From positions 10,246-74,245 of the forward strand of contig QCWI01000004.1 of assembly GCA_003149635.1 (NCBI GenBank): a DNA stretch of 64,000 nucleotides. Reading direction: 5' to 3'. The DNA is from Fluviicola sp. XM-24bin1 (GTDB lineage: Bacteria > Bacteroidota > Bacteroidia > Flavobacteriales_D > Crocinitomicaceae). How positions within the stretch are numbered: position 1 is the first letter of the stretch; every line of letters begins with the position of its first letter. A program made the translations under genes and the position numbers. This document shows, in pieces, positions 1 through 64,000 of this stretch. A model generated the notes under the pieces. The model ran no database searches. It saw only the letters and a program-made list of their open reading frames with translations, and was not told the origin of the DNA.

Positions 1-2909
1 ACCGGATTCTGAGTGTCATGCACTGTGATTGTCTGAGTTACAAATATGAAGTTTCCACAATCATCTGTCACTCGGTATGTACGTGTAATTGTCTCTGGAC
101 ATGAAAGTCCGTCTGAAGCATCACTTTCGAAAGTCACAACTGGTGGTGCTCCGTTATCCGCTTCGTCTGTTACTACCAATGGATCTGGTGCTGGAACATC
201 GCCAATACATTGAACAACAATTGGTGCTGGGTTCGAAGCTGTTGGTAGAATTGCATCTCCTACAGAGATTAGTTGTGTTACTAATATTTGGTTTCCACAA
301 TCATCCGTTACACTATACGTACGTGTGATGATCTCAGGACAGTTTCCGTTATCACTTACATCACTTACCCAAGCAACAGTAGGGTTCGCAGTACAGTTAT
401 CTGCCTCATCATTTACCACTAACGGATCTGCCGGTGGAATCGGCGTTCCTCCTGCAACAGAAATCGGCGCCGGGTTTGAAGCCGTCGGCGGTGTTGTATC
501 GTCTACAATGATCGTTTGCGTCACCGTTGCGTTGTTTCCACATGCATCTGCGTACGTCCAAGTTCGTGTAATTGTCTCTGGACATGAAAGTCCGTCAGAA
601 GCATCCGTCCCAGTTACCGATCCCGCTCCATCGCAGTTATCCGTCCAACCGAGGTTGGTCATTGCTGGTACATCTCCGGCACATTCTACGGTTACGTTTG
701 CCGGTGGTGGCGCAAATACTGGAGCTTGCGTATCATGAACAGTGATTGTTTGCGTTTCTGTTGCCGTGTTACCACATGCATCAGTATATGTCCAAGTTCG
801 AGTAATCGTTTCTGGACATGACAATCCATCTGACACCTCAGTTCCTGTTACCGTTCCTGAACCATCACAGTTATCCGTCCAACCCAATCCGGCCATAGCG
901 GGAACATCTCCGATACATTGGTAAGATGCATTGGCCGGAGCTGCTGCAAATACAGGAGACTGAGTATCGTGCACCGTTATTGTTTGAGTTTCTGTTGCTA
1001 CGTTACCACAAGCGTCAGTGTACGTCCAAGTACGTGTGATTGTCTCTGGACATGTCAATCCGTCTGACACTTCTGTACCCATTACCGTTCCTGCTCCGTC
1101 ACAGTTATCTGTCCAACCGAGCCCTGCTATGGCTGGAACATCTGCCGGACATTGATAAGTCGCATTGGCCGGAGGAGCTGCCAGAACTGGCGATTGGGTA
1201 TCATGAATAGTTATCGTTTGGGTTACATCCACAAAGCTGCCACAACCGTCTGTTACTCGGTAAGTACGCGTAATTGTCTCAGGGCAAGAAAGTCCATCTG
1301 AAACATCGCTCAAGAAAGTTACGGTAGGTGGAATTGTAATATCATCGTTTTCGTCTGTTACTACCAATGGATCTGGTGCCGGAACATCAGCAGCACACTG
1401 AACCGTAATTGGTACCGGATTCGATGCTGTTGGTGGCAAGTCGATGAATACAGTTACTGTATCGTACGCAAAACATCCGTTGAGTTCTACTGTTAAGTAG
1501 TACTCAGTAGTAACGGAAGGCGAAACTGTAATTTGACCATTATCTCCAGTACCGATAGTACCGGTAGCACCTGTACTCCATGTGTACGTCGCACCATTAT
1601 CAGGAGTTGTTGGAGCACCTCCAATTGTTACTGAACCAGAAGCACAAATTGTTTGATCTGGCCCTGCATCAGCAGTAGTTCCCGGAGGAACAACAACCGT
1701 TGTCGATGCGTAACAAGAGTCGATACCGTTTGTGTACCAAACTCCGAATGTTGTTGTTGAAGTAACGTTTACCGTTTGCGTGTTTGGATCCGGGTAACCA
1801 GGAATGTTGTTGTAATCGTACCAGTAGGCGTTACAGTTCGTATTTGCCGTAATTAATACGTTATCAATCCCCCAGTTATCACAACAAGTTCCCGATGAGT
1901 TGTTCTGAATCCACTGGAATTGAGTTCCCGGTGTTTGTGCTCCCGGAGGAATTGGAATAGAGTAATTATTCCAAGAAGTCATTGTTGGGTCATATCCACC
2001 GTTTGGATCCCAGTATTGAATAACAGTCCAAGTTACACCTCCATCCGTTGAGTATTGTAAGGTGACCCCTTCGTTTGGCAAATCGGGCCCTTCACAAGGA
2101 GCTGCCCCCCCTTGAGTGGCGTAAGCCATATCGAATGTCAAAATACCTCCACAACTCACATCGTAAGCAACTGTCGTAAGGTTTGGTGTCCCTGTTGAAG
2201 TCGAAGCCCAGTAGTAATCGGTACCATCCAAACTTGGTCCACAAGGCGAACCTACGGCAGAACCTCCAGTAGCCACCCAACCTGATCCAAGTCCGGCGTT
2301 GAAGTTGTTACTCATTACTGTTGTTTGCTGTCCTTGACCTGTCGCTGTTAAAAGAACATCTCCCCCGTTACAATCAAAAGTGTTTGGAGCTGGGTTGGTA
2401 CATGAGATATCAGCCTGCCATCCTTGATAAGTAACCGATCCATCACTTGAGAAGGTAATAGTCAAACATCCAGTTGTTGAAGTGATAACTCCCGGGTTAG
2501 TAGATCCTCCTGAAGTCTGAGAATTCCACAACTGCGTTCCTCCAGTTCCTGTTCCATCATAGATGTTCAAGAAATCGTAGTTTGTTTCTACTTGGAATCC
2601 GTATGCAGAAAAGTCCAGAATGATTTGCTCACCTGGTTGATCCGAACAGAATGTCATCGTTATCAATGCAGTACTGTTCGAGTAATTCCCTGTTCCTCCT
2701 GGATCGTAGAATACACCTGAACAAGTGCTAATTGTACCATTGGACATGTTGTACGTTGGTGGAACAGGTGGCGCACCTCCGAGAGATTGCGTCAACGTAA
2801 CGTTACAAGGTACAACCTGTGATGATCCATAAAATGGAACCATCCAGGCCATCAATGCGACGAGAAATGTGATTATTGGTTTCATCGTTGGTAGTAATCG
2901 TAGTTTCAT
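1..2909 (-). CDS. Giant secreted adhesin with CUB-like domain and tandem HYR/Ig-like repeats (partial, C-terminus outside window)
   Basis: The minus frame is open from an ATG at 2909 to the window edge (969 codons). It starts with a signal peptide ending near SSQVV; an internal ATG at 2885 would give an even more typical one (MKPIITFLVALM). Residues about 35-170 resemble a CUB-like domain (Y-D-F-L-N-I-Y-D-G-T-G). Next come a region matching a MAM/jelly-roll-like fold, an Ig-like module (TICASGSVTIGG) and, from about residue 490, an array of six modules of about 78 residues with the pattern GWTDNCDG...CPETITRTWTY.DACGN. This is HYR-like architecture typical of T9SS-exported adhesins. The sorting domain is expected outside the window. 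The gene lies 30 bp behind a small secreted protein gene, so the two are probably co-transcribed. Binding target is unknown. Confidence 0.85.
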   Translation of the reverse strand, partial: MKLRLLPTMKPIITFLVALMAWMVPFYGSSQVVPCNVTLTQSLGGAPPVPPTYNMSNGTISTCSGVFYDPGGTGNYSNSTALITMTFCSDQPGEQIILDFSAYGFQVETNYDFLNIYDGTGTGGTQLWNSQTSGGSTNPGVITSTTGCLTITFSSDGSVTYQGWQADISCTNPAPNTFDCNGGDVLLTATGQGQQTTVMSNNFNAGLGSGWVATGGSAVGSPCGPSLDGTDYYWASTSTGTPNLTTVAYDVSCGGILTFDMAYATQGGAAPCEGPDLPNEGVTLQYSTDGGVTWTVIQYWDPNGGYDPTMTSWNNYSIPIPPGAQTPGTQFQWIQNNSSGTCCDNWGIDNVLITANTNCNAYWYDYNNIPGYPDPNTQTVNVTSTTTFGVWYTNGIDSCYASTTVVVPPGTTADAGPDQTICASGSVTIGGAPTTPDNGATYTWSTGATGTIGTGDNGQITVSPSVTTEYYLTVELNGCFAYDTVTVFIDLPPTASNPVPITVQCAADVPAPDPLVVTDENDDITIPPTVTFLSDVSDGLSCPETITRTYRVTDGCGSFVDVTQTITIHDTQSPVLAAPPANATYQCPADVPAIAGLGWTDNCDGAGTVMGTEVSDGLTCPETITRTWTYTDACGNVATETQTITVHDTQSPVFAAAPANASYQCIGDVPAMAGLGWTDNCDGSGTVTGTEVSDGLSCPETITRTWTYTDACGNTATETQTITVHDTQAPVFAPPPANVTVECAGDVPAMTNLGWTDNCDGAGSVTGTDASDGLSCPETITRTWTYADACGNNATVTQTIIVDDTTPPTASNPAPISVAGGTPIPPADPLVVNDEADNCTANPTVAWVSDVSDNGNCPEIITRTYSVTDDCGNQILVTQLISVGDAILPTASNPAPIVVQCIGDVPAPDPLVVTDEADNGAPPVVTFESDASDGLSCPETITRTYRVTDDCGNFIFVTQTITVHDTQNP
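12..1440 (-). repeat. Tandem array of about 234-bp adhesin modules
   Basis: Six in-frame copies occur inside the edge adhesin, starting near 12, 258, 497, 730, 963 and 1197. The boundary word (HDTQ or DDTT on the protein) recurs every 233-240 bp. The three central copies are strikingly similar at DNA level, sharing the segments coding GWTDNCDG and CPETITRTWTY, which suggests recent amplification or gene conversion. The outer copies are more diverged. Confidence 0.8.
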
Positions 2910-2939
2910 TGTAAATATTGGTAGTCGGTAGTCGTAGTG

Positions 2940-3404
2940 TTATTGACTGATGGTTAGATCCGTCATTGTGAAGGAGTTTAATTCCTCTCCTTTCGAATAG
3001 GCTGCGTCGATGAATCGAACAAATAAGTCCAGTGTGATGTTGGTTTTGACATTACAATCACCTTCTTTCACTTCATTGGGTGCTAGAGTCAACGTACGAT
3101 CATACTCATCATACCCACAAGTTCTGCAAGTAACATCGTAGACCAAATCCCAATGCCAATCCAATGTAATTTCGTTTGAAGTCAAATTTGTAAAGCGTAA
3201 CATGATCCCTTCGAAATCCATTCCTGAATTCGGATCACAATCCACTTTGATGTATTCGATTTTGAAGTCGTCCGTTTCCACATACGTCGCCAAACTCGTA
3301 GCATCGATGTTTTTAGAAACCGGAATGGTTGTTGTTATGATTGATTCCTGAGCGTAAGAAATGCCACAAAGCATCAGTGCACAGATAGCTAGAAGCGCTT
3401 TCAT
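2940..3404 (-). CDS. Small exported protein of unknown function
   Basis: 154 residues from the ATG at 3404. This start is preferred over an upstream in-frame ATG at 3476 because MKALLAICALMLCGISYAQ is a clean signal peptide, whereas the extension is basic and unlike one. The mature part is beta-rich and acidic, with three cysteines including a C-R-T-C pair near the middle, and has no lipobox. No family was recognised. It is the first gene of a probable two-gene unit with the giant adhesin 30 bp downstream, so a role as an accessory to that adhesin is possible but is inference only. Confidence 0.7.
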   Translation of the reverse strand: MKALLAICALMLCGISYAQESIITTTIPVSKNIDATSLATYVETDDFKIEYIKVDCDPNSGMDFEGIMLRFTNLTSNEITLDWHWDLVYDVTCRTCGYDEYDRTLTLAPNEVKEGDCNVKTNITLDLFVRFIDAAYSKGEELNSFTMTDLTISQ

Positions 3405-3473
3405 AGTTAGTCGTTTTTTTTGGTTTTGAGTTGTAAAATCTCGTAAGGCGCTCACGCGCGTACGATTAAGACC

Positions 3474-3481
3474 CAAAGCTA
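3474..3481 (-). promoter_or_regulatory. Candidate -7 box TAGCTTTG
   Basis: Read on the minus strand this matches the Bacteroidota TAnnTTTG -7 consensus. It lies about 70 bases upstream of the small exported protein at 3404. I did not find a convincing -33 element. Confidence 0.45.
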
Positions 3482-3749
3482 ACCATTGAATTGCAGCTAA
3501 TTATGCGATTTCACGACGGATAAACATATCCAACTTTCTATTGATTATTCCACCAATTTCATTGAATATTTAGGAACTCAAGAATTCACTGTTTTTCAAC
3601 CAATCTATCTAACCACTCTGTAAACGTGAATGTTTTGACAATAAACCGCGATTTAACGCAACTTTTTAACATCTCAATGTAAAGATTCTTAATTGTCATC
3701 GAACGTGACACAAACTGCTGCATAGCGAACAATGCATATGGTTGTAAAC

Positions 3750-3780
3750 AAAAAATGCCCCGATTCAAAATCGAGGCATT
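3750..3780 (-). terminator. Rho-independent terminator of the 2259-residue adhesin gene
   Basis: On the minus strand a stem of 11 pairs (AATGCCTCGAT against ATCGGGGCATT, one G-U) with a 4-5 base loop is followed by six T. It lies about 20-50 bases past the stop codon at 3803. Confidence 0.85.
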
Positions 3781-3802
3781 CAATACTACTAAACAGTTTT
3801 TG

Positions 3803-6800
3803 CTAACGAAGCACATTGACGTGTCCTACCACTTCAATTCGTTCGTCATTTATCGTTGTTTTAAAATCAATTTTCCATGTATAAGTTCCGTCTTGAACTG
3901 GACGCCCATCCAAACCGTAGGTAGCATCCCAACCTATAGAGGCATCGTGAGACTCCCATACAACTTCTCCCCAACGGTTGAATACATACAAGTTAAAGTC
4001 GAATGGATCGTAACCTGAACTAAACACTACGTGCCAGTTCTGATTGTAATCATCGTTATCCGGAGTGAACGTATTTGGAACGTAGAAGATCAATTCTTCA
4101 TTGATTGTAATCGCTCTGTACGTACTATCTGGACACCCTAATGGCGAGTACGCTGTCAACCAAACAACATAACCTCCAGCCTCTTCTGATGGGAAGGTAT
4201 GGATTGGATTCTCTTGTGTTGAGTTCGGACTACCGTCTCCAAAGTCCCATGAGTAACTCACAGCACCAGTTGACTGGTTGTTAAACTGAATCTGACTATC
4301 GAATACAGATACTACCGATGACGATGGCGTAAAGGCAGCATTCGGATTGTCTTCGATGTAAATGTAATCCGTGTACGTTACGCTGTTCGAACATCCTGCT
4401 GCCGATACGGTAGTCAATGTCGCGTCGTACAATCCAGCGTTATCGAATGTCACCGTTACTGATCCACATCCATTAGCCGTTTGACCATTACTGAACGTCC
4501 AGAAACAATCAACGAATGTTCCAGGCGTCGTATTTGTGAACGTTACTGACAAGCCTTCACATCCTTGCGTTGTATCTGCAGTGAATGATACAGCCGGTAG
4601 CGGCTCTACCGTCACATCAACACTATCAACATTCATACATCCATTCACATCCGTACCCATTACATAGTAAGTACCTGATGTAGCTGGAATAAATGGCTGT
4701 CCATTTGTAATTGCCGGAGCCCACTGATATGTATTCGCTCCAGTCGCTGTTAAGGTAACTGCATCACCATCACATACCGTAACGTTCTGACCAGAATCTA
4801 CAGTCGGCAATGGATTCACCGTAATAGTGAATTGCTGAGGTGTTCCAATACATCCATTCAATGTCGGTACCACAGAAATAGTTCCTGTGATCGGCGCACC
4901 ACCTCCATTCGTTCCAACGAAGGAAGCAATGTTACCAGTTCCGTTGGCTGCCAATCCAATTCCTGTATTGTCATTCAACCATCCGAAGGTTGCCCCAGCT
5001 AATGAACTATTAAAGTTGATCGCTGCGGTATTCTCTCCTTCACACAATTCCTGATCTGCAACAGGATTCATCGTTGGTGCCGGGTCAATAGTAATTGTAA
5101 ACGTTGTCGGAGTTCCCGTACATCCGTTCAATGAAGGTGTCACGGTAATCGTACCTGAAATCGGTGCACCCGTTGCATTCGTACCTGTGAAGGCAGGAAT
5201 GTTTCCTGATCCGTTCGCACCCAATCCAATTGCTGGGTTGTTGTTTGTCCAATCGAATGTCGTACCCGGCGAAGCTCCTGTGAAGTTCACCGCTGTTGTA
5301 TTCAGTCCGTTACAGATTGTCTGATCTACAACTGGATCCACATTCGGAGAAGGATTCACCGTAATCGTAAAGTTGATTGGCGCTCCCGGACATCCGTTTG
5401 CGGTTGGCGTTACTGTAATTGTTGCAACCACCGGAGTTGTTCCGTTATTCACAGCGTTGAAAGCTGGAATATTACCAGTTCCCGCTGCTACAAGTCCAAT
5501 AGAAGGGTCGTTGTTAATCCAATCGAATGTTGTTCCTGGAGTTGTACTTGTAAATGCAATCAATGAAGTAAGATCACCGTTACATACAGTCTGGTTCGCA
5601 ACCGGATCAACAACTGGTGTCGCATTCACCGTCACCGTTACCATACTAACGATATTCTGAAGACATGCCGAAGCACTTGCATCCTGCACACTTACTAATG
5701 TGTAATCGAAAGTACCTGCTGTTGTAGTCGGAACCGATACCGTGGCTGTAGCCCCAATCGAAGTAACCGTCTGGTTGGCACCACCATTAATCGTATACGC
5801 AAATGTGTACGGCTCTACCCCTTCCGAACCTGTAAAGGTAATTGTCGGTTGAGGATCGTTTTCACAAACTGTTGCCGTTCCTGAGATCGTTGCATTTGGT
5901 AGAGGATCTACGGTAATCGTAAATGTTTCTGCAGTTCCCGTACAACCTGCCGCAGTAGGGACAACGTTGAAGTTTCCTACAATTGGTGCATTTGTTGCGT
6001 TCGTTCCTGTGAAGGCAGCGATGTTACCCGTTCCATTTGCTCCTAATCCAATACCTGTATTAGAGTTCGTCCAATCGAAGGTGGTACCTGCAACCGCTCC
6101 TGTAAAGTTGATTGCTGCTGTATTACTTCCTTCACAGATTACTTGATCTGCAATTGGATCAACCACTGGTGTTGGGTTCACAGTAATCGTAAATATTGTT
6201 GGTGTACCCGGACAACCATTGGCCGTCGGTGTTACCGTGATTGTAGCTGTAACTGCTGCACTACCGTTATTTACCACGTTGAATGCTGCAATGTCTCCAG
6301 ATCCTGCCGCTGCCAATCCGATTCCTGGAGTATCATTTACCCAATCGAATGTTGTACCTGCAACAGCACCTGTGAAGTTTGCGGCATTCGTAAGATCACC
6401 GGCACACAAGGTTTGATCTGCCACTGGATTCACATCTGGAATTGGATGGATAGTTACGTCAACCACATCTGTATTCACACATCCGTTTGCATCTGTTCCT
6501 GTCGCTGTGTAAGTAATCGTTCCAACTCCTGGGAAGAATTGCTGGTTGTTCACCACTCCATTATCCCAAACGATTGTTGATGCTCCTGTTGCATTCAAAG
6601 TAATCCCTGCACCTGCACACTCTATTTGATCCAACCCAGCATCGATCACTGGTAATGGGTTCACAATTAGAGTTACACTTGATGTACTATCACATCCCGT
6701 AGGTAATACGAACGTTTGATCGTAAACTCCTGCCACCGTTTGTGGATTACCATGAATTGTTGCCACATCTCCCTGACAAATTTCTATTGTGGTTGGGAAG

Positions 6801-9800
6801 ACAATTGTTGTGTTTTCGATTACATTCACCGCTGCCGACGTCCCTGAACATCCATTGGCATCTGTAACTGTAACTGTGATTGGGTTATCAGCAATTGTAA
6901 AGTCAGCTGTAGGAGTCGTTGCTCCGTTTGACCATAAGTAACCGTTGTATGCATTCGCAGTACCTAATGTCGCACTGAATCCAGCACAATATTCTAATAC
7001 TCCAGTAATTGTTGGAGTTGGATTTGGGTTCACAGTTACAGTTGCTGTACTCGTCACGTTTTGCAAACAAGTCGAAGCACTTGCATCCTGAACACTTACA
7101 AGGTTGTAGTTAAATGTTCCAGCAGTGGTTGTCGGAACAGAAACAGTTGCCGTGTTACCTACGGAAGTTACTGTTTGGTTAGCACCACCGTTAATATTGT
7201 ATGTAAATGTGTATGGCGCAACTCCATCTGAACCAGTAAATGTAATCGTCGGCTGTGGATCGTTCGCACAAACCGCAGTTGTTCCAGTGATTGTTGCATT
7301 CGGAAGTGGATTTACCGTAATTGCGAATGTTTCAGCTGTACCCGCACATCCCGCAGCAGTTGGAACTACGTTGAAGTTTCCAATGATTGGTGCGTTGGTT
7401 GCGTTTGTTCCGGCAAATGCTGCGATATTTCCAGTTCCATTGGCCCCAATACCAATCCCTGTATTTGAGTTCGTCCAATCGTAGGTTGTTCCAGCTACGG
7501 CACCCGTAAAGTTGATGGCTGCTGTGTTGTCGCCCTCACAGATTTCTTGATCTGCAATAGGATCAACCGTCGGAATTGGATTTACAATGATATCAAATGT
7601 GATTGCTGGCCCCGGACATCCATTAGCCGTCGCGCTTACCGTAATAGTGGCTGTTTGTTGCGTTGTACCTGCATTCATAGTATTGAACGAAGCAATGTTT
7701 CCTGTCCCGTTCGCCGCAAGTCCGATAGATGTATTGTTATTAGCCCAGTCAAATGTTGATCCAGCCGTTGCACTTGTAAAGTTCACAGCAGTTGTTGCAT
7801 CACCCGCACACAAGGTTTGATCTGCAACCGGATCTACCACTGGTAGTGGATTCACCGTTACTGTCACTTGATCATCTGAGATACAACCGTTGGCATCAGT
7901 TCCCGTTACAGTGTAAATAGTCGTCGCAGCTGGCGAAGCATTCACCGTAGCACCAACAGTTGTATTCAATCCTGTTCCCGGTGACCAAGTATAAGTATTT
8001 GCTCCAGTCGCTGTAATGTTTATGTTGTCACCCGCACAAATAGTTTCATCAGGTGCACTTACCACTGGTAACGGGTTCACCGTAACCGGCAGTGTTAAAC
8101 TATCCGGACATGCTCCAGGAGTCAAGTACTGAATGTTATATGTAGTGCCAGCTACCTCGTTGGTGATTTCTCCTGTTGTTGGGTTTACTGATGAACCATC
8201 CGCTGGGTCTGGATTGTAAGAGAATGTACCTCCCGCTGTTCCAGTTACCGTTGCACTGTTCGCATCTCCAAAACAGAAATCTGCCAAAGTAAACGTTGGA
8301 TCATCCAATGGGTTCACAGTCACAGTCACTGTTGCTGTATTCGTACAACCTGTATTGATATCTGTACCAGAAACTGTAAATGTTTCACCGTTCACAGCAC
8401 CATAGACTACAGGGGACTGTAAGCTGTCGTCACTGAAAGTTGCACCTCCAGAGGTAGTCCACAACCACTCTGTTGCTTCTCCTCCAGTTTCGTTCAATGT
8501 GATGCTATCTCCCAAACATACAGGACTATTATCAATGGCTACCACGTTTGGCAACGCGTTGATCTCAACAATGTACGTCTCCGTTCCCCAACAGTTTGCC
8601 GCAGGACTTTGATATGTAATTGTGTATAAACCTGGAGTTGATGCTGACACATCGATCAATCCTGTAACCGGGTTGATCACCATTCCAGCAGGTGCTACTG
8701 AGAACGTACCTCCCGGCACCCCTGTAATTGTTGGAAGTGGATCGGCTGCATCTTGACAGTATTTAGGATCGTAGTTGAAAGTCGCATCTTCCAAACCAAC
8801 GAAAGTTCCAGTTACTGTCACAGGACAACCGTTATCATCAATAATATCAAATGAATAGTTATCTCCATCTACCAATCCATCAATTGTGATTGTACCACCA
8901 TTGGCAGCAGATGTATTCACGAGAGAAGCGGTAGAAGGAACCAATGATCCAGGCACTATGTTAAAGAGTGAACCATCATTTGCTGGAGTACCACCACTTA
9001 CTGTAACGGTAGCCGTTCCTGCAAAACAATCCTCAACTACGTTCGTAACGATCGGTTCAAGGAATGTCACCGGGTATGCCGGCCCGAGGTCATAACACAA
9101 CGTTCCAGTAAAGAAGTACGAGTAAATGTAGTTCACGTAATCGTACAAGGTCAATGGCATGAAGTAATACGTTAGGTTGTTACCATAAATATTACTTACT
9201 CCCCAAGGCCCTGCCGGGTTGTTTGGATCCCAAATCCCTAAGAAACATGGGTCTGTTGTAAAGTCTTGTGGTGAGAATACCGTTGGCGCACAATCGTAAA
9301 TTAACAAGTGCATTCCTGGATTGTAAGTACCTCCAGTTGGGTTACCGATATCCGCTGGTGGAATGAAATCACCGTTTGGTGTAATCGTCAAGGAATCACC
9401 AAAACATAGGTCGAATGGCCCTGTTGAAGTTGTGTTACCAGTAACACTCGTCGTGAATGTACCTGCGTCCACTGGACAGTTACAATCCGCTGGGTGGTTA
9501 AATGGAAGTGATGTAATTGTACACGCTGGATCTGCAGAGAATGTTGCAGTCACTGTACAGTTCGTTGTTCCGTTTGGAGTGATTCCAGTAATTGCCCAGT
9601 TCAATGGACTTGTAAATGGTGCGTTGTACGTTACACTGTTTCCGTTACAGTCTGTAAGTGTAAGTGTTCCCGTAGAAGGCGGGCTCGTAAATTCAAGCGT
9701 ACCTGTAATGTCAAATGTATTGGTAACTGTGTTACATGGTTCTTGGTTCAATGACATGAACGTAAAGAAACAGTTACAAATTGGTGCTGTATAAGTCAAG

Positions 9801-10582
9801 TTCGAAATGGAACACGTTGGATCAGCGGTGAAGTAGGCACTTACGTCACATGGCTGACCATCAGCCGTCAAACCTCCGAAAAGGTACGTTTCAGAACCTT
9901 GTCCTTGAGCATTTATCGTAAATGGCGCACTTGCAACAACATGGATGTTTCCGTTACAATCTTCTACAACAAGGTTTCCAGTTGTTGGCGGGTCTTCGAA
10001 ATCGATCTGTCCAGTAATTTCGTAAGTATCTGTTGTTGGATCACAAGCACTGATGTTCGCCTCGAAGTACGACATGAAACACGGTGGATTTGCCACAACG
10101 GAACAATCGGTTGCTCCTGTACCACCTGTCTGCGTCAAACTTACGTTTTGAACCGTGTTTGCATAGTTCGTAATCAACATAATATACACCTCACCTACCT
10201 GAGCATTCGGAATTGAAGGCGTTTCGTTTGCTGTAGCCGAATAACTACAGTCAACGATATCACCTGCGTCCAATGTACCACAATCTCCTTGCGCTGCAGC
10301 AAGGTTTGGATACGGGCCGTAGATAATGAAGTCAATATCTGAAGGCGCTGTCAAACTCATGTCGATTGCACCTGCATTGGAGATTTCAAAGTAGTACCAA
10401 CTTGGGTTAGGTTGAGTGGCCAAACAACCGTAATCGTTACCGACTTCGGCAGTTGTACCAGTGTTTGCTGTAAAGGATGCACCTTGATCTGTACAAATCG
10501 GGTCCATGTCCGCACAGTTAACACCTTGAGCTGCACCTACAAATGGAACAGCAAGGAGGAGAAAGAGTAGTAAGTTTTTCAT
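3803..10582 (-). CDS. Giant T9SS-exported adhesin with Ig-like repeats, PKD domain and gliding-associated C-terminal (type B) sorting domain
   Basis: 2259 residues. A signal peptide (MKNLLLFLLLAVPFVGAAQG) is followed by an N-terminal globular part (about 20-160), several divergent modules to about 800, then a long array of Ig-like modules. These are joined by linkers of the form TVNPLPVVDPVADQTLC and carry the recurring core F-D-W-x-N-x-x-x-x-I-G-L. A PKD-like pair lies near 1990-2150 (VSYSWDFGDGSP). The last about 90 residues (FYVPNTFTPDNDDYNQNW, then NRWGEVVWES, then DGTYTWKI) are the CHU_C / T9SS type B sorting domain. The protein should therefore cross the outer membrane by T9SS and be surface-attached. 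It lies 12 bp downstream of a small exported protein gene in the same direction, and a terminator follows. Family knowledge suggests adhesion or gliding; the ligand is unknown. Confidence 0.9.
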   Translation of the reverse strand: MKNLLLFLLLAVPFVGAAQGVNCADMDPICTDQGASFTANTGTTAEVGNDYGCLATQPNPSWYYFEISNAGAIDMSLTAPSDIDFIIYGPYPNLAAAQGDCGTLDAGDIVDCSYSATANETPSIPNAQVGEVYIMLITNYANTVQNVSLTQTGGTGATDCSVVANPPCFMSYFEANISACDPTTDTYEITGQIDFEDPPTTGNLVVEDCNGNIHVVASAPFTINAQGQGSETYLFGGLTADGQPCDVSAYFTADPTCSISNLTYTAPICNCFFTFMSLNQEPCNTVTNTFDITGTLEFTSPPSTGTLTLTDCNGNSVTYNAPFTSPLNWAITGITPNGTTNCTVTATFSADPACTITSLPFNHPADCNCPVDAGTFTTSVTGNTTSTGPFDLCFGDSLTITPNGDFIPPADIGNPTGGTYNPGMHLLIYDCAPTVFSPQDFTTDPCFLGIWDPNNPAGPWGVSNIYGNNLTYYFMPLTLYDYVNYIYSYFFTGTLCYDLGPAYPVTFLEPIVTNVVEDCFAGTATVTVSGGTPANDGSLFNIVPGSLVPSTASLVNTSAANGGTITIDGLVDGDNYSFDIIDDNGCPVTVTGTFVGLEDATFNYDPKYCQDAADPLPTITGVPGGTFSVAPAGMVINPVTGLIDVSASTPGLYTITYQSPAANCWGTETYIVEINALPNVVAIDNSPVCLGDSITLNETGGEATEWLWTTSGGATFSDDSLQSPVVYGAVNGETFTVSGTDINTGCTNTATVTVTVNPLDDPTFTLADFCFGDANSATVTGTAGGTFSYNPDPADGSSVNPTTGEITNEVAGTTYNIQYLTPGACPDSLTLPVTVNPLPVVSAPDETICAGDNINITATGANTYTWSPGTGLNTTVGATVNASPAATTIYTVTGTDANGCISDDQVTVTVNPLPVVDPVADQTLCAGDATTAVNFTSATAGSTFDWANNNTSIGLAANGTGNIASFNTMNAGTTQQTATITVSATANGCPGPAITFDIIVNPIPTVDPIADQEICEGDNTAAINFTGAVAGTTYDWTNSNTGIGIGANGTGNIAAFAGTNATNAPIIGNFNVVPTAAGCAGTAETFAITVNPLPNATITGTTAVCANDPQPTITFTGSDGVAPYTFTYNINGGANQTVTSVGNTATVSVPTTTAGTFNYNLVSVQDASASTCLQNVTSTATVTVNPNPTPTITGVLEYCAGFSATLGTANAYNGYLWSNGATTPTADFTIADNPITVTVTDANGCSGTSAAVNVIENTTIVFPTTIEICQGDVATIHGNPQTVAGVYDQTFVLPTGCDSTSSVTLIVNPLPVIDAGLDQIECAGAGITLNATGASTIVWDNGVVNNQQFFPGVGTITYTATGTDANGCVNTDVVDVTIHPIPDVNPVADQTLCAGDLTNAANFTGAVAGTTFDWVNDTPGIGLAAAGSGDIAAFNVVNNGSAAVTATITVTPTANGCPGTPTIFTITVNPTPVVDPIADQVICEGSNTAAINFTGAVAGTTFDWTNSNTGIGLGANGTGNIAAFTGTNATNAPIVGNFNVVPTAAGCTGTAETFTITVDPLPNATISGTATVCENDPQPTITFTGSEGVEPYTFAYTINGGANQTVTSIGATATVSVPTTTAGTFDYTLVSVQDASASACLQNIVSMVTVTVNATPVVDPVANQTVCNGDLTSLIAFTSTTPGTTFDWINNDPSIGLVAAGTGNIPAFNAVNNGTTPVVATITVTPTANGCPGAPINFTITVNPSPNVDPVVDQTICNGLNTTAVNFTGASPGTTFDWTNNNPAIGLGANGSGNIPAFTGTNATGAPISGTITVTPSLNGCTGTPTTFTITIDPAPTMNPVADQELCEGENTAAINFNSSLAGATFGWLNDNTGIGLAANGTGNIASFVGTNGGGAPITGTISVVPTLNGCIGTPQQFTITVNPLPTVDSGQNVTVCDGDAVTLTATGANTYQWAPAITNGQPFIPATSGTYYVMGTDVNGCMNVDSVDVTVEPLPAVSFTADTTQGCEGLSVTFTNTTPGTFVDCFWTFSNGQTANGCGSVTVTFDNAGLYDATLTTVSAAGCSNSVTYTDYIYIEDNPNAAFTPSSSVVSVFDSQIQFNNQSTGAVSYSWDFGDGSPNSTQENPIHTFPSEEAGGYVVWLTAYSPLGCPDSTYRAITINEELIFYVPNTFTPDNDDYNQNWHVVFSSGYDPFDFNLYVFNRWGEVVWESHDASIGWDATYGLDGRPVQDGTYTWKIDFKTTINDERIEVVGHVNVLR
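5590..7860 (-). repeat. Internal duplication of a multi-domain block in the giant adhesin
   Basis: Two blocks of about 270 codons, roughly 7000-7860 and 5590-6450, encode nearly the same order of modules (DQTLCAGD, DQEICEG/DQVICEG, NATITGT/NATISGT, ACLQN). They are spaced by 1404 bp (468 codons), measured at the shared DNA word coding ASACLQ at 7075 and 5671. This points to a segmental duplication of several Ig modules together, in addition to single-module repetition. Confidence 0.7.
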
Positions 10583-10594
10583 GATAGCTTTGGT

Positions 10595-10999
10595 CTAGAG
10601 ATTATCACGTTCCTGAACCAGAGTTGCACGTTTCTGATTCAATTCTAGTTTGATTTGATCCATTTGCTGGAACCATCCATTTTGTTGCGCTAGAGATTGT
10701 TCGGATGGAATGCTGTTCACATGAGCGATTTTCGCATCGATTGCTGCAATATGAGTATCCACTTTTGCAATCTCCTCATTGTAATAAGCTACATCATGAG
10801 TTTGTTGAGGCTGTCCTGCTCTTTTTGAGATAGTTACAGATCGATTTTGCGTTACTTCTGTAGTGGTAGTCCCCTTGTATTGGGACTGCATAGTAGAAGG
10901 CGGTTCGGCGGGAGTTACTTGCTGTATTTGTTGACTAAAAGCCACGCACGTGCACACAAGCATCCCTGCAGTTAGTAAAGTTTTCATGTAGATTCGCAT
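10595..10999 (-). CDS. Small exported coiled-coil protein
   Basis: 134 residues. The ATG at 10999 gives MRIYMKTLL; the internal ATG at 10987 gives the tighter signal peptide MKTLLTAGMLVCTCVAFSQ and is equally possible. The mature part begins with a Gln/Thr/Ser-rich stretch. Residues about 75-134 are charged and heptad-like (EEIAKVDTHIAAIDAKIAHV), predicting a helical coiled coil. No family was recognised. It sits 12 bp upstream of the 2259-residue adhesin and is probably co-transcribed, mirroring the small-gene-plus-adhesin arrangement at 2940-3404. Confidence 0.7.
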   Translation of the reverse strand: MRIYMKTLLTAGMLVCTCVAFSQQIQQVTPAEPPSTMQSQYKGTTTTEVTQNRSVTISKRAGQPQQTHDVAYYNEEIAKVDTHIAAIDAKIAHVNSIPSEQSLAQQNGWFQQMDQIKLELNQKRATLVQERDNL

Positions 11000-11175
11000 G
11001 TTTTCTCGTTAGTCTAACGTAAGAGAACGTTCAGGGTTGCTTTAATAAACATAATTTGATTACCAGTTGATTAAAATCCCTCAGTTATCAAAACAGGTTT
11101 AGCATCGAACATTTTCAACATCCGGCCTAAAATACGAATTAAATCTGGTTAAATAATACGTTATCAGAAGATTGG

Positions 11176-12072
11176 CTACGCGTTGATCCAATCGATTTCT
11201 TTGCTTAAAAGGCGCAAAGTGGACTCCTCGCCGCTTCCTGGCTCAATTGGCTTACAATATTCCCATTGAGCAGTTGCGGGAAGACTCATCAAAATCGATT
11301 CCGTTCTTCCTCCGGAAACCAATCCGAATTTCGTTCCTCGGTCATGAACAAGATTGAATTCCACATATCTACCTCTTCGGGTATTTCTCCAATCGATTTC
11401 CCGTTCACTGAAATCCAAATCTTTACCTAATGAAACTTGGTACTTATACAATTCTGGGAATGCTTCTCCTAAATCTTTACAGAAGTTGAACAACTGATCT
11501 TTTGTTAGCGAATCCGATTCTTTAATATGATCAAAGAAGATCCCTCCTACTCCACGCGTTTCATCACGGTGTGGCAAATAGAAGTAATCGTCTGCCCACA
11601 CTTTGAACTTGGGATAGAAGGAACTATCGTATTTATCACAGATGTCTTTCAATCCTTGATGGAAAGCGCGCGCCTGATCTTTTACTATGTAATGTGGTGT
11701 TAGGTCGATTCCTCCACCGAACCAATATTTTCCGTCGCTCAATTCAAAGTAGCGGACATTCATATGGATGATAGGAACATGTGGATTGTTTGGATGCAAT
11801 ACAATCGAAACCCCAGTTGCAAAAAATTGATCGGCGGTAATCTCTGTATTTCGGCGCATCATGTCTGTAACCTTTCCGTGTACTTCAGAGAAATTCACTC
11901 CACCTTTCTCTATGACGCCCTCACCTTTGATGATGCGTGTTCTTCCTCCGCCACCTTCCGGTCGCTGCCATTTGTCTTCTTGAAATGTGGAAACGCCGTC
12001 AGTCTGCTCAACGCGACGACAAATATGATCTTGAAGCTGTTGAAACGCTTCGGAGATTTCGTTTTTATTCAT
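11176..12072 (-). CDS. hemF: Oxygen-dependent coproporphyrinogen III oxidase
   Basis: 298 residues, the normal length for HemF, which converts coproporphyrinogen III to protoporphyrinogen IX by oxidative decarboxylation of two propionates in haem synthesis (cytosol). Family blocks are clear: the Gly-rich GGGGRTRII near 40-48, MNVRYFE at 104-110, WFGGGIDLTPHY at 117-128, the HRDETRGVGGIFFDH block at 168-182, and near the C-terminus RRGRYVEFNLVHDRGT with GGRTESILMSLP. Its start overlaps the end of the upstream LysM gene by 8 bp, so translation may be coupled. Presence of HemF implies haem synthesis that can use oxygen. Confidence 0.97.
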   Translation of the reverse strand: MNKNEISEAFQQLQDHICRRVEQTDGVSTFQEDKWQRPEGGGGRTRIIKGEGVIEKGGVNFSEVHGKVTDMMRRNTEITADQFFATGVSIVLHPNNPHVPIIHMNVRYFELSDGKYWFGGGIDLTPHYIVKDQARAFHQGLKDICDKYDSSFYPKFKVWADDYFYLPHRDETRGVGGIFFDHIKESDSLTKDQLFNFCKDLGEAFPELYKYQVSLGKDLDFSEREIDWRNTRRGRYVEFNLVHDRGTKFGLVSGGRTESILMSLPATAQWEYCKPIEPGSGEESTLRLLSKEIDWINA

Positions 12073-13894
12073 CTGATAACAACTCGGTATTCACCAATTC
12101 GTAGTCTTCTTGCTCAATCACGAAGATGTGAACATTCTCATATCCATCGGCTGGAGAAATCTGCTGAAGATCGAATCGATTAGCCAAAAGACTCACAGGA
12201 GCGTTATCCAAGAAGAATTGACTACACATCTGTAATAAGATATCATACCCTTGAACCGCAAACTTCCCCATGTCCGTTTCGTAACGAGCTCGGAAACTTC
12301 GGTTCACCTCGATCATCAAATCCGTGTAATAATCGCGAAAGGTTGAACTTGCGTATCGGAAATTGTATCGATTTTTGAAATCATCATTGATACTTTCGAA
12401 ATCCACCCAATCTTTTGTTCCGTAGATGTAAATGCCATTCTTCCTTGCACGGAAATCAGAACGACTCACCGTACTAACGAACTTATCTGCATGATAGCGA
12501 TTGTTCGTTGGCATAATAATAATGTTGTTAGCACTTTTCGTGATAAAGCTTTTCACTCCATCCTCAGTTGTTTCATTAAGCGGTGCTTTTGGGGATTCTG
12601 TCTCTGCATTATTATATGCATCCCTGAAGGCTTCATATAATGGCATGTCTTCTTCCTTCTTCGGCTTCACCAACATAATTCGATCCGTTGTGTGATTGTT
12701 CGCTATGTATTCTCCCAAGCGTCGCATGAGCGTGATATCCGAAGGAATGGCCGCATAGACCAAGCGATTTCCTTCCAACATGGCAGTCTCTGAGCCTACA
12801 GGTACTACCATACGAATGGCATTTTGCTTACAGTGTTCTGCAATCAGTTTCTGCGTATTTGGGAAGAATGGCCCGATTACCAAATCTGTATTAGCGAATT
12901 CAGGGCTGTTCAACGCTTTCATAACCGTTGCCGAATCTCTTTTCGTATCGAAATAATGAATATCAGCATTCATACCCATGGACTCCAAGGTATCGATGGC
13001 CATCATCATCCCCATATAGAATTGCGTGGATGCATCTGAAACGTATTTCGAGTAACCTTTACTATGCTCCAAAAAGAACGGAAGGAACACAGCAATCTTG
13101 TAACGATCTTTGATTTCAAATTCAATAGGATCAGATCCATCGGGATCGTATTTGTCTGGAACCGGCTTAATGGTCATTTTATTAATGCGTTCCTGTTTCA
13201 ATGGAATGCGCAATACCTGACCTTCACTTAAACTTGTTGATGACAATCCATTTTCTTTCAAAATTGTCTCAATTGGAACCATGAAGCGTTTTGAGATGCT
13301 ATACATCGTTTCGTGCGCTAACACTTTGTGCTCCACAATAGAATCGTTGAATTCTACCTGTACCACTTGTGATGTCTCTTCATCCACCTTCACCGTATCC
13401 ATCACAAATGGATTCGGCACGTTATTGTTATCGATAGGATCTGGATCTACAACCGTAACTGGCTCTTCCACTTCACCTGGCACCTTGATGATCTGACCTT
13501 TCTGTAAAGATGATTCCGCCAAAACAGGATTCAAACGAATCAGTTCGTCTACTGTCGTATTGAATTTTCGCGATAATCCATAAAGAGTCTCACCACGTTT
13601 TACTTTGTAATTACTTGTCTCCACAGTCGGAGTTGGCTGAGAAGCAGTTTCTCCAGGAATTGGGATTAGAACGGTTTGTCCTGTTTTCAAGCCTTCGCTC
13701 AAAGCAGGATTGGCATCCATAATTTTATTCGCTTGTACACCAAACATTTGCTGCAACCCCCAAAGGGTATTACCTGCCTCTACCTGATGCACCCAGTAGC
13801 GCTTGCCATCAACTTCACGTTCTGGCGAAACACCAGGTTGAGCCCAGGAAAGGGTACACTGTAGAAATAGGGTGGTGAGTAGAATATACCGCAT
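12065..13894 (-). CDS. LysM-repeat protein with periplasmic ligand-binding-like domain
   Basis: 609 residues. The signal peptide is MRYILLTTLFLQCTLSWAQ. Three LysM peptidoglycan-binding repeats follow at about 33-78, 95-143 and 187-232, each with the pattern G-x-T-L/M-x-x-(L/I)-x-x-x-F and ending in V-x-I-P or similar. Residues about 262-600 resemble the type I periplasmic-binding fold of amino-acid receptors (YKIAVFLPFFLEHSKGYSKY, then VIGPFFPN). This arrangement is common in Bacteroidota and is annotated as LysM peptidoglycan-binding protein; a transport role is not established. It overlaps hemF by 8 bp downstream and has a -7 box immediately before its start. Confidence 0.85.
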   Translation of the reverse strand: MRYILLTTLFLQCTLSWAQPGVSPEREVDGKRYWVHQVEAGNTLWGLQQMFGVQANKIMDANPALSEGLKTGQTVLIPIPGETASQPTPTVETSNYKVKRGETLYGLSRKFNTTVDELIRLNPVLAESSLQKGQIIKVPGEVEEPVTVVDPDPIDNNNVPNPFVMDTVKVDEETSQVVQVEFNDSIVEHKVLAHETMYSISKRFMVPIETILKENGLSSTSLSEGQVLRIPLKQERINKMTIKPVPDKYDPDGSDPIEFEIKDRYKIAVFLPFFLEHSKGYSKYVSDASTQFYMGMMMAIDTLESMGMNADIHYFDTKRDSATVMKALNSPEFANTDLVIGPFFPNTQKLIAEHCKQNAIRMVVPVGSETAMLEGNRLVYAAIPSDITLMRRLGEYIANNHTTDRIMLVKPKKEEDMPLYEAFRDAYNNAETESPKAPLNETTEDGVKSFITKSANNIIIMPTNNRYHADKFVSTVSRSDFRARKNGIYIYGTKDWVDFESINDDFKNRYNFRYASSTFRDYYTDLMIEVNRSFRARYETDMGKFAVQGYDILLQMCSQFFLDNAPVSLLANRFDLQQISPADGYENVHIFVIEQEDYELVNTELLSDE

Positions 13895-13898
13895 ATCT

Positions 13899-13906
13899 CA
13901 AATTTA
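13899..13906 (-). promoter_or_regulatory. Candidate -7 box TAAATTTG, leaderless spacing
   Basis: It matches TAnnTTTG on the minus strand and ends 4 bases before the ATG at 13894 of the LysM gene. Transcription from it would begin at or next to the start codon. Confidence 0.45.
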
Positions 13907-13944
13907 CATATTTGGATTTACAATTCGCGTGCCACGAAACCCGA

Positions 13945-15477
13945 TTACTCCCACTCAATGGTTGCTGGGGGCTTCGAACTGATATCGTAAGTCACGCGGT
14001 TAATGCCTTTCACTTGATTGATAATCTTGTTAGAGACTTTTGCTAAAAAATCATAAGGAAGATGACACCAATCTGCCGTCATACCGTCTGTGGAAGTCAC
14101 CGCTCGCAACGCTACGGCGTTTTCATACGTTCTTTCGTCGCCCATTACTCCCACTGATTGAATCGGTAAGAAAATAGCTCCTGCCTGCCATACATCATTG
14201 TACAATCCATCTTCTTTCAGCGAAGAAATGAAGATGTGATCTACCTCTTGCAAAATTGCCACTTTCTCGGGAGTTACATCTCCTAGAATTCGAATACCAA
14301 GACCCGGCCCTGGGAAAGGATGGCGCCCTAGAATGTTTTCGTCAATTTCCAATGAACGTCCAATTCGACGCACTTCGTCTTTGAATAACAATTTCAATGG
14401 CTCGACCACCTTCAACTTCATATAATCTGGCAATCCTCCAACGTTATGGTGCGATTTAATAGTTTGGCTTGGCCCACCCGATACCGAAACCGATTCGATC
14501 ACATCCGGGTAAATTGTTCCTTGTCCTAACCATTTTGCATCCTCCACTTTCTTCGACTCTGCGTCGAACACATCCACGAATACTTTTCCAATGGCCTTGC
14601 GTTTCGCTTCCGGATCTGTTACTCCGGCCAATTCGCCGTAGAACAAATCGCTTGCATCCACTCCTTTTACGTTTAAGCCCATGTGCTTATATGAATCCAA
14701 AACAGACTCGAATTCATTCTTACGAAGCAATCCGTTATCTACGAAAATACAGTGCAAGTTCTCTCCGATCGCCTTGTGCAATAACACAGCAGCAACGGAT
14801 GAATCCACACCTCCGGACAGACCAAGAATGACTTTATCCGTTCCGATTTTCTCGCGGAGTTCGTTTACCGTTTCTTCCACGAATGAAAGCGGTGTCCAAT
14901 CTTGTGTGCATCCGCACACATCGACAAGGAAGTTCTTTAATAGTTTCGTTCCTTCTAATGAATGATATACTTCTGGATGGAATTGAATTCCGAAGGTTTG
15001 TTCTCCTTCAATTTCAAATCCCGCGTATTTTACATCTTTAGTGCTGGCTACTACTTTATAGCCGTCAGGCACTTGCTTGATAGAATCCGAATGTGACATC
15101 CAAACCTGAGAGTTATCCGAGATTCCTTTCGTAAGCACATTGGATTGATCTACAAATTCCAAATTCGCTCTTCCATATTCTCGTGTGGAAGAAGGCGCTA
15201 CCTCTCCTCCAAAATTGTGCGCTAAATATTGTGCTCCAAAACAAACACCTAACAATGGCATTTTTCCTTTGATTTGAGACAAATCTGGCTTTGGAGATTT
15301 CTCGTCACGAACAGAAAATGGACTTCCTGACAAAATCACGCCTTTGATATCATCCGTCAATTCAGGACACTTGTTCCAAGGATGAATTTCACAATAGATA
15401 TTCAGTTCACGTACTCTTCTGGCAATCAACTGGGTGTACTGAGACCCAAAATCGAGGATTAGAATTTTTTCATGCAT
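13945..15477 (-). CDS. guaA: GMP synthase (glutamine-hydrolysing)
   Basis: 510 residues, full length. GuaA converts XMP to GMP with ATP and glutamine in purine synthesis. The class I glutamine amidotransferase domain has nucleophile C79 in GVCFGAQ and H167/E169 in FHPEV. The ATP pyrophosphatase domain has the P-loop SGGVDSS at 221-227. The C-terminal dimerisation domain ends with the conserved IEWE. The ATG at 15477 is chosen because the first residues ([18 protein letters not shown]) match the family N-terminus. A TATCTTTG box lies just upstream. Confidence 0.98.
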
Positions 15478-15481
15478 GCCG

Positions 15482-15489
15482 CAAAGATA
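15482..15489 (-). promoter_or_regulatory. guaA -7 box TATCTTTG, leaderless spacing
   Basis: Perfect match to TAnnTTTG on the minus strand, 4 bases from the guaA ATG. The whole stretch reads TATCTTTGCGGCATG, almost identical to the one before the DUF2520 gene at 19546. Confidence 0.6.
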
Positions 15490-15983
15490 ATATGAATCTG
15501 AGGACTAATATTCAATATTGAATCAGGAATATTGAATAGTTATTAACCGTTTGCAAAATCGGATTGTTCGTATTCAACTTGGCGAAACTGAATACATGAA
15601 ACGCTTGGTGTTTTTGGTAGGACGCATAGATGCCCATAGTATTTCTTTTACACCACACCGCGCCTGCGGCAGGCAGGAAGGCACAAAGAAGGGATTTGCG
15701 TAACTCAAATCATATTGGGCGTGTTGAACACAATGGATTATGACGCTGTCATAATCTTGTGCTCTCTTCTGAATTATGCGCTTATCGATTCGGTTTTAAG
15801 CCCTTGTGTCTTTGTGGCGAGAATCAAGATTATCAGCAATTTTTAACGGAAAGTCTAAAGACAATTTGTCAGCATGAATCAACTTGGAATAATTTATGAC
15901 GGAATGAACCCAAATTGAGTACGAAAACAATATAGGAGGCGAAGGAATTTGATTATTTTTACGTCCCCTTTAGCAATAGCAAC
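15490..15983. other. Intergenic region between guaA and secA
   Basis: About 500 bp without a credible gene. It contains a copy of the AGGAATATTGAAT word (15525-15537) found in other intergenic repeats. A perfect 6-bp GCCTGC/GCAGGC hairpin with one-base loop lies at 15662-15674. Two stretches related by partial inversion (GGCACAAAGAAGGG near 15680 and CCCTTGTGTCTTTGTGGC near 15803) look like remnants of decayed repeats. The promoter of secA must lie in the last 100-200 bases, but I see no good -7 match. Confidence 0.5.
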
Positions 15984-18900
15984 ATGGCATTAAATATAAT
16001 GAAGTCCCTTTTCGGGGATAAATCAACGAAAGACAGGAAAGAATACCAACCAATTATCGATCAGGCGAACGCGCAATTTGCACAAGTTCAATCGCTTTCT
16101 GATGATGAGTTGCGTGCAAAAACACCTGTGTTTCAAAAGATGATTACGGAAGCAACTGCGGATCTCGAAAAAGAACTCGCAGAACTGCAAGCCAAAGCAG
16201 ATGACGTAAACACCCCTATTCAAGAGAAGGAAGAGCTTTTCGAGAGCATCGACAAGATGACTGGAAAGATTGACGCGAAGATTGAAGAAATTCTAGAGGC
16301 CATCCTACCTGAGGCATTCGCCGTTGTGAAGGAAACAGCGCGCAGATGGGCTGAGAATGGACAATTGGAAGTAACCGCGCAAGACTTTGATATTGAATTG
16401 TCTCAGCAGAAAGACGGGATTACCATTGAGAATGGGAAAGCAATCTGGCACAACTCATGGACGGCAGCAGGAGCAGAAGTTTCTTGGAACATGGTTCACT
16501 ACGACGTACAGTTGATGGGTGGAGGTGTACTTCACAAAGGAAACATCGCTGAGATGCAAACGGGGGAAGGTAAAACATTGGTAGCAACACTACCGGTTTA
16601 TCTGAACGCGCTTTCTGGAAAAGGTGTGCACGTGGTAACCGTGAACGACTACCTAGCAAAACGTGACTCCGAGTGGATGGGGCCTTTGTACCAATTCCAC
16701 GGATTGACGGTTGATTGTATCGACAAACACCGCCCAAATTCTGCAGAGCGACGAGCAGCTTACAAGAAAGACATCATTTTCGGAACGAACAATGAGTTCG
16801 GTTTTGACTACCTCCGTGACAATATGGCAGGGAGTATCGATGATTTGGTACAGCAGAAACACCACTACGCAATTATCGATGAGGTCGATTCCGTATTGAT
16901 TGATGATGCTCGAACGCCATTAATCATTTCCGGGCCAACACCTCGAGGAGACGAACACGAGTTCCATCAGTTGAAACCACGTGTTGAGAACATCGTCGCT
17001 GCACAGCGTAAGTTTGTAAACCAGTGTTTGACAGAAGCGAAGAAACAGTTGAAAGTCATCAACGGTGAAGTAGACGCTGGAAAAGACGCCAAAGAAATGT
17101 TGGAAGAAGGAGGAAAAGCGCTATTGCGTGCCTACCGCGGACTTCCAAAAAACAAAGCATTAATCAAATTCCTTTCTGAGCCGGGAATCCGCGCTCACTT
17201 GCAGAAGACAGAGAACTTCTACATGCAAGAGCAAGGGAAGCACATGAAAAAGATCGACAAGGAGTTGTTCTTCGTGATTGAAGAGAAAAACAATACCATC
17301 GAACTTACCGATAAAGGAATTGACCTTCTTTCTGGAAACGATGACCGTGAGTTCTTCGTAATGCCAGACATCGGTTCTGAAATTGCTCGTTTGGAGAAAG
17401 AGAACTTGGAACCACAGGCTTTCCAAGAGAGCAAAGATCAACTGGTACGTGAATACAGTATCAAGTCGGAGCGAATTCACTCTATCAACCAATTATTGAA
17501 AGCGTACGCACTCTTCGAAAAAGAAGTGGAATACGTAATCATGGATGGTAAAGTGAAAATCGTCGATGAGCAAACAGGACGTATCATGGAAGGTCGTCGG
17601 TACTCTGATGGATTGCACCAAGCGATTGAAGCGAAAGAAAATGTTACCGTAGAGGCCGCAACACAAACTTACGCGACGATCACCCTTCAGAACTACTTCC
17701 GTATGTACCACAAACTTTCAGGTATGACCGGTACGGCGGAGACAGAAGCAAAAGAATTCTGGGATATTTACGAATTAGACGTTGTGGTAATTCCTACGAA
17801 CCGTCCTATCCAGCGTAATGACCAAAACGATTTAGTTTATAAAACAGCTCGTGAGAAATTCAATGCGGTAATTGAAGAGACTGAAAAATTGGTCGCTCAA
17901 AACCGTCCTGTGCTAGTTGGTACAACAACGGTAGAGATCTCCGAGTTATTGAGCCGAATGTTGAAGATGAAAGGCATCAATCACAATGTATTGAACGCCA
18001 AGCATCACAAACAAGAGGCGGAAATTGTAGCTGAAGCAGGTAAGCCTGGAGCCGTTACAATTGCAACCAACATGGCCGGTCGTGGTACCGACATTAAGTT
18101 GGGCGAAGGTGTGAAAGAAGCGGGAGGTTTGGCCATTATTGGTACAGAACGTCACGATTCCCGTCGTGTCGACCGTCAGTTACGAGGTCGTGCTGGACGT
18201 CAGGGAGATCCTGGATCTTCTCAATTCTTCGTTTCATTGGAAGATGATTTGATGCGTAAGTTCGGTTCTGAACGAATTGCCAAGTTGATGGACCGCCTTG
18301 GATTGAAAGAAGGGGAAGTGATTACACACAGTATGGTTTCCAAATCCATCGAACGTGCTCAGAAGAAAGTAGAGGAAAACAACTTCGGGATTCGTAAGCG
18401 ATTGTTGGAATACGATGATGTAATGAACGCGCAACGTAAGGCGATTTACAAGAAACGTAAAAATGCATTGTTCGGTGATCGTTTGGATTTGGACGTTGAC
18501 AACATGTTCTACGATTTCTGTGAGAACATTTCGCTTTCGTACGGAAAAGAGGATTTCAACAAGTTCGAAGAAGAGTTATTGCGTCAACTAGGAATGCAGT
18601 CACCGGTTACGGCAGAGGAATATGAATCTTTGGATGATGTTACCTTGGTGGAACGCGTGTACGAAGGATTCCGTAATCGTTACGATCGCAAAAACGCGCG
18701 CATCTCTGAACGTGCCTTCCCTCAAGTGAAAGCTCTATTCGAGAATCCGAGCAACAAATACGAATTCATCGTCTTCCCTCTTACGGACGGACGTCGTGAA
18801 GTTCGTTTGAATGTTTCTTTGGAAGAAGCTTATAACACCAATGGATCTGCCATCCACAAGCAGCTGGAGAAGAACATCGTTCTTCAAATGATCGACAACG

Positions 18901-19328
18901 AATGGAAAGAGCACTTACGTGAAATGGACGATTTGCGTTCAGCTGTAAGTCACGCTCAATACGAGCAGAAAGATCCACTTTTGGTATATAAGTTAGAATC
19001 CTTCGACTTGTTTAAGGCGATGTTGGTACGCTTGAATAGCGAAACTATTGAATTGCTCGCGAAGTTGGACATTCCACAAGTGGAGCAAATCGAAAGCACG
19101 AATAAATCGGCGCAAGTTCAGAACAACTACAGCAATGCTCAAACGAATGAGCAGAAAGAACAAGCACTTCCTGGACGTGAGGGTTACGAACAAGCAATGG
19201 CGAATTCAGCCGCGCAGCAACAGCAGCAAGTAAAACGCGAGCCGGTTGTAGCTGAGAAAAAGGTTGGAAGAAACGACCCTTGTCCTTGTGGAAGCGGCAA
19301 GAAATATAAGCAGTGTCACGGAAAATAA
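15984..19328 (+). CDS. secA: Preprotein translocase ATPase SecA
   Basis: 1114 residues. SecA drives export of unfolded preproteins through SecYEG using ATP. Walker A is in MQTGEGKTLV (about 191-200) and the DEAD-like box DEVDS starts at 299. The second nucleotide-binding fold shows TNMAGRGTDIKLGEG and RGRAGRQGDPGSSQFF. The C-terminus has the zinc motif CPCGSGKKYKQCHGK. Residues about 55-105 form a charged coiled-coil insertion, and another insertion lies near 340-470; these are usual in Bacteroidota and make the protein longer than E. coli SecA (about 900). Monocistronic, with a strong terminator behind it. Confidence 0.98.
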   Translation: MALNIMKSLFGDKSTKDRKEYQPIIDQANAQFAQVQSLSDDELRAKTPVFQKMITEATADLEKELAELQAKADDVNTPIQEKEELFESIDKMTGKIDAKIEEILEAILPEAFAVVKETARRWAENGQLEVTAQDFDIELSQQKDGITIENGKAIWHNSWTAAGAEVSWNMVHYDVQLMGGGVLHKGNIAEMQTGEGKTLVATLPVYLNALSGKGVHVVTVNDYLAKRDSEWMGPLYQFHGLTVDCIDKHRPNSAERRAAYKKDIIFGTNNEFGFDYLRDNMAGSIDDLVQQKHHYAIIDEVDSVLIDDARTPLIISGPTPRGDEHEFHQLKPRVENIVAAQRKFVNQCLTEAKKQLKVINGEVDAGKDAKEMLEEGGKALLRAYRGLPKNKALIKFLSEPGIRAHLQKTENFYMQEQGKHMKKIDKELFFVIEEKNNTIELTDKGIDLLSGNDDREFFVMPDIGSEIARLEKENLEPQAFQESKDQLVREYSIKSERIHSINQLLKAYALFEKEVEYVIMDGKVKIVDEQTGRIMEGRRYSDGLHQAIEAKENVTVEAATQTYATITLQNYFRMYHKLSGMTGTAETEAKEFWDIYELDVVVIPTNRPIQRNDQNDLVYKTAREKFNAVIEETEKLVAQNRPVLVGTTTVEISELLSRMLKMKGINHNVLNAKHHKQEAEIVAEAGKPGAVTIATNMAGRGTDIKLGEGVKEAGGLAIIGTERHDSRRVDRQLRGRAGRQGDPGSSQFFVSLEDDLMRKFGSERIAKLMDRLGLKEGEVITHSMVSKSIERAQKKVEENNFGIRKRLLEYDDVMNAQRKAIYKKRKNALFGDRLDLDVDNMFYDFCENISLSYGKEDFNKFEEELLRQLGMQSPVTAEEYESLDDVTLVERVYEGFRNRYDRKNARISERAFPQVKALFENPSNKYEFIVFPLTDGRREVRLNVSLEEAYNTNGSAIHKQLEKNIVLQMIDNEWKEHLREMDDLRSAVSHAQYEQKDPLLVYKLESFDLFKAMLVRLNSETIELLAKLDIPQVEQIESTNKSAQVQNNYSNAQTNEQKEQALPGREGYEQAMANSAAQQQQQVKREPVVAEKKVGRNDPCPCGSGKKYKQCHGK

Positions 19329-19351
19329 ATCCGTTTCAAATAGACTAAAGG

Positions 19352-19392
19352 AATCACCTCGTCCCGACAGATATCGGGAGGGGTGATTTTTT
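19352..19392 (+). terminator. secA terminator
   Basis: A long stem (AATCACCTCGTCCCGA against TCGGGAGGGGTGATT, with wobble/bulge) closes over a short ACAGATA loop and is followed by eight T, 23 bases past the secA stop. Confidence 0.9.
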
Positions 19393-19533
19393 TTGATCGC
19401 AACTATTGAAGATAGTCATTCTAAAGGTGAAACGCTAGAAAAATCTGATTTTCTATATCGGAATAATCCGATAAAGGTTTATTCCAATATTCCAATTTTG
19501 CCTTATTATAAATAATACAACCTTCATTTCATC

Positions 19534-19541
19534 TATCTTTG
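19534..19541 (+). promoter_or_regulatory. -7 box TATCTTTG, leaderless spacing
   Basis: Matches TAnnTTTG and ends 4 bases before the ATG at 19546 (TATCTTTGCGACATG). No clear -33 element at the usual distance. Confidence 0.6.
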
Positions 19542-19545
19542 CGAC

Positions 19546-20307
19546 ATGTTTCAAAAGGTATCCATTATCGGCTCTGGCAACGTAGCCACACAACTAGGTA
19601 AAGCTCTGGTTAATAATGGAACCGTTGTTACCCACGTAGCTTCGAAGAACAGAGATCATGCTCAAGAACTTGCCAACCTTTTGAAGGCTGACGCATGCTC
19701 GCTGGACGAATTACCCAATCAATTCACTATCATCTGCGTTTCAGACGACGCCATTTCAGCCGTATGTTCAGAGATCGCGGAAGGAATTCCTTTGGTTTAT
19801 ACATCAGGTTCGGTTGGTTTGGAAGACCTTCCAAGTCGAGATAGAATCGGTGTCCTCTACCCACTCCAGACTATTTCAAAAACGGGAACCGTTGATATGA
19901 AATCTGTACCCTTCTTGGTGGAATCTAAAAACGAATCGTTTCAGAGGGAGATTTATGAATTTGCTCTTGTTCTCAGTCCCTCCACGCACATTGTAAACTC
20001 GGAACAACGACGAAAGATTCATATGGCCGCAGTTTGGATCAACAATTTCACGAACCACATTGTTTATCAAGCGCAAAAGATTACCGAAGATCAGCAATTG
20101 GACTATCGACTGTTACTTCCTCTGCTCAAGGAAACACTGAACAAACTGGATCATCAATCCGCTTTTGAAGCTCAAACTGGACCAGCGAGACGCGGAGATT
20201 CTAATACCATTGAAAAGCACCTAAACGCTCAATCGGGGACTGCCCGAGAACTCTACGAACTATTGACAAAAAGTATTAACGAAACCTATAACGATGAAGA
20301 GTTATAA
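19546..20307 (+). CDS. Rossmann-fold DUF2520 protein (NADP-oxidoreductase-like)
   Basis: 253 residues. The N-terminal Rossmann fold has the dinucleotide motif IGSGNVA at 9-15 (G-x-G-x-x-A). The C-terminal part carries the DUF2520 signature TGPARRGD near residue 217, preceded by a helical region. Such proteins resemble F420-dependent NADP reductases and pyrroline carboxylate reductases by fold, but the substrate is not known. Its end overlaps the KdsC-like gene by 14 bp, so the two are co-translated, as is common in Bacteroidota. The ATG is chosen because it lies directly at a -7 box and starts the Rossmann strand. Confidence 0.85.
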   Translation: MFQKVSIIGSGNVATQLGKALVNNGTVVTHVASKNRDHAQELANLLKADACSLDELPNQFTIICVSDDAISAVCSEIAEGIPLVYTSGSVGLEDLPSRDRIGVLYPLQTISKTGTVDMKSVPFLVESKNESFQREIYEFALVLSPSTHIVNSEQRRKIHMAAVWINNFTNHIVYQAQKITEDQQLDYRLLLPLLKETLNKLDHQSAFEAQTGPARRGDSNTIEKHLNAQSGTARELYELLTKSINETYNDEEL

Positions 20308-20812
20308 AGAAAACCTGCCATCGATTACCACTTTTGTTTTCGACGTGGATGGCGTGTTTACGGATGGAAGCGTCATGTTGCTTAACGACGAAGTTGTAAG
20401 AACCTTGAGTTCTCGCGATGGTTACGCCATGCAGTATGCAGCGAAATTGGGCTATCGGATCCTCATCGTTACTGGAGGGAATTCGGAAGCGGTAAAAGTT
20501 CGGTTAGAAAATTTGGGTGCTACGGAAGTATGTCTGCAATCCGAAAACAAAATGGAAGTGTACGAGCGATTGAAAAGCGAGTACAATTTTAATGATGAAG
20601 AAGTCCTATATATGGGAGATGATATTCCCGACTATCAAGTGATGAAGAAGGTAAAAGTTGCGACCTGTCCTCAGGATGCAGCGGTGGAGATCAAAGGCAT
20701 CTCCCACTATCAATCGCCTATCGACGGTGGAAAAGGGTGCGTACGTGATGTGATTGAGCAAACGTTGCGCTCACAAGGAAAATGGTTCAGCGAAGCCGCT
20801 TTTGAGTGGTAG
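20294..20812 (+). CDS. kdsC: KdsC-like HAD-IIIA phosphatase (3-deoxy-D-manno-octulosonate 8-phosphate phosphatase)
   Basis: 172 residues, the family length. HAD motif I is FDVDGVFTDG with nucleophile D17 and acid/base D19. Motif II is IVTGGNSE and motif III/IV is MGDDIPDYQVM. KdsC removes phosphate from KDO-8-phosphate on the way to the lipopolysaccharide inner core. Some homologues are YrbI-type or act on other sugar acids, and the sequence alone does not separate them. It overlaps the DUF2520 gene by 14 bp and ends 1 bp from the convergent gene at 20814. Confidence 0.85.
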   Translation: MKSYKENLPSITTFVFDVDGVFTDGSVMLLNDEVVRTLSSRDGYAMQYAAKLGYRILIVTGGNSEAVKVRLENLGATEVCLQSENKMEVYERLKSEYNFNDEEVLYMGDDIPDYQVMKKVKVATCPQDAAVEIKGISHYQSPIDGGKGCVRDVIEQTLRSQGKWFSEAAFEW

Positions 20813-20813
20813 A

Positions 20814-22280
20814 CTATCGAATGATAATCTGCTTCGCCCCAAGGAAAACTCCCTCGTTATAGAATTGCAGGAAGTACATTCCAGCTTGAATACCCTCTAC
20901 TGCAATTGAAGTTTCTGAATTCGAAATTGCTCCAGAAACCAGCAATTTCCCATCCAAGTTCACCAATGCAAAACGATCTATTTCTGCATCGCCTACTACT
21001 GCATTAAGAATGTCTGAAGTAGGGTTGGGATAAACTAAAATTGAATTGAGAGCTTCTATTTCCTCTTGCCCAACGAAATCCAAAATGAAAGGGGTTTCTG
21101 GTACAACCGGATAATCGAACCCTGGGCCGATTTTCAAAATACACATGGCCGTGCCTCCGTTCGGTAACGATTCATAGCCAACGAATACTGCGCCACCATC
21201 ATAAGTTTCGACACCGTGAAACAATCGATCTTCTCCGTAAGAAGTTGTGTTCGTTGCCGCTCCGAGCGGTGTGGAATAATAGTTATTTAGACCAATAAAG
21301 AAATTCGAATATGGTGAAGGCTCCAAAGGGTCATGAAAACGAAATGCCGAATACTTATTTTGATTATTGATAATAGGACAGATTACATCTTCAATCATAT
21401 TCCCAGCGCTTTGATACGCTTGCATGATAAACTCTCCGCCTTCCGCCAATGACAAATTACGGACGTGGCGCATTCGATTATATGTGGAAGTATCATCTAA
21501 TTTAAAACTTCCAACTCCGAATAATGTATCGTTTGACACCATAAAATCATTAATAAAAGTAGACCCCGGAGAAATGCTCACGGTATCACTCCAAATCAAA
21601 GATCCATCCTCGTGAATTAATTCAATGAAACCAAATGACTGCTGATTTAATGTATCCCAATGATTGGAAGAAACTAAGAACATTGAATCTTGGTACGACT
21701 CAATATTAGTTACCTCGTCGGCTCCTTTTCTACTTACCTCCTGCGTCCATACGGTATCGCCAAATACATCTAGGCGCATAATTGAGTAATCCTCCGCTTG
21801 GGTGCTTGAGCCATATCGTTTCACTCCAACGATTAACCCCGAATCTTGAGTCATTGCCGATTCTGTAACCTCCTCCCAAACTGCCCCAGGGTATGTTCTT
21901 TCCCAAATTACACTGCCTTGATCGTCCACAAAAGTGATCCAAGCATCAAAATCTCCGGCAATTCCTGTTGTTCTTCCCATCAGATACGTACCGAAGTTCT
22001 GCTTGTGTTCGAGATCGTAAAAACCATCATTTTCAGGCCCTCCATAAGGAATTGACCAAAGTAGATTTCCGTATTTATTCACTCTAAGTAAAAACCCATC
22101 CGCGTGCCCGACGTTAAAGCTTCCTGAAGTTCCTGCGACTAAGTAACTAGAATCAGGCAATTCCACCACATCATGTGCATAATCAAACTCCTCTCCGCCG
22201 AATAAACGATAGAAGCTAATTTGACTGAAGGCAGTCGAAAGTGAAGAAATCATGACAAGTAGTAGTAGCGTTTTTCTCAT
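20814..22280 (-). CDS. T9SS cargo protein, beta-propeller-like, copy 2 of a tandem pair
   Basis: 488 residues with signal peptide MRKTLLLLVMISSLSTAFSQ. The body (about 20-390) repeats the pattern D-G-x-x-L/W-x-x-x-Y-G with D-S-S-Y-L-V-A-G-T-S blades, resembling the delta-60 / SBBP-type propellers of exported Bacteroidota proteins. The C-terminal about 75 residues (NSILVYPNPTSD, GMYFLQFYNEG, KQIIIR) form a T9SS type A sorting domain. It is a paralogue of the gene ending 4 bp upstream, with the same length of 488 and the same opening ISFYR/ISFFR. Substrate unknown. Confidence 0.85.
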   Translation of the reverse strand: MRKTLLLLVMISSLSTAFSQISFYRLFGGEEFDYAHDVVELPDSSYLVAGTSGSFNVGHADGFLLRVNKYGNLLWSIPYGGPENDGFYDLEHKQNFGTYLMGRTTGIAGDFDAWITFVDDQGSVIWERTYPGAVWEEVTESAMTQDSGLIVGVKRYGSSTQAEDYSIMRLDVFGDTVWTQEVSRKGADEVTNIESYQDSMFLVSSNHWDTLNQQSFGFIELIHEDGSLIWSDTVSISPGSTFINDFMVSNDTLFGVGSFKLDDTSTYNRMRHVRNLSLAEGGEFIMQAYQSAGNMIEDVICPIINNQNKYSAFRFHDPLEPSPYSNFFIGLNNYYSTPLGAATNTTSYGEDRLFHGVETYDGGAVFVGYESLPNGGTAMCILKIGPGFDYPVVPETPFILDFVGQEEIEALNSILVYPNPTSDILNAVVGDAEIDRFALVNLDGKLLVSGAISNSETSIAVEGIQAGMYFLQFYNEGVFLGAKQIIIR

Positions 22281-22284
22281 GAGC

Positions 22285-23751
22285 CTATTGAATTACAATT
22301 CGATTAATAGCCTTTCCATTCGCCGTGGCAATTTGGAGTAGGTAAACACCACTTGGCAAAGCAGATGTTTGAATATTTGCATCACCTGAAATGGCGCCTT
22401 CAGCAACGACATTCCCTGAGACACCCATTAATTGATACGTACCTGCGTCTCCGGTTGGCAACTCGATAAATAGCCAATCTTGAGCGGGATTCGGATATAC
22501 TTTCACGTCTAATGAATTGAACTGTTCCTCAACATTAACAACAGCCGTATAACCCACCACATCCGTTAAAGGATACACTTCATCCGCACCGATTTTCAAA
22601 AGGAAAATAGTTCCACCCCCGCTTCCTAACATCGTATTCTGGCTGTAACCAACAAGAATGGCACCTCCATCACTCGTTCGGATGAATTCTCCACTTACAT
22701 CAGGCTCTTCGTGTTCGATAAATGCCACTGAATTCTGGTAAAACATAAATGTATTACCCAGTTGAATATTCAGGTCGGTTCCATTCATGTTAGTACTTGA
22801 TGGAACGTTCTGAGAACTCATCGACATGTATCGACTTGAGTTATTATCGTATGATGTAAATACATCTCCGTGCCAATCTCCATCAACGGTGGAATTAAAA
22901 CAAGAAATATTGCCGAAACCATTTACTGTAAGGTTCGAACGATAGAAAGTATTGTCCCACTGGTCGGCACTATTCATTCGGTGACTTCCCAAAGCTTGAA
23001 CCGTATCCCCGATGATATGTAAGTCGTTCAATTCGTATTCCCCTGCATAGGTTTTGAAGAGTAAGGTATCCAACATTTGACCGTTGTCATGGATTTTATA
23101 AATCACACCTTTCGCTTGAGCCGAATCGGCATAATGCCATGATCCACCGACGTATAGCAAGGAATCCTGATAGATATCAACCGACATGGCGATATCGTCG
23201 CCCATGTTTTCAAGCGTCTTTGTCCAGAGTGTATCTCCGTTTTTATCGGTTCGAACCATAAACATGTCCGTTCCGAAGATCCCATTTTGGCGTTCGCCGA
23301 CCATGATCGTCCCTGTATCACGTGTAAGCGCAGCGTCCATCATGCGTTCCCAGTTTCCGTCTCCGTAGGTGTTATGCCATTCCTCAAAACCGGAATCATC
23401 TACTTTCACGAGGTAGAAATCGTAATCACCAGAACCGTAAGAATTCGAATATCCACAAACGAAGTATCCAAAATTCTCTTTGTGGAGAACACGTCTTCCC
23501 CACTCAGTTTCCAATCCTCCATAATGATTCGACCACAGTTTATTTCCGAGACTGTCAACATGCATTAGAAATGCTTGCCCGTTCCCTGTAAAGCTTCCAG
23601 AGGTACCAGTAATAACGTAGCTACTATCCTCCAACTGAACAATACCCTGACCGAAATCGTAGGAATTATCCGAATAGTGACGGAAGAAGCTAATCTGCGC
23701 CGAAGCCAATACTGGAAGTACTATAAATGCTATTTTGACTAGAATCTGCAT
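22285..23751 (-). CDS. T9SS cargo protein, beta-propeller-like, copy 1 of a tandem pair
   Basis: 488 residues. The signal peptide ends near LPVLASAQ. The propeller-like body has D-S-S-Y-V-I-T-G-T-S-G-S-F and GNKLWSNHYGG motifs. The C-terminal T9SS type A domain begins near LDVKVYPNPAQDW and ends with GKAINRIVIQ. Its start overlaps the end of the DUF5723 gene by 13 bp and it is followed after 4 bp by its paralogue, so both are translated in one operon. A tandem duplication is the simplest origin. Confidence 0.85.
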   Translation of the reverse strand: MQILVKIAFIVLPVLASAQISFFRHYSDNSYDFGQGIVQLEDSSYVITGTSGSFTGNGQAFLMHVDSLGNKLWSNHYGGLETEWGRRVLHKENFGYFVCGYSNSYGSGDYDFYLVKVDDSGFEEWHNTYGDGNWERMMDAALTRDTGTIMVGERQNGIFGTDMFMVRTDKNGDTLWTKTLENMGDDIAMSVDIYQDSLLYVGGSWHYADSAQAKGVIYKIHDNGQMLDTLLFKTYAGEYELNDLHIIGDTVQALGSHRMNSADQWDNTFYRSNLTVNGFGNISCFNSTVDGDWHGDVFTSYDNNSSRYMSMSSQNVPSSTNMNGTDLNIQLGNTFMFYQNSVAFIEHEEPDVSGEFIRTSDGGAILVGYSQNTMLGSGGGTIFLLKIGADEVYPLTDVVGYTAVVNVEEQFNSLDVKVYPNPAQDWLFIELPTGDAGTYQLMGVSGNVVAEGAISGDANIQTSALPSGVYLLQIATANGKAINRIVIQ

Positions 23752-24962
23752 ACGGCGTTTAGATACATTGAAGTTCCGTTTCCTCCAGATCTCATAAATC
23801 CAGAGAAGTTATCCGAACCGATTCCCAGTCCGAATTTATCCCAGTTGAATTGTCCATAGGCTCCAAATCGTAATCCAGAGAAGCCTCCGAAAGTTACGCT
23901 GGCACCTGCATGGATGTGCTCATTAATGCGATAATCTGCACCCGCAAATCCAAGAGGCGAGAAAATCAAACTTGGATACACACGCAATCCGAAGAAGGAT
24001 TGCAATTTCTTATCGCTTTGGTTATCGACCATTTTTGATACCTGAATGAATCCTGGTAACAAAAAGAGCGAATTCACATCTTGTGAACGAATTCCTAAAG
24101 TGTCCAATACACTGATGCTATCGCTGAAATATCCATTCTCAGAAATCAATTGTTCGAATCGGAAACCGTCAAAAACGATCGTTGTATCGAAACTATATTT
24201 CTTCTGTGCTTCGTACATGTAGCCGAATCCAAGATTTTGAGATTTGAACTGTAGATAAGCGTTATCTCCTTTCACCCAAGAAATCGGAATGCGGAAATCA
24301 AAATCGACACCAACTCCGAAACCTTGATTGAATTTCGCCGACTGACCCATCGTCACATCTCCATCCATCACCAAAGTTAACTCTTGTCCATCTGCTGATT
24401 GACGCAATTCAAAATCACGAAAATCAGCATCAATTCGAGAATTGATATTGAATAGATTCAATCGAACACTAGATTTGCTTTTCACATCGTAGAAGCCGAA
24501 ACCAACGCGTTGCATAGCAGTAAAATTCGCATCCATCCCAGAAAGCACCATCGTGTCTCCAATGTAACTCTGGTTTCCGAAGAAAAGCAATCCGAAAGCA
24601 TCACGGCCGTACAAAGCCCCTCCAAAGTAATTCACTCCAGCAGAAATTTCATACCCCCAATCTTTCTTCTTGAAAATCTTCTTGGTTGAATTTCGATAGT
24701 AGATTTCTCCACCTGCATTCACTCCAATACGATTCACCACTGAATGTCTTGCCAAAGAATTATTCTTGAGCGTAGAATCTATAAATCCACCGAGGAATAA
24801 TCGGTTGGTGACACCATTTTGAACTGCCGTAGCACCATAATCACCGATGGTATTCACGCCAATTTCATTGGCATACACCGTTGTATCCGATTGGTTGGTG
24901 TACATCTGAGCACTTACCCCGAAACTGAAAAGTGCAAAGAAGAATAAGGTAACTATTCTCAT
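23739..24962 (-). CDS. DUF5723-family outer-membrane protein
   Basis: 407 residues. The signal peptide is MRIVTLFFFALFSFGVSAQ. The body consists of alternating amphipathic strands (FGFGYMYEAQKKYSF, FGLRVYPSLIF) and ends with an aromatic residue (YLNAVCRF), as outer-membrane beta-barrels do. I match it to the Bacteroidota DUF5723 group, for which no biochemical role is established. It overlaps the upstream lipoprotein gene by 1 bp (ATG and stop share a base) and the downstream cargo gene by 13 bp, so this looks like one envelope-protein operon. Confidence 0.75.
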   Translation of the reverse strand: MRIVTLFFFALFSFGVSAQMYTNQSDTTVYANEIGVNTIGDYGATAVQNGVTNRLFLGGFIDSTLKNNSLARHSVVNRIGVNAGGEIYYRNSTKKIFKKKDWGYEISAGVNYFGGALYGRDAFGLLFFGNQSYIGDTMVLSGMDANFTAMQRVGFGFYDVKSKSSVRLNLFNINSRIDADFRDFELRQSADGQELTLVMDGDVTMGQSAKFNQGFGVGVDFDFRIPISWVKGDNAYLQFKSQNLGFGYMYEAQKKYSFDTTIVFDGFRFEQLISENGYFSDSISVLDTLGIRSQDVNSLFLLPGFIQVSKMVDNQSDKKLQSFFGLRVYPSLIFSPLGFAGADYRINEHIHAGASVTFGGFSGLRFGAYGQFNWDKFGLGIGSDNFSGFMRSGGNGTSMYLNAVCRF

Positions 24963-26542
24963 TAGAATCGGTTTTCAGTTTTGAATTCAGAACGAAGCTT
25001 CAATTCGATAAAGGCGTTCTCTGGAATTAAGATTTGCTGGTTAACTCCAGTCGATGGATCTGGCGAATTCATTTCTGCTCGAACGATGACACGTTGCACG
25101 TCATTTACGTTCGCAATAACGGCATCAGACAAAGAGAATACCACCTCCGACGGCTGCACCAATACATTCGTATTCAAATCAAGAACCCCATACTGTGAAG
25201 ACTCAATAACGTCGGTTCCTTGAATCGTGTGTAGCAATGCTCCATTCGCTCCAAGGAGATACATCGTTACATTGGCACTAAATGGGAATCCGTTTTTCGC
25301 TTTTAAGATCAAATCTCCAGAAACGACACGTGTTTGATCCGGATCTTGATTCAATGTCAAATCGAAGGTATCTTGAAGCACCAAGGCATCCATTCCAATG
25401 GACAATGGCATCTGCGCTTTCAATTTCACGCGAACGCGGCTTTGAGGAAATACTTGATCCCATCCACCGGAAACGTTACCCCAAGGATTCAATTCAAACT
25501 TATATGCCACTTTATGATTGACACCTAAGTTTTCGAGGTACTCTTCAATATTACTGTTTGAAGCATTGAAGGAAAGCGTTGTAAACGACGGCGCCAAAGA
25601 ATTCCAGTTTCCAGTTGCCGGGTTCACTGTGATATCTGTTCCGATATTCGGCCCCATCAAATTCACTGTGTTATTCAAAGCATTCGTGTTGCTCACCATA
25701 TTGATGTTCGCCACTGCTCCAACCTTGATTCCGTTTTCAACCTCGAAATCCAAAGAAAGATTTGAGATGTCTAATAATCCACTTTGGTAGATGTCCAATT
25801 GCGTTAAATCAATAGATGTCGTGTCATTCAAAATGGTATTACCGAAGTACCCTTGTGCGTAAAAGATTTTCACGTCGCGGAACTTCGCTTCTACTCGTGT
25901 CACGTCTCCATCGTAAATCCATGCTGAGCTACCATTGGGATCGGTAACAACAGAAAAATCTGCTACCAATTCGTTATATCCTCCTCCTGATTGACCAGAA
26001 AGATCCATCGTGTAACCCGATAAATCCAAAGTAGCCTCGGCAACTCCAGGTTGACCGTTTGAAGCCGGCGGTGCTGGAATAGTGCGAAGGAAAACTCCAT
26101 TATCATCTGTTACATTATCCAGCTTAATAATAAAGTAGGCAACGGTTTCAATAGGATTCTCCAATTTAACATCGATAAATCCTTCTTCTAGCGTGATGGT
26201 CTTCATCTGAACATCGCCCAATTGCAAGTCATACGTTTCCGCAGATCCTGCATATGTGAACCCAGGTGAAAGTTCCAAATTTACCGCTGAAACATAGTTG
26301 TTCACGATAGTCGTGTCCGGGATTACCACAAGATCACTGATAGAAACATCGAACAAGTTTCGCGTTAAATCTATCGCGTAATAACCGTTAGATACCGTTA
26401 AGGTTGAATCGTTGACAAGGTTTGCAAAAGAAAGGGTATCGTTTACAAGGGGTGCATTCCAATCGCTTTCCCAAACCGCTGCTTCCTTCTTACAGGAAGT
26501 CACAGCCAGAGCGAGCAGCGTGCACAATAGCAAATATCTCAT
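24962..26542 (-). CDS. Large lipoprotein of unknown function
   Basis: 526 residues with a lipoprotein signal peptide: MRYLLLCTLLALAVTSCKKE, lipobox Cys at residue 17. The rest is beta-rich with Asn/Asp/Thr-rich loops and no recognisable catalytic motif. It resembles Bacteroidota surface lipoproteins found beside DUF5723 barrels, and the adjacent barrel gene overlaps it by 1 bp, suggesting the two products act together. It follows the thiolase stop by 34 bp in the same direction. Confidence 0.75.
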   Translation of the reverse strand: MRYLLLCTLLALAVTSCKKEAAVWESDWNAPLVNDTLSFANLVNDSTLTVSNGYYAIDLTRNLFDVSISDLVVIPDTTIVNNYVSAVNLELSPGFTYAGSAETYDLQLGDVQMKTITLEEGFIDVKLENPIETVAYFIIKLDNVTDDNGVFLRTIPAPPASNGQPGVAEATLDLSGYTMDLSGQSGGGYNELVADFSVVTDPNGSSAWIYDGDVTRVEAKFRDVKIFYAQGYFGNTILNDTTSIDLTQLDIYQSGLLDISNLSLDFEVENGIKVGAVANINMVSNTNALNNTVNLMGPNIGTDITVNPATGNWNSLAPSFTTLSFNASNSNIEEYLENLGVNHKVAYKFELNPWGNVSGGWDQVFPQSRVRVKLKAQMPLSIGMDALVLQDTFDLTLNQDPDQTRVVSGDLILKAKNGFPFSANVTMYLLGANGALLHTIQGTDVIESSQYGVLDLNTNVLVQPSEVVFSLSDAVIANVNDVQRVIVRAEMNSPDPSTGVNQQILIPENAFIELKLRSEFKTENRF

Positions 26543-26576
26543 GTTGTAGTAACGTTTTATAGTTTAGGCAGGTTGG

Positions 26577-27785
26577 CTATGCTTTCTCTAAAATTGTTGC
26601 ATATCCCTGACCAACACCAATACACATGCTTACCAAAGCGTATTTTTTGTTGGATTTTTGCAATTCTATCGCCGCTGTATGAAGGATTCTAGCTCCGGTC
26701 ATTCCAAGTGGATGCCCCAATGCAATTGCCCCTCCATTCGGGTTAATTCTTTCGTCGTTATCTTCCAATCCCAATTTGCGCGTACATGCTAATACCTGTG
26801 CGGCGAATGCCTCGTTCAATTCTAGGATATCCATTTGATCTAGCGTCAAACCTGTGCGCTCCAATACTTTTTGTGAAGCATATACCGGCCCGATCCCCAT
26901 AATACGAGGTTCTACCCCAGCAACTGCCGCTCCTACGATTCTCGCCAAAGGCTTCATCCCATTCTTGTTGATAGCACCTTCCGAGGCGATCAACAATGCC
27001 GCGGCACCATCGTTCAATCCGGAAGCATTACCTGCTGTTACCGAACCATCTTTCTTAAACGCAGGACGCAATCCACTTAAAATTTCCATGGTTGTTCCCG
27101 GTCGGTTGAACTCATCAGTATCAAAAATGATAGGATCTTTCTTGCGTTCCGGAATCAACACTGGAACAATTTCCTCCGCCAATCGACCCGACTTAATAGC
27201 TTCGGCTGCTTTCATCTGAGACCAGTACGAAAATTGATCTTGCGCCTCACGCTCAATCCCATACTTCTCCACCAAATTCTCAGCAGTCATTCCCATTCCA
27301 TCTGTTCCGTAGAGCTCTTCCATCTTCGGGTTGATGAAACGCCATCCGAAAGAAGAATCGTGCATTTGCGCATCGCGACCGTAAGGCTTCGATACTTTGG
27401 AAATTACCCACGGACCTCTTGTCATATGCTCAACTCCACCTGAAATGTAAATATCTCCTGCTCCGTCTTTAATTGCACGAGCCGCGTTGATTGTGGAAGC
27501 CATTCCAGAAGCACACAATCGGTTCACTGTCTCACCTCCAACTTGCCATGGAAGTCCAGCAAGCAATCCGCTCATTCTGGCCACATTTCGGTTGTCCTCT
27601 CCAGCCTGATTGGCACAACCAAAAATTACATCTTCGACCGACATTGGGTCTAACGTGTTATTTCGTTGCATCAATTCCTTGATGACCAAAGCGCCAAGAT
27701 CGTCTGTTCTCACAGGAGCTAATGTACCGCCAAAATTACCGATGGGTGTGCGAACGCCATCTACAATAAATACTTCCTTCGACAT
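26577..27785 (-). CDS. Acetyl-CoA C-acyltransferase (thiolase), 3-oxoadipyl-CoA-thiolase-like
   Basis: 402 residues, normal for a thiolase. The acyl-binding nucleophile is C91 in [11 protein letters not shown]358 in [11 protein letters not shown] and C388 in SMCIGVGQG complete the active site. The N-terminal word [16 protein letters not shown] and the block GWRFINPKM resemble PcaF/PaaJ (3-oxoadipyl-CoA thiolase) more than FadA, but the substrate is not decided by sequence. No other beta-oxidation or aromatic-degradation gene lies next to it. It is divergent from the TPR gene at 27899 and upstream of the envelope-protein genes. Confidence 0.93.
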
Positions 27786-27898
27786 AGTTATGATTTGAGC
27801 GCTAAAATTAACGAAATCCTCTCGTTGTTAATAACTTCTTCCCCTTTCTTCGGCACAAAGTTTGTAAATTGGATGCCCGAACCCAAAAACTGTAAACC

Positions 27899-28996
27899 GT
27901 GACGAAACCAACTATTGTACTCAGTATGCTGGGTATTCTTTTGAGCTTTGGATCATTCGCTCAAGAGGAACTCACACCTGAGGAACAGGCGTATCGCGAC
28001 TCAATCACTGCACTAAATCTTGAGAACGAAGCGATTGCTAACAGCCAAACTGCCTACAACATCGGCATTGAGAAATTTCAAAGTAAAGATTACAAAGCTG
28101 CCATAGCAGAGTTTAAGAAGAGCATCAAGTTTGATCCTAATTTCACCGCTGCTTACTACAACAAAGGAGTAGCTGAAAATGAATTGGGCAATTTTGCCGA
28201 TGCGGTAAAGACTTTGACGCAATTAATCGACCTGAAGTCTGATTACTCCAAGGCCTTCTTCCAAAGAGGACGTGCTTATCAAGGATTGAACAAATATTTG
28301 GAAGCTGAAAACGACTACGAAAAGTCGATTAAATTGGATGCTTCTAATCCGAAGGCACACTACAATTATGCGACTTTGCGCTTCTTGCAACAGGATTACG
28401 ACGGCGCAATTCAGAAGTTCAGTAAAGCGATTGCGTTGGACGCAAATAATCCAAATGCCTACAACGATCGCGGTTCTGCGCACCGAATGAAAGGCGATTA
28501 CGCAAAAGCGCTCGCTGATTACGAAACAGCAGCGAAGAAGAATCCGAACTTGGCGTTCGTTTTGAACAATATCGGAACAACGAAAATGAAAATGAACGAT
28601 TTCAACGGAGCTTTAGCAGCTTTCAATCGTGCCATTTCCATCGACAACAAATTCCATCTTGCTTACAACAACCGTGGCGTTCTTCAGATGAAGCAAAAAC
28701 GCATGGTGGAAGCCATCAAGGATTTCCAAAAAGCTCTGGAAGTAAAACCGGATTACTCACCGGCAGCTGCCAATCTAAGCGGAATCTACTTCCAACAAGA
28801 AGAATATCAGAAAGCTTTGGATGCAGCAGAAAAAGCGATCAAATTGGATCCAGAAAATGCAGCAGCTTATGTAAATCGTGGAAATGCACGCGAAATGCTC
28901 CGTGATTTGGATGGCGCTTGCCAAGACTGGAACAAAGCAAACGAATTAGGATCCGAAACTGGAAAAACTTATTACGCGGGGAACTGCGGCATCTAA
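27899..28996 (+). CDS. Exported TPR-repeat protein
   Basis: 365 residues from a GTG start at 27899. The only nearby ATG upstream is out of frame, and the in-frame ATG at 27926 would remove the charged start of the signal peptide (VTKPTIVLSMLGILLSFGSFAQ). About nine tetratricopeptide repeats fill residues 50-355, with the usual A/Y/G/P spacing (YNNRGVLQMKQKRMVEAI). TPR arrays mediate protein contacts; here in the periplasm. The stop is 11 bp from the ATG of the PorE-like protein, so the two are probably one operon and may interact. Confidence 0.88.
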   Translation: MTKPTIVLSMLGILLSFGSFAQEELTPEEQAYRDSITALNLENEAIANSQTAYNIGIEKFQSKDYKAAIAEFKKSIKFDPNFTAAYYNKGVAENELGNFADAVKTLTQLIDLKSDYSKAFFQRGRAYQGLNKYLEAENDYEKSIKLDASNPKAHYNYATLRFLQQDYDGAIQKFSKAIALDANNPNAYNDRGSAHRMKGDYAKALADYETAAKKNPNLAFVLNNIGTTKMKMNDFNGALAAFNRAISIDNKFHLAYNNRGVLQMKQKRMVEAIKDFQKALEVKPDYSPAAANLSGIYFQQEEYQKALDAAEKAIKLDPENAAAYVNRGNAREMLRDLDGACQDWNKANELGSETGKTYYAGNCGI

Positions 28997-29007
28997 AAGC
29001 TAAAGAC

Positions 29008-31080
29008 ATGAAAATCTACACACTTATAACTGCCGTAGTAACGCTATTCTGCTTCACTGTATCTGCACAGGACATGGAATTCAAAGCGACAAATTTCAAA
29101 GACGACAAAGAAGGATTTAAAAAGGCCAAAGAAGCAATCGACAAAGGAGACGAATATTTTGTTCTTGGTAACAAAGCGATCTTTGCAGTAAAAAGTCCAG
29201 GAATAAACTACAAATTGGCCTTGGAGCAATTCATGAAGGCTCAGGATTTTAATCCCAACAGCGCATTATTGAACTATAAAATTGGAGTTTGTTATGCAAA
29301 CTCGGAGAATAGTGAGAAATGCATCAGCTACCTCTACAAAGCGGTTGAATTGAACCCGGCATGTGATCCATTTTTGGATTTCTACTATGGATACGCGCTT
29401 CAATTGGATGAAAAGTTCAGTGAGGCTATTAAATTATACGATAAGTTCAAAGAATCGTACAAAAAGGCTGATGATTTTGGAGCCTTCGTTGTAAAGCGTA
29501 AGCGCGAATGTAAATTGGCAAAAGCTGCAAAGGCTACTCCTGAACGCGTTTGGGTGGATAATGTATCTGAACTTAACACTGAGTTCAACGATTATGCACC
29601 GGCGGTATCAACGGATGGTGGAGAGATCATTTACACTTCTAACCGACCAAATGGGCACGAGAAAAACGCCGTGGGTGAATACGACGATGATCTCTACTCA
29701 GCGACTAAAGTTGATGGAAAATGGACGAGCGTACAACCTTTGAAAGGTGGTGTGAACACAGAAGCGGATGAAGTCGCGAACAACTTGAGCTATGACGGAA
29801 CACGAATGCTTTTGCACCGAGTGGATGGAGATCAAACGGATATTTTCGAAAGTGTTTTGAATGGACTCAAATGGGAGTCACCAGTAAAATTGCCGCGTCA
29901 GATTTCAACAGCGAACAACAACGAAGTATTTGCCTCTTACTCGCATGACGGCTGGAGTATCTACTTCAACCGTATTACAGAAACAGGAACGCGTGGATTT
30001 GAGGTAATGAAAAGTAGTATGCAGAGTAAAATCACGAAAGATTATAAATCTGCATCGAAAATTACAGCTGTGAACAGTAAGTTCAATGAAGGCCCGATTT
30101 ACCTGACGATTGATGGAGATTTGATGTACATCGCATCGCAAGGTGGTGACGGATACGGAGGGTACGATATCTTTGTTTCTAAACGCGCTAATGGATCATG
30201 GGGAGAACCTGTGAACTTGGGATACCCAATAAACACTCCTTACGATGATTTCTATTTCTCTGCATCAGCAAATGGAAAGTTTGCCTATATCTGTTCAAAC
30301 CGTGCTGGTGGTAAAGGTGGATATGACATCTACAAAGTGACGTACTGGGGTGCTCCTAAGAATCCAGCGATGGAAACTGAGGATTACTTGTTGGCTTCCA
30401 TCGTAAATCCAATCAAAGACAACGCTTTGGAGGCAACAGTAGAGGTTAAGCAAAAATCGTTCACTGTATTTAAAGGAAAAACGATTGATGCGATTACAAA
30501 AAAACCTGTTCAGGCCGACATTGAAATTATCGATAATACTACTGGTCAAGTGATTGAAACCTTTACAACGAACAGCGCCACCGGAAAATTCTTAATCACA
30601 CTTGCATCGGGTAAAAACTATGGGATCGCTGTAAAAGCAGAAGGCTATCTGTTCCATTCGGAGAATTTTGATATTCCATCCGGAAGCGCGGATAATCTCG
30701 TCAACAAAGTCATTGAATTGAAGAATATTGCCGTCGGTAGTAAGATTGCGCTGCGAAACATCTTCTTTGATACTGGTAAATCGACTTTGAGATCGGAGTC
30801 GAATGCCGAGTTGGATCGTTTGGTCAAGCTCCTGAAAGATGTTCCTAGTCTGGAAATAGAAATTTCCGGACACACGGATAACACGGGATCTGCCTCGTTG
30901 AATGAGAAATTATCACAAGCACGTGCGGAGGCAGTTGTTAATTACTTAAAGAGTAAAGGAATTGCTGCAAGTCGATTGACATCAATGGGATATGGAGCAC
31001 GTCAGCCGATAGCTACTAACAATACTTCGGACGGAAGACAGCAAAACCGAAGAACAGAATTTGAGATTAAGAAGAACTGA
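29008..31080 (+). CDS. PorE-like OmpA-family protein (TPR, PD40 propeller, regulatory domain, OmpA peptidoglycan-binding)
   Basis: 690 residues from the ATG at 29008, chosen over an upstream in-frame start at 28918 because it opens a signal peptide (MKIYTLITAVVTLFCFTVSAQ). Domains in order: TPR about 45-150; WD40/PD40-type propeller about 185-470 (IIYTSNRPNGHEK, YICSNRAGGKGGYDIY); a CnaB/carboxypeptidase-regulatory-like domain about 485-570; and OmpA C-terminal domain about 575-690 with SGHTDNTG, NEKLSQARAEAVVNYL and QQNRRTEFEI. This order matches PorE of the Porphyromonas gingivalis T9SS. That PorE equivalence is inference, since Bacteroidota carry several such paralogues. No lipobox cysteine is seen. 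Confidence 0.85.
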   Translation: MKIYTLITAVVTLFCFTVSAQDMEFKATNFKDDKEGFKKAKEAIDKGDEYFVLGNKAIFAVKSPGINYKLALEQFMKAQDFNPNSALLNYKIGVCYANSENSEKCISYLYKAVELNPACDPFLDFYYGYALQLDEKFSEAIKLYDKFKESYKKADDFGAFVVKRKRECKLAKAAKATPERVWVDNVSELNTEFNDYAPAVSTDGGEIIYTSNRPNGHEKNAVGEYDDDLYSATKVDGKWTSVQPLKGGVNTEADEVANNLSYDGTRMLLHRVDGDQTDIFESVLNGLKWESPVKLPRQISTANNNEVFASYSHDGWSIYFNRITETGTRGFEVMKSSMQSKITKDYKSASKITAVNSKFNEGPIYLTIDGDLMYIASQGGDGYGGYDIFVSKRANGSWGEPVNLGYPINTPYDDFYFSASANGKFAYICSNRAGGKGGYDIYKVTYWGAPKNPAMETEDYLLASIVNPIKDNALEATVEVKQKSFTVFKGKTIDAITKKPVQADIEIIDNTTGQVIETFTTNSATGKFLITLASGKNYGIAVKAEGYLFHSENFDIPSGSADNLVNKVIELKNIAVGSKIALRNIFFDTGKSTLRSESNAELDRLVKLLKDVPSLEIEISGHTDNTGSASLNEKLSQARAEAVVNYLKSKGIAASRLTSMGYGARQPIATNNTSDGRQQNRRTEFEIKKN

Positions 31081-31102
31081 CCTTACTCAATTTTAGACAG
31101 TG

Positions 31103-31139
31103 AAGGCGTCTTGACCCGAGAGGGCGGGCGCCTTTTTTG
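31103..31139 (+). terminator. Terminator after the PorE-like gene
   Basis: The outer stem AAGGCG/CGCCTT with inner CCC-GAGA-GGG pairing is followed by six T, about 20 bases past the stop at 31080. Confidence 0.85.
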
Positions 31140-31301
31140 TTTGGGGTAACTAGATAAGATACGGATAAAAAATATGAATTACTATAATTATACAATTTGG
31201 TAATTCGAGAAATGTCGAATTTGAGAAATAATTCCTCTCACTTATGAGAAGCAACTTCATTCCCCCACCATATCCCTCCTTTTTTCTCGTAACTTTACCC
31301 T

Positions 31302-32699
31302 ATGACTTTCACCTCTGTTTCCGACAGCGACATCCAGTTCTTCCAAGAACTCCTTCAAGATCGATGTTCCATCAGTCATGACGACTTAAAAAAATACAGT
31401 CACGACGAAACCGAAGATCTAGAGGTCTTGCCCAATGTCGTACTGAAACCAAACACTCCTGAAGAAGTTTCACAGATTTTGAAACACTGCAACGAACGTA
31501 ACATTTGTGTTACACCTTCAGGGGCAAGAACAGGGCTCAGTGGTGGAGCCATTCCGTTGTACGGTGGTGTTGCCATGTCCATGGAAAAGTTCGATCAGAT
31601 TATTGAGATTGACGAGGACAATCATCAAGTGACCGTGGAACCCGGAGTCATTACGCAAGTGCTTCAGGAAGCCGTGAAGGAAAAAGGATTGTTTTATCCC
31701 CCCGACCCGGCAAGCAAGGGAAGCTGTTTTATCGGAGGAAATGTTTCGGAGAATTCTGGAGGGCCGAAGGCAGTGAAATATGGCGTTACCAATGAGTACG
31801 TGCTCAATCTGGAAGTTGTCCTTCCGAGTGGAGAAATCATTTGGACGGGAGCGAACGTACTGAAAAATGCCACAGGTTATCCCCTGACGCAGCTCATGGT
31901 AGGTTCAGAAGGAACCTTGGGCGTGATCACTAAAATTGTTTTGAAGTTGATTCCACATCCAACGCACGATCTACTGATGCTAGTGCCATTCTACAGCGCC
32001 ACCGAGGCCTGTGAAGCCGTTACAGCCATTTTTAAGGTAGGAATTACCCCAAGTGGATTGGAATTTATGGAGCGCGATGCACTTACGTGGACACAAAGCT
32101 TTCTAGACGACACGAGTATCAACGTAGCAGACAATCATGCGGCGCATTTGCTCATTGAGGTCGATGGATTTGACCCTGAAAAATTGATGGCAGAATGTGC
32201 TCAGATTATGGACGTTCTAGAGAATTTTGAAACGGACGAAATTCTATTTGCTGAATCTCAAGCGCAAAAAGATACACTTTGGCGATTGAGAAGATCTGTA
32301 GGTGAAGCCGTAAAAGCGAATTCGATTTACAAAGAAGAAGACACCGTCGTTCCGAGGTACGAGCTGCCTAAGTTACTAGAGCACGTAAAGCGCATCGGAG
32401 CGGAATACGGATTCACTTCTGTCTGTTATGGACATGCAGGAGATGGCAATCTACACATCAACATTATCAAAGGTGAAATGTCCGACGAGAAGTGGAACAA
32501 CGAACTTTCGAAAGCGATCCGCGAATTGTTCACTGAAGTTGTTGCTCTAGGAGGTACACTTTCTGGAGAACACGGAATTGGTCTGGTTCAGAAGCAATAC
32601 ATGGATATTCCATTCAGCGAAACTTCGCTGAATCTCATGCGTGGGATTAAGGATGTTTTTGATCCGAAAGGGATATTGAATCCGGGGAAAGTGTTTTAA
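31302..32699 (+). CDS. FAD-linked oxidase (GlcD / D-lactate dehydrogenase family)
   Basis: 465 residues. The N-terminal FAD-binding PCMH domain (about 35-215) has the flavin contacts PSGARTGLSGGA and GGNVSENSGGPKAVKYGVT. The C-terminal FAD-oxidase domain has YGHAGDGNLHINI (metal/substrate histidines) and ends with SGEHGIGLVQK and DPKGILNPGKVF. The family oxidises 2-hydroxyacids such as glycolate or D-lactate; the exact substrate cannot be read from the sequence. Convergent with the DUF4924 gene. The ATG lies 4 bases after TAACTTTA, a near-match to the -7 box. Confidence 0.93.
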   Translation: MTFTSVSDSDIQFFQELLQDRCSISHDDLKKYSHDETEDLEVLPNVVLKPNTPEEVSQILKHCNERNICVTPSGARTGLSGGAIPLYGGVAMSMEKFDQIIEIDEDNHQVTVEPGVITQVLQEAVKEKGLFYPPDPASKGSCFIGGNVSENSGGPKAVKYGVTNEYVLNLEVVLPSGEIIWTGANVLKNATGYPLTQLMVGSEGTLGVITKIVLKLIPHPTHDLLMLVPFYSATEACEAVTAIFKVGITPSGLEFMERDALTWTQSFLDDTSINVADNHAAHLLIEVDGFDPEKLMAECAQIMDVLENFETDEILFAESQAQKDTLWRLRRSVGEAVKANSIYKEEDTVVPRYELPKLLEHVKRIGAEYGFTSVCYGHAGDGNLHINIIKGEMSDEKWNNELSKAIRELFTEVVALGGTLSGEHGIGLVQKQYMDIPFSETSLNLMRGIKDVFDPKGILNPGKVF

Positions 32700-32757
32700 A
32701 AGGGCGCTAAGGCTCTCGTGATACCGCACTTCTACTACGCTCAGTGCTCGTACTTTT

Positions 32758-33309
32758 TCAATTTTGAAGAAAATCTAGATCACCAGATTTCATCTTGTGG
32801 TAGGCACGCCCTAAATAAGCCAATAGCATGCGCATTGCATCGAACGCCTCTTCCGTTTCTGCACTGATCTCTTTCTTCTGCAATTTCATGAGCAATTTCA
32901 TGTACATCGCGTGAAAGGCAATTTCAATGTGATTCTTGTCTTTAAGGTTGGAACGCGATTTAAAATCCTCCATTAACGGCAACGCACGATCGAAGATTCC
33001 AACGTACTTTTCGTCTTTGGTCATGTTCAGAAGCGTTGTATGCAAATAGGACAATTCCACGATAATCTCATTCAACTCCACCAAATGTCCCTTCTCCTCT
33101 ATCTTCTGAGCTTTCATTTGTTTCACCAACCCTTCGTACCAAGTACGGTATTGGTTCTCAAAAGAACGATCTGGCAATTGTGGCAACACGAAATTCTCCA
33201 TGATGACATCGACATCCAACTTAAAAGCGCGGATGATATCCTCGATCTGATACATATACACAATGTACTCAGCAATGTTTTGTTCTTTCTTTTGCTGCGC
33301 GATCAACAT
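32758..33309 (-). CDS. DUF4924-family protein
   Basis: 183 residues, all-helical, cytoplasmic (no signal peptide). The opening (KKEQNIAEYIVYMYQIEDII) and the later YLHTTLLNM match the Bacteroidota-restricted DUF4924 group, of unknown function. It is the last gene of a unit with the 82-residue protein (33962) and the OmpH-like lipoprotein (33330), 20 bp behind the latter. Confidence 0.8.
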   Translation of the reverse strand: MLIAQQKKEQNIAEYIVYMYQIEDIIRAFKLDVDVIMENFVLPQLPDRSFENQYRTWYEGLVKQMKAQKIEEKGHLVELNEIIVELSYLHTTLLNMTKDEKYVGIFDRALPLMEDFKSRSNLKDKNHIEIAFHAMYMKLLMKLQKKEISAETEEAFDAMRMLLAYLGRAYHKMKSGDLDFLQN

Positions 33310-33329
33310 AGAACTATTTCTTTAGCTTA

Positions 33330-33965
33330 TTACTGCGCTGGTACCGGGCCAGCTGGTTGATCTTCAGGCATCATGTTGGGATTTGGCATCCCTTGCATGC
33401 TTTGGATTTCGGCATTCAACTTGTCGTTCACGTATTTCGTGAATTCCTCTGTGATGTCAAATGATTTATCGATGTACGAAATCTGTCCTCCTGGAAGTCC
33501 TGTTGCATACATCATGTGAATGCCATTGGCTTTTGCATATTCTTCAGAGTACTTCAACAAGTATCCAGTCAATTCATTCTGCAATTGCGCCTGCTTCATT
33601 TCCAATTCGTATAGCGGGCCTTGTTGCATTTCCACCATTTTCTTCTGGGCATTCTGCATGCTACGATCGGCTGCCAATTGCTGATCTACAGAAAGGTTCG
33701 GGTTTTGCATGCGCTGGTAACTCGTCTGCGCACGTTGCTGCAATTTTTGGTACTCTTGCTCCAATGCCAACAATTCAGTTTGCATTTGTTTGTTCGCTTC
33801 TTGTGTGAAATCCAGTTCATTGAACATGATTCCGATGTCGTAGTAAGCAATTTTCAAGGATGCATCCGAAGTCTCCTTAGAATCTTCTTTTTTATCTCCT
33901 TTACCTTCGCCTCCGCAAGAAGCCATTAAACCAACAAGGGCAAGTCCTAAAATCAATTTATTCAT
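33330..33965 (-). CDS. OmpH/Skp-family periplasmic chaperone, lipoprotein form
   Basis: 211 residues with a lipoprotein signal peptide (MNKLILGLALVGLMASCGG, Cys 17). Residues about 55-150 form the long charged coiled coil of the OmpH/Skp fold (QANKQMQTELLALEQEYQKL). Skp proteins hold outer-membrane proteins on the way through the periplasm. The C-terminus is Pro/Met/Gln-rich (NPNMMPEDQPAGPVPAQ). It overlaps the upstream 82-residue gene by 4 bp. The lipid anchor is unlike E. coli Skp but common in this phylum. Confidence 0.85.
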   Translation of the reverse strand: MNKLILGLALVGLMASCGGEGKGDKKEDSKETSDASLKIAYYDIGIMFNELDFTQEANKQMQTELLALEQEYQKLQQRAQTSYQRMQNPNLSVDQQLAADRSMQNAQKKMVEMQQGPLYELEMKQAQLQNELTGYLLKYSEEYAKANGIHMMYATGLPGGQISYIDKSFDITEEFTKYVNDKLNAEIQSMQGMPNPNMMPEDQPAGPVPAQ

Positions 33966-34210
33966 TTCACATTCTTTTTACTGAAACCATCTTCCCAATC
34001 TTCGCGCATTTCAATGAAACGCAACAAAGATTTTCGGAGCAATTCCGTTGTTACCATCTTCTCAACCTCTTCTAATCCGCTCACATCCGACTCGTTGATC
34101 TTGTACGTTTGCTCGTATTGACCCAACTCAATTTTCACAATAAACCTTGAGTTATAACTGTGAATTTGAATCTTGAAGCGGGAATGTGGTATTTCACTCA
34201 CTAATCGCAT
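33962..34210 (-). CDS. Small conserved cytoplasmic protein, unknown function
   Basis: 82 residues, alpha/beta, with a C-terminal basic tail (GFSKKNVK). No signal peptide and no recognised family. Reality is supported by the 4-bp ATGA overlap with the OmpH-like gene and by a TATTTTTG box directly upstream of the ATG. Confidence 0.65.
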   Translation of the reverse strand: MRLVSEIPHSRFKIQIHSYNSRFIVKIELGQYEQTYKINESDVSGLEEVEKMVTTELLRKSLLRFIEMREDWEDGFSKKNVK

Positions 34211-34215
34211 GGCGA

Positions 34216-34223
34216 CAAAAATA
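34216..34223 (-). promoter_or_regulatory. -7 box TATTTTTG, leaderless spacing
   Basis: Perfect TAnnTTTG on the minus strand, 5 bases before the ATG at 34210. It would start the three-gene OmpH/DUF4924 unit. Confidence 0.5.
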
Positions 34224-34246
34224 ATAATTTACTAAGGGTACCAACG

Positions 34247-34275
34247 AAAAAAGCACGTAACCAAGTCACGTGCTT
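34247..34275 (-). terminator. Terminator of the SiaC-family gene
   Basis: On the minus strand the 8-bp stem AAGCACGT/ACGTGCTT (extending further with wobble) is followed by six T, 22-50 bases beyond the stop at 34297. Confidence 0.85.
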
Positions 34276-34296
34276 CTCATAAATATTGTGAAAGGA

Positions 34297-34698
34297 TTAA
34301 ATGGCTACTGCCAAATCTGCCTCAACGAATTCAATGAATTTGAAAGGTACGCGCACCATGTATGCGTAATCCTGTCCGACCTCGAACATATCTTCATCGT
34401 TTTCACGGTGGTGCCATTCAACACTCACCTCTTTGTTTGCATCTGCAAGTTCGTTCAACTTGTACAACAAGAACAAAATGCGCTTGGAAGAAGCAATATT
34501 GAAATACTCCAAATTGATGCTGAAGGTCGTGATCTCAAAGGGTTTCATCATGTAAGATTCAAACCAGTTCAGAACAGGAAGCCAAAATCCATCTGGATCA
34601 TCCGGTATGCATCTTCCTTTAATTTGCATCACACCGCTGTTCGGATCAAAATTGATCTCTGGGGTTTTCGGTGTTGCATCTCTGTAAAGGATTTCCAT
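34297..34698 (-). CDS. SiaC-family regulatory phosphoprotein (DUF1987)
   Basis: 133 residues. The opening (ATPKTPEINFDPNSGVMQIKG) and the following GRCIPDDPDGFWLPVLNWF match DUF1987. In Pseudomonas aeruginosa the family member SiaC is phosphorylated by SiaB, dephosphorylated by SiaA, and activates a diguanylate cyclase. As I recall the family, the phosphorylated Thr lies in a Y-x-N-T-S-S-like motif; here that stretch is YFNIASSK (63-72 region), with Ile in the Thr position and two Ser nearby. No SiaA or SiaB gene is adjacent; instead a Ser/Thr kinase is divergent 223 bp away. Monocistronic with its own terminator. Confidence 0.8.
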   Translation of the reverse strand: MEILYRDATPKTPEINFDPNSGVMQIKGRCIPDDPDGFWLPVLNWFESYMMKPFEITTFSINLEYFNIASSKRILFLLYKLNELADANKEVSVEWHHRENDEDMFEVGQDYAYMVRVPFKFIEFVEADLAVAI

Positions 34699-34921
34699 AC
34701 TTTCGTAGCAATTATGTTCTATAAATTTGGTAAAAAAATGTGGATTCTACGTATATTTTCTACGAAGTGATTGTTTTTTTAGACAAATGATTGAATTCTA
34801 CAAACTAAATTCATCTGCTCAATGCGAATATGAGTTTGATCAACAAAACACCCCGTTCACTCAACGAAGCTAAAATGCAGAACATGAATCATTTCAACCA
34901 AGACTACGTGATATCCCGTAT

Positions 34922-35821
34922 ATGCAGATAGCTGATAAATACAAGATCGTAAAACCCCTCGGAAATCATCAAGGGAGGAAATTTGGCTCCTTGTTCTTAG
35001 TTGCAGACAAAGCGACAGAAGTTATGAGTGTTATGAAAGTGGTTGCGAAAGATGCTCAATCCTCCGTTGCTTCTGAACGACTAGCAGCGGAAGCTCAATT
35101 TGATTTTGATCACGATGGATTGCCGAAAATCATGGATTTCTATAATGGAGATAATGAAACCATCTTGATTCGGAAATATGTGGACGCTGAACCCATTTTA
35201 GATCGTTTTGAAAAAATTAAAAAGAGGGATCGTCATGTATTTCTTTGCGAGGCACTAGAGAAACTGGGAGAAATCTTGAATCATTTGCACGAACAATCGA
35301 TCTTTCATTGCGATATCAAACCAAGCAACATTTTAATTGATGCGAATAATGAAGTTCATTTGATTGACTTCGGTTTAGCGATACAACAGCCCCTAGATAC
35401 ATCACGAAAATTGCTTTTCCCTCTAGGATATGCTGCACCGGAATTGTTATTGAATCATTTGTCGTATGTGGATCATCGAACGGATTATTTTGCGTTAGGA
35501 GTGACCTTGTGGCGTTTGCACGCTGGAAAACTTCCATTAGCCCATCCGAATCCGAGCATTTTCACCAATCTACAATTGACCCATCCTTTGCCAGAAAGCG
35601 ACATGGTATGTAGACATATTCAGAAAGTATTGGAAAAAATGTGTGCGAAACATTCATTCAAAGTTCCTCCCAACTCCATGGAACATCATGAAGTGGAAAT
35701 CAAACTGAAAGAAGGAATCGACGAGCGCTACTCAAATTTCGACGCCTTTCTAAAGGATTTTCAAGAAGCAGGAAACAAAGGGTTGTTTACCAAGAAATAT
35801 CGCGGCGGAACCCAAGGTTGA
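34922..35821 (+). CDS. Hanks-type serine/threonine protein kinase, soluble
   Basis: 299 residues, a single kinase domain with no transmembrane helix or sensor. Seen: a degenerate P-loop (PLGNHQGRKFGSLFLV, missing the G-x-G-x-x-G form), the ATP-anchoring lysine likely K39 (SVMKVV), the catalytic loop HCDIKPSN at 129-136 with D131, DFG at 149-151, and APE at 172-174. HCD replaces HRD, so the activation-loop-contacting arginine is absent. The start at 34922 is the first ATG in frame. The 3' end overlaps the convergent gene at 35787 by 35 bp. Target unknown; the SiaC-like protein is a candidate by position. Confidence 0.88.
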   Translation: MQIADKYKIVKPLGNHQGRKFGSLFLVADKATEVMSVMKVVAKDAQSSVASERLAAEAQFDFDHDGLPKIMDFYNGDNETILIRKYVDAEPILDRFEKIKKRDRHVFLCEALEKLGEILNHLHEQSIFHCDIKPSNILIDANNEVHLIDFGLAIQQPLDTSRKLLFPLGYAAPELLLNHLSYVDHRTDYFALGVTLWRLHAGKLPLAHPNPSIFTNLQLTHPLPESDMVCRHIQKVLEKMCAKHSFKVPPNSMEHHEVEIKLKEGIDERYSNFDAFLKDFQEAGNKGLFTKKYRGGTQG

Positions 35822-36440
35822 ACGTAAATAACAACGGGCTGTACAACTGTCCGAACTGCTGAGATGCAGTGGCGTTGCTCGCTTGACCGAAGATTACGTA
35901 AGAAACAGACATATCGAAATACATGGTTCCGAATTGTTCCATGGAATATTTCAATCCTCCGCCTAATCCAAAGGCAAGACTGAAGATCGTTCCTCGCTGT
36001 CCAACGTTTTCATCTATTTGATATTTCGTCTCATCGAAAGGTTCAAACCTGTTGCGGACTCCATTAAAAATCAACATCAAATTCGATCCTCCGTAGGCCG
36101 CCCATCCGAAGTCATAACCGTCTCCAAGGTAATAACGCGTACCTCCTTCAATCGTGGTGTAATTCATTCTTGAAACACCGTCTACGGTAATTACTTCCGT
36201 TAAATCGGTTGTGGTCGCAAACGCAGAAATAGAATCCTGCGCAGATCGCGCCAAGTAATGCGAAATTCTACCATAGATTGAAACAGCATCATCACGCGGA
36301 ATTTCCAATCCCACGTGTAATCCTCCCCAGGTTCTTTGAGAACCGAATCCTACCAACATATTTGTTCCACCAGATATTCCCACCTGAGCAAACGATGTGC
36401 TACCGAGGGATATCGCAATAAGTACTAAGAACTTTTTCAT
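35787..36440 (-). CDS. Putative outer-membrane beta-barrel protein
   Basis: 217 residues with signal peptide MKKFLVLIAISLGSTSFAQ. The rest is alternating strands (GGLHVGLEIPRD, YTTIEGGTRYYLGDGYDFGW, FSLAFGLGGGLKYSM), compatible with an 8-stranded PorT/OmpW-like barrel. No specific family was recognised. Its start overlaps the end of the tag gene by 4 bp, and its end overlaps the convergent kinase gene. Confidence 0.7.
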   Translation of the reverse strand: MKKFLVLIAISLGSTSFAQVGISGGTNMLVGFGSQRTWGGLHVGLEIPRDDAVSIYGRISHYLARSAQDSISAFATTTDLTEVITVDGVSRMNYTTIEGGTRYYLGDGYDFGWAAYGGSNLMLIFNGVRNRFEPFDETKYQIDENVGQRGTIFSLAFGLGGGLKYSMEQFGTMYFDMSVSYVIFGQASNATASQQFGQLYSPLLFTFNLGFRRDISW

Positions 36441-36979
36441 AGCTCACTCCATTTAGGTTGTTCTTTTAGGATTGTAGCAAAAACCGGGCAACTTTCATCA
36501 TGAGCGCCTTTTAAATAACCGGTGCTCATCAGGAACTCGTTCACAATCTCTCCTCCTACAAACTTAAAAGTCTTTTTAAATAACTTCGTCCATTCTTCTC
36601 TCGAAATCGGATGATTTGCATTCAACCACGCTTCGAAACTTCCATATTCTTGTTGCAACTCCACAATTTTCTGCGCATTGTGAATGGCTGCATTTACTTT
36701 CAATTTGTTCCGGATAATCCCGGCATCGCTTAACAAGCGCTCTCTATCGGCCTCACTAAAATTGGCCACTTTCTTGACATAAAAGTTAGCATAGGCATCT
36801 CGAAAGTTTTGCTCCTTGTTAAGGATGGTTTCCCAAGACAGTCCCGCTTGATTGATCTCCATCACCAATCGGCAAAAAAGCTCATTATCATCATGCAGTG
36901 GAAATCCATACCAATTATCGTGATAGAGTTTATGCACTTGCTTCACGTCTGGTTGCTCACAGTAGTCACAATAACTCAT
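36437..36979 (-). CDS. tag: DNA-3-methyladenine glycosylase I
   Basis: 180 residues, close to E. coli Tag (187). Tag excises 3-methyladenine from alkylated DNA. Seen: the zinc ligands C4 and H16/H20 region at the N-terminus and H160/C164 at the C-terminus (HDESCPVF), the YHDNWYGFPLHDDNELF block, and QAGLSWETIL with the substrate-binding Trp/Glu. It overlaps the gene on each side by 4 bp. Confidence 0.95.
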   Translation of the reverse strand: MSYCDYCEQPDVKQVHKLYHDNWYGFPLHDDNELFCRLVMEINQAGLSWETILNKEQNFRDAYANFYVKKVANFSEADRERLLSDAGIIRNKLKVNAAIHNAQKIVELQQEYGSFEAWLNANHPISREEWTKLFKKTFKFVGGEIVNEFLMSTGYLKGAHDESCPVFATILKEQPKWSEL

Positions 36980-37338
36980 TCTTCAGACAATTCGGGAACT
37001 TTCTCTATTAGTAAAACGATAAATTCGTTCAAATCGTTTATCGCAGCAAAATCCTGCCTGTCTAAGATACAAGAAACCGATGAGTTTTCATAGCGCAACA
37101 CCACCGGATAGTCGAAGTTTTGGTGAAATTCTTTCGGAAGTGTATTTGTGTAATAAAATCGCATCGGGATTTTTGATTGCTCCAGAAAGGCTTTCCATTC
37201 CTTTTTCTTAGTCACAGCTCCGTACGTAAGTGAGCACAAATCACAAGCATAGGTCGAGGGACTCACGACTTTGTGCAAGCCATCCATAACCATGTTCCCT
37301 AGTCCTTTTCGGGCGTTGTAAACGAAGTATAATTCCAT
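36976..37338 (-). CDS. Conserved hypothetical protein with CxxC pair
   Basis: 120 residues, no signal peptide. N-terminal VYNARKGLGNMVMDGLHK is followed by ACDLCSLTYG, a C-x-x-C pair reminiscent of thioredoxin-like or metal-binding proteins, and a C-terminal helical tail. I do not recognise a named family; database entries of this type are often loosely called GTPase. It overlaps tag by 4 bp and starts the unit with tag and the barrel protein. Confidence 0.65.
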   Translation of the reverse strand: MELYFVYNARKGLGNMVMDGLHKVVSPSTYACDLCSLTYGAVTKKKEWKAFLEQSKIPMRFYYTNTLPKEFHQNFDYPVVLRYENSSVSCILDRQDFAAINDLNEFIVLLIEKVPELSEE

Positions 37339-37403
37339 ATTACGCGTTACAGTTTAGACGGGTTCGCTTCGACTTTGTTACTTTTACGATATAAATTTAA
37401 CCT

Positions 37404-38003
37404 ATGTCGGTTTATTCTTTCAAGGGATTCATTCCAGTAATTAAAGAAAGTAGTTTCGTGCATCCGAAAGCGAGTGTTACGGGAAACGTAATTATTGGAG
37501 AGAATGTGTACATCGGGCCCGGTGCTGCTATCCGTGGTGATTGGGGACAGATTATCATTGAAGATGGCTGTAATGTGCAAGAGAATTGTACCATTCATAT
37601 GTTTCCGGGAACAACGGTAATCTTGAAAGAAAGTGCGCATATTGGTCATGGAGCGATTATTCATGGTGGAGTCATCGGGAAAAATTGCCTGATTGGAATG
37701 AACAGCGTTATTATGGATGATGTTGTTTTGGAGGATGAATGCATCGTTGGAGCTTTGTCATTCGTTCCAGCGAAAGCCAGATTCCCAAAACGAAGTTTGA
37801 TCGTGGGGAATCCGGCGAAACGCATCAAAGACGTCAGTGACGACATGATTGCCTGGAAAACGAAGGGAACACAATTGTACCAAGCGCTACCGGGTGAATG
37901 CTATGACTCTTTGAAGGAAGTTGAGCCCTTGCGAGAACCGGAGCCAAATCGACCGAAACAAGAACAAATGTACACGACATGGGATTCCATTAAAAACAAA
38001 TAA
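37404..38003 (+). CDS. PaaY-like left-handed beta-helix (gamma carbonic anhydrase family) protein
   Basis: 199 residues, the length of PaaY/CaiE. Hexapeptide repeats (GNVIIGENVYIGPGAAIRGD, IGHGAIIHGGVIGKNCLIGM) form a left-handed beta-helix, with metal-binding His residues in the IHMF, HIGHG and IIHGG segments. PaaY is a thioesterase and has carbonic-anhydrase-like fold; it is encoded with phenylacetate degradation genes in some bacteria. No such genes are adjacent here, so the substrate remains open. The next gene starts 1 bp after the stop. Confidence 0.88.
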   Translation: MSVYSFKGFIPVIKESSFVHPKASVTGNVIIGENVYIGPGAAIRGDWGQIIIEDGCNVQENCTIHMFPGTTVILKESAHIGHGAIIHGGVIGKNCLIGMNSVIMDDVVLEDECIVGALSFVPAKARFPKRSLIVGNPAKRIKDVSDDMIAWKTKGTQLYQALPGECYDSLKEVEPLREPEPNRPKQEQMYTTWDSIKNK

Positions 38004-38004
38004 G

Positions 38005-38325
38005 ATGAAACAATTACTAGTTCTTTTTAGCCTTTTAGCGCTTGCCTCTTGCGGATCATTAAACAAAAGCGCCGAACCGATTTCTGGAGTTCATACCATT
38101 GCATGTGGGAAATGCATTTTCGATATGACGGGTGACGCATGTGAACTGGCGATCGAAGTAGACGGAAAATACTATTACGTAGAAGGAACTAGCATCCACG
38201 ATCACGGCAACCCAGATGCAGAGGGTGGAATGTGCCTACAAAAACGTGAGGCCGAAGTATCGGGGCAATTGAAGCACGGTGTGTTTGTAGCAGAATCTTT
38301 CGAGTTGATTCCGCTTGAGAAATAA
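38005..38325 (+). CDS. DUF6370-like small lipoprotein
   Basis: 106 residues from ATG 38005, preferred over an upstream in-frame start at 37921 inside the PaaY-like gene because it gives a lipoprotein signal peptide (MKQLLVLFSLLALASCGS, Cys 16). The mature part has ACGKCIFDMTGDACELAIE and GMCLQKREAEVSG, conserved cysteines that could bind metal or form disulfides. I match it to the Bacteroidota family DUF6370; function unknown. It begins 1 bp after the PaaY-like stop, so the two are co-transcribed. Confidence 0.75.
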   Translation: MKQLLVLFSLLALASCGSLNKSAEPISGVHTIACGKCIFDMTGDACELAIEVDGKYYYVEGTSIHDHGNPDAEGGMCLQKREAEVSGQLKHGVFVAESFELIPLEK

Positions 38326-38329
38326 TGTC

Positions 38330-38767
38330 TTACTTGTCTAATTCTTTTAGATAGAACACCCACGTTTCATTTTCCTGAAATTTCATTTGCAGGGCCATTT
38401 TTCCCGCGGTAACAGAAAGAATTTTGCAATTCAAATCTTCGCTAATGTAGCGATGCCTCCCATAAGTTGAATAGCTTAAATCGTAATTCATCATTAAGCT
38501 TTCCCCATCCTTCAAACTCCATTCGCCTTCGGCTTCGTTTTCGAACTCATGGTAGATCATTTTACCTTCCGGCAAGAATTCGTAATGCACGTTTTTATAG
38601 TACTCGCGCATTTCTTCGTCGACGATATTCCCACGCCATTCAGACTGCAATTCAAGATCGTATACCTGCCATTTCCCTAGGAAATCACGTTCAACGTAGC
38701 CACAGCTATTCAATCCGAACAAACGTCCGGTGGTGAGCACTATAAAAAGGTATTTCATTGGTTTCAT
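38330..38767 (-). CDS. Putative lipoprotein, lipocalin-like
   Basis: 145 residues from ATG 38767 (MKPMKYLFIVLTTGRLFGLNSCGYVER). A longer in-frame start at 38884 is rejected because it would overlap the flotillin gene and bury the signal peptide. The lipobox LNSC is acceptable but weak, and the internal Arg in the hydrophobic segment is unusual. The body has G-K-W-Q-V-Y at the start and EGEWSLKDGESLMM, a pattern of lipocalin-like exported Bacteroidota proteins. Function unknown. Confidence 0.6.
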   Translation of the reverse strand: MKPMKYLFIVLTTGRLFGLNSCGYVERDFLGKWQVYDLELQSEWRGNIVDEEMREYYKNVHYEFLPEGKMIYHEFENEAEGEWSLKDGESLMMNYDLSYSTYGRHRYISEDLNCKILSVTAGKMALQMKFQENETWVFYLKELDK

Positions 38768-38785
38768 TTCAAGAAATTGTCCGAA

Positions 38786-38827
38786 GTTGCATCGCTGACT
38801 GAGGTTCTCGAAGTCAGCCAATGCAAC
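38786..38827. repeat. Long imperfect hairpin containing the GACTGAGG...CTCGAAGTC repeat
   Basis: The arms GTTGCAT-GCTGACT (38786-38800) and AGTCAGC-ATGCAAC (38812-38827) pair with one small bulge around an 11-base centre. The core GACTGAGGTTCTCGAAGTC recurs as GACTGAGGCCCTCGAAGTC at 43223-43241. It lies just downstream of the flotillin stop (38847). No T-run follows, so it is not a typical terminator. Confidence 0.7.
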
Positions 38828-38846
38828 ATAAATGGGACAAATTATT

Positions 38847-40445
38847 TTACTTGTCGTCTCCTTCTTCAGATGATGGTTCGTCATCTACTTCTTCGGCGTC
38901 TTGAACGCTATCAGTGGTGTTTCTCAACACAGTTCCCTGTCCAGTAAAATCTTTTCCTTTCAAATATTCAGGCAGATTCAATCCAGCCATGTTGAACATT
39001 TCCTGCAATGGTGGAACGGATCCATACAATCCAGAAATGAAGTCAGCCGTTGATGATTTCCCAGAGGCTCCTTTACCAGAATCCCAAACAGTAACTTTAT
39101 CGATTTTGATATTCTTGATTGCTTCAGCTTGTAATTTCACAAGATCTGGCAATTTGTCTGCGATCATAATCTTCACGGCATCTTCGGAGTTTCCGGCTGC
39201 TTCCACCAACTGACGGAAACCGTCTGCTTGCTTGCTCAAGACCTCGTAGATACCGCGCGCTTCTGCATCCATTTTTGCAAAGATGGCATCGGCCTCCCCT
39301 TTTGCTCTTCGACGTAACATTTCTGCTTCTGCTTCCACATCAATCTCCACACGTTTCTTCGCAATTTCCGCCGGTACGATAATATTGGCTTCTTGTGTAG
39401 CCTGATCTCTTTGCGCACGCACCGTCTCTGCTTCTTTCTCCGCTGTATAAGATTCCTCAAGGGCTTTCGCCTGCTTCACTTTCTCCGCTGCAATAGCCAC
39501 ACGATTCGCTTCTGCCTCTGCTTCACGACGTTTCGCCTCTGAGTTCGCGATCGTAATACGAGATTCGTTCTCCCCTTCTACCGCAATCGCGTTGGCATCG
39601 ACTACTTTGATACGTTTCATTTTATCCGCTTCGGCCTCCCCAGCTTGTGCGGATGTATTTGCATCTGCCGTTTTAATGCGTTCATCACGATCCGCATTCG
39701 CCTCACCAATCTTCGCTTGTGCATTCAACGCTGCAACTTTCGTACGCTCGTCTTGATTTGCGTCTGCCTCACCAATGGAACCGTCACGATTCTTCTCTGC
39801 TACACTTTGACGTGCATCATTGATTGCTTTCGCTGCTGCTTCCTTACCAAGAGCCTCAATGTACCCCGACTCGTCTTTGATATCGGTAACGTTCACGTTG
39901 ATCAGCTTCAAACCGATTTTCTTCATTTCGGCTTCCACATTTGAGGATACATTCGCCAAGAACTTATCACGGTTCGAGTTAATTTCTTCAATATCCATGG
40001 TCGCTACTACCAAACGCAACTGACCAAAAATGATGTCTTTGGCCAAATCGTGAATCTGCTGCTTCGTAAGTCCTAAAAGACGTTCCGCTGCATTTGACAT
40101 TCCTCCGGGCTCCGTAGTAATACCTACGGTAAAGCTTGAAGGCACATCCACACGAATGTTCTGCTTGAAAAGTGCGTTGGTCAACTTTACCTCAATGGAA
40201 ATAGGCTTGAAGTCTAGATACTCGTAATCCTGAAAAATAGGCCAGATGAACGCTGCACCACCATGAATACATTTGGCGGTTCTGTTACCATCGGCTCCTT
40301 TACCTACGCGTCCGTAAACAACGAGAATTTGATCCGAAGGACAACGCTTGTAACGTCGGAAAATCCCGACCAGTAGTATGATTAAAAATAAGACGCCCGC
40401 TACTTAGGCGACCAGGAAATACGAAATTCCGCTTTCTTCTCCCAT
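38847..40445 (-). pseudogene. Flotillin-family (SPFH) protein, reading frame interrupted by TAA at codon 14
   Basis: From ATG 40445 the frame reads MGEESGISYFLVA, then a TAA (40404-40406), then VAGVLFLIILLVGIFRRYK and an intact flotillin to 38847 (533 codons with both stops). Domains: an N-terminal membrane segment broken by the stop; SPFH about codons 40-210 (CPSDQILVVYGRVG, CIHGGAAFIWP); and the long EA-rich heptad region about 210-420. The C-terminus is acidic. It resembles YuaG/FloT, which scaffolds membrane microdomains and pairs with an NfeD protein, as here (15 bp upstream). Between the stop and codon 88 there is no in-frame ATG, GTG or TTG, so reinitiation would lose the membrane anchor. 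Everything after the stop is well conserved, so the lesion is recent, an assembly error, or recoded. Confidence 0.85.
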
Positions 40446-40460
40446 TTTAAAGTGATTTGG

Positions 40461-41033
40461 TTATGATAATTTACTTGTTACTAATAGAATGGTGTCGTCC
40501 ACCACTTTTTCCACTTGGACGATGGTGCCTTGTGATAAATCTTTGTCATCGTTGGTAAATGCTTGGATTTCGTGCAATGATCCTTGAATATTGATCTGCA
40601 CTTTTCCGAATCCTCCGTTATTTGCTTTAATAGGAAGATATACCTCTCCAGTGTGCCCGATAGCATTGCTCATTTTCATGGTACCTTCTTCTACCATTCC
40701 TGCTAGGAGGTAAAATAGGGTCGCCATTAACGTCATCATGATCAATCCACAAAACACGGAAATCCCGATAGTGGCCATCATGGAGAAATCTGATTGAATA
40801 CAACCGATCCCCGTCCATCCGAAAATGGTCAAGAAACCAACAAGGTTTTTGAAGGTGAAAAATTGGAATCCAGCACTGCCATCAATAGCTCCGTCACCAT
40901 CCATATCAACATCACTATCCACTTCACCTCCAAGGAAGGTTAAAATCAATAGAACAACGAGGATAACAGATCCGAGAACTGCTAAAATTCAATACGTTTG
41001 TTCGAAGAAATCAAGTTCTGTAAACCAGGTCAT
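40461..41033 (-). pseudogene. NfeD-like membrane protein, reading frame interrupted by TGA at codon 15
   Basis: From ATG 41033 the frame reads MTWFTELDFFEQTY, then TGA (40989-40991), then ILAVLGSVILVVLLILTFLG and continues intact to the stop at 40461 (191 codons). Homologues I remember have Trp in the stop position (Y-W-I-x-A), so TGG to TGA is the likely change. After the stop come three or four membrane helices (to about codon 105) and a C-terminal OB-fold domain (GHTGEVYLPI, GTIVQVEKV). NfeD proteins of this kind (YuaF type) act with flotillins, and the flotillin gene follows 15 bp later. Reinitiation at ATG 40949 would remove the first helix. Confidence 0.8.
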
Positions 41034-41117
41034 CTTTTCCGCGCATTTAGTTATTAATTAAAAATAACAACAAAGGCGCCGTAACGACCGAGAAATGGTG
41101 AATTCGGTAAGAAAAAA

Positions 41118-41996
41118 TTATACAGCGGTTTGCGCAGCTTTTTTGCGGGCACGCCAAAGAAGATACACTCCGGTCAGAACAAATGGAATACTGAGTAATT
41201 GTCCGGTATTCAACAACCATTCACCACGTTCTGTAACTTGAGGTTCTTTTGTGAATTCAATCAGGAATCTCGCTCCGAAAACGAGAATCATGAACCAACC
41301 GAATACGACACCTTCCTGCTTCCAAGCTTCACGCTTCCAATACAGTACCAAAAGGAATATGAAAATGGCCAAATACGCCAAAGATTCATACAATTGAGAA
41401 GGATGACGCACCATCACATTTTCCCAAACCACTTGGAATTGCGTTGGGTCGATAATAGAATCCGGGTGATAAATGAATTTGAATCCCCAAGGGAGATCCG
41501 TTTGTTTCCCGACAATTTCGCTGTTCACGAGGTTCCCCAATCGAATGAAGATTCCCGCTGCCGCAACCGGTGCAGCAATTTTATCCAAAATCCACAAGTA
41601 CGATTTTTTTGAAACTCGTTTCGTGTAGACCCAAAGGGCAAAAAGAATGGCAAATGCACCTCCATGGCTGGCCAATCCACCTTCCCAGATTTTAATGATG
41701 TTGTACGGATGCGAGAAATATCCTTCTTCGACTCGTATTCCGGCGGAGTTGTAAACATCCCAATACGGCCCGTAGAATAAAACGTGTCCCATACGTGCTC
41801 CTACAATAGTTGCGATGATCACGTACAAAACAAGCGTATCCAATTTCGCATCTGGAATTCCTTCCTTGCGATACATTCTTCGGATGACAAAATATCCTAG
41901 GATTAATCCTGTCACGAAAAGTAAGCCGTAAAGATTGGGCGTATCCCAACCGTCGATCAATTGGGGTGTTACATCCCAGTGTATAGCGTTTATCAC
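41118..41996 (-). CDS. lgt: Prolipoprotein diacylglyceryl transferase
   Basis: 292 residues with about seven membrane helices. Lgt transfers diacylglyceryl from phosphatidylglycerol to the lipobox Cys of prolipoproteins at the inner membrane. The Lgt signature is present as IRLGNLVNSEIVGK, with the catalytic-site HGG in GGLASHGGAFA and the later HPSQLYES block. Its start overlaps the trhO stop by 4 bp. It serves the many lipoproteins in this window. Confidence 0.96.
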   Translation of the reverse strand: MINAIHWDVTPQLIDGWDTPNLYGLLFVTGLILGYFVIRRMYRKEGIPDAKLDTLVLYVIIATIVGARMGHVLFYGPYWDVYNSAGIRVEEGYFSHPYNIIKIWEGGLASHGGAFAILFALWVYTKRVSKKSYLWILDKIAAPVAAAGIFIRLGNLVNSEIVGKQTDLPWGFKFIYHPDSIIDPTQFQVVWENVMVRHPSQLYESLAYLAIFIFLLVLYWKREAWKQEGVVFGWFMILVFGARFLIEFTKEPQVTERGEWLLNTGQLLSIPFVLTGVYLLWRARKKAAQTAV

Positions 41997-43081
41997 GAAG
42001 AAGTGTTTTTATTCATTTCGACCAAAGATAAGGGTTTTTCACTCTTAGCTTGAAAGGGAAGTTTCTCTGATCGGCCTTTTTTAAATACCTGATTGCTGTT
42101 GTAAACTCCTTTGCGCAATTCTTTCTGTTTTTCCAGTGGTAAATGGGTTATTTCCTGGCATTCATCCGAACAACAATTATCCATTTTATCACGGCAAGAA
42201 TCACACTGAATGAAAAGAATATGACAAGCATCGTTAGCACAGTTCGTATGCGTATCTGCAGGATCCCCACACTGGTGACATACGGCGATAATGTCTTCGG
42301 AAATACGTTCTCCGCGGCGTTCGTCAAACACAAAGTTCTTTCCGATGAATTTATTCTTCAACCCTTGATCTTTACATTGATTCGCGTAGTTGATAATTCC
42401 CCCTTCTAGCTGATGTACTTTATCGAAACCGCGGTGTTTGAACCATGCAGAGGCCTTTTCACAGCGAATCCCACCTGTACAATACATCACAATGTTCTTG
42501 TCTTCGTTTCCTTTGAGGTATTCTTCCTCAATGAAAGGTAATGACTCGCGGAAAGTATCGACATCTGGTGTAATCGCTCCTTCAAAATGACCTACTTCAG
42601 ATTCGTAGTGATTTCGGAAATCAATAAGAATGGTATCGTCTTTATCAGTCAGTTCGTTGAATTCCTCGGCCGACAAATGCTTCCCTTTCTTGGTCACATC
42701 GAAGGACTGATCTTCCAATCCGTCTGCCAAAATCTTGTGACGCACCTTGATCTTCAATTTCAAGAATGGGAATTCTGCCTCGGTTTCGTCAACGGCAATA
42801 TTCAAGCGAATTCCATCTAGAAAGTCTATATGATACAATTCGTCGCGGAATTGCTCTAGATTGTCTACCGGAACTCCGATTTGCGCGTTAATCCCCTCGG
42901 AAGCAACATACGTTCTTCCAACGACATCCAGCTCTGTCCATTGTTTGAAAAGTTCATCGCGAAAGGCTTTCGGATCTTCGATTTTCGCGTATTGGTAGAA
43001 GGAGATAGTTACGTACTTGTTTCCACTAGTGCGCAGCTTTTCTTGTAGCTCCTCCTTACTTAGTTTATTCCACAGTTGCAT
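41993..43081 (-). CDS. trhO: tRNA uridine(34) hydroxylase, rhodanese family (TrhO/YceA)
   Basis: 362 residues. The N-terminal domain (about 1-120) is specific to the family (SEGINAQIGV). The rhodanese domain is at about 135-235 with catalytic C201 in MYCTGGIRCEKA. A C-terminal cysteine-rich zinc-binding part follows (AVCHQCGDPADTHTNC, CDSCRDKMDNCCSDEC). TrhO makes 5-hydroxyuridine at tRNA position 34 in an oxygen-dependent reaction. Overlaps lgt by 4 bp and has a TATCTTTG box upstream. Confidence 0.95.
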   Translation of the reverse strand: MQLWNKLSKEELQEKLRTSGNKYVTISFYQYAKIEDPKAFRDELFKQWTELDVVGRTYVASEGINAQIGVPVDNLEQFRDELYHIDFLDGIRLNIAVDETEAEFPFLKLKIKVRHKILADGLEDQSFDVTKKGKHLSAEEFNELTDKDDTILIDFRNHYESEVGHFEGAITPDVDTFRESLPFIEEEYLKGNEDKNIVMYCTGGIRCEKASAWFKHRGFDKVHQLEGGIINYANQCKDQGLKNKFIGKNFVFDERRGERISEDIIAVCHQCGDPADTHTNCANDACHILFIQCDSCRDKMDNCCSDECQEITHLPLEKQKELRKGVYNSNQVFKKGRSEKLPFQAKSEKPLSLVEMNKNTSS

Positions 43082-43107
43082 GCTATGTTATTTAAAGTAA
43101 GAAAGTG

Positions 43108-43115
43108 CAAAGATA
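43108..43115 (-). promoter_or_regulatory. -7 box TATCTTTG for trhO-lgt
   Basis: Perfect TAnnTTTG on the minus strand, 26 bases upstream of the trhO ATG at 43081. Confidence 0.6.
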
Positions 43116-43222
43116 TAAAAAGGTTTTGCAGTGTGAGTGAGGAAGTGAAGAGAGTGGACGGAAATGTGAGGGTGAAGTTATGAGTTATAAAAAATAAGGA
43201 ATCATGAAAATTGAATAACGAT

Positions 43223-43320
43223 GACTGAGGCCCTCGAAGTCGGAGTTTGAATTAATTAGAATTAATGGATAAGGAATATTGAATAGCCAGTTCCTAAATT
43301 CACCGAGTCTAGCGACTCAC
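43223..43320. repeat. Composite intergenic repeat, copy A
   Basis: In order on the plus strand: GACTGAGGCCCTCGAAGTC (43223-43241), AATTAGAAT (43254-43262), AAGGAATATTGAAT (43271-43284), and the hairpin-like GAGTCTAGCGACTC (43305-43318). The same three-part order occurs in the minus strand at 60102-60222. It lies between the trhO promoter and the stop of the convergent-side thioredoxin-like gene. Confidence 0.65.
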
Positions 43321-43323
43321 ACT

Positions 43324-43905
43324 TCACTTCTGCTCTTCTCCTGTTTCGCCGACCATGTCATAAGGCGATTCATAAGTCTTCATGAAAGTTTGATAATCCG
43401 TTGGGTTGGTCACTGGGTCGTATTGAGCCAAGAAAACGAGAATTGGCAACATGTCACGACTTACTTTATACCCCGGAACTACCGTGAGAACTTCTTTCTT
43501 CGCATTGAGAAAAACATAAGATGGATAACTCATTTTACCACTCAATAGTTGAACCGCCAGCTGATGGCATCCACGGCGTCCTATAGTTGCATCAAAACTG
43601 TAGACGCTATCACCTACAATGACGTCGTCTTTTCGTTCCGCATCGAATTTTACCGGATAGTAGTTATCGTTAATCGCCTGAACGATTAAAGGATCCTTGA
43701 ACGTTGATGCATCCATACGCTTGCACCATCCGCACCAGTCCGTGTACATATCAATGAACCACATTTTTGGTTCTTCTTCCGATGCTGCCAAAGCTTCCTC
43801 AAAAGTCATCCAGTTAATTTCCGTTACTGTTGAGTCCTCTTGGGAGAAAGAATCGAAAGAGATCAGGGCGAACGCCGCGAATAGTACTGCTACAATTTTG
43901 TTCAT
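43324..43905 (-). CDS. Exported thioredoxin-like protein
   Basis: 193 residues. Signal peptide MNKIVAVLFAAFALISFDSFSQ. The thioredoxin fold has the redox motif WCGWCK (C58, C61), followed by a long loop and a cis-Pro region at KMSYPSYVF. It resembles the DUF255/DsbD-like or thioredoxin_7 proteins of the Bacteroidota periplasm, which may reduce or oxidise exported proteins. The partner is unknown. It is divergent from the lipoprotein gene at 44006. Confidence 0.85.
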   Translation of the reverse strand: MNKIVAVLFAAFALISFDSFSQEDSTVTEINWMTFEEALAASEEEPKMWFIDMYTDWCGWCKRMDASTFKDPLIVQAINDNYYPVKFDAERKDDVIVGDSVYSFDATIGRRGCHQLAVQLLSGKMSYPSYVFLNAKKEVLTVVPGYKVSRDMLPILVFLAQYDPVTNPTDYQTFMKTYESPYDMVGETGEEQK

Positions 43906-44005
43906 ATGCTAAAGTTACAAAATTCGGAAAGAGCTGTGCAAAATCGATGCCATTGGTGTTGGCAACAAAGTGAACACAAAGGGAATTAAATCGTATATTC
44001 GTTCT

Positions 44006-44629
44006 GTGAAGTTTCAACTCATTTTTTCACTGGTTTTAGCCTCTTTGGTACTCACAGGATGCCCGGATAAGGAAGGAGAGGAATTCGATCCTGCGGTGCT
44101 GATGACGGATTTGGAGAAGATTCAAGCGAATAATATGGATCTGCCGAATTCCCAGCGTTACACTTTTGGTGGAATTCGATACCGCCTTTCCGAATTGTTT
44201 CGCAGAACGTATAAGCACGATTTTGTCTTAGCCGACGAATACGAAGTGCGCGTCATTAACCAGCTTAATTTGTACTTCAGTATCGAACGCTTTTCTGAAT
44301 ACGAAGCGGAAGGCATATTGTATCAATTCGATAACGATGAAATGTCGTTATTGGATGCCGTGCATGATAACTACGCCATTAAACGGAATGCTTCGTTAGA
44401 AAAAGCGACGATTAGCATCAAGAAAGCCGTTCCTGAATCCGTAGGATATCCGGGAGTAATGCAGACCATTTCTGGAAAAAATTACAGTCGACGTGCCGGG
44501 AACACGTATTTCATGGCAACCCTCGACATCAATGGTGACATCTATGTAGCTCAATTGATTGGGAAGGAAGAAAACATGGGGTATTTGTATGACGACTTCA
44601 TCGATATCATCTCTTCTATTTCCATTTAA
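44006..44629 (+). CDS. Lipoprotein of unknown function
   Basis: 207 residues from GTG 44006, chosen because VKFQLIFSLVLASLVLTGC gives a good lipobox; an upstream in-frame GTG at 43970 would add 12 residues. The body is alpha/beta with no motif I recognise. Its stop shares one base with the NUDIX start (TAATG), so the two are co-translated. Confidence 0.7.
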   Translation: MKFQLIFSLVLASLVLTGCPDKEGEEFDPAVLMTDLEKIQANNMDLPNSQRYTFGGIRYRLSELFRRTYKHDFVLADEYEVRVINQLNLYFSIERFSEYEAEGILYQFDNDEMSLLDAVHDNYAIKRNASLEKATISIKKAVPESVGYPGVMQTISGKNYSRRAGNTYFMATLDINGDIYVAQLIGKEENMGYLYDDFIDIISSISI

Positions 44630-45264
44630 TGACTTTCTCTGAAAGGATTGCAGCGATTCGTGAATTGACATCTCAAAACTTACCTGGGGAGCAAGCACAT
44701 GCGGATTTAATGCCCGTTAACCGTCCATTTTCAAGTCAAATAAAGATGAACTCGGATGATTTCCAACAATCTGCGGTGGCAATGGTTTTGTACGAAGATC
44801 GAAACGAATTGATGAGTCTTTTGATTCAACGCCCATTCTATGAAGGAATTCACAGTCGACAAATTGCCTTTCCAGGTGGAAAACGAGATCCAGAAGATCC
44901 AACGATTGAATTTACTGCGCGGCGCGAATGCATGGAGGAAGTGGCTATTCCCATGAACGATTTATCATTATTAGGAAAGCTCACAGATGTGTATATCCCG
45001 ACGAGTAAATTCATCGTTTCTCCACACATATTTTCTGTGGATTCCTTACCTGAACTTATTCCGGACGCACGTGAAGTCGATCAGATAATTCCATTCCGTG
45101 TATCGCGATTGCTTGAAGAAGACAGCATTCAATACACCGATATGCGCTTTGGAAACGGATTCAAACAGAAAGACGTTCCTTATTTCGCCATTGAAGACAA
45201 AGTAGTTTGGGGAGCGACCGGAATGATCCTCTCCGAATTCAGAACTTTGTTAAGACAGATTTAA
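44629..45264 (+). CDS. NUDIX hydrolase, CoA pyrophosphatase type
   Basis: 211 residues. The NUDIX box spans 83-105: G83 G84, then REC and the catalytic pair E103/E104 (FPGGKRDPEDPTIEF, then TARRECMEEVAI). The preceding L-L-I-Q-R-x-x-x-x-G-x-H-S-x-Q-I-A-F-P-G-G segment is the UPF0035 signature of peroxisomal-type CoA diphosphatases (NudL/PCD1), which cleave CoA to phosphopantetheine and 3',5'-ADP. Overlaps the lipoprotein gene by one base. Followed by a REP-like hairpin. Confidence 0.9.
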   Translation: MTFSERIAAIRELTSQNLPGEQAHADLMPVNRPFSSQIKMNSDDFQQSAVAMVLYEDRNELMSLLIQRPFYEGIHSRQIAFPGGKRDPEDPTIEFTARRECMEEVAIPMNDLSLLGKLTDVYIPTSKFIVSPHIFSVDSLPELIPDAREVDQIIPFRVSRLLEEDSIQYTDMRFGNGFKQKDVPYFAIEDKVVWGATGMILSEFRTLLRQI

Positions 45265-45325
45265 ATTAATATCTGGCGAAACCATTAATCGAACCCTTTT
45301 ATTAAAAATTAACGACCTAATAGCG

Positions 45326-45387
45326 CGTTGAGCGAAGCCGAAACGCAATGTCGTTCCGTATTAACCCACATGTTCGACTGCGCTCAA
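45326..45387. repeat. REP-like inverted repeat
   Basis: The left arm TTGAGCGAAGCCGAA (45329-45343) and right arm TTCGACTGCGCTCAA (45372-45386) pair at 13 of 15 positions around a 28-base loop. The gap between the convergent genes ending at 45264 and 45455 holds it, so it could end transcripts from both sides, though no T-run is seen. A diverged half-copy (CTACGCTCAGTGCTCG) lies near 32735. Confidence 0.65.
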
Positions 45388-45454
45388 TGTGCGTCTTTCA
45401 GGGAACTATGAAGCCTGATCAGGCCGCATACTTTAAATTGATTTTCAGATGTTC

Positions 45455-46945
45455 CTAGAAGCGTACGCGGGCAAATCCGAATGCAGCAGAAATACTGTTC
45501 GAACCATCAAGGAAGAACGTCAAAGCATCTCTTGATGAAATACCAAACTCATACGTTCCACCACCCAAAATGAAGTTGATACCTACAGGAATGTTGTGTG
45601 CGTAAATTCCACCTCCGAAGTATCCAGCAGAAAGTGATAACCATTTAATAGGTCGAACTTCTCCACCAAAGGAGTAGACCGCATTCGCTAAACTTCCCGG
45701 GTGATCACGGTCGAAAGGTGCAACAACGTCAATTCCAAGTTTCACAATTTTCCACAAGTCAAGGTGACCACCCAATCGGAAGTTCGCCGCATTCGTTACT
45801 TTGTAACTTTCTTGACCTTCTAGGGTGAAAAGTCCTCCTTCTTCTAGTAGGTTTTCAACTGAGTTAGTAACGTTCGCATCTTCCAATCCTGTTAGGTTGA
45901 AAGTAGTTACAAGCGTATCATTTACTGTGTAGACGTTTCTCGTGTACGTTACGGATCCAATGTTATTCACCGCTGCACTTAGCGTTAAAAATCCACCAAT
46001 TCTTGCACTTGCCGAGAAATCCAATCCATATCCTGTTCCGACAGGTTTTGGGATCGCTCCACCTCCTGTAAAATTGGATGGATTAAGACTAGCAACAGAT
46101 CCATAATTTAGATTATAACTTGGTGAAAATGCAGAGTAAGCACGAATTCCGTTCTCATCAGATTGAACATCCATCATTGCCATCGATTGGATGAATCGCC
46201 CTCCGATTCCACCATAGATCGCGAAAGTAGAGTCATCTCCGAGGATCTTTCTTCCGTACCCAATATTGTAATGACGGTTCCATGTAAACTTAATGCGAGA
46301 TCCATTTGTAAGCTCACTCAGTTGCAACGGGACAGTCGCAGTTCCTTCAATTACCGCGTCCAATGTATCTTGGCTGATATTACCGTTATTTTGAATCATT
46401 GTGGTATCTGTACCGAAAACAACTGTTAATTGATCGAAGTAATTTGATAATCTCCCTTCGAAAATCAATGAACTTGCCTGCTGACCTAGTTGAGAATACC
46501 AATTGTAGTGCTCACCAATGTTGAAGGCGATTCCTCCTAGTTTCTTATTGTAGTATGCCATTCCTAGCCAGTTGCAGCTCGCATCAATTGCAATTCCAGA
46601 CTCTAGGTAATCACGTGCATTTTGTTGCTGCTGTTGCCAATCATCCGGATTTTGATTTTCCTCACGAATGTCATTTCGAATAGTTCGGTACAAGGATTTC
46701 AATTTATCGGCATTCAAAGAATCTGAGTAGAAGCCCAAATTGAATTCCGTGGTTCCCATCGTAGTATTCTTCCCATATTCGTTCCCCCAACCAAGTGCTG
46801 AAGAGTTAATCCCCAAAGTGTGGTAATCGGTTACAAACGAGGTAGCTACACCACGACCAACGGCTGTGTACGAAATACCTTGAGTTTGAGAAATTGATAA
46901 AAATCCTGAAAGTGTGATTGCGAGGGTAAGTAGTAATGATCTCAT
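45455..46945 (-). CDS. DUF5723-family outer-membrane protein
   Basis: 496 residues from ATG 46945, preferred over an upstream in-frame start at 47005 because MRSLLLTLAITLSGFLSISQ is a standard signal peptide. The rest is many amphipathic strands with a Phe-terminated end (ISAAFGFARVRF), as in outer-membrane barrels, plus a Gln-rich loop (DDWQQQQQNARDYLES). It belongs to the same broad group as 23739-24962; no function is established. Preceded by a strong hairpin at 46989-47030. Confidence 0.8.
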   Translation of the reverse strand: MRSLLLTLAITLSGFLSISQTQGISYTAVGRGVATSFVTDYHTLGINSSALGWGNEYGKNTTMGTTEFNLGFYSDSLNADKLKSLYRTIRNDIREENQNPDDWQQQQQNARDYLESGIAIDASCNWLGMAYYNKKLGGIAFNIGEHYNWYSQLGQQASSLIFEGRLSNYFDQLTVVFGTDTTMIQNNGNISQDTLDAVIEGTATVPLQLSELTNGSRIKFTWNRHYNIGYGRKILGDDSTFAIYGGIGGRFIQSMAMMDVQSDENGIRAYSAFSPSYNLNYGSVASLNPSNFTGGGAIPKPVGTGYGLDFSASARIGGFLTLSAAVNNIGSVTYTRNVYTVNDTLVTTFNLTGLEDANVTNSVENLLEEGGLFTLEGQESYKVTNAANFRLGGHLDLWKIVKLGIDVVAPFDRDHPGSLANAVYSFGGEVRPIKWLSLSAGYFGGGIYAHNIPVGINFILGGGTYEFGISSRDALTFFLDGSNSISAAFGFARVRF

Positions 46946-46988
46946 GTTTCGGTTTAAATTCTCCTCTAATGTACGAGAAAAGTCTAAA

Positions 46989-47030
46989 AACAAAAAGAGG
47001 AACAAGTTTATGTGAAACTTCTTCCTCTTT
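46989..47030 (-). terminator. Near-perfect hairpin with T-run, likely ZIP-gene terminator
   Basis: Arms AAAGAGGAACAAGTTT (46994-47009) and AAACTTCTTCCTCTTT (47015-47030) pair at 15 of 16 positions over a 5-base loop. On the minus strand TTTG and five T follow. It lies 157 bases past the ZIP stop and 44 bases before the DUF5723 start, so it ends the ZIP transcript or sits in the leader of the next gene. Confidence 0.75.
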
Positions 47031-47186
47031 CTGCTAAACCATGCTAAAACTATAAAACCCCAAAAACGTTAAATAGAACTTTATCCGTCTTTGTTGTAAA
47101 CAAATGTACAGTAGAAAAACGAACTAGCAATGCGTTTATTCTAAAAATATTGTTAAAAAGTGAATTTTTGTGGTTTCTACGTAGTG

Positions 47187-48020
47187 CTAACCGAGCCCTA
47201 CATCCAAGATCATCATTACGAGAAATCCGCCTATAAAGCCGAGTACAGCGACATCTGTAAATTTATCGCGCTGGGTTTCCGGAATCACCTCTTCCACTAC
47301 GACATAAATCATTGCACCAGCAGCAAATGCCAAAGCAAACGGAAGAATGGGCTCCATATACACAACCGCAACAGCTCCTAAAACTCCAAAAACAGGTTCT
47401 ACAATAGCAGAAAGTTGTCCGTACCAAAAACTTTTTCTTCGACTTACCCCCTGTCGGCGCAGAGGCATGGCCACCGCAAATCCTTCAGGGAAATTTTGAA
47501 TCCCAATTCCGATAGCCAAGGTGATTGCACCTGCAATTGTCGCTCCTTCAATGCCATGGGCCGCTCCACCGAATAATACTCCGACTGCCAATCCTTCAGG
47601 AATATTGTGAAGTGTGATTGCCAACACCAAAAGCGTAGTTCGGTGCCATTGGGTTTTCATCCCTTCTTTTTCGTCTTCCCCAAAATTGATGTGCAAGTGC
47701 GGCATTACTTTGTCCAATCCAAAGATGAATAATGCTCCAAATAAGAATCCGATAGCGGCCGGCATCCATTTCATGGCGGGATACATGCGTTCGGACATTT
47801 CAATCGCTGGCGCTAACAACGACCAAAAACTTGCCGCCACCATAACTCCTCCGGTAAATCCTAGCATGGCATCTAAAACACCACGATTCATTGATTTGAA
47901 GAAAAATACTAAACTGGCTCCAGAGGCAGTCAAAAGCCACGTAAATGTTGTTGCATATAACGCTGCAAGAACAGGGTCAATGTCAGAAAAGTATTGTACG
48001 AGTTGTTCCCAGAAAGTCAT
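47187..48020 (-). CDS. ZIP-family divalent metal transporter
   Basis: 277 residues, about eight membrane helices. Metal-site motifs HNIPEGLAVGV (helix 4) and QNFPEGFAVAMPL (helix 5) are typical, and a His/Asp/Glu-rich loop (PHLHINFGEDEKEG) precedes helix 4. Members import or transport Zn(II) or Fe(II) across the inner membrane; ZupT/GufA subfamily is plausible. Divergent from ndk, with a -7 box at 48052-48059. Confidence 0.92.
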   Translation of the reverse strand: MTFWEQLVQYFSDIDPVLAALYATTFTWLLTASGASLVFFFKSMNRGVLDAMLGFTGGVMVAASFWSLLAPAIEMSERMYPAMKWMPAAIGFLFGALFIFGLDKVMPHLHINFGEDEKEGMKTQWHRTTLLVLAITLHNIPEGLAVGVLFGGAAHGIEGATIAGAITLAIGIGIQNFPEGFAVAMPLRRQGVSRRKSFWYGQLSAIVEPVFGVLGAVAVVYMEPILPFALAFAAGAMIYVVVEEVIPETQRDKFTDVAVLGFIGGFLVMMILDVGLG

Positions 48021-48051
48021 TTTATTGTGTCGCTCAAATAAAAAAGTTAGA

Positions 48052-48059
48052 CAAATCTA
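48052..48059 (-). promoter_or_regulatory. -7 box TAGATTTG for the ZIP gene
   Basis: TAnnTTTG match on the minus strand, 31 bases upstream of the ATG at 48020. Confidence 0.5.
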
Positions 48060-48147
48060 ACAAAATTTCATTTTGACGATATTCCCGCCGCCTTTCTTAC
48101 CATATTGTTAATTCTTCAGAAGCTTCACCTCAACCTAAAGAATTCCT

Positions 48148-48155
48148 TATCTTTG
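48148..48155 (+). promoter_or_regulatory. -7 box TATCTTTG for ndk
   Basis: Perfect TAnnTTTG match, followed by GCG as at 15482 and 19534, 31 bases before the ndk ATG. Confidence 0.6.
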
Positions 48156-48186
48156 CGCCAAATTTTAGACTGTAATTTAGAAAGAA

Positions 48187-48606
48187 ATGGCAACAAACAG
48201 AACATTTACAATGCTAAAGCCTGACGCAATTGAAAACGGGCACATGGGAAAAATCATCGATATGATCATCGATGCTGGATTCGCTGTTAAAGCAATGAAA
48301 TACACGCAATTGAGCGAGGAGCAAGCAAAGAAATTCTACGAAGTACACGCTGAGCGTCCATTCTACGGAGAATTGGTTGAATACATGACTTCTGGGCCAA
48401 TCGTTGCTGCTATTTTGGAAAAAGATAACGCTGTTGAGGATTTCCGTACGTTGATCGGAGCTACGAACCCAGCAGAAGCTGCAGAAGGAACAGTTCGTAA
48501 ATTGTACGCTGAGTCTATCGGTCGTAACGCAGTTCACGGATCTGATTCTGATGAGAACGCTGAAATCGAAGGAAACTTCCACTTCTCAGCTGCAGAGATT
48601 CACTAA
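48187..48606 (+). CDS. ndk: Nucleoside-diphosphate kinase
   Basis: 139 residues, the usual length. Ndk moves the terminal phosphate of ATP to other NDPs through a phospho-His; H117 lies in the signature [12 protein letters not shown]. The start is fixed by [16 protein letters not shown]. Monocistronic: its own -7 box and terminator. Confidence 0.98.
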
Positions 48607-48629
48607 GAAGTAATCGAATATTTAATAGG

Positions 48630-48662
48630 AAAGCCTTGATCTTTAGATCAGGGCTTTTTTTG
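48630..48662 (+). terminator. ndk terminator
   Basis: The stem AAAGCC-TGATC / GATCA-GGGCTTT (one bulge) over a short TTTA loop is followed by eight T, 24 bases past the ndk stop. Confidence 0.88.
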
Positions 48663-48801
48663 TTGGTTTTGAGCTAATCACAGAAGTTAGTTATATCAAA
48701 TTTGAGATCAAACATTTTTAACATTAAGCATTTAAACAATTGTTTAATTAGCTAAATATTTTCGTCGTTAATTTCCCTTCGATAAATTCCTTTGAAACCA
48801 C

Positions 48802-48809
48802 TATTTTTG
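48802..48809 (+). promoter_or_regulatory. -7 box TATTTTTG for pepT-holA-rsmE
   Basis: TAnnTTTG match 17 bases before the pepT ATG at 48827. Confidence 0.5.
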
Positions 48810-48826
48810 AATCCAAACAAAACTTC

Positions 48827-50074
48827 ATGAAAAATTACCAATCCACCGTTGCGGAACGCTTAATGAAATACGTGCAAATTGACACGACAGCCGACCCAAC
48901 TTCCACTACTTTTCCTTCCTCTGAAATCCAAAAAGATTTAGGAAGAGTACTCGTTGAGGAATTGAAAGGATTGGGAATTAAAGATGCAGAGATGGACGAA
49001 TGGGGATATGTTTTTGCAACCATCTCTAACAATACAGATAATCCAGATTTGCCAACCATTTGCTTCTGCTCGCACATGGACACCGCTCCTGATTGCAGTG
49101 GAACGAATGTTAAGCCGATCTTACATAAAAACTATGATGGTGCACCGATTACCTTGCCGGACGATAACACGCAAGTAATCACAACTGAGCAGCATCCGTA
49201 CTTAAAAGAAAAAATTGGAGACGATCTCATCACCGCAAGTGGATTGACATTACTAGGTGCTGATGATAAGGCGGGAATTGCAATCATTATGGATTTCGCC
49301 CAGTACATCATGGAAAATCCAGAGATTCCACATCCATCGATTCGAATTTTATTTACGCCAGATGAAGAAGTAGGTCGTGGAGTCGACAAATTGGACATGG
49401 ACAAATTGAACGCCGATTTTGGATACACATTGGATGGTGGAACATTGGGATCGCTGGAAGATGAAAGTTTTTCAGCGGACGGCGTAAAAGTGACTGTTCA
49501 AGGAATCGCGGCACACCCAGGATATGCGAAAAACAAAATGGTGAACGCCTTGAAAGTAGTTTCGGAATTCGTTGCTGCTCTTCCAAAAGACAGCTGGTCG
49601 CCGGAAACAACTGAACATCGCGAAGGGTTCGTTCATCCACATACCATTGCAGGTGGTATGGAAGAAGCGTCTGTATCCTTTATTATTCGCGATCACGAAA
49701 CGGCAAAATTGGCAGAGTACGAAACACGTTTGGAAGGTATTTTGAAAGACACTTTATCCAACTACCCTAATTTGAACTATACATTCGAAGTGACAGAACA
49801 ATACCGCAACATGAAGGAAATCATCAAAGACGTTCCATTTGTAACCGATTACGCTTTAGATGCTATGGGTAAAGCCGGCATTGAGGCGAAACCTGCCATC
49901 ATTCGAGGTGGAACAGATGGATCACGTTTATCTTTCATGGGATTGCCTTGTCCGAATATTTTCACAGGAGAAATGGCCATTCATTCGCGTCACGAATATG
50001 TAAGCGTTCAAGACATGGAAAAAGCTTCCAATACTTTGGTTGAATTGGTTCAAATCTGGTCGAAGCACAATTAA
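48827..50074 (+). CDS. pepT: Peptidase T (tripeptide aminopeptidase)
   Basis: 415 residues, M20 metallopeptidase. Metal and catalytic residues: H83 and D85 in SHMDTAPD, D146/D147 in LGADDKAG, E180/E181 in TPDEEVGRG, and the later TLDGG and HSRHEYVS blocks. PepT releases N-terminal residues from tripeptides in the cytosol. The stop overlaps the holA start by one base (TAATG). Confidence 0.97.
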   Translation: MKNYQSTVAERLMKYVQIDTTADPTSTTFPSSEIQKDLGRVLVEELKGLGIKDAEMDEWGYVFATISNNTDNPDLPTICFCSHMDTAPDCSGTNVKPILHKNYDGAPITLPDDNTQVITTEQHPYLKEKIGDDLITASGLTLLGADDKAGIAIIMDFAQYIMENPEIPHPSIRILFTPDEEVGRGVDKLDMDKLNADFGYTLDGGTLGSLEDESFSADGVKVTVQGIAAHPGYAKNKMVNALKVVSEFVAALPKDSWSPETTEHREGFVHPHTIAGGMEEASVSFIIRDHETAKLAEYETRLEGILKDTLSNYPNLNYTFEVTEQYRNMKEIIKDVPFVTDYALDAMGKAGIEAKPAIIRGGTDGSRLSFMGLPCPNIFTGEMAIHSRHEYVSVQDMEKASNTLVELVQIWSKHN

Positions 50075-51072
50075 TGGATCACTTACCGATCATAAAACAA
50101 ATTGAGGCGAAGCAATTCGAGCCTATTTACTTCCTTCATGGCGAGGAGGCCTATTATATCGATGCCATTACCGACGCCATTTTGAAACATGCCCTGGAAG
50201 AACATGAAAAAGATTTCAACCAGAGTATTTTATACGGAAAAGACACGGATGCTACATCGTTAATCGCGGAAGCGAAAGGATATCCGATGATGGCTGAACG
50301 GCGCGTTGTGGTTCTAAAAGAAGCGCAAGATTTTCGAGGAATGGAGGATCTCCTCCCCTACTTCGAAGCACCATCAGAACAAACGGTTTTTGTTATCAAC
50401 TACAAATACAAAAACTACGATTCGCGTAAAAAGTCGATCAAAGCAGCTCAGAAAAACGGACTGGTTTTCAAATCGGCAAAAGTTCCTGAGTACAAGTTGG
50501 CCGATTGGATTGGATCCTACGTCAAGAATAAGGGATTCGGAATCACTCCGAAAGCGACTATGTTATTGGCTGAATTCCTAGGAAGTGATTTGAGCAAGAT
50601 CATCAACGAGCTGGAGAAATTGAGCATTCTGGTAGAAGCTGGAACAACGATCAACGAGATTCACATCGAAGAGAACATTGGGATTTCTAAAGATTACAAT
50701 GTGTTCGAATTGGTGAATGCCATTTCTGTTCGAGACGTGCCAAAAGCCTTGAAAATTGTTGATTATTTCGATCACAATCCGAAAGCAACCTCCATCATCG
50801 TTGTTATTTCAAACTTGTTCAATCACTTCTCGCGACTGATGAAAATTCACTTCATGGAGAACAAATCCAAAGATGCCATTGCAGGTGCTTTGCGCGTTCC
50901 TCCATTTGTTGCGAATCAGATGTTGGCCTCTGCGAAAATCTACAATCCGAAAAAATTAGCCTCGAATATTTCCATTCTCCACGAATTCGATTTGAAATCT
51001 AAGGGAATCAACAACAGTTCTTTCTCAGAGGGTGAATTGATGAAAGAAATGGTTTACCGTCTCATGCACTAA
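50074..51072 (+). CDS. holA: DNA polymerase III subunit delta
   Basis: 332 residues. Delta opens the sliding clamp within the clamp loader. Family features: the N-terminal fold with YFLHGEEAYYIDAITD, degenerate nucleotide-binding region, LADWIGSYVKNKGFGI, and the C-terminal collar domain. One-base overlaps with pepT and rsmE show a translationally coupled operon. Confidence 0.93.
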   Translation: MDHLPIIKQIEAKQFEPIYFLHGEEAYYIDAITDAILKHALEEHEKDFNQSILYGKDTDATSLIAEAKGYPMMAERRVVVLKEAQDFRGMEDLLPYFEAPSEQTVFVINYKYKNYDSRKKSIKAAQKNGLVFKSAKVPEYKLADWIGSYVKNKGFGITPKATMLLAEFLGSDLSKIINELEKLSILVEAGTTINEIHIEENIGISKDYNVFELVNAISVRDVPKALKIVDYFDHNPKATSIIVVISNLFNHFSRLMKIHFMENKSKDAIAGALRVPPFVANQMLASAKIYNPKKLASNISILHEFDLKSKGINNSSFSEGELMKEMVYRLMH

Positions 51073-51770
51073 TGCGTCTTTTCTACGATCCGAATATAGC
51101 CCCGAATACTTCTTCACATCAATTGAGCGAAGAAGAATCCAAACACATCGTGCGCGTACTTCGAAGTCAAGTTGGAGACACTATCGGAATATTAGATGGA
51201 AAAGGACACTTGTACACCTGCGAAATTGCTGACGCACATCCGAAACGATGCCTGCTCAATATTGTCAACGCTGATTTTGAAACGCAATCGGAATCTGAAA
51301 TTCATATCGCCGTAGCTCCCACAAAACAAATGGAGCGAATCGAATGGTTCGTGGAAAAAGCCGTTGAAATTGGCGCTACGAAATTCACCCTATTGGATTG
51401 TAAAAACGGAGAACGCGCTCGCATCAAGACAGATCGATTAATCAAAAAGGCAATCTCTGCCATGAAGCAATCGCAACGTCGTTATTTGCCTGAAATTGTT
51501 GAATTGACTTCCTTCCAAGACTTTTTGAAAGCCCATCCATTCGGATTATTGGCGCATTGTTACAAAGAAGAAAAGAAAGATTTTTCGGAAGTTTTCCAAT
51601 CGAAAGATTGCCCGATTTTAATTGGCCCAGAAGGTGATTTCTCAGAATCAGAAGTTCAGCAAGCCCTTGAACAAGGATATATAGCTGTTACCTTGGGTAC
51701 CAACAGACTTCGAACTGAAACGGCCGCACTTTATGCGTGTATGCAGGCGAAGTTGCTTATAGGAACATAA
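51072..51770 (+). CDS. rsmE: 16S rRNA m3U1498 methyltransferase
   Basis: 232 residues. SPOUT-class methyltransferase with the knot motifs LIGPEGDFSESEV and LGTNRLRTETAA, and the N-terminal PUA-like part HIVRVLRSQVGD. RsmE methylates N3 of U1498 in the small-subunit rRNA. Its ATG shares a base with the holA stop. Confidence 0.97.
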   Translation: MRLFYDPNIAPNTSSHQLSEEESKHIVRVLRSQVGDTIGILDGKGHLYTCEIADAHPKRCLLNIVNADFETQSESEIHIAVAPTKQMERIEWFVEKAVEIGATKFTLLDCKNGERARIKTDRLIKKAISAMKQSQRRYLPEIVELTSFQDFLKAHPFGLLAHCYKEEKKDFSEVFQSKDCPILIGPEGDFSESEVQQALEQGYIAVTLGTNRLRTETAALYACMQAKLLIGT

Positions 51771-51841
51771 ACATTGTTAATTCTTATTCCTGCCGTTGAC
51801 TTCTTTTTGATGAAAACCATGAAAACAATTACATTAGAGGC

Positions 51842-52504
51842 ATGACAGGAAAACTATTCGGATTTGCACTTGCACTGATCCTGAGCATAGCTCCATTTCA
51901 AAGCAATGCGCAATCGACCTATCAATTGGCAGTGTTGAAATACAGCGGTGGAGGAGATTATTACGCAAACCCTACTGCGCTTCCGAATTTGATTCAGTTT
52001 TGCAACAACAGTCTTTCCATGTCGATCTCAAAAGAAACGCCTTACGTGGAAGTAGGGAGCTCTGATATCTTCCTTTATCCCTACATCCATATGACGGGAC
52101 ACGGAAACGTGGTTTTCTCTCAGGCAGAAGCGGATAATTTGAGAACGTATTTGGAAGGCGGAGGATTCCTGCACATCGATGACAACTACGGAATGGATGA
52201 GTTCATTCGTGTAGAGTTGCAAAAAGTTTTCCCGGATCATCAACTGGTGGAATTACCCTTCGATCACGATATTTTTCATCAGAAATACGACTTCAACGGA
52301 TTGCCGAAAATTCACGAACACGATGGTGAGCGTCCTCAAGCATTCGGGATTATTGTAGATGGAAGATTGGTTTGTTTATACACCCACGAGACGGATTTAA
52401 GCGATGGTTGGGAGAATCAAGAAGTACACAACGATCCTGAAAACAAACGTTTGCAAGCTCTCCAAATGGGAGCGAATATCTTGATGTACGCTTTCTTATT
52501 TTAA
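51842..52504 (+). CDS. DUF4159-family exported protein
   Basis: 220 residues. The signal peptide is MTGKLFGFALALILSIAPFQSNAQ. The body has AVLKYSGGGDYYANPTALPN, the ThuA/GATase-like stretch LEGGGFLHIDDNYGMDEFIR, and LVCLYTHETDLSDGWE, all typical of DUF4159. The fold resembles type 1 glutamine amidotransferases without the Cys. Function unknown. A nearby upstream ATG (51810) is out of frame. It overlaps the convergent gene at 52501 by 4 bp. Confidence 0.85.
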   Translation: MTGKLFGFALALILSIAPFQSNAQSTYQLAVLKYSGGGDYYANPTALPNLIQFCNNSLSMSISKETPYVEVGSSDIFLYPYIHMTGHGNVVFSQAEADNLRTYLEGGGFLHIDDNYGMDEFIRVELQKVFPDHQLVELPFDHDIFHQKYDFNGLPKIHEHDGERPQAFGIIVDGRLVCLYTHETDLSDGWENQEVHNDPENKRLQALQMGANILMYAFLF

Positions 52505-53340
52505 TCGATGAATTTCTTTTCCGTTGATCCGTCTGAATAAAGGATGATCACTAATTCGTTCTTCGGATTTTGGATTTCTCTTCCGAGGAGGTTGAACATT
52601 CTGATCACTTCTTTGTCATCCTTTATTAAAAGCTCCTCCAAATAAAGTGTTGCAGTGGGCTGATCACAAGCTTCATTTACAGTGCTATAAGTACCAAGAT
52701 CATTATCTGTATAGCAGCGGAAATGATGAAAAAAGTATTCCGTAATTATATTGGAATCGCATGTTACTTGCCCCGGAAATGGCAAGTTTTGAGGATGCCA
52801 GCTTGCATTCGCCACCCCTATTCTTTCAATGGCACGACCGTTCATTGCATATTGTCCTTGAACGTAGGTTAATTCAATGAACCTTAGATCCTGACCGTTA
52901 ATGGTAACTACTCCAGTATCTGATACAGAAACTATAGAAGTCGTATCACATTCTGGATCGAAAAGATTGCCCCCCTGATGTATCACCCACTGATCACCGA
53001 TGGACGCGCCGAAATCATATAAAAGAAAAAAATCATTATTACGATACCAGAAAACAGAATCATTCGAAAATCGCGTGATTTCAGTGTATTGATTTAGTGC
53101 TCCAGGAATAGTTACGCCATTACCTGTGATAATCCACTGAAGCTCTACATCAATTTTCTGACAATTAAAACCATCAACAATGGTGTCTCCAGAATATGTA
53201 TAGGTGTAAAACCCTTGTCCAAAATCGTCAAACTCATAATGCCATGTAGCTCCGGGGACTCCCCACACTTGCGCATGAGAAAATGTCACTGCAAAAATTC
53301 CAAGAATTAGAAGAATTGATTTCAAAATTGTGGTTTTCAC
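52501..53340 (-). CDS. Exported protein with short T9SS-like tail
   Basis: 279 residues from GTG 53340, preferred over an upstream in-frame TTG at 53355 because it opens the signal peptide VKTTILKSILLILGIFAVTFSHAQ. The body is beta-rich with no motif I know. The C-terminus is the short tail VIRMFNLLGREIQNPKNE...YSDGSTEKKFI, common in Fluviicola-type proteins in place of the full type A sorting domain. T9SS export is likely but not certain. The start lies right next to the terminator of the small gene at 53404. Confidence 0.7.
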   Translation of the reverse strand: MKTTILKSILLILGIFAVTFSHAQVWGVPGATWHYEFDDFGQGFYTYTYSGDTIVDGFNCQKIDVELQWIITGNGVTIPGALNQYTEITRFSNDSVFWYRNNDFFLLYDFGASIGDQWVIHQGGNLFDPECDTTSIVSVSDTGVVTINGQDLRFIELTYVQGQYAMNGRAIERIGVANASWHPQNLPFPGQVTCDSNIITEYFFHHFRCYTDNDLGTYSTVNEACDQPTATLYLEELLIKDDKEVIRMFNLLGREIQNPKNELVIILYSDGSTEKKFID

Positions 53341-53352
53341 GAAAGTTACAAC

Positions 53353-53383
53353 CAAAAAAAAGGAAGACCAAAAAGTCTTCCTT
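53353..53383 (-). terminator. Terminator of the 56-residue protein gene
   Basis: The perfect 9-bp stem AAGGAAGAC/GTCTTCCTT (53360-53368, 53375-53383) with a 6-base loop is followed on the minus strand by eight to nine T. It lies 20 bases past the stop at 53404 and 13 bases before the GTG at 53340. Confidence 0.88.
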
Positions 53384-53403
53384 CAAATATTTGATGGCTG
53401 GGA

Positions 53404-53574
53404 TTAAGATCCACAACCTACACAATCAAAGTGGCTGTCCATTGGTTTCACACCCTTCAACTTCATTTCTAGGTTATGAATCTGGTCTTTGATTTCCATA
53501 TCCTGGAACATATCACCAGTCAATTTTGCTTTTAATGCATCAATTTCTTCTTGCAAGGTAGTTTCTGTCGTCAT
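53404..53574 (-). CDS. Small conserved protein ending in a CxxC motif
   Basis: 56 residues from ATG 53574; a longer start at 53634 reads into non-coding DNA. The helical, charged body (EEIDALKAKLTGDMFQDMEI, then KDQIHNLEMKLKG) ends with SHFDCVGCGS. I recall near-identical small proteins as a conserved Flavobacteriia group of unknown function. The terminal C-V-G-C may bind metal. It has its own terminator. Confidence 0.75.
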   Translation of the reverse strand: MTTETTLQEEIDALKAKLTGDMFQDMEIKDQIHNLEMKLKGVKPMDSHFDCVGCGS

Positions 53575-53770
53575 GGCGTGATTATTATAATGTGCGTTAA
53601 CAAATATGCAAGTCGTTTTGCAATGTTCAACCAATGTTAACTGAAAGTTATTAACGAATTATCGTTAATTAAATTAGCGATACAACTTCTTGCTTTTTTT
53701 AAACGTCCTTAGTATATTGTTACTACAACATTTTCCATATATTAACACATTGTTAAGTACTGCTAGAACT

Positions 53771-54907
53771 ATGAATCGACTTACGCTTGTCGCAATACTA
53801 CTATTGTCCAGCCAATTGGCGCTTTCGCAATATTGCGAGACGGGAGGCCCATCCTCCACTGCCGACTCTAATTTAGAATCATTATCCATTACTGGAGCTT
53901 CTGGAAGCATTAATTTTAATGGATGTCCGGGCCAAACAGGAGTCCAATATTACACCACTGAAACCGTAACTCTCAATGCAGGAGCAACTTACGTTCTCAA
54001 CCTTCAGTTCGGAACATGTGGAGGTAACTTTTCCAGCGTAGCAGAAGTTTGGATCGATTACAACGGAAATAATGTTTTTGAACAAAGCGAATCAATTGTG
54101 ACTTGGTCAGGAACGCCAATGGCCTCCCCTACCGGATACGTTATAACCATACCAGCAAACATTATTGCAGGAACACACCGTATGCGTGTCATGCAAGCGG
54201 AGCAATTATCACTTCCACTTGATCCTTGTGCATCATTTACGTGGGGATCGGTGACGGATTTCAATGTTACTCTAACCGGAGGAATTGATTGTTCGGGATA
54301 CGTTGGTGATGATCGATACAATCCGAGAGATGTTCCAAACATTCCATTTTCAGAGAATCATAACTCAGCTATTTGTTACACAAACCAAAGTTCAGCGTAC
54401 GTATCGCCAGACGTGTTCTACAAGATCGTACCAAACGGATTGGCAGCCATTAAAGTGTCGCTTTGTGGATCAACGTTTGACACTTTCTTATCGATTCAGG
54501 ATCAAAACGGAATGGCCGTTTATGGAAACGACGACTCCGGCAATTGTGGAACCGGATCTGAAATTGAATTCCCTACAGCTGGATACGACACCTTGTTCGC
54601 AGTAGTAGAAGGATGGGGAATTGAATCAGGAGATTACACCATCGTAATTACAGAAGGATCATTAAGCCTTGAAGAAAACGAACTGAATACAATTGGATTA
54701 TATCCCAATCCAGCTAACGACATTCTATATCTAGAAAAAGAACAAAAAGGAACCCTACAATTCTTCTCGACGCAAGGGCGAATCGTTTATGAAACGATTT
54801 TGAACAACGATAGTGAGATAGACGTATCGCACTTGCCGAGAGGATTGTACTTAGTAAAACTAATTGGCGATACATCCGTGTCTCAACAAAAACTGATACT
54901 CGAATGA
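53771..54907 (+). CDS. GEVED-domain T9SS cargo protein, first gene of the Kelch operon
   Basis: 378 residues from ATG 53771 (signal peptide MNRLTLVAILLLSSQLALSQ), preferred over an upstream in-frame start at 53690. The GEVED domain is at about 40-190 (EVWIDYNGNNVFEQSE, IPANIIAGTHRMRVM). A second beta-rich part at about 195-320 (DVFYKIVPNGLAAIKVSLCG, YDTLFAVVEGW) looks like a pre-peptidase C-terminal (PPC) domain. A type A T9SS sorting tail starts at LYPNPANDI. The stop overlaps the first Kelch gene by 4 bp (ATGA). No catalytic residues are seen; a carbohydrate or matrix-binding role is inference. Confidence 0.85.
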   Translation: MNRLTLVAILLLSSQLALSQYCETGGPSSTADSNLESLSITGASGSINFNGCPGQTGVQYYTTETVTLNAGATYVLNLQFGTCGGNFSSVAEVWIDYNGNNVFEQSESIVTWSGTPMASPTGYVITIPANIIAGTHRMRVMQAEQLSLPLDPCASFTWGSVTDFNVTLTGGIDCSGYVGDDRYNPRDVPNIPFSENHNSAICYTNQSSAYVSPDVFYKIVPNGLAAIKVSLCGSTFDTFLSIQDQNGMAVYGNDDSGNCGTGSEIEFPTAGYDTLFAVVEGWGIESGDYTIVITEGSLSLEENELNTIGLYPNPANDILYLEKEQKGTLQFFSTQGRIVYETILNNDSEIDVSHLPRGLYLVKLIGDTSVSQQKLILE

Positions 54908-56136
54908 AAAACGTAGTACTCATAGCAATGCTCCTTATTGGAAGCACATCTTTCGGAGCCATTTGGACGAAAATGTCTGATTTTGGAGGTGAAGCACGTC
55001 ACCGTACCACGATGCTGACTCTTGGAAATAAAATCTACGCCGGACTTGGTCACTACAATGGTGCGGGGCCCAATATTCTTTTCGAAGATTGGTGGGAATT
55101 CGATCCGGCAACAAACGCTTGGACACAGAAAGCGAACTACCTAGGAGGAATTTGCTACCACGCCGCAGGGTTTGCCATTGACGATATTGGCTATGTAGGA
55201 ACAGGAAGGATTTCTCCACAAGGAAGTACTTTGGTGAAGGATTTTTTCAAATACGATCCTACGACAAACACCTGGACACAATTAACAGATTTCCCTGGTA
55301 CAGGGCGTCGCGGAGCCGTTGGATTTGCCATTGGAGAATATGGTTACGTTGGAACGGGAAGTAGCTCAGAAGACATGTATCGTTATCATCCACCAACGGA
55401 CACTTGGACACAAGTTGCCAGCGTTCCGGGTGGGGCTCGAATGTCAGCAATAGGCTTCTCGTTGGAAGGAAATGGATATGTTGGGACTGGATACCGATAC
55501 AATCAAGGATGGTCTAGCACTGACTTTTATAAATACGATCCGTCCACCGATTCTTGGACACAAATTGCTGATGTGGGCATTGATCCAATAAATGGCCCGA
55601 TGCCAAGAATGGAATCCACAGGATTTGGATTGAACGGAAAAGGATACGTAGTTACGGGTGTAACAATTTCCAGTGGCGATAACTACAAAGATTTCTGGGA
55701 GTACGATCCTGCAACGGACGTTTGGACATGTCAAGAAGACTTCCCGGGAACAGCGCGTCGTTATATGTCGGCAACAGTTCTCAACGGATACGCATTTGTG
55801 GGATTGGGAACCAACGGAACCAACTTTAAAGATTTCTGGAGATTTGATCAAGCACTATCTGTAATCGAAAAGAATCTAGATCAAATTTCGGTGAACACCT
55901 ATCCGAATCCGGCGACGGAATTTATCAACATCAGCATTGACGACTTCCCAAGTGTTTCTCCTGAAAAGCTGAGTATGCAGTTCCACAACCTGCTTGGTCA
56001 GAAAGTTCATGAGGACGAAATCAACTTGGGAGAAAACCGAATCGAAACAAACAATTGGCTAAACGGAAGCTACATCTACACAATTTTATACAACGATTCC
56101 CCGATCAAAACGGGCAAAATTCTTGTTACAAAATGA
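54904..56136 (+). CDS. Kelch-propeller T9SS cargo protein 1
   Basis: 410 residues. The signal peptide is MKNVVLIAMLLIGSTSFGA. Six Kelch blades fill about 20-320, each with the pattern Y-D-P-x-T-x-x-W-T and a GYVGTG strand (FFKYDPTTNTWTQL, FWEYDPATDVWT). The C-terminal type A sorting domain starts at TYPNPATEFINI and ends ILVTK. Kelch propellers bind proteins or glycans. Overlaps its neighbours by 4 bp on each side, so it is part of the six-gene operon. Confidence 0.9.
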   Translation: MKNVVLIAMLLIGSTSFGAIWTKMSDFGGEARHRTTMLTLGNKIYAGLGHYNGAGPNILFEDWWEFDPATNAWTQKANYLGGICYHAAGFAIDDIGYVGTGRISPQGSTLVKDFFKYDPTTNTWTQLTDFPGTGRRGAVGFAIGEYGYVGTGSSSEDMYRYHPPTDTWTQVASVPGGARMSAIGFSLEGNGYVGTGYRYNQGWSSTDFYKYDPSTDSWTQIADVGIDPINGPMPRMESTGFGLNGKGYVVTGVTISSGDNYKDFWEYDPATDVWTCQEDFPGTARRYMSATVLNGYAFVGLGTNGTNFKDFWRFDQALSVIEKNLDQISVNTYPNPATEFINISIDDFPSVSPEKLSMQFHNLLGQKVHEDEINLGENRIETNNWLNGSYIYTILYNDSPIKTGKILVTK

Positions 56137-57284
56137 AAAGATTTGCACTTCTAATAGGAATCATTTTTTGTCTGGCCGAATCCGCAGAAGCTGGCTGGAT
56201 CAAGCGCGCCGATATGGCAGGTGGTGCCAGACACCGTGGAACAGGCTGCTCCATCGGAACCAAAGGATATTTGGGACTAGGACATTACAATGGTACTGGC
56301 GTAAACATCGTGTTGAAGGATTGGTGGGAATATGACCCCGCAACGAATTCTTGGTCTCAAAAAGCGGATTATATCGGCGGAACGAGTGCTGGAAATTACG
56401 GTGTCTTAACGCTAGGGATTGGAGATTTCGCTTATGTAACTGGAGGTACCTTCTCCGATCTGAACGTACATCGTTACGATCCTAAGAACAACATTTGGAC
56501 AACCGTTGGAACAGCTCCAGAACAGTTCTCAAATACGGAAGGATTTGTGATTGGCGGCAAGGGATACGCCATGCGATCTGGAAATCACTACGAATTTGAT
56601 CCGGCTACAAATACTTGGAGCGTGATCGGAACCCTTCCATTCGGTGCATCCATTTGGATGGGCGCTTTCTCAACACAGGAAAAAGGCTACGTCAGAACTT
56701 CAGGTGGATTCTACGAATACAAACCATCAACGAATCAATGGATTCTGCGAGCTTCCTTCCCGGGAATCGCTACAGCGGCATCGATGAATTTCTCACAACG
56801 AGGAAAATTATACGTGATCGGTGGCTATGGAGGGGGACTTTCCAATGTGACGCGCGAAGTTTGGGAATACGATCCATTGCTGAATACTTGGACGTTGCTC
56901 GAAGAATTCCCGGGTACCAGCCGTCGATTCGGAGCCGCATTTTCTATCGGAGACCGATCTTACTGTGGTAATGGAACCAATGGTACCAACTTCGCCGATT
57001 TCTGGGAGTTTGATGCAGAATTGTATCTATCAACGGATTATCTGGATATTGAGAAAGTTAATCTCTATCCAAATCCAGCAACCAACTACGTCAATATCGA
57101 TCTAGAAGGATACGATCAATTCGACGTGACTTTAATGGACGCGACTGGGCAAGCGGTTCAGGTGATCGCATCTACTACTGGTAGCATTCGAATTGAACGC
57201 GACAATTTACCGACTGGACAGTATTTCGCACAGATCAAGGTAAAAGGACATTATTTAGGAACTAAAAAACTAATCTTCCAATAA
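56133..57284 (+). CDS. Kelch-propeller T9SS cargo protein 2
   Basis: 383 residues from ATG 56133, preferred over an in-frame start at 56055 inside the previous gene because it opens a signal peptide (MKRFALLIGIIFCLAESAEA). Six Kelch-like blades (WWEYDPATNSWSQK, VWEYDPLLNTWTLL) are followed by a type A tail (LYPNPATNYVNI). It shares the phrase NGTNFADFWEF with copy 1, which suggests duplication within the operon. Stop overlaps the ATG of the previous gene's end region by 4 bp; the next gene starts 1 bp after the stop. Confidence 0.88.
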   Translation: MKRFALLIGIIFCLAESAEAGWIKRADMAGGARHRGTGCSIGTKGYLGLGHYNGTGVNIVLKDWWEYDPATNSWSQKADYIGGTSAGNYGVLTLGIGDFAYVTGGTFSDLNVHRYDPKNNIWTTVGTAPEQFSNTEGFVIGGKGYAMRSGNHYEFDPATNTWSVIGTLPFGASIWMGAFSTQEKGYVRTSGGFYEYKPSTNQWILRASFPGIATAASMNFSQRGKLYVIGGYGGGLSNVTREVWEYDPLLNTWTLLEEFPGTSRRFGAAFSIGDRSYCGNGTNGTNFADFWEFDAELYLSTDYLDIEKVNLYPNPATNYVNIDLEGYDQFDVTLMDATGQAVQVIASTTGSIRIERDNLPTGQYFAQIKVKGHYLGTKKLIFQ

Positions 57285-57285
57285 G

Positions 57286-58497
57286 ATGAAACATCTATTA
57301 CTCATAAGCTTTGTAGTACTCACAAGCATCGTATTTGGACAAAATCCACCTGTACCAAACTCTTGGAGCAAAAAGGCTGATTTCGCCGGTCTAAAAAGAG
57401 AACGCGCCATTGCCTTTACCGTTAATGGTGTCGGTTACATCGGAACCGGTGTGGATACCGCAGAAACGGTGCTAAAAGATCTTTGGCGTTACAACGAACT
57501 CACGGATACATGGACGCAAATGGCGGACATTCCCGGATCTCAGCGTCGTAATGCGGTTGCCTTTGCCATTGGAGATTACGGATATGTGACAACAGGAATG
57601 AACACGCCTAACTCCACAGATGTTGGAGCAACAAAATTGAACGATAACTGGCGCTATGACCCTGCTACGAACTCTTGGGCGGCAAGAGCAAATTTCCCGG
57701 GCAACAACGGTCAAGGAATGTATTTTGGAGCATGTTTCGTGATTGATAATGAGGCCTTCGTTGTTGGCGGAAAGCACGGGCCGAACAATTACACGTCGAA
57801 CATGTACATGTATGACCCAGCACAGGATCAGTGGTATCTTGCCGCCAACTTCCCTGGAGGAGTACGCTACCAATTATCCGCTTTAGCTGTTGACGGCAAA
57901 GGATTCGTTGGATTGGGAACAGATCAGGATTTGTACCGTCAAGATTGGTGGGAATACAAACGCACCACAAACACTTGGGCGCAACGAGCAGACTTGCCCG
58001 CCAGCGCGCGTGCGAGTGCCGTTACCTTTACCATTGCCGATCGCGGTTATGTATGTATGGGAACCAACGGCGGAATGCTAGACGATCTTTGGGAGTACAA
58101 TCCATTTGACAACACTTGGTCAGTTCGTGCACCCTACGGAGGAAGTCCTCGTAAAAATGCAGTAGCATTCGTATTGGGAAGCCGCGCTTACGTTGGTACT
58201 GGAAAAGGGGTTTCAGGAAAGAAACAAAGTATCCACGAATACCACCCAATGTGGACATTGGATCTGGAAGAGAACGAATTGGAAATCTCTGTATATCCGA
58301 ATCCGACAAGTGACATGATTTATGTGAAATCAGCGTTTGAACCAGAGAAAATTACACTAATCAATATGTTGGGAGAAGAAGTTCGAAGCGCTTCCAATTC
58401 CAACCAATTAACGGTAAACGATCTTCCATCCGGTCAGTATCGACTTATCGTGTCTAGCGGAAACAAATCAGCCAACTCACCTATTACAATTCAATAA
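57286..58497 (+). CDS. Kelch-propeller T9SS cargo protein 3
   Basis: 403 residues. The signal peptide is MKHLLLISFVVLTSIVFGQ. Six Kelch blades (LWRYNELTDTWTQM, WRYDPATNSWAARA, LWEYNPFDNTWSV), then a sorting tail from YPNPTSDMIYV. It starts 1 bp after copy 2 and is followed by copy 4 after a 3-bp gap. Diverged from copies 1 and 2 but with the same blade grammar. Confidence 0.88.
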   Translation: MKHLLLISFVVLTSIVFGQNPPVPNSWSKKADFAGLKRERAIAFTVNGVGYIGTGVDTAETVLKDLWRYNELTDTWTQMADIPGSQRRNAVAFAIGDYGYVTTGMNTPNSTDVGATKLNDNWRYDPATNSWAARANFPGNNGQGMYFGACFVIDNEAFVVGGKHGPNNYTSNMYMYDPAQDQWYLAANFPGGVRYQLSALAVDGKGFVGLGTDQDLYRQDWWEYKRTTNTWAQRADLPASARASAVTFTIADRGYVCMGTNGGMLDDLWEYNPFDNTWSVRAPYGGSPRKNAVAFVLGSRAYVGTGKGVSGKKQSIHEYHPMWTLDLEENELEISVYPNPTSDMIYVKSAFEPEKITLINMLGEEVRSASNSNQLTVNDLPSGQYRLIVSSGNKSANSPITIQ

Positions 58498-58500
58498 TTC

Positions 58501-59700
58501 ATGCGATTACTGCTTACAACCCTAATTTGCGCAGGCTCCCTACTTACCTACGCTCAAGGCGCCTGGACTGTTAAAGACTCCGTCAATGGTCAGCCTCGTT
58601 CGGTAGCATCATCTTTCGTTTTGAATGGTGAAGGCTATGTAATGGGAGGATTGGACAACGACGGATTCCGAAGAAAAATGTATTCCTACGATTTCTGGCA
58701 GAATGACTGGGACGATGAATTATCTATTGGAGGCGTTTCCGGAGATGGTTTGGAACGTGGATCCGCATGTGCCTTCAACGCTAACAACAAAGGATATATC
58801 TGTTTGGGACAAGGTGAAACCAATCCATTCTTTGGAGATCTATGGGAATACGATCCAAACACAGAAACGTGGTCGCAAAAGGCCAACTTCATTGGTACTC
58901 CAAGACGTCAGGCTGTTTCTTTCGTGATTGACGAAATCGCGTATGTTGGAACTGGAATTGATATAAACGGATTACAAAAGGACATGTATCGTTACGATGC
59001 AGCTACCAATATTTGGACGCCTTTGAATGACTTCGGAGGAACAGCACGCAAGGAAGCTGTTGGTTTCTCTATGGGAGATCAGGGATACATCGGAACAGGA
59101 GACGACGGCGTAATGCTTACCGACTTCTGGCAATATGAACCATCCACAGACACTTGGACGCAAAAAACAGATTTTCCGGGAACGCCTCGGAAAGGAGCCG
59201 TTGGTTGGGGACAGTTCCCGTCAGGATTCATTTGCATGGGCGAGGACATCAACTTCAACTACACGAAAGATCTTTGGGAATACAATTATTACGCGGATAG
59301 CTGGGTACAACGTGCAGATTACCCAGGGCCCGGAAGATCCAACGCAACAGCCTTTATCTTGAACGATTTTGCGTTTGTTGGTACTGGATATAATGGAACC
59401 TTCCAAGATGACATGTATGCGTACTTGCGTATTCTGAATGTAGATGAAATTCCAGCGTTGAACGTCAAAGCATACCCGAATCCAGCGGTTGAGAAAATCA
59501 CCATCGAAGCGGATTATAATGATTTCGACTTGCACATCGTTTCGCTAGACGGAAAAACGAGCATCGATGCATCCAACATCGTGAAAACCACCAACGGATA
59601 TGAAATCTTACGTGGCAATGCTCCGACAGGAACGTATTTAGCGTATTTCACGAGAAAGCACACCGGAGAAATCCATGTCGAAAAAATTCAGTTCATTTGA
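58501..59700 (+). CDS. Kelch-propeller T9SS cargo protein 4
   Basis: 399 residues. Signal peptide MRLLLTTLICAGSLLTYAQG. Six Kelch-type blades (LWEYDPNTETWSQKA, MYRYDAATNIWTPL, FWQYEPSTDTWTQKT), then a T9SS tail from YPNPAVEKI ending HVEKIQFI. The stop overlaps the DUF4907 lipoprotein start by 4 bp. Confidence 0.88.
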   Translation: MRLLLTTLICAGSLLTYAQGAWTVKDSVNGQPRSVASSFVLNGEGYVMGGLDNDGFRRKMYSYDFWQNDWDDELSIGGVSGDGLERGSACAFNANNKGYICLGQGETNPFFGDLWEYDPNTETWSQKANFIGTPRRQAVSFVIDEIAYVGTGIDINGLQKDMYRYDAATNIWTPLNDFGGTARKEAVGFSMGDQGYIGTGDDGVMLTDFWQYEPSTDTWTQKTDFPGTPRKGAVGWGQFPSGFICMGEDINFNYTKDLWEYNYYADSWVQRADYPGPGRSNATAFILNDFAFVGTGYNGTFQDDMYAYLRILNVDEIPALNVKAYPNPAVEKITIEADYNDFDLHIVSLDGKTSIDASNIVKTTNGYEILRGNAPTGTYLAYFTRKHTGEIHVEKIQFI

Positions 59701-60101
59701 GGATGCGTTTCCTATTTGCCTTAACTCTTCTTCTCTTATTCAGCTGTTCTGAGGATTCATCGGTCGATGAAAATCCCAAAGATTCCGGCGACGAAAAAAC
59801 AATGACGGAGGCCAAAAATGATTGGTCATACAGAGCCGTTCAAATTGAGGATAAAGGTTGGGGGTATCAATTATTTGAAGGTGCTCGAATGCAAATCGAT
59901 CAGCGCAACATCCCAGCAATCAACGGTCTTCATTATTTCGAATCAGAAGAACAGGCAGAACTCGCGGCTGCATTAGCTCTTGAAAAAATCGAACAAGGAT
60001 TCTTCCCTCCTACGGTTAGCCCTCTTGAATTGGACAGTATCGGCGCCATTAATTTGGATTCTATCAATTTGGTGAATGATGAGTTGATGAAAGTGAATTG
60101 A
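59697..60101 (+). CDS. DUF4907-family lipoprotein, last gene of the Kelch operon
   Basis: 134 residues. Lipoprotein signal peptide (MRMRFLFALTLLLLFSCSED, Cys 17). The DUF4907 core is GYQLFEGARMQIDQRNIPAI, then FESEEQAELAAALALEKI, then FFPPTVSPLEL. The family is small and Bacteroidota-specific; I recall DUF4907 lipoproteins encoded beside Kelch proteins, as here. Function unknown. It overlaps copy 4 by 4 bp, so it is made together with the propellers and may hold or process them at the cell surface (inference). Confidence 0.82.
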   Translation: MRMRFLFALTLLLLFSCSEDSSVDENPKDSGDEKTMTEAKNDWSYRAVQIEDKGWGYQLFEGARMQIDQRNIPAINGLHYFESEEQAELAAALALEKIEQGFFPPTVSPLELDSIGAINLDSINLVNDELMKVN

Positions 60102-60222
60102 GACGCTAGACTGAGAGACACTAGACGCTAGACTCACCACAATTCAATTCCTGATTCAATATTCCTTATTCTTTATTCTAATTGTCCTTCGGCTTTCTCC
60201 CTCGCCTAGCTCGGCCTCAGTC
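60102..60222. repeat. Composite intergenic repeat, copy B (inverted)
   Basis: Read on the minus strand it carries, in the order seen at 43223-43320: GACTGAGGCC (60222-60213), AATTAGAAT (60184-60176), AAGGAATATTGAAT (60167-60154), and GAGTCTAGCG (from 60136). The last element is itself repeated, as AGACGCTAGAC occurs twice within 60101-60133. It fills the gap between the Kelch operon and the nitroreductase gene. Confidence 0.65.
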
Positions 60223-60255
60223 TTCAAAAGCTCTCGCTTTTTCTTATTCAATTCT

Positions 60256-60263
60256 TACTTTTG
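60256..60263 (+). promoter_or_regulatory. -7 box TACTTTTG for the nitroreductase
   Basis: TAnnTTTG match, 16 bases before the GTG start at 60280. No firm -33 element. Confidence 0.5.
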
Positions 60264-60279
60264 TACAAACTTTTTACAA

Positions 60280-60912
60280 GTGCAGAACATCATTGACGAC
60301 CTTAAGTGGCGATATGCCACAAAGAAATTTGATCCTTCCAAAAAACTTTCCGACGATCAATTGGCGACACTTAAAGAATCCATCCGGCTTTCGGCAAGTT
60401 CTTACGGTTTGCAGGCCTACAAAATCTTGATTGTTGAGAATCCAGAGACACGCGAGAAATTAATGGAGGCAAGTTACGGTCAAAAACCGGTCGTGGATGC
60501 ATCACACTTGTTCGTATTCTGCGCATACACTCAGGTTTCCGAAGACGACGCTAAGAAATACATGGAATTGATTTCACAGACGCGAGGTACCGAAATGAAA
60601 AATCTCGAAGCGTTTCAAAATGGAATCGTGAATTCCTTGAAAAACAAGAGCGATCAGGAAATTGCCAACTGGACTTCAAAGCAAACCTACATCGCTTTAG
60701 GGCAATTACTTCACACCTGCGCATCCATTCGTGTAGACGCTCTTCCTATGGAAGGATTCAGCCCCGCAACTTACAACGAAATCTTAGGATTGGACGAACT
60801 CAAACTTACAGCGACATTGGCATGTCCTGTTGGTTTCCGTCACGAAGAAGACGCGGCTCAATTCAATAAGAAAGTGCGCAAATCGAACGAAGATTTGTTC
60901 GACCTGCGCTAA
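60280..60912 (+). CDS. NAD(P)H-dependent nitroreductase-family flavoprotein
   Basis: 210 residues from GTG 60280. No in-frame ATG matches the family N-terminus better. FMN-binding motifs are KWRYATKKFDP at the N-terminus, RLSASSYGLQAYKILIV, and the C-terminal LACPVGFRHEEDAAQFNKKVRKS. The NfsB group reduces nitro compounds, quinones or flavins; the natural substrate cannot be read from the sequence. Upstream gap holds composite repeat B. Confidence 0.92.
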   Translation: MQNIIDDLKWRYATKKFDPSKKLSDDQLATLKESIRLSASSYGLQAYKILIVENPETREKLMEASYGQKPVVDASHLFVFCAYTQVSEDDAKKYMELISQTRGTEMKNLEAFQNGIVNSLKNKSDQEIANWTSKQTYIALGQLLHTCASIRVDALPMEGFSPATYNEILGLDELKLTATLACPVGFRHEEDAAQFNKKVRKSNEDLFDLR

Positions 60913-60919
60913 TTCATAC

Positions 60920-62146
60920 TTATTTCACAATCTTGAATGAAGCGGCACCTTGATCGGAATGAATTCGAATCAAGTACAGCCCTGATGGTAATTGGGAAAG
61001 ATCAAACGCTTTTTCATTCGATTTCTGAACTAAATTCCCAGCAGCATCCAAGAGGATGAGCTGGCTTACTTCTACTTCCGTTTGAATCTCATATTGGAAA
61101 TTCCCAAGATTCAATAAAGCAACTTGCGAATTCCCTAATTCATTAATGCTAGCAATTGTGACTTGTACCTGCTGCACCTCGTCATCGGTATTACACTCGC
61201 TCGTTACCGTAAGTGTTACCGTATATTGACCATCCGCCGCATACGTATGTGATGGATTTTCTTCCGTACTTGTATTTCCATCTCCGAAATCCCAGAAAAA
61301 TGTTTGCCCCTTCGTGCTTTCGTTCGTAAAATCTACGGTTCCATTTCCTAGAGAGTTGTAGGAGAAATCAGCGCGTGTATGGACTGACGGATCACGTAAA
61401 TTCCAGTTATCCAAACTATCCAATACCACTAAATCGGCAGCCGCTTGGATTTGCCCCGCGATCGTTGGATCAATCCCCATGTTATACGTCGCTCCTGTAC
61501 ATGGCTTTCTGAAAATGGAAGTATAAAACGTACAAGCTGCTAAATACGATCCTTGCAAACTTGGATGCGATTCATCCGCTGTGTACAAATCGATAGTCGG
61601 GTGATTATTTCTTACATATTGCCAAACTGCTCCAACTGGAGAAACAGATCCTTGCACCGAATCCGCAAAGCGTAAATACGCACTTCTCAATCGGGATTGC
61701 ATTCCTTCGTACGTTGAAATGGGTTGCCATTGCGGATCACCATTCTCACGTCCCCAAGTCATATAGTACATTACTTCTGTACAGAAATTGTTATCGTAAA
61801 CACTATCTGCAAGCATCATAACATAAGGCAGCGTTTGCGTGTTCACCTGATTATCGGGGAACGATGGCTCTTGGCTTTGACCTTGAAACACGACGTAATC
61901 CCATGCTTGAGATTGAATTTTATTATAGTTTGTGGGATTATTCCAATGCATTTCAAATGTCGCGCCTCCGGGTGTATTAGCATCTTTATCGACATGATCT
62001 CCGAGTGAATTGGCTAAATCTGCCACCATTTGAGGTAAGTTGTTGTATCCCGTGTAACTGTTACCGATGAAAAGCACCGATGCCGTGTCTTGAGAAAACG
62101 AGAATAGGGAAAAGCTGGAAAAAAGGATAAGTAGTGTTTGTCGCAT
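60920..62146 (-). CDS. Exported SGNH-hydrolase-like protein with PKD domain and T9SS tail
   Basis: 408 residues. Signal peptide MRQTLLILFSSFSLFSFSQ. SGNH-like domain about 22-245: block I as FIGNSYTGYNN (in place of GDS), VFQGQSQEP, and the C-terminal catalytic D-x-x-H region as DESHPSLQGSYLAA. Homologues of this form are DUF4886 type. PKD domain about 260-335 (FFWDFGDGNTSTEENPSHTY). C-terminal type A sorting tail from QLILLDAAGNLVQK. It could be an esterase acting on polysaccharide esters, but the substrate is unknown. It is convergent with the nitroreductase, 7 bp apart. Confidence 0.85.
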   Translation of the reverse strand: MRQTLLILFSSFSLFSFSQDTASVLFIGNSYTGYNNLPQMVADLANSLGDHVDKDANTPGGATFEMHWNNPTNYNKIQSQAWDYVVFQGQSQEPSFPDNQVNTQTLPYVMMLADSVYDNNFCTEVMYYMTWGRENGDPQWQPISTYEGMQSRLRSAYLRFADSVQGSVSPVGAVWQYVRNNHPTIDLYTADESHPSLQGSYLAACTFYTSIFRKPCTGATYNMGIDPTIAGQIQAAADLVVLDSLDNWNLRDPSVHTRADFSYNSLGNGTVDFTNESTKGQTFFWDFGDGNTSTEENPSHTYAADGQYTVTLTVTSECNTDDEVQQVQVTIASINELGNSQVALLNLGNFQYEIQTEVEVSQLILLDAAGNLVQKSNEKAFDLSQLPSGLYLIRIHSDQGAASFKIVK

Positions 62147-62238
62147 ATTACGTATTTTGCAATATAGACCGACAAACCTTCCGAAAGGTTGCCGCGTCTT
62201 AAGAAGTAGAGAATTTTCATTTGCAACTAACTATTAGA

Positions 62239-64000
62239 ATGCTAAACAAGATTTCGTCGCTGTTTATATTGTCCACCGTTTTGATTTTCAGCAATTCGGC
62301 ACTCGCTCAGTTTGGATTCGAATACGACAATACTGTACCGGTAATTAGAAATGGCCAACCCATTAAAAACGCCTGGGGAGGAGGTTTGAACTATCCGCAG
62401 ATTTCCGATTTTGACTATGATTTTGATGGTGATTTGGACTTATTCGTTTTCGACAGAAGTAATGATAACATTCGCATGTATTCGCAAGAAGACAATGGAG
62501 GTCAACCGTATTACGAGTTGGTTTACAATGCAGCGAATCTGTTCCCACAAGAAATGCGCTACCGTGCCACTTTGGTTGATTACGATAACGACGGAAGAAA
62601 GGATATTTGGACGTATGGAATCGGTGGATTGAAGATTTATCGCAACGTAGGCGATGCTCAGAATGGATTGCAATGGGAGCTCATCACCGATTTGTTGTAC
62701 TCGGAATATGTGACTGGGCAAAGTCAATTGTATGTTAGCTCTGCAGATATTCCAGCGATTATCGACGTAGATGGCGATGGCGATATTGATGTTTTGACCT
62801 TTAATCAAGGAGGAGAAACGGTAGAGTACCATCAAAATCAAAGCATGGAAATTTACGGGATTCCGGATTCACTCATCTTCGAGTTGAAAAACCAATGTTG
62901 GGGATTGTTCCGGGAAGATTTCAATACGAATGTCATTTCATTGAACGATCAAGGTGTACCATGTGTCGGTGGAGGAATTCCAAATCCATTGAGGATTGGA
63001 CAACCAACATCGGATCCTGATGGAGCGAAGAAACATGCCGGATCAACATTATTGGCAATTGACATGAACGGATCGGGTGTTCTTGATCTTATTTTGGGCG
63101 ATGTCAGCTATTCCACTATGACCTTGCTGATGAATGGAGGAAGCGCTCCAAATACGAATTCAGCGATGGTTACTCAAGACAACTTCTTCCCCTCGAACAC
63201 CACACCTGTCGATATTGAATTGTTCCCTGCCGGATTCTTTTTGGACGTAGATTTCGATGGAATCAAAGATTTATTGGTTTGCCCGAACGCAAGAAATATT
63301 TCCGAAAATGAAACCAGCGTTCGTTTCTTTAAAAACATGGGATCGAACAGCAACCCCAACTTCGTGTACAGTTCACCGAATTTCTTCCAGGAAGATATGA
63401 TTGAACACGGTACTGGAACCATTCCAATTCTTTTCGATGTAAACGAAGACGGATTGAAAGACTTGATCATTCCGAACTATTTCCGCTACATCCCGACATT
63501 AAGTAAAGAATGTACGTTCGCCTATTATCGTAACACAGGAACTGCAACTGCTCCCGAATACACCTTCGTGGATTACAATTATTTGGATTTAGATCAGCAG
63601 AATTACGGATTGCGTACAGTTCCAACTTTTGGCGATATCGATGGCGACGGCGATGAAGATTTGCTCATGGGATTGCAAGACGGATCGATGGTGTACTATG
63701 AGAATACATCCACCGGAAATGGCGCCCAGTTCAATACACCTGTCCCAGGATTTAACGACAATACGGGAACTCCGATTGTAACCGAAGGCTTCGCTTATCC
63801 TCAATTCTTTGATTTGGACTTCGACGGATTGCTTGATTTGATTCTCGGAACGAAAGACGGACACATTGAATATTACCGGAACATCGGAACGGCGAACAAT
63901 CCATCGTTTGAATTGACGAATGAATTCCTTGGAAACATCGACCTCACGATTTCAAATCCAAACACATTGGCGTCCCCACATTTCTTCAGAATTGGTGATT
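62239..64000 (+). CDS. VCBS/FG-GAP-repeat exported protein (partial, C-terminus outside window)
   Basis: The plus frame is open from ATG 62239 to the window edge (587 codons). Signal peptide MLNKISSLFILSTVLIFSNSALAQ. At least eight calcium-binding loops of the form D-x-D-x-D-G-x-x-D-L occur (DYDFDGDLDL, DYDNDGRKDI, DVDGDGDIDV, DVDFDGIKDL, DVNEDGLKDL, DIDGDGDEDL, DLDFDGLLDL), marking FG-GAP/VCBS propeller blades. It is probably T9SS cargo, but the tail is outside the window. Integrin-like propellers of this kind are usual in exported Bacteroidota proteins. It is divergent from the SGNH gene. Confidence 0.88.
   Translation, partial: MLNKISSLFILSTVLIFSNSALAQFGFEYDNTVPVIRNGQPIKNAWGGGLNYPQISDFDYDFDGDLDLFVFDRSNDNIRMYSQEDNGGQPYYELVYNAANLFPQEMRYRATLVDYDNDGRKDIWTYGIGGLKIYRNVGDAQNGLQWELITDLLYSEYVTGQSQLYVSSADIPAIIDVDGDGDIDVLTFNQGGETVEYHQNQSMEIYGIPDSLIFELKNQCWGLFREDFNTNVISLNDQGVPCVGGGIPNPLRIGQPTSDPDGAKKHAGSTLLAIDMNGSGVLDLILGDVSYSTMTLLMNGGSAPNTNSAMVTQDNFFPSNTTPVDIELFPAGFFLDVDFDGIKDLLVCPNARNISENETSVRFFKNMGSNSNPNFVYSSPNFFQEDMIEHGTGTIPILFDVNEDGLKDLIIPNYFRYIPTLSKECTFAYYRNTGTATAPEYTFVDYNYLDLDQQNYGLRTVPTFGDIDGDGDEDLLMGLQDGSMVYYENTSTGNGAQFNTPVPGFNDNTGTPIVTEGFAYPQFFDLDFDGLLDLILGTKDGHIEYYRNIGTANNPSFELTNEFLGNIDLTISNPNTLASPHFFRIGD

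Follow-up and report, generated by a model that had tools for sequence, protein, structure and literature searches.

Comparison of the genome under study (G000, Fluviicola sp. XM-24bin1) with its relatives indicates that an adjacent nfeD-like gene and flotillin gene, each interrupted by one early stop, are probably a recently inactivated (pseudogenised), dispensable operon. The window analyzed here is a 64,000-nucleotide stretch that corresponds to positions 10246-74245 of contig C4 in a 3.63-Mb, 19-contig assembly with a completeness of 99.86.

Locus Organization and the Two Early Stops

Translation confirmed a first-pass annotation of this DNA, which had reported exactly one stop in each gene, a TGA at nfeD codon 15 and a TAA at flotillin codon 14, separated by 585 bases, in frames that are otherwise open to the end (Table 1). 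Whole-genome searches also returned one stop per gene, and neither a frameshift nor a second stop was found in nfeD or flotillin of G000. The short intergenic gap, together with the same gene order and adjacency in relatives, is consistent with a predicted single operon.

Table 1. Features of the nfeD–flotillin locus, in positions of the window.
Feature	Position	Strand	Observation	Basis
nfeD-like gene (NfeD2/YuaF type)	40461..41033	minus	one early stop	translation, relatives, fold comparison
TGA stop, nfeD codon 15	40989..40991	minus		frame reading, alignment with relatives
Intergenic gap, nfeD then flotillin	40446..40460	minus	15 bases	coordinates
Flotillin (SPFH/Band 7) gene	38847..40445	minus	one early stop	translation, relatives, Pfam/PDB matches
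TAA stop, flotillin codon 14	40404..40406	minus		frame reading, alignment with relatives

Wrongly chosen start sites were rejected as the source of the stops, given that G025 and G018, the closest relatives, conserve the N-terminal pieces ahead of them. The first in-frame ATG, GTG, or TTG after the stop is a TTG in both genes, at codon 29 of nfeD and codon 88 of flotillin. Both stops had been described as lying just ahead of or within the first membrane helix; for nfeD only the latter holds, as the first predicted helix spans residues 9-33 in a model of the G025 protein and the codon 15 stop falls inside it, not ahead of it.

Identity of the Two Proteins

The nfeD gene of G000 is 89% identical to the intact G025 gene (locus L003), and the protein of the same genome (locus L033) was modeled with moderate confidence (mean pLDDT 76.6, pTM 0.49). 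The five best structural matches of this model span Z 8.4-11.3; they include 2k14 (B. subtilis YuaF, Z 9.8), 2exd (an nfeD homolog from P. horikoshii, Z 8.4), and 3wwv (a stomatin operon partner, Z 11.0). The sixth match, at Z 7.1, is to the YbbJ chain of the E. coli QmcA-YbbJ complex and could be no more than a common arrangement. In the model and its structural matches, a C-terminal OB-fold domain follows the membrane helices, as in proteins of the NfeD2 type. Fold comparison outperformed the sequence profile for this protein: 6 of the 17 members had a PF01957 hit with E no higher than 0.1, the first member under the cut-off, which leaves the Pfam assignment weak, and a sequence search of the PDB with the nfeD profile found no relative, returning only two alpha-catenin chains (E 0.2 and 0.31).

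The flotillin of G000, 92% identical to the intact G025 gene, has the marks of a bacterial flotillin (SPFH2), namely an SPFH/Band 7 domain, a flotillin-type C-terminal part, and an adjoining NfeD gene. The part after the stop matches Pfam Band_7 above the cut-off (E 8.6e-20), and flotillin-1 (E 1.5e-25) and flotillin-2 in the PDB match the G025 protein over most of its length. The NCBIfam FloT model matches at E 1.6e-57 and 195.7 bits, yet under its curated cut-off of 700. The best matches in named genomes include “bacterium isolate bin.55”, at 94% over flotillin, as well as entries from uncultured Crocinitomicaceae, Flavobacteriales, and Fluviicola. A second flotillin was not found in G000 at E 0.001.

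The Pair in Related Genomes

Within a same-genus set of 34 genomes, G000 included, both genes are full-length in 12, and the stops occur in G000 and in none of the other 11. Neither gene was found in 20 of the 34 at the thresholds used, several of these genomes being incomplete drafts, and the remaining two (G003 and G017) hold remnants of the pair. In G003 (locus L020, contig C457), the first ~40 nfeD codons run in frame into the last ~145 flotillin codons, which would reflect either a deletion spanning the pair or a chimeric assembly. In G017 (locus L021, contig C68), flotillin is reduced to its C-terminal ~100 residues, behind another open frame. Assembly error may lie behind the remnants in both genomes. 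Since 20 of the 34 genomes show neither gene and two more retain only remnants, this distribution suggests that the pair is dispensable in the genus.

Across 98 nfeD and 100 flotillin loci, no stop was seen in the parts that align; the 100-locus set includes five duplicate pairs and leaves out nine loci with distant SPFH matches (L023-L031). The site of nfeD codon 15 is occupied by tryptophan in 97 of the 98 aligned loci and by alanine in one. All 75 loci that align at flotillin codon 14 (out of 100 given) carry a sense codon there, and the encoded residue is mostly hydrophobic. The disabling changes, seen in the one assembly of this species that was found, are thus absent from the orthologues examined, as is typical of pseudogenes; a search for a second genome of the same species, in a collection that may omit records of this genome or of very near ones, found none.

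Selection After the Stops

Three flotillin replacements unique to G000 (L79F, S93F, and A370V) fall in columns with the same residue in 92, 92, and 91 relatives, respectively. Flotillin carries 20 private changes in G000, compared with 6 in G025 and 10 in G018, and the share of changes at conserved sites (3/20 in G000 vs. 1/16 in G025 and G018 together) does not differ significantly (Fisher p 0.39). In 17 of 92 relatives, conserved flotillin columns show at least as many departures as in G000, and no change private to G000 was found at the conserved columns of nfeD.

A comparison of dN/dS downstream of the stops had also been proposed. The share of the dN tree that falls to G000 is 0.39 and 0.40 for the two genes, which rank 77 and 80 among 102 genes, in the normal range; with a median dS of ~1.6, near saturation, dN/dS cannot date the stops. 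If the operon is decaying, the decay must be recent, because there is no frameshift or second stop, the dN share is not clearly raised, and changes at conserved sites are not significantly in excess.

Interrupted Genes Elsewhere in the Assembly

The local contrast was assessed by comparing 528,714 bases of G000 with 284 open frames of G025, defined as those with a match in G000 and including a few shadow frames, and with 114 of G018. An automatic flag for internal stops overcounts; true interruptions were chosen by eye, in a non-blind inspection. Among the 51 matching G025 frames in the window, only nfeD and flotillin are interrupted, and the two stops are therefore unlikely to be independent: as the first-pass annotation had argued, they stand out locally and strike functional partners. 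Its statement that no other gene in the 64 kb is interrupted held for these 51 frames but does not carry over to the whole assembly. The G000 genes judged truly interrupted among the compared frames are nfeD, flotillin, and a methyltransferase-like gene outside the window (C4 ~258360-258913; named by appearance, with no family search behind the label), in which an internal deletion and a frame change relative to G025 amount to more severe damage than the single stops. Among the 284 matched frames, inspection by eye found no further gene with a single stop and one gene broken otherwise. The only single-stop genes found in ~285 frames are adjacent partners, for which independent chance is hard to credit. 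Single-stop genes do occur in relatives too: in the reverse comparison, a 444-residue frame of G018 (C16 ~44522) has a single in-frame TAA at residue 157 and is otherwise open.

The strongest alternative is that base errors in sequencing or assembly, or a minority variant called as consensus, created stops at two sites 585 bases apart. Such errors would leave exactly one disabling change in each of two otherwise conserved genes, as observed, and the species is represented by a single assembly. We nonetheless consider this explanation unlikely, as errors are not expected to favor two partners of one operon and the scan of the 284 frames returned no other single-stop gene; the three unusual flotillin replacements also speak against it, though errors are possible there too.

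Several other candidate stops were dismissed during inspection. Those at C4 46691, 47230, 47637/47643, 90173, 212122, and 230466 were placed upstream of the genuine start; at 230466 the stop is directly followed by an ATG, even though the 15 residues ahead of the stop share 73% identity with G025. The same judgment was reached for C4 128642 and 215469, both common to G018, and for C1 38969 and 55159, the latter followed by a TTG start conserved in G025. Stops at C4 ~1900-2950 and 132634 were assigned to shadow frames of longer antisense frames (5340 and 987 bases, respectively), as were, with a weaker case, those at C1 72570-72828 and C4 86646, where the opposite-strand frame is longer or equally long. 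A stop at C4 161896 lies at the very C-terminus. Contig C4 also contains runs of N at 6610-7260, at 9642-10245 (ending right at the start of the window), and at three places between 98871 and 106499, which are possibly scaffold gaps.

Matching Codon Depth of the Stops

With stops placed uniformly over the sites that one step can turn into nonsense, p is 0.006 for the two landing no more than one codon apart and 0.008 for both landing within codon 20; these probabilities (about 0.6-0.8%) were computed after seeing the data. Such early positions might be read as adaptive loss, in nature or in culture, with stops before or in the first helix preventing insertion of a costly membrane protein, and the absence or truncation of the pair in other members of the genus would fit such a benefit. 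Given that the probabilities are post hoc, and that any early nonsense change would serve while matching positions are not specifically predicted, we regard adaptive loss as improbable. The near-equal codon position has no explanation beyond chance, there being no mechanism that specifically predicts equal depth; decay of one partner that releases the other accounts for the pairing and not for the matching position.

Recoding and Related Readings

A shared recoding that tunes membrane insertion, raised in the first-pass annotation, would have both stops bypassed by programmed readthrough. The conserved downstream frames and the normal-range dN shares are what it would predict, but it is not supported otherwise. 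In-frame stops of recoded genes should be conserved among relatives, whereas none of the relatives examined showed a stop at one or the other site. The two codons differ (TGA vs. TAA), and both are ordinary terminators, with TAA, TGA, and TAG ending 122, 46, and 42 of 210 orthologous genes. RNA structure around the stops is no better than that of shuffles (z -0.29 and 0.37), and no stop-codon anticodon, and hence no suppressor tRNA, was seen among the tRNAs at 30 of 31 tRNA matches, a possibly incomplete set for which 150 of 232 candidates were scored. We thus hold recoding to be highly improbable.

A paired off switch seems just as far-fetched: early nonsense in both partners, set at equal depth where translation reaches the first membrane helix, would be kept in some cells and weakly bypassed or reverted, confining microdomains to part of the population. 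An altered genetic code was also rejected, since TAA, TGA, and TAG each terminate orthologous genes.

Probable Recent Decay of a Dispensable Operon

With stops confined to G000, a pair often missing in the genus, and intact neighboring genes, the phased loss of function that the first-pass annotation had listed among its possibilities is the best-fitting reading. For this recent operon decay, we infer an order of events, a loss of product, and a tolerance of that loss. One partner would have gained its nonsense change first, upon which the other would have lost its selective value and gained its own. Our guess is that nfeD came first, because it is the upstream gene, in which an early stop would additionally lower flotillin expression via polarity. 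The products would end as peptides of 14 (nfeD) and 13 (flotillin) residues, and no membrane microdomain pair would form in this strain. The double inactivation is most likely an ordinary event.

If real, the locus would represent a natural double inactivation of the flotillin system, caught as an early snapshot of operon decay, and would suggest that this bacterium can live without that system. It adds little beyond known gene loss; its main practical value is as a warning for annotation, where an automated pipeline might list NfeD and flotillin here as truncated proteins.

PMC3218036 describes decayed genes that concentrate in certain operons in Shigella. The likeness to those decayed operons is the joint inactivation of two genes from one functional unit; here, in contrast, a single pair in a member of the Bacteroidota is affected, with one nonsense change per gene and little further decay. 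A literature search on flotillin pseudogenes in bacterial genomes matched only a legume symbiosome review.

Among known systems, the locus resembles operons of the NfeD2-SPFH2 kind (YuaF-YuaG/FloT of Bacillus subtilis, YqiJ-YqiK), in which, according to PMC2636767, an NfeD-like gene lies directly beside flotillin and, according to PMC4928834, NfeD2 and FloT are co-transcribed and jointly assembled. The likeness lies in the NfeD-flotillin adjacency, the OB-fold NfeD domain, and the SPFH domain; unlike in those operons, both genes are interrupted in G000, with intact copies in its relatives.
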